From NCBI GenBank assembly GCA_014874255.1, contig JACWAN010000018.1:1-40289 (forward strand): 40,289 nt of DNA. The letters run 5' to 3'. The position numbers and the translations under genes were made by a program. Every line of letters starts with the position of its first letter. Position 1 is the first letter of the stretch. Shown here piece after piece: positions 1 to 40,289 of the stretch. A model generated the notes under the pieces. That model made no database searches. It saw only the letters and a list, made by a program, of their open reading frames with translations, and was not told the origin of the DNA. The stretch comes from Candidatus Woesearchaeota archaeon (GTDB lineage Archaea > Nanobdellota > Nanobdellia > Woesearchaeales > UBA525).

Positions 1-134
1 CGAGCTGAAGCAACGCGGCACGCAGGATTCAAAGAATCCTGGCGCACGGAAACGCTTCGCGTTTCCTTTGCGTTCACGCGCAGAGGCGAAGCGCGCGCAA
101 ACATTTTTAATCCCTCACATTCTCACAATCGAGT

Positions 135-626
135 ATGCATCACGCGACGCTCTGCTACCTGCTCAAGGACGGCCACGTGCTGCTCGGCCTGAAGAAGCGC
201 GGCTTCGGCGAAGGCAGGTGGAACGGGTACGGCGGCAAGGTGGAACGCGGCGAGACTCCTGAGGAGGCGACGGTGCGCGAGGTCAAGGAGGAGAACGGCA
301 TCGCCGTCGCCCTCGACGCGCTCGAGAAGGCCGCGGTCCTCGGCTTCTTCTTCACGAACGCCCCGGCGGGGAAGAGCTGGGACCAGATCGTCCACGTCTA
401 CATCTGCCGCGAGTGGAGCGGCGAGCCCGTCGAGACGGAGGAGATGCGGCCGCGGTGGTTCGCGTTCGACGATGTTCCGATCAGCCAGATGTGGAACGAC
501 GACCCGTACTGGCTGCCGCTCGTCCTCGACGGCAAGAAGGTCGAGGGGACGTTCACGTTCGGCCACGACAACTCATCCGTCATCGAGCAACGCGTCGAGA
601 TCGTCCGGGAATTCTCTGATTCTTGA
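135..626 (+). CDS. Nudix hydrolase (MutT/MTH1-like)
   Basis: ORF 163 aa with Nudix box GKVERGETPEEATVREVKEENGI. Confidence 0.9.
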   Translation: MHHATLCYLLKDGHVLLGLKKRGFGEGRWNGYGGKVERGETPEEATVREVKEENGIAVALDALEKAAVLGFFFTNAPAGKSWDQIVHVYICREWSGEPVETEEMRPRWFAFDDVPISQMWNDDPYWLPLVLDGKKVEGTFTFGHDNSSVIEQRVEIVREFSDS

Positions 627-1183
627 AGAAGATGTACGCGACCGGCGCCGCCAAGGATATCCACGCGATCGCGAGGACGTCGGCGCTCGTCCCGGTCGAG
701 AAGAGGAGGAACGCCCCTACGGGGAGGAGCGGCAGCATCAGGGCGAGGTGCGCGGCGAGGAAGCGCGCGAAGCGCGGATGTTTCTTCGTGCCTGCGAACC
801 GTTCTTTCGTCCTCGACAGCAGGAACCATGCGAGGAGCGCTCCGGCGACGTCCATGAGGGTGTCCTTGATGCCGTCGAAGAAGAAGTGGTCGAGCATGTA
901 CGCCGGCTGCTTGAAGAGGATGTCGCCGAGCATCTCGCACAGCGCCCATATCATCTGCCAGCCGTAGACGCCGAGCAGCCCTTCGAGCGGCGTCATCCGA
1001 AGGAAGAGGACGAGCGCCAAGAGGAGGTTGACGCCCCAGAAGAAGTGCATGATGTTGTCGACGGGCGGCCAGACGCCGAAACCGTCCCGGACGTGCGTGA
1101 GGGGGCATAATCCCGCGCACCCAGACCTCGAGGAGGACGCTGAACGTCAGGGTAAAGCTGAAGAGCGCTTTCCGGGCGTCCAT
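580..1183 (-). pseudogene. Small multi-TM membrane protein, apparently frameshifted
   Basis: Start MDARKALFSFTLTFSVLLEVWVRGI (from 1183) is in a different frame from the hydrophobic body ...CPLTHVRDGFGVWPPVDNIMHFFWGVNLLLALVL... (ORF 580..1050). The frames join cleanly if one base is removed from the G5 run at 1101-1105. Confidence 0.55.
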
Positions 1184-1213
1184 GGTCGCACGCGTACGCT
1201 TGAGTTAATAAAA

Positions 1214-1903
1214 TTACTGCTCATGAGAATAAGCGATGTCATTGAATCGGACGAATTTCATCCGTCCTTCCGTTCTCTTCGACGTATCAACATGATATTC
1301 TTGTATCCCGCAATTGGGAACCGCTCCCAGGGCGAGCACGCCAGGTTCATCCAAATGCTCGAAAAGCGCTCGGAACAGCACGTAAGGCACGTGATGGGTG
1401 ACGACCAGAACATTCTTACCGCGACAATCCCTCACCAGCTTGTCCAAGAAACTGTGAACTCGCCCCTCGACATCGGGATAATTCTCCCCTCTCGGCAGAC
1501 GGTACCAGTATTTTCCGTCACGCTCCCTGTCGGCGAACTCTTCAGGGTATCGCTCTTTGATCTCCTCGGTCGTGAAGCCATGCAGCCGTCCGAACTCTTT
1601 TTCCCGCAGGCGATTGTCCTTGAACAGACTGACATCATAATCGAGCTGAGCGATGATCCCCTACGCAGTCTCGAGCGTCCGCACATACGGCGAGGAGAAA
1701 CAAACGTCAAATCTTGGATGATCACGGAGGTACAACCCGGTCTGCTGCGCTTGCCGGTGTCCACGTTCGGTCAAAGCTACAACCATATCGCGGATTGATT
1801 TCTGCTTGAGGATCTCCTCAAGATTGTCGTCGATGAGGTCGAGGACCGCATTCTGCGTCGATTGCCCGTGACGCACGATGACCAACGATGAAGGCCACTT
1901 CAT
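1214..1903 (-). pseudogene. Histidine phosphatase (phosphoglycerate mutase-like) with one in-frame TAG
   Basis: LVIVRHGQSTQN start, then ...SPYVRTLETA[TAG]GIIAQLDYDVSLFKDNRLREKEFGRLHGF...VVTHHVPYVLFRALFEH, same frame throughout; TAG is the complement of 1661-1663. Confidence 0.8.
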
Positions 1904-1935
1904 GAAAGAAGGGAAAGGCGTTCAGTTATTTAAAC

Positions 1936-2478
1936 CTAGAACTTCTTCCGCAGCCAGACCTTGTTCGTCTTGCCGTCCTCCTCGCGGCTGACGATGCCGC
2001 GCTGCTCGAGCGCCTTCAGCAGCAGGGAGAGCGTCGTCTTCGACAGCCCGGTCCGGAAGCGGAGCGTGGACTGCTTGATGCCGTCCTGCTCCTTCACGGC
2101 GAGCAGGATCCTTTGCTCTTCTTCGGGGAAGCCGGACAGGAACGCCTTGAACTCGTCCTTCTGCTTCTCCTGCTGCTTCGCCTCCTTGAGCGCCTGCGAA
2201 ACTTCGAGGTGCTGCTTCTCCAGGGAGCGTGCCGCCCGGTCGAAGATGATGAGGTAGGCGCCGAGGGCGAGGAGCGCGGCGGTGATGGCGCCGCCGAAGA
2301 TGTAGAGCCCGTTCCCCTGCTCGTGGAGGCATGTACCGTCGTCGAGGTAGCAGTTGCCGCCGCGCGCCTGGATGAGGAGCGCGGTGTCCGTGTCGTGCTG
2401 CGCCTTGACGAGGAAGAGGAGCGCCCCCGCGAGGAGGGCGAACACCACGACGATGACGCCGATGACGCGCTGGTTCAT
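1936..2478 (-). CDS. Membrane-anchored winged-helix (MarR-like) protein
   Basis: Two N-terminal TM segments, coiled region, C-terminal wHTH (QSTLRFRTGLSKTTLSLLLKALEQRGIVSREEDGKTNKVWL). Confidence 0.75.
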   Translation of the reverse strand: MNQRVIGVIVVVFALLAGALLFLVKAQHDTDTALLIQARGGNCYLDDGTCLHEQGNGLYIFGGAITAALLALGAYLIIFDRAARSLEKQHLEVSQALKEAKQQEKQKDEFKAFLSGFPEEEQRILLAVKEQDGIKQSTLRFRTGLSKTTLSLLLKALEQRGIVSREEDGKTNKVWLRKKF

Positions 2479-2541
2479 GGGGGCTCCTCAACGGGGAAGG
2501 GTATAAATGGTTTATGCATTTAGGACCCTGGGCGTTGAGTA

Positions 2542-2660
2542 TCGTTACCGGCTTCTCGCGTATCGCTGTTCAATTCGAAAGGGCTCGTCCCCGTAAGGGA
2601 CAACCCCCTAGTCGCCCTCTGATGCTTCCTTCGCCACGCTCGCCCTTCAGCCGGTAACGA
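2542..2660 (+). repeat. Family B structured intergenic element, copy B1
   Basis: 12-bp terminal stem TCGTTACCGGCT (2542-2553)/AGCCGGTAACGA (2649-2660); central CCCCGTAAGGGACAACCCCCTA block shared with B2-B4. Confidence 0.75.
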
Positions 2661-2696
2661 CTCCATTCGCCTAAGAGCTGGATGAAGAGGTTGCGC

Positions 2697-3293
2697 TCAG
2701 ACGCGGAGCTCCTTCCGCAGGAACCTGTCGATGCCTCGCTTGAGCAGATACATGGCGAGGAGGAACAGGAATAGCAAGAATACGCCTTTCTCCACATCCT
2801 GGAAGACATTTATCGCTTTGCTGAACCCTCTGCCGGCGAGCCAACCGACCGATATCACTATCCCCGACCATACTGCGATGATGGCTGCGTTGAAAGCGGA
2901 GAACCTCTTGAATGTCATGCGTTCCCTGCTCAAGTAAGCGATGGTGGCTATCCGGGTGCCATAGATGAATTTTCCGATGAGAAGAGCGAGAAACGTGCCG
3001 TATCTGGTGAGCGACACATAAAGCCGGTCGACCTCCTTGTATGCTCTGGCAACCCATCTCCAAGCAAGAGCTCTCGTCATCAGACGGCTCCTCCCGAAGA
3101 AGAACCACATCGAATCGGAAGAGAACGTACCGAGCAGGCAGGCGAGGAAAACGCTCCAGACGGGGACCATATCCTGTCCCGAAAGGAACGCCAAGGCGAG
3201 TATCGTCTCTTCTCCACCGAAAAATGCGCCCGCAAAAGACACGGAGAAAGGATAAGCGACGAAAAACATCAAGAGGCCTTCGACGAGTCCCAT
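2697..3293 (-). CDS. DedA/SNARE-associated family membrane protein
   Basis: FGGEETILALAFLSGQ...GTFSSDSMWFFFGR; multi-TM, DedA-like. Confidence 0.75.
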   Translation of the reverse strand: MGLVEGLLMFFVAYPFSVSFAGAFFGGEETILALAFLSGQDMVPVWSVFLACLLGTFSSDSMWFFFGRSRLMTRALAWRWVARAYKEVDRLYVSLTRYGTFLALLIGKFIYGTRIATIAYLSRERMTFKRFSAFNAAIIAVWSGIVISVGWLAGRGFSKAINVFQDVEKGVFLLFLFLLAMYLLKRGIDRFLRKELRV

Positions 3294-3294
3294 C

Positions 3295-4716
3295 TTACTT
3301 CGAACGGCCGGAAAGCCGTCCGCCTCGCATCAGATCCAGCAGTACAAGGAGATACGCCATCCCCACATCGAAGTTCATCCACCATCTGAGGAAAGTCCCC
3401 TTGAGGAGGCCGTATTTCTTCTCCTTCAGTGTCTGTCGGTAATCAAAGACCCGGTAATCATACCCTTTCCCGAGATGTCTGGCCAGGTGGTTCAGTCCGA
3501 CTTCCACGCGGTAGCGTTTCTTGAAACGGGAGGGAAGGGCGTTCCAGGTCTCCCTGCGCAAGGCACGCTCGCCGGAATTCAACGCGAAAGGGAGGAATGA
3601 CCGTTGCATGAGGTTGCTTCGTATGCCGATGAACATGTCGACGCTGCGCCGTCTGACGGGGGCGACGATCCCCCTGATTATTTCTGGTGAGAGGCCGTGG
3701 AGATCCGCATCGCAGAAGAAGATGATGGGCGCCTCGGACGCGTCCACTCCCCGCTGCATCGAGTGGCTTTTCCCCATGTTCACGCGGTTCTTCAGGAGGA
3801 CGACCCCCTCAAACCGTCTGACAACATCGTCAGTGCCGTCTGTCGAGGCGTCGTCGACCACTATGATCTCGTCGATGCACTCCGTCTTGCTCAATGCTTC
3901 CAAGACCTCGCCGATTGATTCGGCCTCATTATATGCGGGAACAATCGCTGCGACGGTCTCTTTCTGCGCAGCTCTTATCTCGAATGCGTCCCGGATGAAG
4001 GTCGCGATGAGTCGGTAGAGGCGCCGCCTGCTGGATGAATAGAATATGTTGTGGTTCCTGTTGCGGAAGACGACGCTCTGCTTGATTCCGGAGCCGATGA
4101 CCCTCTGCAAGCGCACGATGCCCTCAGAATCGCTGATGGGGTCGTGGGTTGAGTGGATCGCGAGCGAGGGGCAGGTTATATCTTTTAGGGAGTCCTCGAG
4201 TATCTTGTTCGATTGCTTGACTATCTTCAGCCCGTTGATGTGCATGTGGCTGTAGAAGCGTGCATGCTTCCGCAATCGGGTCTCGAGAGGCGTGTGAAAC
4301 TTCCGCCAGTGCTTTTTGAAGACGCCGACCGTCTCGATCAAGGGGATGTTGAAAGGGAATCTCAGCGAATAGGGTATGGACACGGTGATGACGCCCATAA
4401 CAGGGTATTTCGACGCGAGAATGAGCGCCAGTTGAGCGCCGAAGCTGACGCCCACGATGACGATCTTCTTCCCGCCCCTGATCTCTGCTTTGAGGGCGGT
4501 CTCGGCTTGGTTCAGGAAATCGTCGTATCCGAGCGCGTCCAAGTCGCCTATCGAGGTGCCATGCCCCTTGAGCAGGATCGCCTTCACATTGAGATTGAGG
4601 CGTTCATGGAGATAGTTCGGAAGCTCGTTGAAGTCCGTCTGGCTTCCCGTGTAGCCATGGATGAGGAAGACCTCCTCGTCAGAACGCGATCTCAAGTCGA
4701 TGCCTGCGTCAATCAC
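3295..4716 (-). CDS. Alpha/beta hydrolase - family 2 glycosyltransferase fusion
   Basis: N-terminal VFLIHGYTGSQTDF, GVSFGA (nucleophile elbow), HDPISD, NRNHNI; C-terminal AIVPAYNEAESIGEVLEAL, VVDDASTDGT, FCDADL; one uninterrupted 473-aa ORF. Confidence 0.85.
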   Translation of the reverse strand: MIDAGIDLRSRSDEEVFLIHGYTGSQTDFNELPNYLHERLNLNVKAILLKGHGTSIGDLDALGYDDFLNQAETALKAEIRGGKKIVIVGVSFGAQLALILASKYPVMGVITVSIPYSLRFPFNIPLIETVGVFKKHWRKFHTPLETRLRKHARFYSHMHINGLKIVKQSNKILEDSLKDITCPSLAIHSTHDPISDSEGIVRLQRVIGSGIKQSVVFRNRNHNIFYSSSRRRLYRLIATFIRDAFEIRAAQKETVAAIVPAYNEAESIGEVLEALSKTECIDEIIVVDDASTDGTDDVVRRFEGVVLLKNRVNMGKSHSMQRGVDASEAPIIFFCDADLHGLSPEIIRGIVAPVRRRSVDMFIGIRSNLMQRSFLPFALNSGERALRRETWNALPSRFKKRYRVEVGLNHLARHLGKGYDYRVFDYRQTLKEKKYGLLKGTFLRWWMNFDVGMAYLLVLLDLMRGGRLSGRSK

Positions 4717-4783
4717 AAGAAAAATATATGCGGAAAGGTTTTTTAAATCTTGTTCAAGGGAGCGGCACTTGGCACCGACGTGC

Positions 4784-6973
4784 TCACAACCGTCCCGCGC
4801 GCAACAGCAGCGAGTTCGTCACGACGCTGACCGAGCTGAGCGCCATGGCGCCGCCGGCGATGATGGGGGAGAGGAGCCAGCCCGTGAAGGGGTAGAGGAG
4901 GCCGGCCGCGATGGGGATGCCGAGCACGTTGTAGAAGAGCGCCCAGAACATGTTCTGCCGGATCTTCGCCATCGTCTGCCTGCTCAGCCGGAAGGCTTTC
5001 GCCACGTCCGCGAGGTCGTTCCGCATCAGGACGACGTTGCCCGTCTCCATCGCGACGTCCGTGCCGCTTCCCATGGCGATGCCGATGTCCGCCTGCGCGA
5101 GCGCGGGGGCGTCGTTGATGCCGTCGCCGACCATCGCGACTTTTCCGTGCCGCTGCAGCCGCTTGACGTACGAGGCCTTCTCCTGCGGCAGCACCTCGGC
5201 GAAGACGTTCTTCGGGTCGATGCCGGCCTGGCCGGCGATCGCCTCCGCGGTCCGCTTGTTGTCGCCGGTGATGAGGTAGACCGCGATGCCGTCCTTCCGG
5301 AGGCTGGCGACCGCTGCCGGCGCGCTCGGCCTGATCGTGTCCGCGACCGCTATGAGGCCGATGAGCCTGTGCGGAGAGGCGAGGAGCATGACCGTCTTCC
5401 CTTCGGTTTCCAGCTCTTCAATCAGTGTGAGTTCTTTTTTCTCTAATAGTATCTTGTGCTCTTTGAGGAGTTTCTGGTTGCCGAAGAGGAACGCGTGGCC
5501 TTCCAGGTGAGCGGTGACGCCGTGGCCAGGCACCGCTGTAAAATCCGTCGCTGCGCGGAGGCCGATCCTCCGCTCTTTCGCCGCAGCGAGTATGGCTTCG
5601 GCGAGCGGGTGCTCCGACCCTTTCTCGATGCTCGCCGCGACGTGGAGGACCTGCTGCTCGGTGAAGCCGTGGAGCGCGACGACGTCCGTCACGGCGGGCG
5701 TGCCGTTCGTGATGGTGCCGGTCTTGTCGAAGACGACCGCCCGCACCTTGTGCGCGATCTCCAGGGTCTCGCCGCCTTTGATGAGGATGCCGTGCTTCGC
5801 GCCTTTCCCGGTGCCGACCATAATCGCGGTGGGCGTCGCCAGACCGAGCGCGCACGGGCACGCGATGACGAGGACGGCGATGGCGGCGGAGAGGGCGAAG
5901 GCGAAGCCGTTGCCCAGCAGGTACCAGGAAGCGAAGGCGATGAGCGCGAGGAGCATGACGACCGGGACGAACCACGCGGAGACCGCGTCGGCGAACCGCT
6001 GGATCGGCGCTTTCTCCCCTTGCGCCTCTTCGATGAGCTTGACGATCTGGCTGAGCGTCGTGTTCGCCCCCACCCTGGTGGCGGTGAACCGGAACGAGCC
6101 GTGCTTGTTGATCGTGCCGCCGATGACCATACTTCCTACTCCTTTCTCGACGGGGATTGATTCGCCGGTGATCATGCTCTCGTCGAGAGAGGAACGGCCT
6201 TCGACGATGGTGCCGTCGACGGGGATCTTCTCTCCCGGCTTGACGAGGACGAGGTCGCCCACGACGACCTGGTCGACCGGGACGCGCCGCTCCTGGCCGT
6301 CGCGGATGACGATCGCGTATTTCGGGCTGAGGTCGACGAGCTTGGAGATCGCGTCCGAGGTCTTGCCTTTCGCGACCGCCTCGAGGTATTTTCCCGCGAT
6401 GACGAAGGTGATGAGGATCGCGCTGGTCTCGAAGTACTGGCCCGCCGCCGGGTTGAACAGCACGTTGTAGACGCTGTAGAGGTACGCGGCGCTCGTGCCA
6501 AGAACAACTAAGGTGTCCATCGACGCGCTCTTGTTCCTGAGCGCGGCCCACGCGCCCCGGTAGAACGACCAGCCGACGTAGAACTGGACCGGGGTCGCGA
6601 GCAGCCAGAGGAGGTAGTCCTTGTACGGGAGGTCGACGCCGAGCCACATGAGGAGCATCCCGATGATGAACGCGGGGACGGCGAAGCAGAGGCTGAGGAT
6701 GAGCTTCTTGCGGAATGTCCGGGTCTCCGCTTCCTGCTGTTCACGCGGGGATTTCGCCTGCTCGGCCGGCAGCGCGCGGTAGCCGCGCTTCTCCACCCGG
6801 CCGATGAGCACGTTCTCGTCCACGGACGCGTCGTCGTACCGGACGGTCGCGCTCGCCGCCGCGTAGTTGACGTTCGCGTCCGCGACGCCCGGCGTCTTCT
6901 GCAGCGTCTTCTCTATCAGCGTCGCACAGCTGGCGCAGTGCATCCCTTCGATCGCAAGCTTCGCCGTCTTCAT
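4784..6973 (-). CDS. copA: Copper-translocating P1B-type ATPase
   Basis: N-terminal [45 protein letters not shown]. Confidence 0.95.
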
Positions 6974-7009
6974 CGTTGTACCTCTCTCTCCATCAAATCT
7001 CTCTCTCCA

Positions 7010-7378
7010 TCAACGTTGTTTCGCGTGCGCGCCCGAGGCGTGCATGTGCGCGGGTGCATCGATGAGGTGGATGCAGTACGCCCGCGTGTGGCTGTCGATG
7101 AGCTTCATGAGCGGCAGGATGGTCGCTTCGTTCAGGGCGTAGACCCGGTACTTCCCGTCCCTGCGCGCGGAGACGAAGCCGCAGCGTTCGAGCCGCGTGA
7201 GGCAGTGCGAGACGCAGGTCTGCTCCAGCCCGGTCTTCGCGACGATCTGCGTCACGTTCCGTTCCCCTTGCCGGAGCGCGTTGATGATGCGCAGCCGGTT
7301 CTGGTTGGCGAGGGTCTCGAAGAAGACCCCGTAGGCCTCGTACGCGCGCCCGGGATTATTGTATGATTCATTTTTCAT
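7010..7378 (-). CDS. ArsR-family metal-responsive wHTH regulator
   Basis: ANQNRLRIINALRQGERNVTQIVAKTGLEQTCVSHCLTRLERCGFVSARRDGKYRVYAL; His-rich C-terminus; next to copA. Confidence 0.85.
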   Translation of the reverse strand: MKNESYNNPGRAYEAYGVFFETLANQNRLRIINALRQGERNVTQIVAKTGLEQTCVSHCLTRLERCGFVSARRDGKYRVYALNEATILPLMKLIDSHTRAYCIHLIDAPAHMHASGAHAKQR

Positions 7379-7397
7379 ATGATATGATAATCATATG
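7376..7397. promoter_or_regulatory. Candidate ArsR operator: CATATGAT-N6-ATCATATG
   Basis: Perfect 8-bp inverted repeat over the arsR start codon, with a TATA-like ATATAAAC (minus strand) just upstream. Confidence 0.55.
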
Positions 7398-7438
7398 TTG
7401 TTTATATGCCTTGTGGAAGATGCGCCGAATCCCGGCGT

Positions 7439-8008
7439 TCAGCCGCCGCAGCCGCAGCCGCCTGCCGAACCAGTACCGGTCGCGCCGCAGGCGCTGCCGT
7501 AACCGGTGCCGGCTGCAGGAGCCGCTGCAGAGGGATCAGCAGACGGCGCCGCCACAGCCGCTGCCGCGTCGCCGACGGTGATGACGCCGCGTCCCATCCC
7601 CATGGAGCAGCTGATCGGGTAGCTGCCCGCCGCGGGCGCGGTGAACGCGATCACGTTGTCGCCCTGCGAGACGTACTTCCGGATGCCGAAGCCGGGCATG
7701 ACGACGTCGCGCATGCACCCGGTCACTGTCGAGAGGTCGACGGTCATCCTGACCGGGACGCCGGGCTGGAGCGCGGCCGGCTCGGTATAGTACGTCGTGC
7801 CGCGCATCTTGAGCGTCACGTCCTGGACGCCGCCCGCGCCTGCCGTGGCGGTCGTCGCGGCGGAGGGCGACGCCGCGAGCGTCGTCGGCGCCGTCGCGCG
7901 CGTCACGCCGGGCGCGACGCCGAGCGCGGCCATGTTCCTCGCCGAGAGCACGAGCACGAGCGCGAGGACGAGGAGCGCGCCGAGCACAACGATTGCTTTG
8001 TTGTCCAT
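7439..8008 (-). CDS. Signal-anchored cupredoxin-like protein with Cys/Gly-rich tail
   Basis: N-terminal TM; beta-rich region with TGCMRDVVMPGFGI...YPISCSMGMGRGVITV; tail ACGATGTGSAGGCGCGG. Confidence 0.7.
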   Translation of the reverse strand: MDNKAIVVLGALLVLALVLVLSARNMAALGVAPGVTRATAPTTLAASPSAATTATAGAGGVQDVTLKMRGTTYYTEPAALQPGVPVRMTVDLSTVTGCMRDVVMPGFGIRKYVSQGDNVIAFTAPAAGSYPISCSMGMGRGVITVGDAAAAVAAPSADPSAAAPAAGTGYGSACGATGTGSAGGCGCGG

Positions 8009-8056
8009 GATTGTTCACCTCATGATTGTCTTGTTGATTGTCTTGGTATTTCGTTC

Positions 8057-8175
8057 GGGTCACAGGCTTCTCGCGTGTCGCTGTGAAGGCCGAAGGGACT
8101 CGTCCCCGTAGGGGGCGACCCCCTACTCGTCCTTCGCTATTTGTTCCTCAATGCTCGACCGTCGGCCGGTGACCC
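8057..8175 (+). repeat. Family B structured intergenic element, copy B2
   Basis: GGGTCACAGGC (8057-8067)/GCCGGTGACCC (8165-8175), 10 of 11 paired; central CTCGTCCCCGTAGGGGGCGACCCCCTACTCG. Confidence 0.75.
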
Positions 8176-8212
8176 TCGCTTTTTCGTTGAAAAAAATTTT
8201 TGTTCTTCCTCC

Positions 8213-9133
8213 TCATACCGCGAAGAGCGGCGCCTTCGGGCCGTACACCATGATGATGACGAAGACCGCCGCTATGATGATGCACGCCGAGACGAAGGTG
8301 AGGAAGTCGAGCGGCTGGCGGAAGACCTCCTTGCCCTCGACCATCTCCTCGTACACCATGTACGACATGCCCGCCATGATCGCGACGTTGATCGCCATGT
8401 AGAACGGCATGAACCAGAGCAGGTGGTCGGAGAACATCATCACCGAGATCATCGGCCCCATCGTGCCGCCCATCAGGCCGGCCATCATGCCCTGCATCGT
8501 CCCCATGACGCCGCAGCCCTTGCCGGCGACGACGCCGGTGAAGACGCCGACGAGCATCCCCGCCATCGAGCCGATGAAGAAGCCGTTCGTCGCGCCGACG
8601 ACCGCGCCGAGCATCATGCCCGCCTGCATCCCGACGGTCATGCCGAGCATCATCCCGACCATGCACGTCATCCGCGCCCTGTACGCGGAGATGTGCCAGA
8701 GGCCGAGGCCGACCGAGACGACGGTGATGTCGAGGTAGAGGAGCCACCAGCCGTAATGACTGAGGAAGCCGGGGATGGTGTCGAAGAACCCGACGTAGGC
8801 GATCGCCTCGACGAGGAGGAGGAAGACGAAGGCGGAGAGCGCGTAGACGATGCCGTCGCGCTCGATTGCGTACTTGCTCTTGTTCTCGCGGAAGTCGCGC
8901 CAGCGCTCCCCGAGTGACTTGCGGTCGAACGGCGCGAGGGAGGCGCGGAACCCGTCCTTCCGGATCAGGCCGACGATCGCGTCTGCCTTGACCGCCGCGT
9001 CGTCGTACTCGACGATGACCGCGCCCTCGTCCACCTCGAAGTCGGTGACGCCTTTCTGGCTCTCCAGGCGTTTCGTGATGAGCTTGACGCAGCTGTCGCA
9101 CTCGATGTCCGGCACGTAGATCGTCGCGTCCAT
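8213..9133 (-). CDS. HMA-domain protein fused to a Met-rich multi-TM domain
   Basis: N-terminal HMA-like domain (ECDSCVKLITKRL), then TM helices with MTCMVGMMLGMTVGMQAGMMLG...MGTMQGMMAGLMGGTMGPMISVMM. Confidence 0.75.
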   Translation of the reverse strand: MDATIYVPDIECDSCVKLITKRLESQKGVTDFEVDEGAVIVEYDDAAVKADAIVGLIRKDGFRASLAPFDRKSLGERWRDFRENKSKYAIERDGIVYALSAFVFLLLVEAIAYVGFFDTIPGFLSHYGWWLLYLDITVVSVGLGLWHISAYRARMTCMVGMMLGMTVGMQAGMMLGAVVGATNGFFIGSMAGMLVGVFTGVVAGKGCGVMGTMQGMMAGLMGGTMGPMISVMMFSDHLLWFMPFYMAINVAIMAGMSYMVYEEMVEGKEVFRQPLDFLTFVSACIIIAAVFVIIMVYGPKAPLFAV

Positions 9134-9337
9134 CTACTCGACCTCGTACCCTTCTTCCTTGATGATCTTCCTGACCCGCTGCTCGTCGAGGCTGCCGAAG
9201 TCGACGGTGACCTCTCCCTTGGCGTGCGAAGCCGCGACGCTGCCCGCGCCCGCCTCTTCCAGCGCCTCCGCGATGATCATCTCGCAGCTGCGGCAGTGCA
9301 TCCCCTTGACCTTGAGCGTCTTCTTCATGATGGACAC
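9134..9337 (-). CDS. CopZ-like heavy-metal-associated domain protein
   Basis: KTLKVKGMHCRSCEMIIAEAL; 67 aa. Confidence 0.9.
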   Translation of the reverse strand: MSIMKKTLKVKGMHCRSCEMIIAEALEEAGAGSVAASHAKGEVTVDFGSLDEQRVRKIIKEEGYEVE

Positions 9338-9570
9338 CTCGTTTCCCGGAGCATATTCTCCGGAACGGAAAAAGATTGGAACGGAAAAAATGAACGGAAA
9401 AACGATTTTATGTGTTGTCCTTGAGTGAGAAGCGACCTTGATATATACCCTTCCAGCGAAAAAGAGGGGGCGGGAACGTCCAGGAAGGCCGAATCCTCGT
9501 CCCAGAACGTTTAAGACGCGTTTTTGTTTTCGTCAACAAAGAAGGGGAAAAGAGACGCAGACAAACCATG

Positions 9571-9820
9571 CATCATGGCCGCCGCCTTGGCACAAAACCC
9601 GGGCGCGAACATACTCACTTCGCGATCATTTCATTCCCGGGTTCTGGAACAAGTCCAGAACCGTTCGTAGTGTTCGGTTCAGTCGCTCTCGCTCCTGACC
9701 GACTCGCAAGCTCGTCGTTCCCGAACACATGGACGAGCGTTTTTTGCGAGGCCATAATCGTGAGCGCTCAACCCATTCTCGGACCGGAGGGAGAACAATG
9801 AGGCCGCGACGGCCATGATG
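9571..9820 (+). ncRNA. Family A structured intergenic element, copy A1
   Basis: P1 CATCATGGCCG (9571-9581)/CGGCCATGATG (9810-9820); conserved CCTTGGCACAAAACCCGGGCGCGAACAT, AATCGTGAGCGC, CGGACCGGAGGGAGAACAA; inserted hairpin GGTTCTGGA/TCCAGAACC. Confidence 0.75.
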
Positions 9821-9885
9821 CGAAGAAGACCACAAAAAAAAGAACGGGAGAAGGAGAACCAGAGAAGGAGAACAGGAGAAGGGGA

Positions 9886-10098
9886 TCAGTTCTTCGTTGT
9901 CTTCGCTCTGTCCGCCCGTTTCAGCAGGACGATGTTCAGGATCAGGCCGAGGACCGCGACGCCGGTTATCAAGTAGTTGTAGAGCAGGATGTCGCTCTGG
10001 GCGCCGTGCCGGTAGTTCATGAGCATGTTGATGATGCTGTAGACGCCGCCGCCGGTCCAGAAACCGATCCCGAACTTGTACCGGTCCAAATCGACCAT
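9886..10098 (-). CDS. Small two-TM membrane protein
   Basis: 70-aa ORF with two hydrophobic segments and Lys/Arg-rich tail. Confidence 0.55.
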   Translation of the reverse strand: MVDLDRYKFGIGFWTGGGVYSIINMLMNYRHGAQSDILLYNYLITGVAVLGLILNIVLLKRADRAKTTKN

Positions 10099-10165
10099 GG
10101 ATAAAGAACGATCTTGATGGATTATAAACTTTAGGGAGCATTACGGCCCGGACAACAACGAGTCC

Positions 10166-11002
10166 TTACTCGAACTCCGCGAACGGCGGGTCGATGATGC
10201 GGCGCTGCGGCAGATTGTCGAGTATCTTCGTGTCCTCCTCGTCCAGCTTGAAGTCGAAGATCTCCATGTTCTCGCGGAGATGCTGCTCGGAGCTCGCCTT
10301 CGGGATGGCGACGATGCCCTTCTCGTGGAGCCAGCGCAGCGTCACCTGGCCCGCGGTCTTGCCGTGCTTCCGTCCGATCGCGGCTATCTTCTCGTCGCGG
10401 AAGACCTTCCCTTGCGCGAGCGGCGAGTACGCGGTGAGCAGGATGCCGTGCTTCTTGCAGTACGCGAGCAGCTCTTCCTGGTAGAGGTACGGGTGGAACT
10501 CGACCTGGTCCATGACGATCGGGACCTTGGAGGCCTTCCGTGCCTGCTCGAGGTGCTTCACGGTGAAGTTCGCGACGCCGACGTGGCGGATGAGCCCTTT
10601 CTCCTGCAGCTCGCGGAGCGCGTCGAAAGTCTCGGTCATCGGGATGGCGCGGTTCGGCCAGTGGACGAGGCAGAGGTCGAGATACGGCGTGGCGAGCTCG
10701 GTGAGCGCCTCTTCGCAGGCGGCGATGGCGTCGTCGCGGCGCAGGTTGCTCGTCCAGACCTTGGAAGTGAGGAAGACCTTCGAGCGGTCATGCCCCCGCA
10801 GCGCGCGGCCGATATCCTCGTGGTTCGAGTACATCTCCGCCGTGTCGAGGTGCGTGTAGCCGAGCTTGAACGCCGAGCGGACCGCGTCGGTGCAGGTCTT
10901 CCCGGTCAGCTGCCACGTGCCCAGCCCGAGGGCGGGGATCGAGCCGCCGCCGACGAGAGGGAACGAAGGCACATTGACGGAGGGCTTCGAGGGGGTTTTC
11001 AT
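10166..11002 (-). CDS. Aldo/keto reductase
   Basis: IPALGLGTWQLTG, THLDTAEMYSNHEDIGRAL, LCLVHWPN, VGVANF, MDQVEFHPYLYQ. Confidence 0.95.
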   Translation of the reverse strand: MKTPSKPSVNVPSFPLVGGGSIPALGLGTWQLTGKTCTDAVRSAFKLGYTHLDTAEMYSNHEDIGRALRGHDRSKVFLTSKVWTSNLRRDDAIAACEEALTELATPYLDLCLVHWPNRAIPMTETFDALRELQEKGLIRHVGVANFTVKHLEQARKASKVPIVMDQVEFHPYLYQEELLAYCKKHGILLTAYSPLAQGKVFRDEKIAAIGRKHGKTAGQVTLRWLHEKGIVAIPKASSEQHLRENMEIFDFKLDEEDTKILDNLPQRRIIDPPFAEFE

Positions 11003-11115
11003 GGCAGAGACGAGGGGGCTGAGCGTATAAAACGTTTATGGAACGCCGTTTCCCGAAAAGTATAAAACGAAGAGAGGACTCTGCCATCGGAGAATCCGGG
11101 TGAAGGGGTGCGTCG

Positions 11116-11781
11116 ATGAAGGGATTATTGATACTGTCTGTGCTGATCCTGTTCGTGCTCGTCGCGGCGCTGGTCGCGGCGGAGAGCGCGGACTATTACA
11201 CCGTCGTCACGGACGCGGGCGGCGCCGCCGACGTCGTGACCGCGGCCAATTTCGCGGCGGCGATGCAGGCGCAGGCGGGCGCGCGGTTCAGCGGCGCGCT
11301 CGACACGGACGTCGCGAGCAATCCCGACCAGTACGCGGGGAAGATGCTCGTCTACATCACAGGCAAGGATGTCAGGATCGTGCAAGGCGACGCGGGGAAC
11401 GCGCCCGTCGTCGCGGCCGCCGAGTCGTATTTCCGGCAGCAGGGGTTCAGCGTCAGCATGGGCGCGCCGCAGGCAACGGCTACGCCGCCGCCCCCGCCGC
11501 AGCCCGTGCAGAACGAGAGCGCGTGCGACGGCTGCGTCTCCGGAAGCGGCTGCATCCCCGTCGGCATCCATCTCAACGGCCAGTACTGCGACGAGCAGAA
11601 GGAGCTCGTCCCGGACGTGCAGAACTACCGGTGCATGAACGACTCCGACTGCGCGGACGGGACGTGCCAGAACCACGTCTGCGTCCCGGGCAGCGTGCCG
11701 CCGCCGACGCCGCAGCCCGCGCCGGTGAAGCAGGGCGTCTTCGCGCGGTTCTTCTCCTGGCTGGCGAGCATCTTCGGTTAG
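11116..11781 (+). CDS. Secreted Cys-rich protein
   Basis: N-terminal signal/TM; N domain like S-layer/COG-type repeats (YYTVVTDAGGAADVVTAANFAAAMQ); Cys cluster CDGCVSGSGCIP...CMNDSDCADGTCQNHVCVPG. Confidence 0.65.
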   Translation: MKGLLILSVLILFVLVAALVAAESADYYTVVTDAGGAADVVTAANFAAAMQAQAGARFSGALDTDVASNPDQYAGKMLVYITGKDVRIVQGDAGNAPVVAAAESYFRQQGFSVSMGAPQATATPPPPPQPVQNESACDGCVSGSGCIPVGIHLNGQYCDEQKELVPDVQNYRCMNDSDCADGTCQNHVCVPGSVPPPTPQPAPVKQGVFARFFSWLASIFG

Positions 11782-11808
11782 AATGATGGCTAAGGACTGT
11801 GAGGTGGG

Positions 11809-11991
11809 ATGATGGCGAGACTGGTGAAACATACGGCGCACGGGCCGCAGCAGGTCGGCGACAAGTGGGTCTGCATGTGCGGGCTCTCGAAGAGCAAACC
11901 GTTCTGCGACGGCAGCCACAAGCGCACCAAGGACGAGGACGAGAGCAAGACATATGTCTACGACGAGGAGAAACGGGTCGAAGTGAAATGA
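11809..11991 (+). CDS. CDGSH iron-sulfur domain protein
   Basis: CMCGLSKSKPFCDGSH motif. Confidence 0.9.
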   Translation: MMARLVKHTAHGPQQVGDKWVCMCGLSKSKPFCDGSHKRTKDEDESKTYVYDEEKRVEVK

Positions 11992-12015
11992 TAAATCTTT
12001 TTCACGATCTTTTTT

Positions 12016-13374
12016 CTAGCCGACCCAGATCGTCTTGATGTTGACGAACTCGCGGATGCCGTAGTGCGAGAGCTCGCGGCCGTACCCGGATTTCTTGACG
12101 CCGCCGAACGGCAGTCTTGGGTCCGACTTGACGATGCCGTTGACGAAGACCGCGCCTGACTCGACGCGGCGCGCGACCTTGATCGCGCGCTCCGTGTCCT
12201 TCGACCAGACGCTGCCGCCGAGGCCGAACCGCGTCGCGTTCGCGAGCGCCACCGCCGCGTCGTCGTCCTTGACGCGGTAGATGACCGCGACGGGGCCGAA
12301 CGTCTCCTCCTGGAAGAGGCGCATCTCCGGGGTCACGCCGGCGAGGACGGTCGGCTCGTAGTACGCGCCGTCCCGCTTGCCGCCGAGGAGGAGCTTCGCC
12401 CCTCTCTTGACCGCATCCTGGACCTGGCCGTCCAGCTCAATCGCCAGGTCTTCGCGGGCGAGCGGCCCCACCTGCGTCTCAGGGTCGAGCGGATCACCCA
12501 TCTTCTGCTGGCGCATGAACGCGACGAACTCCTGCTCGAACTTCGCCGCTATCTTGTCGAGAACGATGAACCGCTTGGCGGCGATGCAGCTCTGCCCGGC
12601 GTTGATCATCCGGCCATTGACTGCTTGGAGGGCGCAGAACGCGACGTCCACGTCGTCCAGCACGATGAACGGGTCTGAACCGCCGAGCTCGAGCACGGTC
12701 TTCTTGATCTCCTTGCCCGCCTGCGCGGCGACGAGGCTGCCGGCGTGCTCGCTCCCGGTGAGCGTGACCGCTTTGACTGCGTCGTGCGTGATGACGCGCT
12801 CCACTTTCGACGAGGGGATGAGGAGCGTGCGGAACAGTCCTTTCGGGAAGCCCGCATCCCTGAACACTTCCTCGATGGCAAGGGCGCTCGCCGGGACGTT
12901 GCTCGCGTGCTTGAGGACGCCCGCGTTGCCGGCCATCAGCGCCGGAGCCGCGAAGCGGAAGACCTGCCAAAAGGGGAAGTTCCACGGCATCACCGCGAGG
13001 ACGACGCCGATCGGCTCGAACGCGACGAAGGCGCGCTTGCCGTCGCTCTCCGCGGGCTCGTCCTTGAGCATCCGTTCCGCGTGCTCCGCGTAGTAGTCGC
13101 AGACCCATGCGCTCTTCTCGACTTCGCTGAGGGCTTGCGTGATCGGCTTCCCCATCTCCTCGGTCATGGCCTTCGCGTAGCGCTCCTTGCGTTCGCGGAG
13201 GAGAGCGGCCGCCTTCTTCATCAGCGCTGCGCGTTGCGCGAACGGGACGAGGCGCCATCCCTTGTACGCGGCGTCCGCCTCGTCGAGGATGCGGTCCGCT
13301 TCCTGGTCGGTGTGCTCCCGGTGCTCCTTGAGCGGCTTGCCCGTGGCTGGATTGATGGCTCGCATGAATGTCAC
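12016..13374 (-). CDS. NAD(P)-dependent aldehyde (succinate-semialdehyde type) dehydrogenase
   Basis: VMPWNFPFWQ, LTGSEHAGSLVA, LELGGSDPFIV, NAGQSCIAAKRF, FGPVAVIYRV. Confidence 0.92.
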   Translation of the reverse strand: MTFMRAINPATGKPLKEHREHTDQEADRILDEADAAYKGWRLVPFAQRAALMKKAAALLRERKERYAKAMTEEMGKPITQALSEVEKSAWVCDYYAEHAERMLKDEPAESDGKRAFVAFEPIGVVLAVMPWNFPFWQVFRFAAPALMAGNAGVLKHASNVPASALAIEEVFRDAGFPKGLFRTLLIPSSKVERVITHDAVKAVTLTGSEHAGSLVAAQAGKEIKKTVLELGGSDPFIVLDDVDVAFCALQAVNGRMINAGQSCIAAKRFIVLDKIAAKFEQEFVAFMRQQKMGDPLDPETQVGPLAREDLAIELDGQVQDAVKRGAKLLLGGKRDGAYYEPTVLAGVTPEMRLFQEETFGPVAVIYRVKDDDAAVALANATRFGLGGSVWSKDTERAIKVARRVESGAVFVNGIVKSDPRLPFGGVKKSGYGRELSHYGIREFVNIKTIWVG

Positions 13375-13411
13375 CTCACAGCGTCATCATTCTTGAAAAA
13401 AACGTTTTTTC

Positions 13412-13566
13412 GTCATCGTCGCCACGAGGTCTTGTCCTCCCTCCGGTCCGGGATTTTGCCAAAATGCGCCTGCATGCCCACGACGGCAACGTCGGGGCGC
13501 CGGAACGAAAACGTTCCGCGCGAATCGGCGCATTTTGTGATTTTGTTCCAGGGTGGCGACGATGAC
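13412..13566 (-). ncRNA. Family A structured intergenic element, copy A7 (subclass 2)
   Basis: P1 GTCATCGTCGCCAC/GTGGCGACGATGAC (14 bp); P2 AAAATGCGCC/GGCGCATTTT; CCGGACCGGAGGGAGGACAAGACCTC on the minus strand. Confidence 0.75.
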
Positions 13567-13590
13567 CTAGTATGTGTGGTCAGTGGAATG

Positions 13591-15249
13591 TCAGAGCTTG
13601 AAGTCGAAGGTGTCGCAGAGGTCCTGCTGCAGCCGCTTCGTCAGGGCGAGGTTCTCGCGCGGGTCGATGTCGACGGCGACGAGGCGCATCTCGCCGCTCG
13701 CGAGCGACTCCTTCAGGGCGTGCTCGAGCTCCTTGACGGTGCGCGGACGGTACGCCTTGATGCCGAAGCTCTCCGCGTACTTGACGAAGTCGGGGTTGGT
13801 GAGCGCGGTGCCGAACGATCTGCCGGTCGCCGCTTCCTGCTTCCACCGGATGAGGCCGTAGTCGTTGTCGTTGAAGACGAGGACGGTGAACCCGACGCCT
13901 AACCTGGTGGCGGTCTCGAGCTCCTGACTGTTCATGAGGAAGCCGCCGTCGCCCATCACGGCGATGACCCGTTGCCCGGGACGTGCGATCCGCGCCGCGA
14001 TGCCGCCAGGAAGGGCTATCCCCATGCTCGCGAACCCGTTCGAGATGATGACCGTGTTCGGCTCGTACGCGGGGTAGTTCCGCGCGATCCACATCTTGTG
14101 GCTGCCGACGTCGCTGAGCAGGATGTCGTCGTCCTTCGTCAGCGTGCGGAGCAGGGCGAGGACGCCGGGCACGGTGAACGGCTTCCCTTCCTCGAGGGCG
14201 GCGTGCTTGAAGTCGTCGAGGATGCGCTCGCGCAGCGGCTGGATGCGACGTGGATCGAAGCCGATCTTCTCTTCCGCGAGGCGCCGGTTCAGCTCCCAGA
14301 GCGTGGCGCTGATGTCCGCGACGATCTCCACGTCCGGCTGGTAGTACTCGTACACCTCGGCCGGCGTGAAGTCGATGTGGATGATCCGCTTGCCCTTGGC
14401 GCCATTCCAGTTCTGCGGGTCGTACTCGGCGACGTCGTACCCGACGGTGATGACGACGTCGGCGCGGTCGACGTAGCACATCTGGAAGTCGCGCGCCTTG
14501 AGGCCGATGGTGAAGAGGGAGCGCGGGTCCTTGCCGGAAACGGCTCCTTTCCCCATGAACGTCGTGACGACCGGGATGCCTGTCTTCCCGACGAAGTCGC
14601 GGAGGTGCTTCGACGCGAGCTTCCGGATGGCGCCGTTGCCTGCGATGATGAGCGGGCATTTCGCGTCGCGGATGACCGCCATCGCGGCGTCGACCGCCTT
14701 GAAGTCGGGCGAGGCGCGCCGGACGCGGCGCGGCGCGAGCGGCTCCTTGTCCGTCTCCATCCGGGCGACGTCCTCCGGGAGCTCGAGGTGCGTGACGCCG
14801 GGCTTCTCCGTCTCGGCGAGCTTGAACGCCTTCCGGACGGCTTCCGCCACTATCTGGGGGCTGGTGATCGAGGCGTTCCACTTGACGATGGGCCGGAACA
14901 TGGAGACGATGTCCACGGCCTGGTGGCTCTCCTTGTGCAGCCGGTCGAGGGAGCCCTGGGCGGTGATCGCGACGACGGGGCTCTTGTCGAGCTGCGCGTC
15001 CGCGAGCCCTGTGAGGAGGTTCGTCGCGCCAGGCCCCAGGGTTGCGAGGCAGACGCCCGCCTTGCCGGTGAGCCGTCCGTAGACATCCGCCATGAACGCC
15101 GCTCCCTGCTCGTGGCGCGTCGGCACGAACGTGACGTTCGATTTCTCGAGGGAGAAGAGGAGGTCCTGGTTCTCCTCGCCCGGCACGCCGAAGACGTGCG
15201 TGACGCCCTCTTTCTCGAGGGCCTTGACTAAGAGGTCGGATGCTTTCAT
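13591..15249 (-). CDS. Acetolactate synthase-like TPP-dependent enzyme
   Basis: VFGVPGEENQDL, TRHEQGAAFMADVYGRLTGKAGVCLATLGPGATNL, GDGGFLMNSQELETATRLGVGFTVLVFNDNDYGLI. Confidence 0.92.
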   Translation of the reverse strand: MKASDLLVKALEKEGVTHVFGVPGEENQDLLFSLEKSNVTFVPTRHEQGAAFMADVYGRLTGKAGVCLATLGPGATNLLTGLADAQLDKSPVVAITAQGSLDRLHKESHQAVDIVSMFRPIVKWNASITSPQIVAEAVRKAFKLAETEKPGVTHLELPEDVARMETDKEPLAPRRVRRASPDFKAVDAAMAVIRDAKCPLIIAGNGAIRKLASKHLRDFVGKTGIPVVTTFMGKGAVSGKDPRSLFTIGLKARDFQMCYVDRADVVITVGYDVAEYDPQNWNGAKGKRIIHIDFTPAEVYEYYQPDVEIVADISATLWELNRRLAEEKIGFDPRRIQPLRERILDDFKHAALEEGKPFTVPGVLALLRTLTKDDDILLSDVGSHKMWIARNYPAYEPNTVIISNGFASMGIALPGGIAARIARPGQRVIAVMGDGGFLMNSQELETATRLGVGFTVLVFNDNDYGLIRWKQEAATGRSFGTALTNPDFVKYAESFGIKAYRPRTVKELEHALKESLASGEMRLVAVDIDPRENLALTKRLQQDLCDTFDFKL

Positions 15250-15353
15250 GCGACGGGAGGAAGGGGCGGAAGGTTAAAAATGCTGTGTAGGAATGCTCCT
15301 GAGTGCGGAGAAAACGCACGACCGGAGGCTCTCGGGAGGTATCGGCCGCGCTT

Positions 15354-15980
15354 TCAGCCGTGGATGACGCCGACCGCGGCCAGGCCGTTGAGGATGAGCT
15401 GCGCGGAGACGAACGTCAGCAAGAGCCCCATGACGCGGCCGATCACCTTGAGGCCGATGGGGCCGATCACCTTCTGGAAGGTCTCGGAGAAGCGGAGCAT
15501 CGCCCAGCTGATGGCCAGGACGAAGAGGAGGGCGACGATGACGACGAACGGGCCGGCGCTGTCCGGGTGGGAGAAGAGCATCACCGCGGTGATAGCGCCC
15601 GGACCCGCGAGGAGCGGGATGGCGAGCGGCGTGATCGAGACGTCCTCCTTCTCGGCCGCGACCTTCTCCTCGTGCTCGCTCGTCTCCGTGCGGGTGACGC
15701 GGCCGAAGAGCATCTCGATGCCGATCGTGAAGAGGAGGACGCCGCCCGCGATCTGGACCGCGGAGATGGAGATGCCGAAGTAGTTGAGGAGCGTGCGGCC
15801 GATGGCGGCGAAGAACGCCAGCACGAAGAAGGCGACGACGCACGCGCGGAAGACCATGGCGTGGCGCTCCGTCTTCGTATTGTCCCGCGTGATGGCGAGG
15901 AAGAGTGGGATGGCCGCGACGGGGTCGATGATGAGGAAGAGGTTGAAGAGGACCGTCGCGTACAGGACGACATCGATCAT
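15354..15980 (-). CDS. MarC/UPF0056 family membrane protein
   Basis: LFLIIDPVAAIPLFLAIT, IPLLAGPGAITAVML. Confidence 0.88.
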   Translation of the reverse strand: MIDVVLYATVLFNLFLIIDPVAAIPLFLAITRDNTKTERHAMVFRACVVAFFVLAFFAAIGRTLLNYFGISISAVQIAGGVLLFTIGIEMLFGRVTRTETSEHEEKVAAEKEDVSITPLAIPLLAGPGAITAVMLFSHPDSAGPFVVIVALLFVLAISWAMLRFSETFQKVIGPIGLKVIGRVMGLLLTFVSAQLILNGLAAVGVIHG

Positions 15981-16101
15981 CCGTGCCGCACAACGAATCC
16001 TGCTTATAAATCTTGCGAGGGGAAAAGACCGTCGAAAGCAGCACAGCCGACCAGAATCCCGTCAGTAATCCCATCCGGAAACCCCGCAACGAGTCCGTCA
16101 C

Positions 16102-16268
16102 GTCCGTCGTCGCCTTGGCACGAGACCCGGGCGCGAACATGGCGCCGCAGCGCCATTATCGTGAGCGCCCGACACAACGAATTCGGAGAATTCGTGCGCC
16201 CGAAGACCCACGGTCTCCAGGGCGAAACCTCGGACCGGAGGGAGAATAATAAGGCCGCGACGACGGAC
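16102..16268 (+). ncRNA. Family A structured intergenic element, copy A2
   Basis: P1 GTCCGTCGTCG (16102-16112)/CGACGACGGAC (16258-16268); P2 CGGGCGC/GCGCCCG; P3 ATGGCGC/GCGCCAT; CGGACCGGAGGGAG. Confidence 0.8.
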
Positions 16269-16327
16269 CGGGAAAACCGTGATGAGATTTGTAAAAACTT
16301 AAAAATGGTAACTCATTCAAGCACAGA

Positions 16328-16981
16328 ATGGAGACCGCCCCTCAAGACATGATCGAGAGGATCCGGGAAGAGGTCCGGGAAGGAGGCTACGGCCAGGTCC
16401 TCTTCTTCCGCGAACACAACTATTATCGGACGCCGTGGTTCTTGGATAATACCGACTCGCGCATAGATTTCCACGGAACGCGCGACCATGTGCCTGCGTT
16501 GGACATCATGCTCGGCTACATGGCGGCAAAAGAGATCGTCGTGACGAGGGAAGGGATCGCGCTCCCGATGGAACGCTACGCGAAGAAGCTATTGTTCTGG
16601 GATGACGAGGAAGACCGGGCATTCAAGATAATCACGGGCATGATGCCTCTTTCCAATGAAGCGCTGAGGGGATTGACAGAAGGGACGAGAAAATCTCCTC
16701 CTGAGACCTATGGCCTCACCATCGGCCATGAGAACGTCCTTGAGGAAGAGAAGAAGCATCTCTGGTTCAACAAGTCATACCTCGACGCGCTGGCCGCGCT
16801 CGGACACCCGGAACCGTCGAGGGCGAGCGGGAAAGACGGGGGAATCGAGTTTACGATTCCGAGCAAGCGGACGATGGAAGCGTTGCTGCGCGAAGGCCAT
16901 ATCATAGGGTCGGCCGCCCATGTCGAGATGGAACTCTGGCGCCGCCGGAACCCGGTCGATCTGAAGATGATGCTCGACTGA
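16328..16981 (+). CDS. Hypothetical protein (217 aa)
   Basis: Long ORF in its own intergenic interval; no family recognised. Confidence 0.6.
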   Translation: METAPQDMIERIREEVREGGYGQVLFFREHNYYRTPWFLDNTDSRIDFHGTRDHVPALDIMLGYMAAKEIVVTREGIALPMERYAKKLLFWDDEEDRAFKIITGMMPLSNEALRGLTEGTRKSPPETYGLTIGHENVLEEEKKHLWFNKSYLDALAALGHPEPSRASGKDGGIEFTIPSKRTMEALLREGHIIGSAAHVEMELWRRRNPVDLKMMLD

Positions 16982-17011
16982 TTTTTATAGTCCTCATCGT
17001 TTCTGTCTGTC

Positions 17012-17929
17012 ATGACCCTCGCGCTCGGCCCGCTGCGGCTGAAGAACCCGTATCTGCTCGCCCCGATGGAAGCGGTCTCGGACACCGGCTTCCGCCAGCT
17101 CTGCGGCTCCTTGGGAGCGTCGCTCACGTTCACGGAGATGGTCAGAGGGGCGTCGTTCCTCCGGGAGAACAAGGCGACGCTCGACCTCGTCGACACGTAC
17201 GAGACGGACGCGCCAGCCGGGGTTCAGTTCCTCACGAAAGGCCCGGAGGAGCTGCAGAAGACCCTTGAGAAGTTCTTCGAATTGCGGGAAAAACCCGGCT
17301 ACGAGCACTTCCGGCACGTCAAGGCGTTCGATCTCAACTTCGGCTGCCCCTCCCCCGAGAACATCCGGATAGGGGCGGGCCCTGCGCTCATCAAGCGGAC
17401 GGCGCGGATGGAAGCAATCTTCAGGACGCTGGCCGAGGTGACGAGGGAGCACGACGACTCGATCGCCGTCGGCGCCAAGTTACGGTTAGGGATGAATCAG
17501 CTGGAGAAAGAACGGAAAGTCGCGTACCGTCTCGTCCCGGCCGCGAACCAATATCTCGACTTCTTCACCATGCATGCGAAGCACGCGGCCCAGCGCGGCC
17601 GCGAGGAAGCGGACTGGAACGCCTTGCGAGAGCTGCGCGACGTGGTCACGACGAAGCTCATCGGGAACGGCGGCGCGCTCGACGCCGAATCCGCGCGGCG
17701 GATGCTCCGCGAGACGAAGGTAGACTGCGTCATGGTCGCGCGCGGCGCGATCAAGAACCCCTGGATCTTCCGCGCCCTCGCCGAGCAAGGACCGGAGCTG
17801 CCGACGCGGGACGAGATCCTCGACGCGCAGAGCGCGTACCTCGCGACCGCGAAGCTCTACGGCACGCGGCAGAAATACCTCGACTTCCACAAGGAGAACT
17901 TCGCGAAGATGCTCGCCGAACGGCGGTAG
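17012..17929 (+). CDS. tRNA-dihydrouridine synthase family protein
   Basis: NPYLLAPMEAVSDTGFRQLC, FDLNFGCPSPENIRIGAGPAL, IGNGG, VMVARGAIKNPWIFR. Confidence 0.92.
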   Translation: MTLALGPLRLKNPYLLAPMEAVSDTGFRQLCGSLGASLTFTEMVRGASFLRENKATLDLVDTYETDAPAGVQFLTKGPEELQKTLEKFFELREKPGYEHFRHVKAFDLNFGCPSPENIRIGAGPALIKRTARMEAIFRTLAEVTREHDDSIAVGAKLRLGMNQLEKERKVAYRLVPAANQYLDFFTMHAKHAAQRGREEADWNALRELRDVVTTKLIGNGGALDAESARRMLRETKVDCVMVARGAIKNPWIFRALAEQGPELPTRDEILDAQSAYLATAKLYGTRQKYLDFHKENFAKMLAERR

Positions 17930-17971
17930 AAAAAGGAAAAATACTAGTATCAGTTCCTCTCCGCAGCACGG

Positions 17972-18394
17972 ATGACGGGCATGATGGACGCATTCTTCGA
18001 CCCCGAGAACGTCTTCGTCGTCGTCGGCGCGACGAACAACGGGGAGAAGTACGGCTCGAAGGTCTTCCTCGACCTGAAAGCGGCAGGGTACAACGTCGTC
18101 GCGATCAACCGCAACGCGCGGCCGGGCGAGGGGATCCACGGCACGCCGGCGTACAGGACCGTCACGGAGTACGTCAAAAGGAATGAAAAAATAAAGAAAG
18201 TATCCGTGGTTCTGGTATTGGTGGTCCCGCCGCCCGCGGCGCTCGCCGTCGTCGAGGAAGCGGCGGAGCACGGCGTCAGGAAGGCGTGGTTCCAGCCGGG
18301 AGCGGAGTCGAAGGAAGCGACTGCGTTCTGCGACGCGCACAAGATCGCGTGCATCCACGACCAGTGCATCATGGTCCAGAAACCTAGTCGTTGA
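17972..18394 (+). CDS. CoA-binding (Rossmann) protein
   Basis: FVVVGATNNGEKYGSKVFLDLKAAGYNVVAIN...GTPAYRTV; AEHGVRKAWFQPGAE. Confidence 0.85.
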   Translation: MTGMMDAFFDPENVFVVVGATNNGEKYGSKVFLDLKAAGYNVVAINRNARPGEGIHGTPAYRTVTEYVKRNEKIKKVSVVLVLVVPPPAALAVVEEAAEHGVRKAWFQPGAESKEATAFCDAHKIACIHDQCIMVQKPSR

Positions 18395-19259
18395 CCCTGA
18401 TGCTCTTTCCCCGGGAGAGGAATCCTTCTTCCCGGAGCTGTTCGAGCGCGTTCCTGAACGCTTCTCGCTCGTCGTTCTTCGGCCGAACGACGATTATTTT
18501 TAGTAAATCTTTTTCCGAGAGGCGTCCGTTCTCGTTCACCGCTTTCAGGATCCGGCCGCGCCACCACCGGTTGCTATGCAGGAACGCCGGCTGCTTCCGC
18601 TTCTCGCGCGCCTTCTTCTCGTCGGGGCGTTCACCCCGCGACTTGCAGAGGTTGTAGACAGGGCAGCCGTCGCACTTCGGCTTCGTCGCCGTGCAGACCG
18701 CGCTGCCGAGATCCATGAGCGCGTTGCCGTAGTCCGTCGCGCGTTTCTCGGGGAATGAATCGATGAATATCTTTTCAATTTTAGTTTTAGATTTAGTAAT
18801 ACCCGTACTAGTCCTAGAAAAGAACGTCCGTCTAAAGATTCTCTCGATATTGACGTCGATGCAATGTCCTGGTCTGTCGTGCGCGAAGACCATGAGCGCG
18901 CCCGCGGTGTAAAGACCGATGCCGGGCAGCCGGACGAGCTCCTCCTCCGTCGACGGGAGCTGTCCGCTGTGCTGTTCGACGAGGAGCTTCGCGAGCGCGT
19001 GCAGACGGACCGCGCGGCTGTTGTAGCCGAGCCCGGACCACTGCCTGAGGACCTCTGACCGCGGCGCGGCGGCGAGCGCCGCGAAGCCGGGGAAGCGGGC
19101 GAGCCACGCCGCGTACTTCGGGATGACCCTGTCGACCTGCGTCTGCTGGAGCATCACCTCGGAGACGAGGATGGCGTACGGGTCCGTCGTCCGGCGCCAG
19201 GGCAGGTCGCGCTTGTTGCGGCCGTACCATGCAAGGATCGCTCGCGAGAACTCGGGCAT
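18384..19259 (-). CDS. mutY: A/G-specific adenine glycosylase
   Basis: HhH-GPD region (SEVMLQQTQVDRVIPKY, LPGIGLYTAGAL) and FeS loop C-X6-C-X2-C-X5-C (CTATKPKCDGCPVYNLC). Start set at MPEFSRAIL (19259); the upstream ORF extension comes from a family A element. Confidence 0.9.
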   Translation of the reverse strand: MPEFSRAILAWYGRNKRDLPWRRTTDPYAILVSEVMLQQTQVDRVIPKYAAWLARFPGFAALAAAPRSEVLRQWSGLGYNSRAVRLHALAKLLVEQHSGQLPSTEEELVRLPGIGLYTAGALMVFAHDRPGHCIDVNIERIFRRTFFSRTSTGITKSKTKIEKIFIDSFPEKRATDYGNALMDLGSAVCTATKPKCDGCPVYNLCKSRGERPDEKKAREKRKQPAFLHSNRWWRGRILKAVNENGRLSEKDLLKIIVVRPKNDEREAFRNALEQLREEGFLSRGKSIRVND

Positions 19260-19315
19260 GGCTCCCAGGGTGGAGCGGCGGTTTTTATTGTTTTTCAGTT
19301 CTGCAACATCGTTGC

Positions 19316-19426
19316 CATCACGATTGCCGCGGAGGTCTGCTGCTCGTCCCTCGCAGCTTATTGCGATTTTTGCCCTGCATGAATCGGGCAAAAATCTAGT
19401 CTCGCTCCAAGGCGGCAACCACGATG
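19316..19426 (-). ncRNA. Family A structured intergenic element, copy A6 (subclass 2, diverged)
   Basis: Minus strand CATCGTGGTTGCCGC...GCGGCAATCGTGATG pairs over 15 positions with three G-U wobbles; CCTTGGAGCGAGAC; P2 GATTTTTGCCC/GGGCAAAAATC. Confidence 0.6.
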
Positions 19427-19437
19427 ATGTCAACCGT

Positions 19438-21174
19438 TCAGTCCCGTTGCGTCTCGTAGACGAAGCTGAAGAAGCCGAAGATGTAGAAGAAGAGGTTGAT
19501 GGCGAGGAAGAGGAGGAGCCAGCAGACGATGAAGAGGTCGCCCGGCGAGGAGTTCCGCACGGTCTCGACGAAGAGTGAGAGGGTCGTGACGAGGTAGTAT
19601 TTCACCGTCGCGAGGAAGAACGTGAAGGTGTACGCGCCGAAGAAGAGGATGCCGCCGAGGAAGAGGAACGCCATGAGATAACCCTTGAGCCGCCGCCACA
19701 ATCCCAGCAGGAGGAACGCGGCGAACAGGCCGACGAGGATGCCGGCGTACAGGAGCGGTTGCGCGGTCGCGATGGCGTGCGTCTGGAGGTCGACGCCGAT
19801 GAGACCGCTCGCGTCCAAGCCCTTCATCGAGAAGGCGGGCACGAGGAGGAACGAGATGATCGCCGTCAGGAAGAGCGCGACCGCCCACGCCGACAAGGAA
19901 GGATGATGTTGCCGCTCGTCCTCGCCGTCCGGCCGCGTCCGGATACGGTAGGACTTGTACCAGATGTAGGCGGGCAGTCCGAGCAGGACGAGGAGGCCGA
20001 ACGCGTTGAGCGCGTAGAGGAGCACGAAAGCGGCGTTCGCCTGCCACGACGCCCCGAAGGAGGAGAAGAGATGGGCATAGAGCGGGTCGTGGCCTGCGCC
20101 GAGCTGGCCGAAGTACATCTCGCCCCGCCAGCCCGTCATGAAAGGGAGGAGGAACGCGCCGATGTCGGTCAATAGGTGGAGGACGAGCAGGCCGGAGAGA
20201 CCGAGGAGCACCGTGCTCCGCCGCTGGAAAAGATGGAAGAACCCTTTGATGAAGTCGTTGCCGAAGTTGCCGATCTGCAGGAGCAGGCCGCCTCTGTCGA
20301 TCCCCTCGTGACTCCGACGATGGGAGCGGAGGAGCAGGAGGAGGTAGAAAGCGATGCCGACCATCGTCAGGGGCGCGTCCACCGCGATGGCGAGCCACTC
20401 GACGAAGAGGTTGAAGATCAGGACGAAGAACGCGGCCATCGCGAGGAGCACGGCGAGTATCCGCACCAGGGTCTTCCAGCCACCAGCCTTGCCGCCTTCG
20501 CCGAGGACGTGGAGGACGCTCCGCTCCGCCGCCGAGAACCGGAAGGCGGCGTAGACCGTGAGGCAGAGTATCAGGAGCCCGCCGACGATGAAGCCCGCCG
20601 TCTCGATGGCCGCCTCGTTGAGGATGAGGGTGTTGTAGAGCTGGAAGGTGAGGCCGTCGAGCCCGTACGGCTGGAGGAGCGCGCCCATAGTCTGGTTGCC
20701 GGCGGTGAGGGCGAACGGGATGGCGGGGTTGGTGAGGGTGATGTGCGTCGCGAGGGTGTTCGCGTACGAGGCGAGCGTGTCCGGGAAGATGTGGAGGACG
20801 GTGAAGGCGTTGTACGCCGCCTGCGAAACGTTGACGGGGATTGCGCCCGGCGCGTTCCCGGGAAAGAAGCTGACATAGTCCATGACATGGCTGAGCATCC
20901 CCGCCCGCAACGACTCCGCGAAGCCGACCACGGTCTTCAGGGAGAGGGCGAAGAACGCCGTGATCGCCGCGGCGTCCCAGAGCCGGTGGCGCTCGCCGAA
21001 GATGATCTCGCTCGGGCTCGCGCTGTAGAGCAGGTAGACGACGAGCGCCCAGCTGATCACGTTCTTTATGTAGGTCCAGAACGGGCCGAGGAAATTGAAG
21101 AAGTCGAATATCTGGGACAGGATGATGGCGACGAGCACCGCCTCGTTGATCTTCCAGCCCAGGTACTTGTCCAT
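19438..21174 (-). CDS. Large multi-TM membrane protein, unknown function
   Basis: About 578-aa hydrophobic ORF; likely start MDKYLGWKINEAVLVAIILSQIFDFFNFLGPFW (start choice uncertain; ORF opens at 21210). Confidence 0.75.
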   Translation of the reverse strand: MDKYLGWKINEAVLVAIILSQIFDFFNFLGPFWTYIKNVISWALVVYLLYSASPSEIIFGERHRLWDAAAITAFFALSLKTVVGFAESLRAGMLSHVMDYVSFFPGNAPGAIPVNVSQAAYNAFTVLHIFPDTLASYANTLATHITLTNPAIPFALTAGNQTMGALLQPYGLDGLTFQLYNTLILNEAAIETAGFIVGGLLILCLTVYAAFRFSAAERSVLHVLGEGGKAGGWKTLVRILAVLLAMAAFFVLIFNLFVEWLAIAVDAPLTMVGIAFYLLLLLRSHRRSHEGIDRGGLLLQIGNFGNDFIKGFFHLFQRRSTVLLGLSGLLVLHLLTDIGAFLLPFMTGWRGEMYFGQLGAGHDPLYAHLFSSFGASWQANAAFVLLYALNAFGLLVLLGLPAYIWYKSYRIRTRPDGEDERQHHPSLSAWAVALFLTAIISFLLVPAFSMKGLDASGLIGVDLQTHAIATAQPLLYAGILVGLFAAFLLLGLWRRLKGYLMAFLFLGGILFFGAYTFTFFLATVKYYLVTTLSLFVETVRNSSPGDLFIVCWLLLFLAINLFFYIFGFFSFVYETQRD

Positions 21175-21229
21175 GCGCCCCTCTCTTTCTCGGGTCACCG
21201 TCACAGACATTTAAATAGTTGACCATTCG

Positions 21230-21395
21230 GGTCGCGACGGAAGCGTAGGTCACCGGCAAAAGGAGACCCGTTGCGGAGAACGAAGCCGGAGAGGAGAGAG
21301 GGTTGCCCCTCACGGGGAGCTCCGGTGAAGCGAAAAATATCTCGACACGGGTCGCAGCCGGCGACCCGAGCGTGAGCGAGGCTTCCGTCGCGACC
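21230..21395 (-). repeat. Family B structured intergenic element, copy B4, with an extra outer stem
   Basis: Outer stem GGTCGCGACGGAAGC (21230-21244)/GCTTCCGTCGCGACC (21381-21395), 15 bp; core stem 21248-21257/21357-21366; minus strand CCCCGTGAGGGGCAACCCTC. Confidence 0.7.
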
Positions 21396-21470
21396 GAAGA
21401 GGAGCGAAGTCCGTTTTTCCCGTCGTCCGACCATAAGCAATATATAGGACCCTGCCACACTCGGCGTGAG

Positions 21471-21941
21471 ATGGAGTCTTATGTTGCGGCTGCAGAGACC
21501 GCGCGCAAGAAAGCGGGGGTGGCGGACCACATCCTCACGCAGACCTATCCGATGGTCAAGGACCCGAAGCTGCTCGTCGCCGTCCTCCAGAACACGTTCG
21601 ATTCTGTCGAGGCGGGGATGGACGCCCTCTTGCTGCTCGAGCGGGAACGGAAGCGCATTCCGCCGGTCACGGGGGACTTCACGGCGCGGCTCGCCGGGTT
21701 CACGCGGCACGTCGCGCCGCTCTACGAGCTGCCGGACGGCTTCCTCCGCTTCGTGGCCGAGCTGCTCGAGACGGTGCGGGAGCACAAGCGCAGCCCCGTC
21801 GAGTTCGTCCGGAAGCAGCAGTACGTGATCTGCGACGACGCCTACCGGCTGCGGACGCTGAGCGAGGAGCAATTGAAGAAGTACGTCCAGCGCGCCAAGG
21901 CGTTCGCCGCGCTGGTCGAGGAGAAGGTGACTGGACAATGA
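21471..21941 (+). CDS. Helical conserved-type protein, possibly HEPN-like
   Basis: ESYVAAAETARKKAGVADHILTQTYPMVKDPKLLVAVLQNTFDSVEAGMDALLLLE; ATG overlaps the next ORF start. Confidence 0.6.
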   Translation: MESYVAAAETARKKAGVADHILTQTYPMVKDPKLLVAVLQNTFDSVEAGMDALLLLERERKRIPPVTGDFTARLAGFTRHVAPLYELPDGFLRFVAELLETVREHKRSPVEFVRKQQYVICDDAYRLRTLSEEQLKKYVQRAKAFAALVEEKVTGQ

Positions 21942-22435
21942 TGCAATCCCTGCATGACGCGGTCGAGGAGCTGAAACGGGTCGACCACCTGATCTACGTG
22001 AGCCTGAAGTACACGCGCACGGTGGACGTGATCATCAACATCCTGAACCGGATGGTGGACTGCTACGCGTTCCTCGTCGACGCGCTGATCAAGCACGCCG
22101 AGGAGCAGAAGCGGTGGGCGGGCGAGATGCCCGGCAGCGCGATCGAGAAGGCGGACCTCGTCAAGGAACTGTATAAGGACGACGTCACGATCCAGGACAA
22201 CATCGACCTCTACCTCCTGCTCCGCAAGCTGCTCCGCGCGAAGAACGTCGAGCGCGAGAACGAATACCGGAGGCACGTCACGATGAAGACGATCATCGAC
22301 GGCCGCGAGGAGATCGTGAACATCGACATCATCACGAACTACTACCTCTTCCAGCGCGAGTTCCTGCAAGCGGTGCAGAAGATGCTCGGCGTCAAGACGG
22401 AAGACCTCGCCCGCGACGACAACCCGTACTTCTGA
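21938..22435 (+). CDS. Helical hypothetical protein, coupled to the preceding CDS
   Basis: 165-aa ORF, 4-nt ATGA overlap with the upstream gene. Confidence 0.65.
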   Translation: MMQSLHDAVEELKRVDHLIYVSLKYTRTVDVIINILNRMVDCYAFLVDALIKHAEEQKRWAGEMPGSAIEKADLVKELYKDDVTIQDNIDLYLLLRKLLRAKNVERENEYRRHVTMKTIIDGREEIVNIDIITNYYLFQREFLQAVQKMLGVKTEDLARDDNPYF

Positions 22436-22490
22436 GAGAACAACGAAGCGTCCCTTTCCTTTTTTTCCCGTCCTTTTCCATTCATTCTTA

Positions 22491-22609
22491 GCGCCATCGC
22501 TGCCTTGGCACGATTGACGGCGGCGAAGATGGCGCCGCTGCGCCATAATCCTGAGCCGCCGTTCTTTTCCCGCACCGGAGGGAGGGCGACTAGGCCGCAG
22601 CGATGGCGC
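22491..22609 (+). ncRNA. Family A structured intergenic element, copy A3
   Basis: P1 GCGCCATCGCTGC (22491-22503)/GCAGCGATGGCGC (22597-22609); P2 ACGGCGGC/GCCGCCGT; P3 ATGGCGC/GCGCCAT; CACCGGAGGGAGGGCGAC. Confidence 0.8.
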
Positions 22610-22677
22610 GGAAGAGAAAAAGAACATCCGGACAGTCGAACGTCTGCTTTTTAAACCGTCTGCGGTTCTCAGAGGAG

Positions 22678-23856
22678 ATGACAGCGAAGAAGACAGCGAA
22701 AGGCGAGAAGGCGATTAAGGCCCCTGTGGCGGGCGCGCTCCGCCTCGCGCTCCTCTGCGACCAGGGCTGCGAGCCCGAGGCGGCGCTCGAGGCGAAGGAG
22801 CTGACCGGCCGCGCAGCCAGGAACGGCAAAGGCTATGTCGTCCTGGACGGCTGTACGCCGGACGACGTGGCGGCGCTCTGCTACCGCAGCCAGGCCGCCG
22901 CGCGCGTGCTGGCCTTCATCGCCGAAGGAAAGATTGCAGAGCCGGACGACCTCCTCCAAGCAGAAGAAACTATCCTCGGCTTCGACTATTCCCCCTATCT
23001 CAAGCACGGAGGAACGTTCAGGGCGACGTGCGAACGGCTCGGCGACCACAGCTTCCAGGCGCAGGAGATAGAACTGCTCCTCGGCGGCCTCCTCTACGAA
23101 GAGAAACACTATCCGGTCAACCTCGCCAAGCCGGACATGACGCTCTTCTGCGCGATCGATCACGACGCGTACGTCATCGGGATCGACCTGGCCGGCAGGG
23201 ACCTCGCGAAACGCGAATACCGGGCATTCCACACCAGACGATCATTGCGCGCGAGCGTCGCGTACGCCGCCGTCCGCGCCGCCGGCTACACCGGGAAAGA
23301 AACCCTGCTCGACCCGTTCATGGCCGAGGGCTCCCTCGTCATCGAAGCGGCCGTTTTCGGCTCCGGGACGAGCCCGCAACGCTTCCGGAAAGAGTTCGCC
23401 TTCCTCGCCATGCCCTTCGCCGCCAGCAGGGAATGGACATTCCCGGACAGCCAGCCGAAGAAGACGAACGTCACGGGATTCGCGCCGATGGTCTCCATGC
23501 TGAAGATGACGCGCGCCAACGCGAAGCTCGCCGGCGTGATTGACAGCTTCTCGCTGACGAAGTGCGAGATTGAATGGCTCGACACCAAGCTCGAGAAAGG
23601 GAGCGTCGACCTCATCGTGACGGTGCCGCCGCAGTCCGGGAAGAGCACGCCGCCGAAGGACGTCGAGAAGCGGCAGGACGACCTCTTCCACCAGGCGAAA
23701 TACGCGCTCGGGAAGAAAGGGATGGTCCTTCTTGTCACGGAGAAGAAGGCCGAGCTCCTCAACCCGGCGGAACGCCACGGCTTCTCCTTGCTGGAAGAGC
23801 GCGAGGCCTGGATGGGCGAGAAGAAACTCCTGTTCCTGGCGTTCGGGAAGAAGTAG
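22678..23856 (+). CDS. THUMP-domain RNA methyltransferase (Trm14/RlmL-like)
   Basis: LLDPFMAEGSLVIEAA (SAM/N6-N2 MTase motif), preceded by THUMP-like region; start set after the family A element. Confidence 0.8.
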   Translation: MTAKKTAKGEKAIKAPVAGALRLALLCDQGCEPEAALEAKELTGRAARNGKGYVVLDGCTPDDVAALCYRSQAAARVLAFIAEGKIAEPDDLLQAEETILGFDYSPYLKHGGTFRATCERLGDHSFQAQEIELLLGGLLYEEKHYPVNLAKPDMTLFCAIDHDAYVIGIDLAGRDLAKREYRAFHTRRSLRASVAYAAVRAAGYTGKETLLDPFMAEGSLVIEAAVFGSGTSPQRFRKEFAFLAMPFAASREWTFPDSQPKKTNVTGFAPMVSMLKMTRANAKLAGVIDSFSLTKCEIEWLDTKLEKGSVDLIVTVPPQSGKSTPPKDVEKRQDDLFHQAKYALGKKGMVLLVTEKKAELLNPAERHGFSLLEEREAWMGEKKLLFLAFGKK

Positions 23857-24931
23857 GGGACTGGAGCAGTTCTATTTGCATCTCTGTCTCGATGCCGAGT
23901 TTCCGTCGCAATTGGTAGGTGTTCGCGTGTCGTGCGTAGGCGCTCCAGCCCTCGAGCGTTTCACGAATACGTTCCGGTTCGCTTACGCTGCGTTTGCAGG
24001 ATGCGATAAGCCGCGTCACCCTCGTCTTGATGCTCCTGATGTTCCGTTTTCTCGGTAGTTTGTGGCGATAGAAGACGCGGTAACCGAGGAGCGGGACTCC
24101 TCTTCGGAGTGGGATGATGGCGCTCTTCTCCGGATGGAGAGCGAGGAGCAGCTCCTCTTCGAGGAATGCGGCGATCTTCTTCTTGTACTCTGCAAGGACT
24201 GCCGGCGAGACGTGCATGATGATGAAATCATCGACATAACGCACATAATATCTTGCTTTGAGCGTGTGCTTGATGTACTGGTCCAGTTCGTCGAGGTAGA
24301 TGTTCGCAAAGAACTGGCTCGTCCAGTTCCCGAGCGGCATGCCTTTTCCCGGCGTGCCCGAGTCGTAGTTTTCCAGGATAGTCCTTGCCAACCAGAGGAT
24401 ATCCTCGTCCGGAACCCGTTTTTTGATGATGCCGATGAGCGTTTCGTGGTCGACCGTATCGAAGTAATGTCGGATGTCTGCTTTCAATGCGTGGCCGATG
24501 ACATCGTTTCCGTTTCGCGCTATCGCTCTTGTCCGTCCGTTCTTCGTGACCCTTTGTTTGAAGTCGTCGAAGCGGCGCAGTGCGGGGAGCGTCCCCTTAC
24601 CTTTCCTGCTCGCATAACTATCATGGATAAATCTCGGCTCGTAGATCGGCTGGAGGATGTTGACGAGCGCGTGATGGACGACGCGGTCGCGGAACGCGCT
24701 GACGCTGATGATGCGCGTCTTTGGGTCGCGCAGGACGAATTTCTTGAGCGGCGCAGGTCGGTACGTCCGCTCGAGGAGCTCTTTCCTGAGATGGACGAGA
24801 TGGAGCCGCCAATGCTCGTCGAACTCCAGGACGCAGGATTTGCTCGCCTTGCCTTTTCGCGCTCGCCAATAGGCGCGTTCGAGATTCTCGAGCGAGAAGA
24901 GCTGTCTGCCGAGGTGGCGGTATGTTCTCAT
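23759..24931 (-). CDS. Diversity-generating retroelement reverse transcriptase
   Basis: KADIRHYFDTVDHETLI, GMPLGNWTSQFFANIYLDELDQYI (DGR-type xGxxxSQ motif), YYVRYVDDFIIMH; adjacent TR/VR. Start chosen at MRTYRHLGRQ. Confidence 0.92.
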   Translation of the reverse strand: MRTYRHLGRQLFSLENLERAYWRARKGKASKSCVLEFDEHWRLHLVHLRKELLERTYRPAPLKKFVLRDPKTRIISVSAFRDRVVHHALVNILQPIYEPRFIHDSYASRKGKGTLPALRRFDDFKQRVTKNGRTRAIARNGNDVIGHALKADIRHYFDTVDHETLIGIIKKRVPDEDILWLARTILENYDSGTPGKGMPLGNWTSQFFANIYLDELDQYIKHTLKARYYVRYVDDFIIMHVSPAVLAEYKKKIAAFLEEELLLALHPEKSAIIPLRRGVPLLGYRVFYRHKLPRKRNIRSIKTRVTRLIASCKRSVSEPERIRETLEGWSAYARHANTYQLRRKLGIETEMQIELLQSPTSSRTPGTGVSSRPSRPRALPARRSRGVPPG

Positions 24932-24957
24932 TGTGTCCCGTCGCGGGGGAGGCCATT

Positions 24958-25047
24958 CCACGGACGCGGCTGTTGTTGTTGGCTTGCTCGTTGGCGTTCA
25001 GGTTGTTGAGGTTGTTGTAGTTGTCGCCGCCGAGGCACGCAAGCCGG
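24958..25047 (-). repeat. DGR template repeat (TR)
   Basis: Minus-strand CCGGCTTGCGTGCCTCGGCGGCGACAACTACAACAACCTCAACAACCTGAACGCCAACGAGCAAGCCAACAACAACAGCCGCGTCCGTGG; every substitution against the VR is at a TR adenine. Confidence 0.95.
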
Positions 25048-25242
25048 CCGTTGTAGCCCCCTCACCTTTCATCCTTCACTGCCGTTCCACTGGTTCTGCC
25101 GCCTCGTCTCGACGCGGGTACTGGATGTCGCGGCTGCATTTCATGACAGGAATGTCCTGCCGTGATGAAGGGACGTGTGGCCCCTCGCCGCATCGCGGCA
25201 GGGACGAGATGAGAAAAAGATGTTGATATAAAATGTTTGCGA

Positions 25243-26016
25243 TTACCTTCGTTTCCTGTGGAGCGGCGCGGCCGCTTCGCGGCGCACCCCACGGACGCGG
25301 CTGACGTAGTCGTTGTCGGCCCGCTCGTAGGCGTACAGGACGTAGAGGCCGTAGTAGTCGTCGCCGCCGAGGCACGCAAGCCGGAGTTCCGCTTGGTCTT
25401 TTCCGAGGTGCTTTACATCGCCCGGCTTCAGATCATGGACGTAACCAGTCTCATAGCCCTTTTCCTTGTTCAGCCAGCCAGCGTACGCTTCGCTTGTCGT
25501 GGGAAGCATCGCCCGTACCGTCTTGTTGCTGCCGAACGCAGAGACGCCGTCGACGCTCTTCGTGCTCAGTTCGAGCGGCGACTCGGTGAACTCGACGACT
25601 CTTCCAGTCTTCTCGGCGCGGCGGAGCGCCGCCTTGACGAGCGCGTCGCTCGTCGGCAGGACGAACGGCCTGCCTGCCTTGTGCGCGTCGTACATCGCTT
25701 GCGCGTGGACGACGACGAGATTCTTGTCCGGCGTCCAGATGTCGTCGAACGCAGCATATTTCTGCCCGTCTGCCAGGAAGTGGATTGCGCCGGTCCGGCC
25801 GCGCTGATACGCGTTCGCGTGGTCCTCGCCGTCCGCCTCGATGCGGAACGCAGCCGCCTCGTCGAGGCTTTGCATGACGGTGCCGAGATTCTTGCAATAC
25901 TCCACCATCTTGGGCAGATTGAGATTTGATTCGGAGCTTTTCGTGAACGCGAGTCCGCGGAAACCAGGGTTCTCGATGCTGTATGGCGTGTTGACTTCGA
26001 TCTTCTGAAGCGTCAT
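25243..26016 (-). CDS. DGR target (variable) protein with C-terminal CLec-type variable region
   Basis: 257 aa; C-terminus RLACLGGDDYYGLYVLYAYERADNDYVSRVRGVRREAAAPLHRKRR contains the VR. Confidence 0.9.
   Translation of the reverse strand: MTLQKIEVNTPYSIENPGFRGLAFTKSSESNLNLPKMVEYCKNLGTVMQSLDEAAAFRIEADGEDHANAYQRGRTGAIHFLADGQKYAAFDDIWTPDKNLVVVHAQAMYDAHKAGRPFVLPTSDALVKAALRRAEKTGRVVEFTESPLELSTKSVDGVSAFGSNKTVRAMLPTTSEAYAGWLNKEKGYETGYVHDLKPGDVKHLGKDQAELRLACLGGDDYYGLYVLYAYERADNDYVSRVRGVRREAAAPLHRKRR
25271..25283 (-). other. GC-rich stem-loop just after the VR
   Basis: GCCGC-GAA-GCGGC on the minus strand, 5 nt from the VR 3' end. Confidence 0.55.
25289..25384 (-). repeat. DGR variable repeat (VR)
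   Basis: 96-nt match to the TR with 13 A-specific substitutions and a 6-nt length difference. Confidence 0.95.
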
Positions 26017-26107
26017 GATATCACCTTGTTCTATCGGTCAGTTAACAGGAACTCTTTTATAAATTTTTTTATTTTTACTACTTTTTAGAAAGAACAAATA
26101 TGCGTTC

Positions 26108-26368
26108 TTATCTGAACCCGATCACCGGGAAGCCGTATTCCTCGATCTCCTCTTTCGTGTGGAAGCGGTAGTTCTTCGTCAAGCTCACCCGGGTCACGTC
26201 CTTCTCGACGGTCCGGCCGGTGTACTCGTTCTTTTCGTGATCCCACTCCCGCAAGACGAGGACGTCGCCCGGCTCGCACGCGAAATCGGCGAGCCGCAGC
26301 TCGTACTTCTTCTCGCCGCTCAGGATCGCCGCGAACGAGCCGCGCCGGATCTTCTTCTCGATCCCCAT
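26108..26368 (-). CDS. DUF3850/ASCH-like domain protein
   Basis: KIRRGSFAAILSGEKKYELRLADFACEPGDVLVLREWDHEKNEYTGR. Confidence 0.75.
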   Translation of the reverse strand: MGIEKKIRRGSFAAILSGEKKYELRLADFACEPGDVLVLREWDHEKNEYTGRTVEKDVTRVSLTKNYRFHTKEEIEEYGFPVIGFR

Positions 26369-26371
26369 CGT

Positions 26372-27040
26372 TCACTTCCCCCTCTTCCCGACGCCTTTGC
26401 CGAGGACGGCTTCCACGTCGTCCAGCGTGTCCATGTGGAGGTGCGCGCTGAGCGAGATCGTCGTGAGCGTGCCACGGGGCAGCGCGAGGGCGTGCGCCAC
26501 GTACTCCTGGAGCTTGCTCATCTGGTAGACGTTGGCCGGCCACCCGGTAAAGAAGCCGCTCGTCCGGATGAAGACCGTGACGCAGAGCCGCTGCTCGATG
26601 ACGCGGAACGAGATGACGCTGATGCTGGGGAAGTTCTTCTTCCCGATCCGCATGTCCCGGAGGGGGTTGAGGAGCGTCACGACCGCCCGCCGCGTGTTGG
26701 GCCGCTGCTGCAGCAACGGGATGACATACTCGTCCACCTGGTTGAGGGCGTGGTCGTAGTCGAAGATCCGCTGGCCGTACAGGTAGTCGTAGTTCGGGAG
26801 CGCGTCCTTGTTCAGGACGATGTTTGCCAATTCGTCTTCGCTCGGGTAGATCCATTTCCGGTAGGCGCGCATCGCCCGCACGGCGTCGACCGCGGAAGAG
26901 GGGTTCTCCACCATGACGGTCAAGTTGAGGAGCTCGCAACTCTCCCTGCTCTCGTCGTCCGTGAAGACCCTGCCCTCTGAGAGGATGAGCTTGATGGCGT
27001 CGCGCCACGCCTCCATCACGGTCGCGGCCTTGATCTCCAT
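26372..27040 (-). CDS. Thymidylate synthase (archaeal-type)
   Basis: YDYLYGQRIFDYDHALNQVDEYVIPLLQQRPNTRRAVV...SVISFRVIEQRLCVTVFIRTSGFFTGWPANVYQMSKLQEYVA. Confidence 0.78.
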   Translation of the reverse strand: MEIKAATVMEAWRDAIKLILSEGRVFTDDESRESCELLNLTVMVENPSSAVDAVRAMRAYRKWIYPSEDELANIVLNKDALPNYDYLYGQRIFDYDHALNQVDEYVIPLLQQRPNTRRAVVTLLNPLRDMRIGKKNFPSISVISFRVIEQRLCVTVFIRTSGFFTGWPANVYQMSKLQEYVAHALALPRGTLTTISLSAHLHMDTLDDVEAVLGKGVGKRGK

Positions 27041-27041
27041 C

Positions 27042-28634
27042 TCACTCCTCCTCCAGGAACGCGGAGAGCTTCAATTCTCCGGTCTTGCCGTGGAAGTCGA
27101 ACGTGAACGACGGCAGGTCGTACGCGCGGAGCAGGTACCGCGCCACCTGGAGGATCTCCTCCTGCGGGATGGAGCGCGCGAAGAAGAAGCGGAGCCGGTC
27201 CGCTCCCTTGAAGACCTTGAAGAGCCGCTCGCGCGCGTGCAGGTAGGCGGTCATCTCCTTCGTCTGGAGGTCCTTGAGCGAAGCGACGACGGTCTTGCGG
27301 TAGCGCCGCTCGGTGAAGAAGTCCTGGTCGAACTTGCCGAAGGACGTGCTCAATCCCACGGCGAACCGGATGGGCAGGCCGCAGCTCTTGAAGATCGTCT
27401 CCTGCGCCTGGCAGAACCGGTCCAGCTCCTCCTGCGTCGAGCCGAGGAGCTCGGCCAGCGGGTAGTCGGCCTCCCACTCGTAGTTCCACAGCCGGATGTA
27501 GTGCTTGCCCGCGCGGAAGAAGTCCTTGGCGCCTTCGCCGGTGCCGGGCGCGATCATGGAGAGGTCCGCGGAGTAGCGGCGGCGTCGTTCTTCCACCTCG
27601 AAGAAGGCGTGCGCCGTGGTGAGGAGCATCTCGCGGAACGCGGCGGGCGTCCCTCTCTCCTTGAAGAAGCGGTCGAGGTCGACCGCCACGGCGATCTGGC
27701 CGACGAGGCAGCCATCGGCTTTCCCCTTGATGTCCTCCCGGTAGTAGGCCCATTCCTCCGGCGTGAGCGAGTACGCGCCCGCCCGTCCGAAGTAGACCGG
27801 TGGGGAGAAGATCGCGCTGTTCTTGAGGTGGAGCTTGACCCGGTGCTCGGCGAAGAGGCCGAGGAGCTGGGTGAAGGACGCCTCCTTCTTGTTCAGGATG
27901 CGCGGCGTGATGCTGAAGACCGGGGTGAGGTGCTTGATCCAGCCGCGCTCGAGGAGCAGCTTGGCGACGGCGAGGACGTGCCCGTCCCCGTCGCCGGCGA
28001 GGGAGATGAGGAGCGCGACCCGGACGTCGTAGTCGTGCGCGTCGAGCGCGAGGTAGTGGAGGAACGCCTCGAGCGCCTCCGGCGGGGAGCGCTCGACCAG
28101 GGTCTCGAAGCCGTGGATCGCCACGACGTCGTTCACCGCCGGCAACACCTGCTGCAGCCGTTCCTGGAGCGCGGCCAGGGAAGGGAACGCGTCCGCGTCG
28201 AGGAGCACGCTGTTCTGCTTGGTGAGCCAGCTCTCCGGCCGGAACTTGCGGATGAGGCCTTCCTGCTCGTACCCGTCGATCTGCGTCGTGACGCTGGACG
28301 GCTTGGCGATGACGATGCGCTGCTTCCGCTCCTGGATGACGAGCTCGCCTTCCTCGAGCGCCAGTGCGAGGAGCTTCTCCCCCTTGCCGTGGACGCCTTC
28401 CTCTTTCAGGATGGCGCGCTCGACCAATTTGTTGACGTGGTAGAGCAGCTTGCGGTGGAGCTTCGCCTTCCGGCCGTAGCCCGCGCGCTGCTCCTTCTTG
28501 TCGGCGGAGTTGATCAGGCGGTTGATCGCGGCGTATTCTTCCTTGAAGACGAGGTGGACCAGCTCGGTGGTGGTGTAACGCTTCGCCGGATCCTGCTTGA
28601 ACGCTTCCAGGACGGCGGTCTCCAGGGCGTGCAT
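27042..28634 (-). CDS. Hypothetical protein with N-terminal wHTH-like region (530 aa)
   Basis: Long ORF ending 1 nt before the TS gene; TATA-like TTATATAA just upstream (about 28660). Confidence 0.75.
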   Translation of the reverse strand: MHALETAVLEAFKQDPAKRYTTTELVHLVFKEEYAAINRLINSADKKEQRAGYGRKAKLHRKLLYHVNKLVERAILKEEGVHGKGEKLLALALEEGELVIQERKQRIVIAKPSSVTTQIDGYEQEGLIRKFRPESWLTKQNSVLLDADAFPSLAALQERLQQVLPAVNDVVAIHGFETLVERSPPEALEAFLHYLALDAHDYDVRVALLISLAGDGDGHVLAVAKLLLERGWIKHLTPVFSITPRILNKKEASFTQLLGLFAEHRVKLHLKNSAIFSPPVYFGRAGAYSLTPEEWAYYREDIKGKADGCLVGQIAVAVDLDRFFKERGTPAAFREMLLTTAHAFFEVEERRRRYSADLSMIAPGTGEGAKDFFRAGKHYIRLWNYEWEADYPLAELLGSTQEELDRFCQAQETIFKSCGLPIRFAVGLSTSFGKFDQDFFTERRYRKTVVASLKDLQTKEMTAYLHARERLFKVFKGADRLRFFFARSIPQEEILQVARYLLRAYDLPSFTFDFHGKTGELKLSAFLEEE

Positions 28635-28858
28635 GGCGCTTCAGGAAGGCGCTGAAGGTTATATAATTTACCATCACTTTGGGATGAAAAAAGGGCGGTT
28701 ATAAGGGTTACAGCAACGCGGCGCTTCAGGAAAGTGGCTGGAAAAGGCGATGTTCTTCTGGAAACGACCCTTTCGTTTATAAACCCCCTGCCTCGTTTCA
28801 GGATCTCCCTGAAGCAGACCGTGCGTCCTTCCCAACAAGGGTTTATGCGAACGCGCGC

Positions 28859-29389
28859 TTGAAGGACTTACGCGCTGACCGAAAAAAAAGCGGAGCGCGG
28901 GGGGATACGGTGTTGGAGCTCAAATCCAAGGAACGGATCCTGTTGAGCCATTTCCGGCGGAACGCGCGGGAGTCGCTCACCACCATCAGCCGCGAGACGA
29001 GGGTGCCGGTCAGCACCGTGTTCGACAAGCTGAAGCACTACGAGCAGAGCTTCATCCGGAAGCACACCACGCTCGTCGACTTCTCCAAGCTCGGCTACCA
29101 GACAAGGGCGAACGTGATGCTCAAGGTGGCGGTGGAGCAGCGGAACGCGCTGAAAGAGCACCTGCTGCGGTGCGAGCACGTCAACTCGCTCTTCAAGGTG
29201 AACAACGGGTACGACTTCCTCGTCGAGATGGTCTTCCGGCACATCAAGGACCTGGAGGATTTCCTCGAGGCGCTGGAGCGGAAGTACACGATCAGCGAGA
29301 AGACGGTCTTCTACATCATCGAGGACATCTGCCGCGAGGAGTTCCTCGCCAAGCCCGACCTCGTCAGCCTCGACCTCGTCGAAGAATAG
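28859..29389 (+). CDS. Lrp/AsnC-like transcriptional regulator
   Basis: HFRRNARESLTTISRETRVPVSTVFDKLKHYEQ then ligand-binding-like domain; true start may be downstream GTG/TTG near 28910. Confidence 0.75.
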   Translation: MKDLRADRKKSGARGDTVLELKSKERILLSHFRRNARESLTTISRETRVPVSTVFDKLKHYEQSFIRKHTTLVDFSKLGYQTRANVMLKVAVEQRNALKEHLLRCEHVNSLFKVNNGYDFLVEMVFRHIKDLEDFLEALERKYTISEKTVFYIIEDICREEFLAKPDLVSLDLVEE

Positions 29390-29512
29390 GAGGGCGTCGA
29401 AGGATGGACGAGAACAAGAGGAACAATCATAATAATCAATTCATAATAATCAATCATAAACCATAATCGTCAAGGAATCATCAAGGAATCGTTTTTTACG
29501 AGTACAATTCAA

Positions 29513-29663
29513 CGCGTGCCGCCTTGGAGCAAGACCCGGGCGCGAACATACTCACTCAGTTCGTAGTGTTCGGTTCCCAAACACATGCGGCCGCAGCCGC
29601 ATAATCGTGAGCGCCCGACCCATTCTCGGACCGTAAGGGAGAACAAAATCTCCGCGGCACGCG
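29513..29663 (+). ncRNA. Family A structured intergenic element, copy A4
   Basis: P1 CGCGTGCCGC (29513-29522)/GCGGCACGCG (29654-29663); P2 CGGGCGC/GCGCCCG; P3 ATGCGGC/GCCGCAT; CGGACCGTAAGGGAGAACAAAATCTCC. Confidence 0.8.
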
Positions 29664-29675
29664 AACAAGAAGCGT

Positions 29676-31229
29676 TCAACGTGTTTTTCCGTCTTTTTCA
29701 GGGGTTTTTCTTTCCTTCTTCGGAGCGGTCTCCGGAGCGGTCTTCTCACCAGCCTTCTTCTCATCCCCCTCAGTCTTCCTCGGCGGTTTCGCCAGGTCTT
29801 CCATGCGCGGGATCGGGAGGTGGAACCGCTTCGGGAAGTGATCGGGGATGTGCGAGATCGAGCGCGTCGTCCGCCGGACGCCCTCGCCGACCGTGTCATC
29901 CATGAGCGCGGTGAGCGTGCCTTCGCGGCGATGGTAGTGCGGCTCGCTCTCCTGGATCCGCTTCCCCGTCTCGATGTCGAGACTGGAAGATTTCTTCATC
30001 GAGAGGACCTGGCTCGGATAGACGCTGCGATGCCCGGTCATGATGAAACTGATGACGCACGCCACCATCGCATAAGGAGCGAGCTTCGCGCCGAACAATT
30101 CGACGGAGAGGATGCTCGCCGCGATGGGTGTATTGGTCGCGCCCGCCAGGACGGCGACGAGGCCGATGGCCGCGAACGTCGCCGGGTCGAGCCCCATGAA
30201 GTGCGCGAAGACGCTGCCGGCAGCGGCGCCGACGAACAGGACCGGCGTCACGATGCCGCCGCTCCCGCCGAAGCCGAGCGTGATCCCGGTGAAGACCATC
30301 TTGAGCAGGAAGGCGTACCAGACGACCGCGCTGCCGGTGAGGGCGCCGTTGATCGTGTCCATCCCCAGTCCCAGGTATTGCGTCGAGAAGACGAGCGCCA
30401 AGGCGGAAAGCACGAGGCCGGCGACGAGGGCCTTCACCCAGTCCTGGCCCGGCAACGCCTTGGCTGCCGTTTTTGTCCGGCGGAGCACCTCGATGAGGAG
30501 GAAGGTGCACAGCCCGAAGAAGATGCCGGCGATCACCACCTTGATGAAGAACGATTCGGTGAAGACCGGGACGAAGTCGATCGGATGATAGAAGTACGGG
30601 ATGCCGAGCGCGGAGGAGACGCCGTACGCGGTGATGCCGGCGATGAAGCTCGGCAACAGGACTTCGTAGAGGAGGCTGCCGACGAAGAGGACCTCGATGC
30701 CGAAGACGGCGCCCGCGAGCGGCGTGCCGAACACCGCTGCGAAGCCTGCGCTGATGCCGCAGATGGTGAGCTTCCGCACATCGTCCGAGTCGAGGCGGAA
30801 GATGCCGCCGAAGATTGAGCCGATCGTCGCGCCGATGTCCGCTGCCGGCGCTTCCTTGCCGACGGAGCCGCCGCCCGCGATGGTGATGATCGGGGCGAAG
30901 AACGCGGTGACGAGCGACCAGCCAGGGATCCGCTTGAACTTGTGGATGTACTCGATCACCTTGTCCGTCGTGTGCGCATCCCCTGACGGGAGGATGTACT
31001 TGAGGAAGAGGACGTTCGCGACGAGCGCGACCGGCAAGAGGATGTAGAACGGCACGGCGAGGTTGGCCGCCTTGATCGACCAGTCGAGCGCCTTGACGAA
31101 GAGCGTCGTGCTGAGGCCGATGATGATGCCGATGACGGTGGCGAGGACGAACCACTTGAAGATGCTGACGAAGATGACGCTCTCCTCGGTGAAGTGGCTG
31201 TTCACGTCGTAGAAGAAGTCCTTCTTCAT
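29676..31229 (-). CDS. ClC-family chloride channel/transporter
   Basis: GGGSVGKEAPAADIGATIGS, GISAGFAAVFGTPLAGAVFGIEVL, GFGGSGGIVTPVLFVGAAAGS. Confidence 0.93.
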   Translation of the reverse strand: MKKDFFYDVNSHFTEESVIFVSIFKWFVLATVIGIIIGLSTTLFVKALDWSIKAANLAVPFYILLPVALVANVLFLKYILPSGDAHTTDKVIEYIHKFKRIPGWSLVTAFFAPIITIAGGGSVGKEAPAADIGATIGSIFGGIFRLDSDDVRKLTICGISAGFAAVFGTPLAGAVFGIEVLFVGSLLYEVLLPSFIAGITAYGVSSALGIPYFYHPIDFVPVFTESFFIKVVIAGIFFGLCTFLLIEVLRRTKTAAKALPGQDWVKALVAGLVLSALALVFSTQYLGLGMDTINGALTGSAVVWYAFLLKMVFTGITLGFGGSGGIVTPVLFVGAAAGSVFAHFMGLDPATFAAIGLVAVLAGATNTPIAASILSVELFGAKLAPYAMVACVISFIMTGHRSVYPSQVLSMKKSSSLDIETGKRIQESEPHYHRREGTLTALMDDTVGEGVRRTTRSISHIPDHFPKRFHLPIPRMEDLAKPPRKTEGDEKKAGEKTAPETAPKKERKTPEKDGKTR

Positions 31230-31331
31230 GGCGAGCCGACCGGAGCGAGCAAGCTTAAAAATGCTGCGGTCGAAGAATCGCAGATATCACGGCACAGTCA
31301 TCACCACCCTGCATCGCGACCACCTCACCAA

Positions 31332-31552
31332 GCATCGCGGCTATCGCCTTGGAACAAAGCCCGGGCGCGAACATGCAGGAGCGACGAGTTATACGAGTCG
31401 GCCAGGAACGCAGCGACTGGACCGAAGCGACTGCATAATCGTGAGCGCCCGACACAACGAATTCGGAGAATTCGTGCGCCCGAAGACCCACGGTCTCCAG
31501 GGCGAAACCTCGGACCGGAGGGAGAACAAAATCTCCGCGATAGCCGCGATGC
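31332..31552 (+). ncRNA. Family A structured intergenic element, copy A5
   Basis: P1 GCATCGCGGCTATCGC (31332-31347)/GCGATAGCCGCGATGC (31537-31552), 16 bp perfect; 89 nt identical to A2. Confidence 0.82.
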
Positions 31553-31607
31553 AAAGAGCGGAGGGAAAACTAGGAACTCAGATGCAAAGAAGAAAGACGA
31601 GAACTCT

Positions 31608-31961
31608 TCACTCGCCCTGGAGGCTGAGGATGGCGGCCGCGAGGTCGCCGTCCGCGGCTTCGATGGCCGCGCGCGCCTCCGCTTCCGAGACGCCGGCCTG
31701 CTCCGCAACGGTCTGGACGTCGTCGTCGCTGATCTCGGCCTTCGTGTCCAGGGATTGCTCGGTGCTCGGTCCGGCAACCTGCCAGGTGTCCTGGCCCATC
31801 ATGTTCACCTTGGAGACCTGCGCCGGCTCGATGACGATCTTCCGGGAGGAGCAGACGATCTCGACGCGTTCCACGTCGTCGAGGTCCACCTGCTGGATCC
31901 CCATCTGCTTCATCATCTGCTTCATCTGACGGGGATTGACGCCGGGGATCACTGCGCTCAC
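31608..31961 (-). CDS. nac: Nascent polypeptide-associated complex protein (NAC-UBA)
   Basis: MKQMMKQMGIQQVDLDDVERVEI...DDVQTVAEQAGVSEAEARAAIEAADGDLAAAILSLQ. Confidence 0.95.
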   Translation of the reverse strand: MSAVIPGVNPRQMKQMMKQMGIQQVDLDDVERVEIVCSSRKIVIEPAQVSKVNMMGQDTWQVAGPSTEQSLDTKAEISDDDVQTVAEQAGVSEAEARAAIEAADGDLAAAILSLQGE

Positions 31962-32137
31962 CCGAGCCCGAACCAGGCCGTGCCGTAGAGGTGGAGAAGA
32001 ATCTCGAGGACGATGATGAGGATCGCGATGCCGACGACATACTCGGGTCGCATCTCGATCTTTGTCTTGACCTCGTCCCAGTACTGCGTGATGCCCGCCG
32101 TCGAAGACGGCATCCGGATCTTGTCGTCGCGTGCCAT
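31958..32137 (-). CDS. Preprotein translocase Sec61-beta-like subunit
   Basis: 59 aa MARDDKIRMPSSTAGITQYWDEVKTKIEMRPEYVVGIAILIIVLEILLHLYGTAWFGLG: short cytosolic N-terminus plus one C-terminal TM; overlaps nac by 4 nt. Confidence 0.75.
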   Translation of the reverse strand: MARDDKIRMPSSTAGITQYWDEVKTKIEMRPEYVVGIAILIIVLEILLHLYGTAWFGLG

Positions 32138-32269
32138 GCCTGCGAAGAACCCGCGCCGTTTTAAAAAGGTAGCGCTTCGGGAGGCGGCGTTAGACACTTC
32201 ACGACCGGGACGTCGTCCGGCTTCTTCAGGCAAACCGAACAAGAGGCTCTTAGGCAAATTCGCTTCGCG

Positions 32270-32392
32270 GTGTTGCCGGCTGCGACCCGTATCGCTTCGT
32301 TCCTTTCTGCATCGTTGAAGCCCCGGATGGGGCATCCCCCTCAACTCTTCGCTTCTTCTTATCGCTACGGGTCGCCCTTTGGCCGGCGACAC
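32270..32392 (+). repeat. Family B structured intergenic element, copy B3
   Basis: GTGTTGCCGGC/GCCGGCGACAC (one G-U) plus GCGACCCGTA/TACGGGTCGC; GCCCCGGATGGGGCATCCCCC centre. Confidence 0.75.
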
Positions 32393-32524
32393 ATCATTTG
32401 CCAAAGAGCCCGAACAAGAGGAAGGTTTAAAAGGGGGTGGCTTCAACCGCGCCGCTCGCGGAGGAAAAGCGCATCCCGGCAAGGTAAGGTTCTCGGGTGC
32501 GCCGCCGTCGAAGGAAAAGAAGAT

Positions 32525-34465
32525 ATGATTGCGACTCTTGCGTATCTGGCCCTCGGACTGCTCCTCCTCCCCGCACTCGCGCCGCTCCTCGCCTTCCTGA
32601 AGGACGGCAGGGCAGGAAGGAAGGCGTTCCTCACGGCGATCGGAATCGCGGCCCTCCTCCTCACGGCGCTCGCGGCGTACGTCCTCTACACCGGGACGCA
32701 GCTCCTCCTGCCGCTCTACGACCTCGCGCCCGGGCTCGGCCTCACGCTCCTCGTCGATCGGCTCTCCGCCTTCTTCATCCTCATCATCGCGGTCGTGGCC
32801 TTCGCGGTCGCGATCTACTCCGCCGGCTACGTCGAGCACCTCAAGTCCCCCGTCCGGAAGAACCTCCTCATCGCGCTCATGAGCATCTTCGTCCTCTCCA
32901 TGGTCCTCGTCATCTCGGCGAAGGGCATGGTAGGATTCCTCTTCTCATGGGAGCTGATGTCGCTCGCCTCCTTCCTCCTCGTCAATTTCGAGTATGAGAA
33001 GAAAGGGACGCGCAAGGCCGGTCTCTATTACCTCGCCATGACGCAGCTGAGCACGGTCTTCCTCATCGCCGCGACCGGCGTCATCTACGCGCAGACCGGC
33101 TCGTTCGACCTCCAACGCGTCGCGTTCTCCTCGCCCTTCTGGGCGTCGCTCGCGTTCCTGTTCGCCTTCCTCGGCTTCGGCATCAAGGCGGGCATCGTGC
33201 CGTTCCATAAGTGGCTGCCGTACGCCCACCCCGCCGCGCCATCGAACATCTCCGCGCTCATGTCCGGCCTGATGATCAAGGTGGCGATCTACGGCCTCGT
33301 CCGCTTCCTCCTCACCGTGCTCCCGCCCGGCCCGGTCTGGTGGGGCATCCTCCTCCTCACGGCAGGCACGGTCTCCGCCATCCTCGGCGTCATCTACGCG
33401 CTCAAGGAGCACGACCTCAAGCGGCTGCTCGCGTACCACAGCATCGAGAACATCGGCATCATCGTCATGGGACTCGGCCTCTTCGAGATCTTCTCCGCCG
33501 CCGGCCTGCACGCGGTCGCGCTGCTCGCCCTGGGCGGCGCGCTCTTCCACACCCTGAACCACGCCCTCTTCAAGAGCCTCCTCTTCCTCACCTCGGGCTC
33601 GGTCTTGAACGCGACGAAGACCATGAACATCGAGCGGATGGGCGGCCTCTCCGCACGCATGCCCGGCACGGCTGCACTCTTCCTGATCGGTGCGGTCTCC
33701 ATCTCCGCGCTGCCGCCCTTCAACGGCTTCGTGAGCGAGCTGATGCTCTTCGAGGCGTTCTTCCAGGCGTACCTGCTCGCCAGCCCCTACCTCCAGATGC
33801 TCCTCGTCATCGCGTTCTCCGTCTTCGCGCTCACCAGCGCCCTCGCCGCGGCGTGCTTCGTCAAGGCGTACGGCGTCGTCTTCCTCGGCGTCCCCCGGTC
33901 GAAAGAGGCCAAGGAGGCGAAGGAGGCGCCGCGCAGCATGCTCGCCGGCCCGGCGGTGCTCGCGGCCCTGTGCATCGTCCTCGGCCTCTTCTCCTTCCAG
34001 CTCTTTGCGATAGCGGGGTTCAGTTTCCCCGTCCCTGACCTGCTCGTCGTCGGCCTCCTGCTCCTCGCCGTCTACGCCCTGACGGCCTTCGCGCTCCGGA
34101 ACGTCGGCAAGCGACGGACCTGCGAGACATGGAGCTGCGGCTATCCGTCCGCGGGCAGCGTGGCGGAGTACACCGCCTCCGGGTTCTCCGAGCCGATCAT
34201 CCGCATCTTCGACGCGATCTTCCTCCCGAAGCTCACGGTCGAGCGCGAATACCACGACGGCCAGAAGGCGCTCTTCAAGCGCGGCACAGCCGAGATGAGG
34301 CTGATGCGGTTCTTCGAGGAGTACCTCTACGACCCGGTCGCGCGGGCCGTCGAGAAGGCCGCCGCCTTCGTCGCCCGGCTGCAGGACGTCGACCTCGACC
34401 TGTACGTCGCCTACATCTTCGTCTCCGCGCTGCTCCTCATCATCGTCGCGAGGTTCCTCATATGA
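32525..34465 (+). CDS. Hyf/Mrp-type proton-conducting subunit (HyfB/HycC/NuoL-like)
   Basis: FSWELMSLASFLLV, GFGIKAGIVPFHKWLPYAHPAAPSNISALMSGLMIKVAIYGLVRF, YHSIENIGIIVMGLG. Confidence 0.92.
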   Translation: MIATLAYLALGLLLLPALAPLLAFLKDGRAGRKAFLTAIGIAALLLTALAAYVLYTGTQLLLPLYDLAPGLGLTLLVDRLSAFFILIIAVVAFAVAIYSAGYVEHLKSPVRKNLLIALMSIFVLSMVLVISAKGMVGFLFSWELMSLASFLLVNFEYEKKGTRKAGLYYLAMTQLSTVFLIAATGVIYAQTGSFDLQRVAFSSPFWASLAFLFAFLGFGIKAGIVPFHKWLPYAHPAAPSNISALMSGLMIKVAIYGLVRFLLTVLPPGPVWWGILLLTAGTVSAILGVIYALKEHDLKRLLAYHSIENIGIIVMGLGLFEIFSAAGLHAVALLALGGALFHTLNHALFKSLLFLTSGSVLNATKTMNIERMGGLSARMPGTAALFLIGAVSISALPPFNGFVSELMLFEAFFQAYLLASPYLQMLLVIAFSVFALTSALAAACFVKAYGVVFLGVPRSKEAKEAKEAPRSMLAGPAVLAALCIVLGLFSFQLFAIAGFSFPVPDLLVVGLLLLAVYALTAFALRNVGKRRTCETWSCGYPSAGSVAEYTASGFSEPIIRIFDAIFLPKLTVEREYHDGQKALFKRGTAEMRLMRFFEEYLYDPVARAVEKAAAFVARLQDVDLDLYVAYIFVSALLLIIVARFLI

Positions 34466-35406
34466 ACTGGCTCTTCGCGCTCTACTTCGTCCTGAACACC
34501 GCCGTGGCGGTGGCGCTCGCGCCCCTGCTCATGGGCGTCGTGAAGAAGGTCAAGGCCTGGGCGCAAGGACGGCGGGGGCAGCCGCTGCTCCAGCCGTACT
34601 ACAACCTGGCGAAGCTGCTGCGGAAGGAGACGGTCGTCTCGTCGAACGCCTCGTGGGTGACGAGGGCGACGCCGTACCTGAGCATTTCCGTCCTCATCGT
34701 CGCGACGCTCTCCGTACCGCTCCTCTTCCTGCCGGGCAAGACCTCTGCATTCGGCAACGTCATCCTGTTCTTCTACCTCCTCGCGCTCGCGAACTTCTTC
34801 ATGGCGCTCACCGGGCTCGACGGCGGCAGCACCTTCGGCGGCATGGGGAGCTCGCGCGAGATGTCGCTCTCCGCCATCCTCGAACCGCTCGTCCTGCTCA
34901 CCTTCCTCACCCTCGCGTTCGTCTTCAAGACGTTCGACATCTTCGGGATCGTCGGGACGACGTCGCAGGCAGGCATCTTCTCGGTCGACCCCGTCCTCAT
35001 CCTCCTCGGCGCGGCGTTCTTCGTCATCATCGTCGCGGAGACCGCGCGGTTGCCCGTCGACAATCCGGAGACGCACCTCGAGCTGACGATGGTGCACGAG
35101 GCGATGGTGCTCGAGCACTCCGGCAAGCACCTCGCCCTCATGGAGACGGCGCACGCGATCAAGCAGCTCCTCCTCATGGCGCTCTTCATCAACATCTTCC
35201 TCCCCTTTGGTTTCGCGACGCAGCCGACCGCCGCGTCGGTCGCGCTCTCGCTGCTGAGCTTCCTCGCGAAGAGCATCATCCTCGCGGCAGCCATCGGCCT
35301 CTTCGAGTCGTCCGTCGCGAAGCTGCGGCTGTACCGCGTCCCGGGCTTCTACGCCGTCGGGACGTTCCTCGTCGTCCTCACCATCATCCTGGAGGTGTTC
35401 CGATGA
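34462..35406 (+). CDS. HyfC/HycD/NuoH-like membrane subunit
   Basis: GRRGQPLLQPYYNLAKLLRKE, ETARLPVDNPETHLELTMVHEAMVLEHSG. Confidence 0.92.
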   Translation: MNWLFALYFVLNTAVAVALAPLLMGVVKKVKAWAQGRRGQPLLQPYYNLAKLLRKETVVSSNASWVTRATPYLSISVLIVATLSVPLLFLPGKTSAFGNVILFFYLLALANFFMALTGLDGGSTFGGMGSSREMSLSAILEPLVLLTFLTLAFVFKTFDIFGIVGTTSQAGIFSVDPVLILLGAAFFVIIVAETARLPVDNPETHLELTMVHEAMVLEHSGKHLALMETAHAIKQLLLMALFINIFLPFGFATQPTAASVALSLLSFLAKSIILAAAIGLFESSVAKLRLYRVPGFYAVGTFLVVLTIILEVFR

Positions 35407-36086
35407 TCGATCCCGTCTTCGCGCTCGACCTCATCAAGATACTCCTCGTCCTCATCGTGCTCAGCGCGGCGCTCATCATCACGCGCCGGGACTTCATCGC
35501 CCTGACCTCGCTCTACGCAGCCCAATCATTCCTCATCGTCCTCCTCTCCGTCGGGCTCTTCGCGATCGACCGGAATCCCCTGCTGCTCATCATCGCGGCC
35601 ATCACGCTGCTCAGCAAGGTCGTCATCATCCCTTTCATCCTCACGAAGGTGCAGCGCCGGCTGAAGATGAAACGCGAGATCGAGTTCAGCCACCTCTCCC
35701 CCATCGGGGCGATCCTCCTCGCGGTCGTCGCGTTCTTCTTCATCTACGCGCTGTTCTCAGGCATCCTTTCAGGGCTCGACAAGGGCGTGCTCTCCACGGT
35801 CGTCTCGCTCGCCATCTGCCTCGTCTTCATGGGACTCATCATCATCTTCACGCGGAAGCAGACCATCACGAACGTCATCGGCTACCTCACCATGGAGAAC
35901 GGCGTCCTGCTCTTCAGCCTCTTCGTCGCCGAGCTGTCGCTGCTCATCGAGGTTCTCATCCTCCTCGACCTCATCATGCTCATCGTCCTCGTCGCGCTCA
36001 TGGCGTTCGGCATCGACTCCAGCATCGAGGAGTTCCACTCCCAGCTCAACGTGCTGGACCGGTGGCTCGGGAGGGAGCAGCGATGA
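35403..36086 (+). CDS. HyfE-like membrane subunit
   Basis: Multi-TM, NuoK-like; FIALTSLYAAQSFLIVLL, YLTMENGVLLFSLF; ATGA overlap with the previous gene. Confidence 0.85.
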   Translation: MIDPVFALDLIKILLVLIVLSAALIITRRDFIALTSLYAAQSFLIVLLSVGLFAIDRNPLLLIIAAITLLSKVVIIPFILTKVQRRLKMKREIEFSHLSPIGAILLAVVAFFFIYALFSGILSGLDKGVLSTVVSLAICLVFMGLIIIFTRKQTITNVIGYLTMENGVLLFSLFVAELSLLIEVLILLDLIMLIVLVALMAFGIDSSIEEFHSQLNVLDRWLGREQR

Positions 36087-37546
36087 TCTTCCTGCTTCTC
36101 TTCCTGGTCGGCGCGGCCGTCCTCGCCCTCGTCCTCCTCTCGCGCTCGCACCGCGTCATGAATGTCCTCTCGCTCGCGCATGCGACTGCGTACGTCGGCA
36201 TCGTCGCCTACGCGCTCGCGCGGCTGCCGCTGCCCCTGCACGCGGACGGCAGCGACTACCTCTTCCTCGACCATCTGGGCGCGTACGAGATCCTCGTCGC
36301 GTCCGTGGTCTTCTTCCTCGCCGCGCTCTACCTCGAAGGCTACATCGAGAGCCTCATCCGCGCCGAGGAGCTCCCGAAGCGCAACCTGCGGCTCTTCTAC
36401 GTCGCCATGAACCTGCTGCTCATCGCGACCGCGTTCAGCTTCGCCTCCGACAACCTCGCGGTCTTCTGGATCTTCCTCGAGCTGACGACGCTCTTCTCCG
36501 CCGTCCTCGTCGTGACGCTCAACGCGAAGGAGAACATCGACGTCGCCCTGAAGTACATCTTCATCGCGTCCACCTCGATGCTCTTCTCGTTCATCGGAAT
36601 CATCCTCCTCTTCTTCCTCTCGGCGCAGGCGACCGGCACGGGCACCCTGGAATGGAGCGCGCTGATGCTGCACGCCGCGACGTTCTCCCCCGCGCTCCTG
36701 CTCGTGAGCTTCCTCTTCATCCTCATCGGCTTCGCCGCGAAGTCGGGCATCGCGCCGTTCCACACCTGGCTGCCGCACACCCACGCGAAGGCGCCGTCCG
36801 CGGTGAGCGTGGTGCTCTCCGGCGCGGTCGTGAACATGGGCATCTACGGCATCCTGCGGGTCTTCGCCATCGTGCACCAGACGTCGGCGCTCACCGCCGC
36901 CTCCTGGTTCCTGATCGGCTTCGGCATCTTCAGCGTCGCCGTCGCATCGCTCAGCATGCTCCGGCAGCGCAACACGAAGAGGATCATCGCCTTCTCGAGC
37001 ATCGAGCACATGGGCGTCATCCTCGTCGGCATCGGCATCGCGACGCGGACCTCGGTCTTCTGGTCGCTCGCATACGTGCTCGCGCACTCCCTCGCGAAGT
37101 CGCTCCTCTTCTTCTCCGCAGGCATCATCAACCGGCAATACGAAAGCAACGAGGCGGAGGACGTGCGGGACATCTTCCGCCTGCAGCCGCTGGCCTCCCT
37201 CGGCCTCATCGTCGGCAGTCTCACCATCGTCGGCATGCCGCCGTTCCTCCTCTTCCTGCCGAAGCTCTTCATCATCATCGAGCTGGGCAAGGTGTCGCTC
37301 CTCCTCTTCTTCCTCCTGATGCTCTTCCTCCTCATCGCCGTCGTCGCCTTCGGCGCCTTCATGATGCGCCTCTTCTCCGCGGTCCCCGAGGCCGGGAAGC
37401 AGGAGCGCATCCCCCGTTTCCCGGTCCCGGCGAAGATGAGCCTCACCCTGGCGATCCTCATCACGCTCGTCCTCGCCCTCGGTCTCTGGTTCCCGTCATA
37501 CGTGCAGCATGTCATCGACGCGATCGTGACGGAGTTGAGGTTCTGA
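36083..37546 (+). CDS. HyfF/NuoN-like proton-conducting subunit
   Basis: IGFAAKSGIAPFHTWLPHTHAKAPSAVSVVLSGAVVNMGIYGILR, FSSIEHMGVILVGIG. Confidence 0.92.
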   Translation: MIFLLLFLVGAAVLALVLLSRSHRVMNVLSLAHATAYVGIVAYALARLPLPLHADGSDYLFLDHLGAYEILVASVVFFLAALYLEGYIESLIRAEELPKRNLRLFYVAMNLLLIATAFSFASDNLAVFWIFLELTTLFSAVLVVTLNAKENIDVALKYIFIASTSMLFSFIGIILLFFLSAQATGTGTLEWSALMLHAATFSPALLLVSFLFILIGFAAKSGIAPFHTWLPHTHAKAPSAVSVVLSGAVVNMGIYGILRVFAIVHQTSALTAASWFLIGFGIFSVAVASLSMLRQRNTKRIIAFSSIEHMGVILVGIGIATRTSVFWSLAYVLAHSLAKSLLFFSAGIINRQYESNEAEDVRDIFRLQPLASLGLIVGSLTIVGMPPFLLFLPKLFIIIELGKVSLLLFFLLMLFLLIAVVAFGAFMMRLFSAVPEAGKQERIPRFPVPAKMSLTLAILITLVLALGLWFPSYVQHVIDAIVTELRF

Positions 37547-39108
37547 TGGTCGACCCGCTGTTCGAAGAGATGGGCAAAGTGGTCCCGGAAGGGCTGCTGA
37601 AGGGGTCATGGGAAGGGAAGGACGGCGCCATCTACCTCCCGCTCCCGGAGGACGCGTTCGGCGGCGTCATCAAGGGCTTCGTGGAGAAGGGGCTCGTCCT
37701 CGTCGGCCTCTTCTGCGAGGAGGGCTTCCGGGAAGGCGAGCGCTTCACGCTCCTCTACGTCTTCGAGAAGCGCGGGTACGAGCGGCTCGTCGTCCTCCTC
37801 CGCGGCCTCGGGGAGGGGCGCGCCTCGTCCGTGGCGAGGGACTTCCCTTCGGCGTCCTGGTACGAACGCGAGATAACGGACGGCTTCGGCATCGCCTTCC
37901 CCGACGGCCCCGACGGACGGCCGCTCTTCCTGCACGAGTGCTACCCGGACGGCTTCCATCCCCTCCGCAAGAGTCAGGCACGGCCGCGGGAGGCGCAGAA
38001 GCGCACGGCGTACGCGTTCAAGGAGGTGACGGGGGAGGGCGTCTACCAGATCCCGGTCGGACCGGTCCACGCAGGCATCATCGAGCCCGGCCATTTCCGG
38101 TTCAGCGTGATTGGCGAGACCGTCCTCGCGCTCGAAATCAGGATGTTCTTCAAGCATCGCGGCATCGAGAAGCTCGCCGAGGGGAAGACGTCTGAGGAGG
38201 GCGTCCTGTTCGCGGAGGCGATTAGCGGCGACGAGAGCGCCGCGAACAGCACCGCGTTCTGCGAATGCGCCGAGCGCATCGCCGGCACGCGGCTGCCGGC
38301 ACGCGCACAGCACCTGCGGACGGTCCTGCTCGAGCTGGAGCGCATGTACTCGCATCTCGGCGACCTCGCCGGCATGGCGGTGGACGTCGCCTACCCGGTC
38401 GGCGCGTCGCCGTTCCTCGTGCTCCGCGAGGAGCTCCTGCGCCAGAATCGCGCGCTCACCGGATCGCGGTTCCTGAAAGGCGCGATCGTGCCGGGCGGCC
38501 TGCGACGCGACCTTCCCAGGGAGGCGCTCGCAGCGCTCGGAGCGTACCTCCCGTCGTTCATGGAGCGGTTCGTCGAGGCGGCGAAGGGCATCCGGTCAAC
38601 GCCGCTCGTCATCGACCGGTACGCAGGCACCGGCATCGTCCGGCGGGAACTCGTCAAGCCGCTCAACCTCTCCGGCCCCATCGCGCGCGCCTGCGACGTC
38701 CGCATCGACACGCGCGCCGACCACCCGTACGGGCTCTACGCCGCGATGCGGTTGACGCCGAGGCTGCAGCAGGACGGAGACGTCCTCGCCCGCTTCGAGG
38801 TGAAAGCAGAGGAGGTTCTCGCCTCCGCGACAATAATCCTACAACTCCTCGAGAGATTGCCCGACGGTCCGGTGCGAACGCGGTGCGCGTCCAAGAACGG
38901 ATACGCGCTCGCGCTCGTCGAGGCGCCGCGAGGGCAGAGCATGCACTATCTGCATCTTCGCAACGGGACGATCGTCCGCTATAAAGTGCGGACCGCTTCG
39001 TTCTGCAACTGGCAGGCGATTGAGCACGCGGTGCCGGGCAACATCGTCCCGGATTTCCCGCTCATCAACAAGAGCATGAACCTCTCGTACGCCGGCACCG
39101 ACCTATGA
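37546..39108 (+). CDS. HyfG/HycE-like large subunit (NuoC-NuoD fusion) lacking NiFe-binding cysteines
   Basis: NuoC-like WYEREITDGFGIAF...HPLRKS, then YQIPVGPVHAGIIEPGHFRF...FFKHRGIEKLAEG...ISGDESAANSTAFCECAE...DFPLINKSMNLSYAGTDL. Confidence 0.9.
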   Translation: MVDPLFEEMGKVVPEGLLKGSWEGKDGAIYLPLPEDAFGGVIKGFVEKGLVLVGLFCEEGFREGERFTLLYVFEKRGYERLVVLLRGLGEGRASSVARDFPSASWYEREITDGFGIAFPDGPDGRPLFLHECYPDGFHPLRKSQARPREAQKRTAYAFKEVTGEGVYQIPVGPVHAGIIEPGHFRFSVIGETVLALEIRMFFKHRGIEKLAEGKTSEEGVLFAEAISGDESAANSTAFCECAERIAGTRLPARAQHLRTVLLELERMYSHLGDLAGMAVDVAYPVGASPFLVLREELLRQNRALTGSRFLKGAIVPGGLRRDLPREALAALGAYLPSFMERFVEAAKGIRSTPLVIDRYAGTGIVRRELVKPLNLSGPIARACDVRIDTRADHPYGLYAAMRLTPRLQQDGDVLARFEVKAEEVLASATIILQLLERLPDGPVRTRCASKNGYALALVEAPRGQSMHYLHLRNGTIVRYKVRTASFCNWQAIEHAVPGNIVPDFPLINKSMNLSYAGTDL

Positions 39109-39119
39109 ACGACGCATGA

Positions 39120-39698
39120 ATGATCAACGCAATGAGGGATGGAACGATGAAGGACGCCGTGAAGAACCTGCTGGGACGGAAGATCGCCGGAGACGCGGCC
39201 GTCCCGACTGACAGGACCGATGAGGAGTTCGAGCGTCTCGGCCATGAACTCAGGAAGGAGGTCTCATCCATCTTCGGCCGGAGCCTCGCCATCAGGGAGG
39301 TGGACACGGGGAGCGACAACTCCCCCGAGATCGAGCTCAACAATCTCACGACGCCGCACTACGACATCGAGCGCTTCGGCGTCTCCTTCGTCGCCTCCCC
39401 GCGGCACGCGGACGCGCTCGCCGTGACGGGGCCGGTCACCCGCAACATGGCTGACGCGCTCCGGCGGACGTACGACGCGACCCCGGCGCCGAAGCTCGTC
39501 ATCGCCATCGGGGACGACGCCTGCGACGGCGGCCTCCTCAAAGGGTCGTACGCGGTGCTCGGCGGCGTGGACAAGGTGCTGCCGGTCGACCTCAAGATCC
39601 CGGGGAACCCGCCGACGCCCGAGGAGATCATGCGCGGGCTGCTCCGCCTCATGGCGGCCATACGCGACCGCAAGGCCACGCAACACAAACATCGCTAA
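39120..39698 (+). CDS. HyfI/HycG/NuoB-like small subunit with lost Fe-S cysteines
   Basis: VDTGSDNSPEIELNNLTTPHYDIERFGVSFVASPRHADALAVTGPVTRNM...VIAIGDDACDGGLLKGSYAVLGGV...IPGNPPTPEEIMRGLL. Confidence 0.9.
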   Translation: MINAMRDGTMKDAVKNLLGRKIAGDAAVPTDRTDEEFERLGHELRKEVSSIFGRSLAIREVDTGSDNSPEIELNNLTTPHYDIERFGVSFVASPRHADALAVTGPVTRNMADALRRTYDATPAPKLVIAIGDDACDGGLLKGSYAVLGGVDKVLPVDLKIPGNPPTPEEIMRGLLRLMAAIRDRKATQHKHR

Positions 39699-39736
39699 GC
39701 GTCGCGCATTTAAACGCCAGTCACCGCCTCTTCCTG

Positions 39737-40186
39737 ATGGTCCGCGTCAACCTCGTCGATCCGTCCGTGCTGACGGACCAGCATCTCGTCGCGGAATATG
39801 ATGAGATATTGATGCTGCTCGGCTACGTCAGACGGTATCCGTCGCGGGAAGGGATCCCGTCCTCGTACCGGCTCGGCAAGGGGCACATCCTCTTCTTCAA
39901 GGACAAGCTGGTCTATCTCAAGAGACGGCACGGACTCCTGAAGACGGAGATGCGAAAAAGGGGATTCAGACCTACGAGAACGATTACGTTGAACGAGTTC
40001 CCGAAGAGCCTGCGGAACGACTGGACGCCGAGAGAGAAGGATTACGAGATCATCAAGACGCGGCTGCGCGAGAAGCTGGAGAAGAAACCCGCGTATTACC
40101 GCTATTACGGAAAACACGAGAGCGAAGCATTCTTACGGGGACTATTGGATGAACCTCCCCGGGCTAAAGCCCGGGGTATCTGTTGA
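39737..40186 (+). CDS. Pyrimidine-dimer DNA glycosylase (T4 endonuclease V-like), C-terminus altered by an IS end
   Basis: MVRVNLVDPSVLTDQHLVAEYDEILMLLGYV; last codons PPRAKARGIC are encoded by the IS hairpin. Confidence 0.8.
   Translation: MVRVNLVDPSVLTDQHLVAEYDEILMLLGYVRRYPSREGIPSSYRLGKGHILFFKDKLVYLKRRHGLLKTEMRKRGFRPTRTITLNEFPKSLRNDWTPREKDYEIIKTRLREKLEKKPAYYRYYGKHESEAFLRGLLDEPPRAKARGIC
40157..40176. mobile_element. IS200/IS605-type terminal hairpin CCCCGGGCTAAAGCCCGGGG
   Basis: Perfect short-loop hairpin right at the end of a TnpA-like ORF. Confidence 0.6.
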
Positions 40187-40289
40187 GTAATGTTTGTGTT
40201 CTTCCGCCTCTGTTGCTCTGTGCAATGTAGTGTTGTATCGCGTCGGCGCTGACGCTGCCGACGCTCCGGAAGAACTTGCCAGGGCTCCA
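40164..40289 (-). CDS. C-terminal fragment of IS200/IS605-like TnpA (Y1) transposase, runs off the window
   Basis: Minus-strand WSPGKFFRSVGSVSADAIQHYIAQSNRGGRTQTLLNRYPGL* resembles the TnpA C-terminus (SxGxVS..T/AI..YI); stop codon lies in the hairpin. Confidence 0.6.
   Translation of the reverse strand, partial: WSPGKFFRSVGSVSADAIQHYIAQSNRGGRTQTLLNRYPGL

Follow-up and report, generated by a model that had tools for sequence, protein, structure and literature searches.

The window, i.e., the whole 40,289-nt stretch of woesearchaeal DNA analyzed here, carried on its minus strand a target gene with a variable repeat (VR), a hairpin, an RT-16 RNA, a template repeat (TR), a 26-nt gap and a reverse transcriptase (RT) gene, in that order, which is common to archaeal diversity-generating retroelements (DGRs). 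A comparable layout was found in about 95 relatives. No Avd-like gene was detected when the ORFs in the interval between the target and TR were inspected; the Avd accessory protein is not universal in DGRs. The host genome assembly, 81.5% complete, comprised 122 contigs with a total of 1.29 Mb, and the neighbors of the cassette were ordinary chromosomal genes encoding a Trm14-like methyltransferase, a ThyA-like protein, an ASCH/DUF3850 protein, an Lrp-like regulator and a ClC channel. In a sister species (G004), the Trm14-like and ThyA-like genes were 84 and 90.5% identical, respectively, to those that flank the cassette in the window, and the 687 nt between them contained another ORF and no DGR. 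Because the flanks are shared while the cassette is absent there, the cassette was gained or lost since the two species split. Such an RT occurred in three of the six genomes of the genus and in 94/359 genomes of the order, and the cassette behaves as if it came and went between sister species by horizontal carriage.

A blind repeat search recovered positions 24972–25047 and 25309–25384 as a direct repeat (family D3), and alignment of the two copies placed the TR at 24958–25047 and the VR at 25289–25384, both on the minus strand. Over the 76 ungapped nucleotides, read on the minus strand, TR and VR differed at 13 positions, all of them adenines in TR (8 A>G and 5 A>T); 12 of the 25 adenines and 51/51 non-A bases were unchanged in VR. 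The hypergeometric chance of 13/13 substitutions falling on the 25 TR adenines of this segment was 3.4e-8. A preliminary description of this DNA had reported the same 13 adenine-restricted substitutions, and its count of 26 TR adenines is right over 90 nt, which includes the part beyond the alignment gap, and agrees with 25 in 76 nt. Read in the VR frame, TR had 15 codons with adenines, from which about 10^15 protein variants were computed. A single VR, with no second allele, was found by searching the host genome, whose assembly is 81.5% complete.

The alignment further revealed that VR exceeds TR by 6 nt, a difference left undiscussed in the preliminary description. The AAC run reads AACAACAAC-AGC in TR and GACAACGACTACGTC-AGC in VR, i.e., three AAC-derived codons (AAC AAC AAC AGC) versus five (GAC AAC GAC TAC GTC AGC), and the two extra VR codons are themselves mutated AAC copies; past the 6-nt gap, the similarity between TR and VR starts again (CAGCCGCGTCCGTGG). 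The length change fits slippage of the AAC run during copying, or a later loss of two AAC from TR. Slippage at AAC repeats by multiples of three has been posited for DGRs (PMC12875486), and AAC-run indels in multiples of three were observed at ~15 other related loci.

Immediately 3′ of both repeats there was an AA/GG difference; the cores at the 3′ ends of the two repeats are TGGGGT for VR (25285–25290, minus strand; the motif also occurs in PMC4372165) and TGGAAT for TR (24954–24959, minus strand). Because the same change recurs in many archaeal loci, this difference is, by its sequence, an IMH/IMH* pair, of the kind that would set direction in a DGR, and not the outcome of random mutagenesis. 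Directly 3′ of VR and within the target ORF lay a GCCGC-GAA-GCGGC hairpin of the GRA-loop type (25271–25283, minus strand), which formed partly in the DNA fold, with a stability no better than that of shuffled sequences (z -0.9). The 5′ end of TR adjoined a structured RNA, RT-16 (25048–25216, minus strand), which the preliminary description had overlooked. It scored 61.1 bits against the Rfam covariance model RF03019 (gathering threshold 50, E = 6.7e-9), making the TR leader of the window a member of this family. RT-16 abutted or nearly abutted the 5′ end of TR in 15/15 other archaeal cellular loci tested, and was not found by the same test in the archaeal virus ANMV-1. The gap between TR and the RT start was 26 nt here; across 88 related loci, its median was about 28 nt. 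Thus RF03019 is located exactly, adjoining a DGR template repeat, although the same link may stand in Weinberg 2017 or Paul 2017.

The RT gene (23759–24931, minus strand) was recognized by its match to Pfam RVT_1, by structure and profile matches and by its position in a tree. Its ORF opens with GTG at 24961, but ATG at 24931 is likely the true start, because homologues begin at MRTYRH. The final ~40 codons could not be aligned with homologues and overlapped the 3′ end of the convergent Trm14-like gene; some erosion of the RT is possible, since its tail runs into this neighbor. The top PDB match was 8ub7 (E = 7.6e-44), which we take to be the DGR RT of phage BPP-1 (bRT), compared with about 8e-25 for group II RTs, and PHROG 1423 was matched at E = 2e-119. 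Both motifs named in the preliminary description, LGNWTSQ and YVDD, were present, with SQ where group II RTs show SP. In a 60-row tree of BPP-1, ANMV-1, other DGR RTs and group II RTs, a 100/100 branch separated every DGR RT from the group II introns. The window RT lay on the DGR side, as the preliminary description had proposed, inside a 15-row archaeal clade (100/100) and beside a congeneric RT (98/86). One congeneric genome had an RT identical to that found in Candidatus Woesearchaeota archaeon UBA153 (L006 and L017). The branches of BPP-1, FP_Brigit and Ideonella were long and their own placements unsure, with no effect on that of the window RT. Relatives of the RT on viral contigs were bacterial-type DGRs at 33–35%.

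The target gene, an ORF at 25243–26016 (minus strand) with VR near its end, encodes a variable protein of 257 aa, for which no match was found in Pfam, NCBIfam, PHROG, PADLOC or PDB, profile searches of Pfam and PDB yielding nothing credible. Homologues at 25–43% identity were present in 19/359 genomes of the order, that of the window included, with several per genome in some, and an alignment of 17 sequences gave the consensus VRPVGLGG-variable-GRARGV around VR. Judged by these homologues, the target is a member of an order-wide orphan family; archaeal DGR targets are typically without recognizable domains (Roux 2021, PMC8144416). The preliminary description had assigned VR to a CLec-like surface. 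A weak hhalign match that aligned the VRs of the target and of AvpA-like targets (E = 0.008, probability 5%) weakly suggests a relationship to AvpA, an archaeal CLec variable protein (PMC5006420), whose motifs GxxVVVYAH and HPxxxPFxG are, however, absent from the target. The CLec fold itself did not emerge from Pfam or PDB, nor from an AlphaFold2 model built on three sequences (pLDDT 34), and an AvpA-like CLec module in the target is plausible but unproven. The surface location was not supported either, as neither a signal peptide nor a membrane segment was evident on reading the sequence by eye.

About 150 related RT loci were collected, mostly from DPANN archaea, and TR/VR pairs around these RTs were found by a seeded scan. 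In 114 pairs, 1642/3149 aligned TR adenines were changed compared with 30/7260 other bases, figures that are descriptive and not an independent test, as the pairs were selected for few non-A changes (≤2 each).

The RT phylogeny, the adenine signature, the IMH/IMH* pair, the GAA hairpin and the conserved gene order bear out the archaeal DGR of the preliminary description, and we are highly confident that the cassette is an apparently intact DGR on a woesearchaeal (DPANN) chromosome. Archaeal DGRs are a kind known since 2015, to which the window adds another cassette. A repeat arisen by chance or gene duplication beside a group II intron or a CRISPR-associated RT would accommodate the matches of the RT to group II, Drt and RT-Cas1 profiles, but its probability is negligible: this reading is refuted by the 100/100 split between DGR and group II RTs and by the adenine-only substitutions (p = 3.4e-8), and the SQ motif in place of SP and the layout common to about 95 relatives speak against it as well. 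It is also unlikely, though less so, that the cassette is an older one that is no longer active, with a VR that keeps only the marks of past homing. The TR/VR length mismatch, the extension of the RT ORF into the neighboring gene and the single VR would be in line with inactivity, yet the cassette retains the RT, TR, IMH pair, hairpin and RT-16 RNA in intact form, VR has accumulated zero non-A changes, and changes in the length of the AAC run are common among intact relatives.

If the apparently intact DGR operates like characterized DGRs, the RT-16 RNA and TR would be carried on one transcript and bound by the RT, which would reverse-transcribe TR and make errors at its adenines; the resulting cDNA would take the place of VR, with the IMH and the hairpin as anchors. 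Slippage on the AAC run during copying would give rise to the two extra VR codons. Homing would in this way diversify the variable loop at the C-terminus of the target (257 aa), giving some 10^15 potential proteins, and the probable purpose is the binding of ligands on a putative AvpA-like CLec module.

Nanoarchaeal DGRs have the TGGGGT/TGGAAT pair and GRA trinucleotide loops within the target gene (Paul 2015, PMC4372165), and the window cassette resembles these DUSEL4 DGRs in both features as well as in its orphan target and DPANN host, but differs in the target family and in number, with one cassette found here compared to four or more per genome. With the DGR of Bordetella phage BPP-1 (AY029185), it shares the order of target-VR ... 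TR-RT, adenine mutagenesis and an RT with the SQ motif. In BPP-1, however, avd precedes TR, whereas none was identified between target and TR in the window, and the structured RNA (Rfam Phage_DGR, 1373–1505 of L214) lies on the 3′ side of TR, within the 144 nt that lead up to brt, whereas RT-16 is 5′ of TR in the window and the TR–RT spacing is 26 nt. Archaeal DGRs thus seem, from these sequences, to keep their structured RNA on the opposite (5′) side of the template compared to BPP-1, and it is speculation that their cDNA might be primed in a retron-like arrangement.

The most surprising results of the analysis are the candidate TR introns and the simple-sequence tracts in RT genes of relatives. 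The window cassette itself has neither; like these relatives, it has an RT of this family and an RT-16 leader 5′ of TR. Twelve TR insertions of 18–45 nt, present in no VR, were found at 10 loci: L019 (with two VRs), L028, L030, L088, L025, L167, L168, L087 (VR on another contig), and L170 and L171 (two insertions each). For each insertion, the full set of junctions that required changes at adenines only was listed (one non-A change was allowed for L168), and for 12/12 insertions exactly one junction had bulge-helix-bulge (BHB) geometry, with a 4-bp helix (4/4 pairs), 3-nt bulges on both sides, joining after base 2, and an inner helix of 2–10 bp. The cut at archaeal BHB sites falls after base 2 of the bulge. 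For the first five loci, comparison with shuffled insertions gave p-values of 0.0008–0.012 each. The helices varied across loci with pairing kept (CTCG/CGAG, CTCG/CGGG, CAGG/CCTG, CTTC/GAGG and GACG/CGTC), and since same-site insertions in related loci may share descent, the 12 are not all independent but represent at least four different sites. In an insertion-free related TR (L169/L182), the same site held CAGGAACGACAAC, the sequence in its joined form. In PMC4090602, the archaeal BHB splice site is defined by a helix of 4 bp and two bulges of 3 nt, and relaxed BHB forms are known together with a micrarchaeal enzyme (PMC12397907).

Several insertions were not multiples of three, and copying them would therefore break the target. 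Both PF01974 (splicing endonuclease, EndA) and PF01139 (RtcB) were detected in 5/5 intron-bearing genomes tested (L019, L025, L028, L030, and L088) and in the genome of the window; the endonuclease family in the latter is the archaeal one, which among control genomes was matched by archaea alone. In these relatives, the tRNA-splicing machinery probably removes the insertions from the TR RNA before it is reverse-transcribed. Alternatively, the insertions might be hairpins skipped by the RT, or additions to TR later than the last homing, which we regard as improbable. RTs are able to skip hairpins, template jumps between repeats occur in L006, L010, L015, and L084, and BHB helices formed on free folding in about seven of the eleven insertions tested, the other four isolated insertions having no BHB at minimum energy. 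Skipping or late insertion fits poorly, however, with 12/12 junctions lying after base 2 of both 3-nt bulges instead of symmetrically at the hairpin base, with the repeat-mediated deletion controls, where BHB geometry was found in 0/4, and with the exact junction common to the two VRs of L019. Moreover, at most of the junctions the adenines are mutated in VR, and the cDNA therefore read through joined exons. Insertions in L010, L015, L006, and L084 were rejected as introns, as they were without BHB geometry and resembled AAC-rich repeat jumps, as was an insertion of 62 nt in L103, which two VRs lack and which was hairpin-rich but had no BHB. The contig of L070 yielded no VR. A description of TR introns in DGRs was not found in the literature, although Paul 2017 and Weinberg 2017 may hold prior notice.

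Across 144 RT loci, 24 simple-sequence tracts lay within the RT gene, corresponding to 0.169/kb compared with 0.039/kb outside, and 20/24 started at residues 139–151 or 189–196 (p = 2.6e-18 for clustering, under a uniform null and with the windows chosen after the data were seen). The tracts consisted of poly-G (8–27), (CT)n or (GA)n. Most of them broke the gene up into two frames; the frame was unbroken across the tract in L128, L142, L019, and L087. If the length of a tract was misassembled, the state of a single gene could be wrong, but not the existence of the tracts. Their sequence and position suggest slippage-driven on/off switching of the mutator, i.e., phase-variable DGRs, and no earlier description of on/off repeat tracts in DGR RT genes was found in the literature. 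That TR introns are spliced by the tRNA-splicing endonuclease and RtcB in many relatives and RTs are switched by tracts in others is, taken jointly, a reading we hold with good confidence.

The window thus contributes a woesearchaeal DGR that is clean and chromosomal and whose target belongs to a new orphan family, and, as G004 is without the cassette at the same site, the effect of owning a DGR can be compared between the two species. The position of RT-16 5′ of TR, with almost no spacer on the 3′ side, raises the question of how archaeal DGRs prime cDNA synthesis. The tracts in the RT genes, if true, would provide a mutator with a simple, heritable switch. If real, the TR introns would show by sequence alone that archaeal homing passes through RNA, would mean that DNA template and target are never collinear in the intron-bearing relatives, and would link the tRNA-splicing machinery with a mutator.

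The Rfam RT-16 RNA was the 5′ neighbor of the archaeal template repeat (TR) both in the window (25,048–25,216) and in 15 relatives, which differs from the Bordetella phage BPP-1, in which the RNA of the diversity-generating retroelement (DGR) lies 3′ of the TR. The TR regions of ten related loci (L019, L028, L030, L087, L088, L025, L167, L168, L170, and L171) contained insertions of 18–45 nt that were missing in all variable repeats (VRs) and matched, to the nucleotide, the geometry of archaeal bulge-helix-bulge (BHB) introns, with a 4-bp helix and two 3-nt bulges. This sequence signature suggests that, in these ten loci, the template RNA is probably spliced ahead of reverse transcription. Long hairpin-rich insertions were also found in the TRs of locus L103 (genome G178), where 62 nt were missing in two VRs and the tested BHB pattern was not matched, and of L070 (genome G252), for which no VR was found on the contig for BHB comparison.

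Poly-G or dinucleotide tracts occurred in the reverse transcriptase (RT) genes of further relatives (L038, L039, L040, L041, L043, L044, L048, L050, L128, L142, L148, and L151–L158), clustered at two hot spots, and most of them shifted the frame, indicating that these RTs are probably phase-variable. In the window, the RT ORF extended about 40 codons beyond the end of its homologues (23,759–23,870) and overlapped the convergent Trm14-like gene (22,603–23,856) at that gene's 3′ end.

The interval between the Trm14-like and ThyA-like genes, as judged by comparison with the sister species (G004), is an apparent swap site, occupied by the DGR cassette in the window and, in G004 (loci L226 and L230), by another ORF, about 200 aa long, which is accompanied by a promoter-like stretch resembling window positions 26,056–26,083. 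A small ASCH/DUF3850 protein was encoded immediately upstream of the target gene (26,108–26,368), with no match at the equivalent place in G004.

Multiple paralogues of the window target were present in genomes G040 (L188, L204, L209, and L211) and G357 (L189, L205, L208, and L212, three of them close together), and are possibly additional targets of a single DGR. In four loci (L010, L015, L006, and L084), VRs carried deletions bounded by AAC-rich TR repeats, a pattern resembling jumps of the RT from one repeat to another. Some deletions were not multiples of three, and a change of the target frame would follow.
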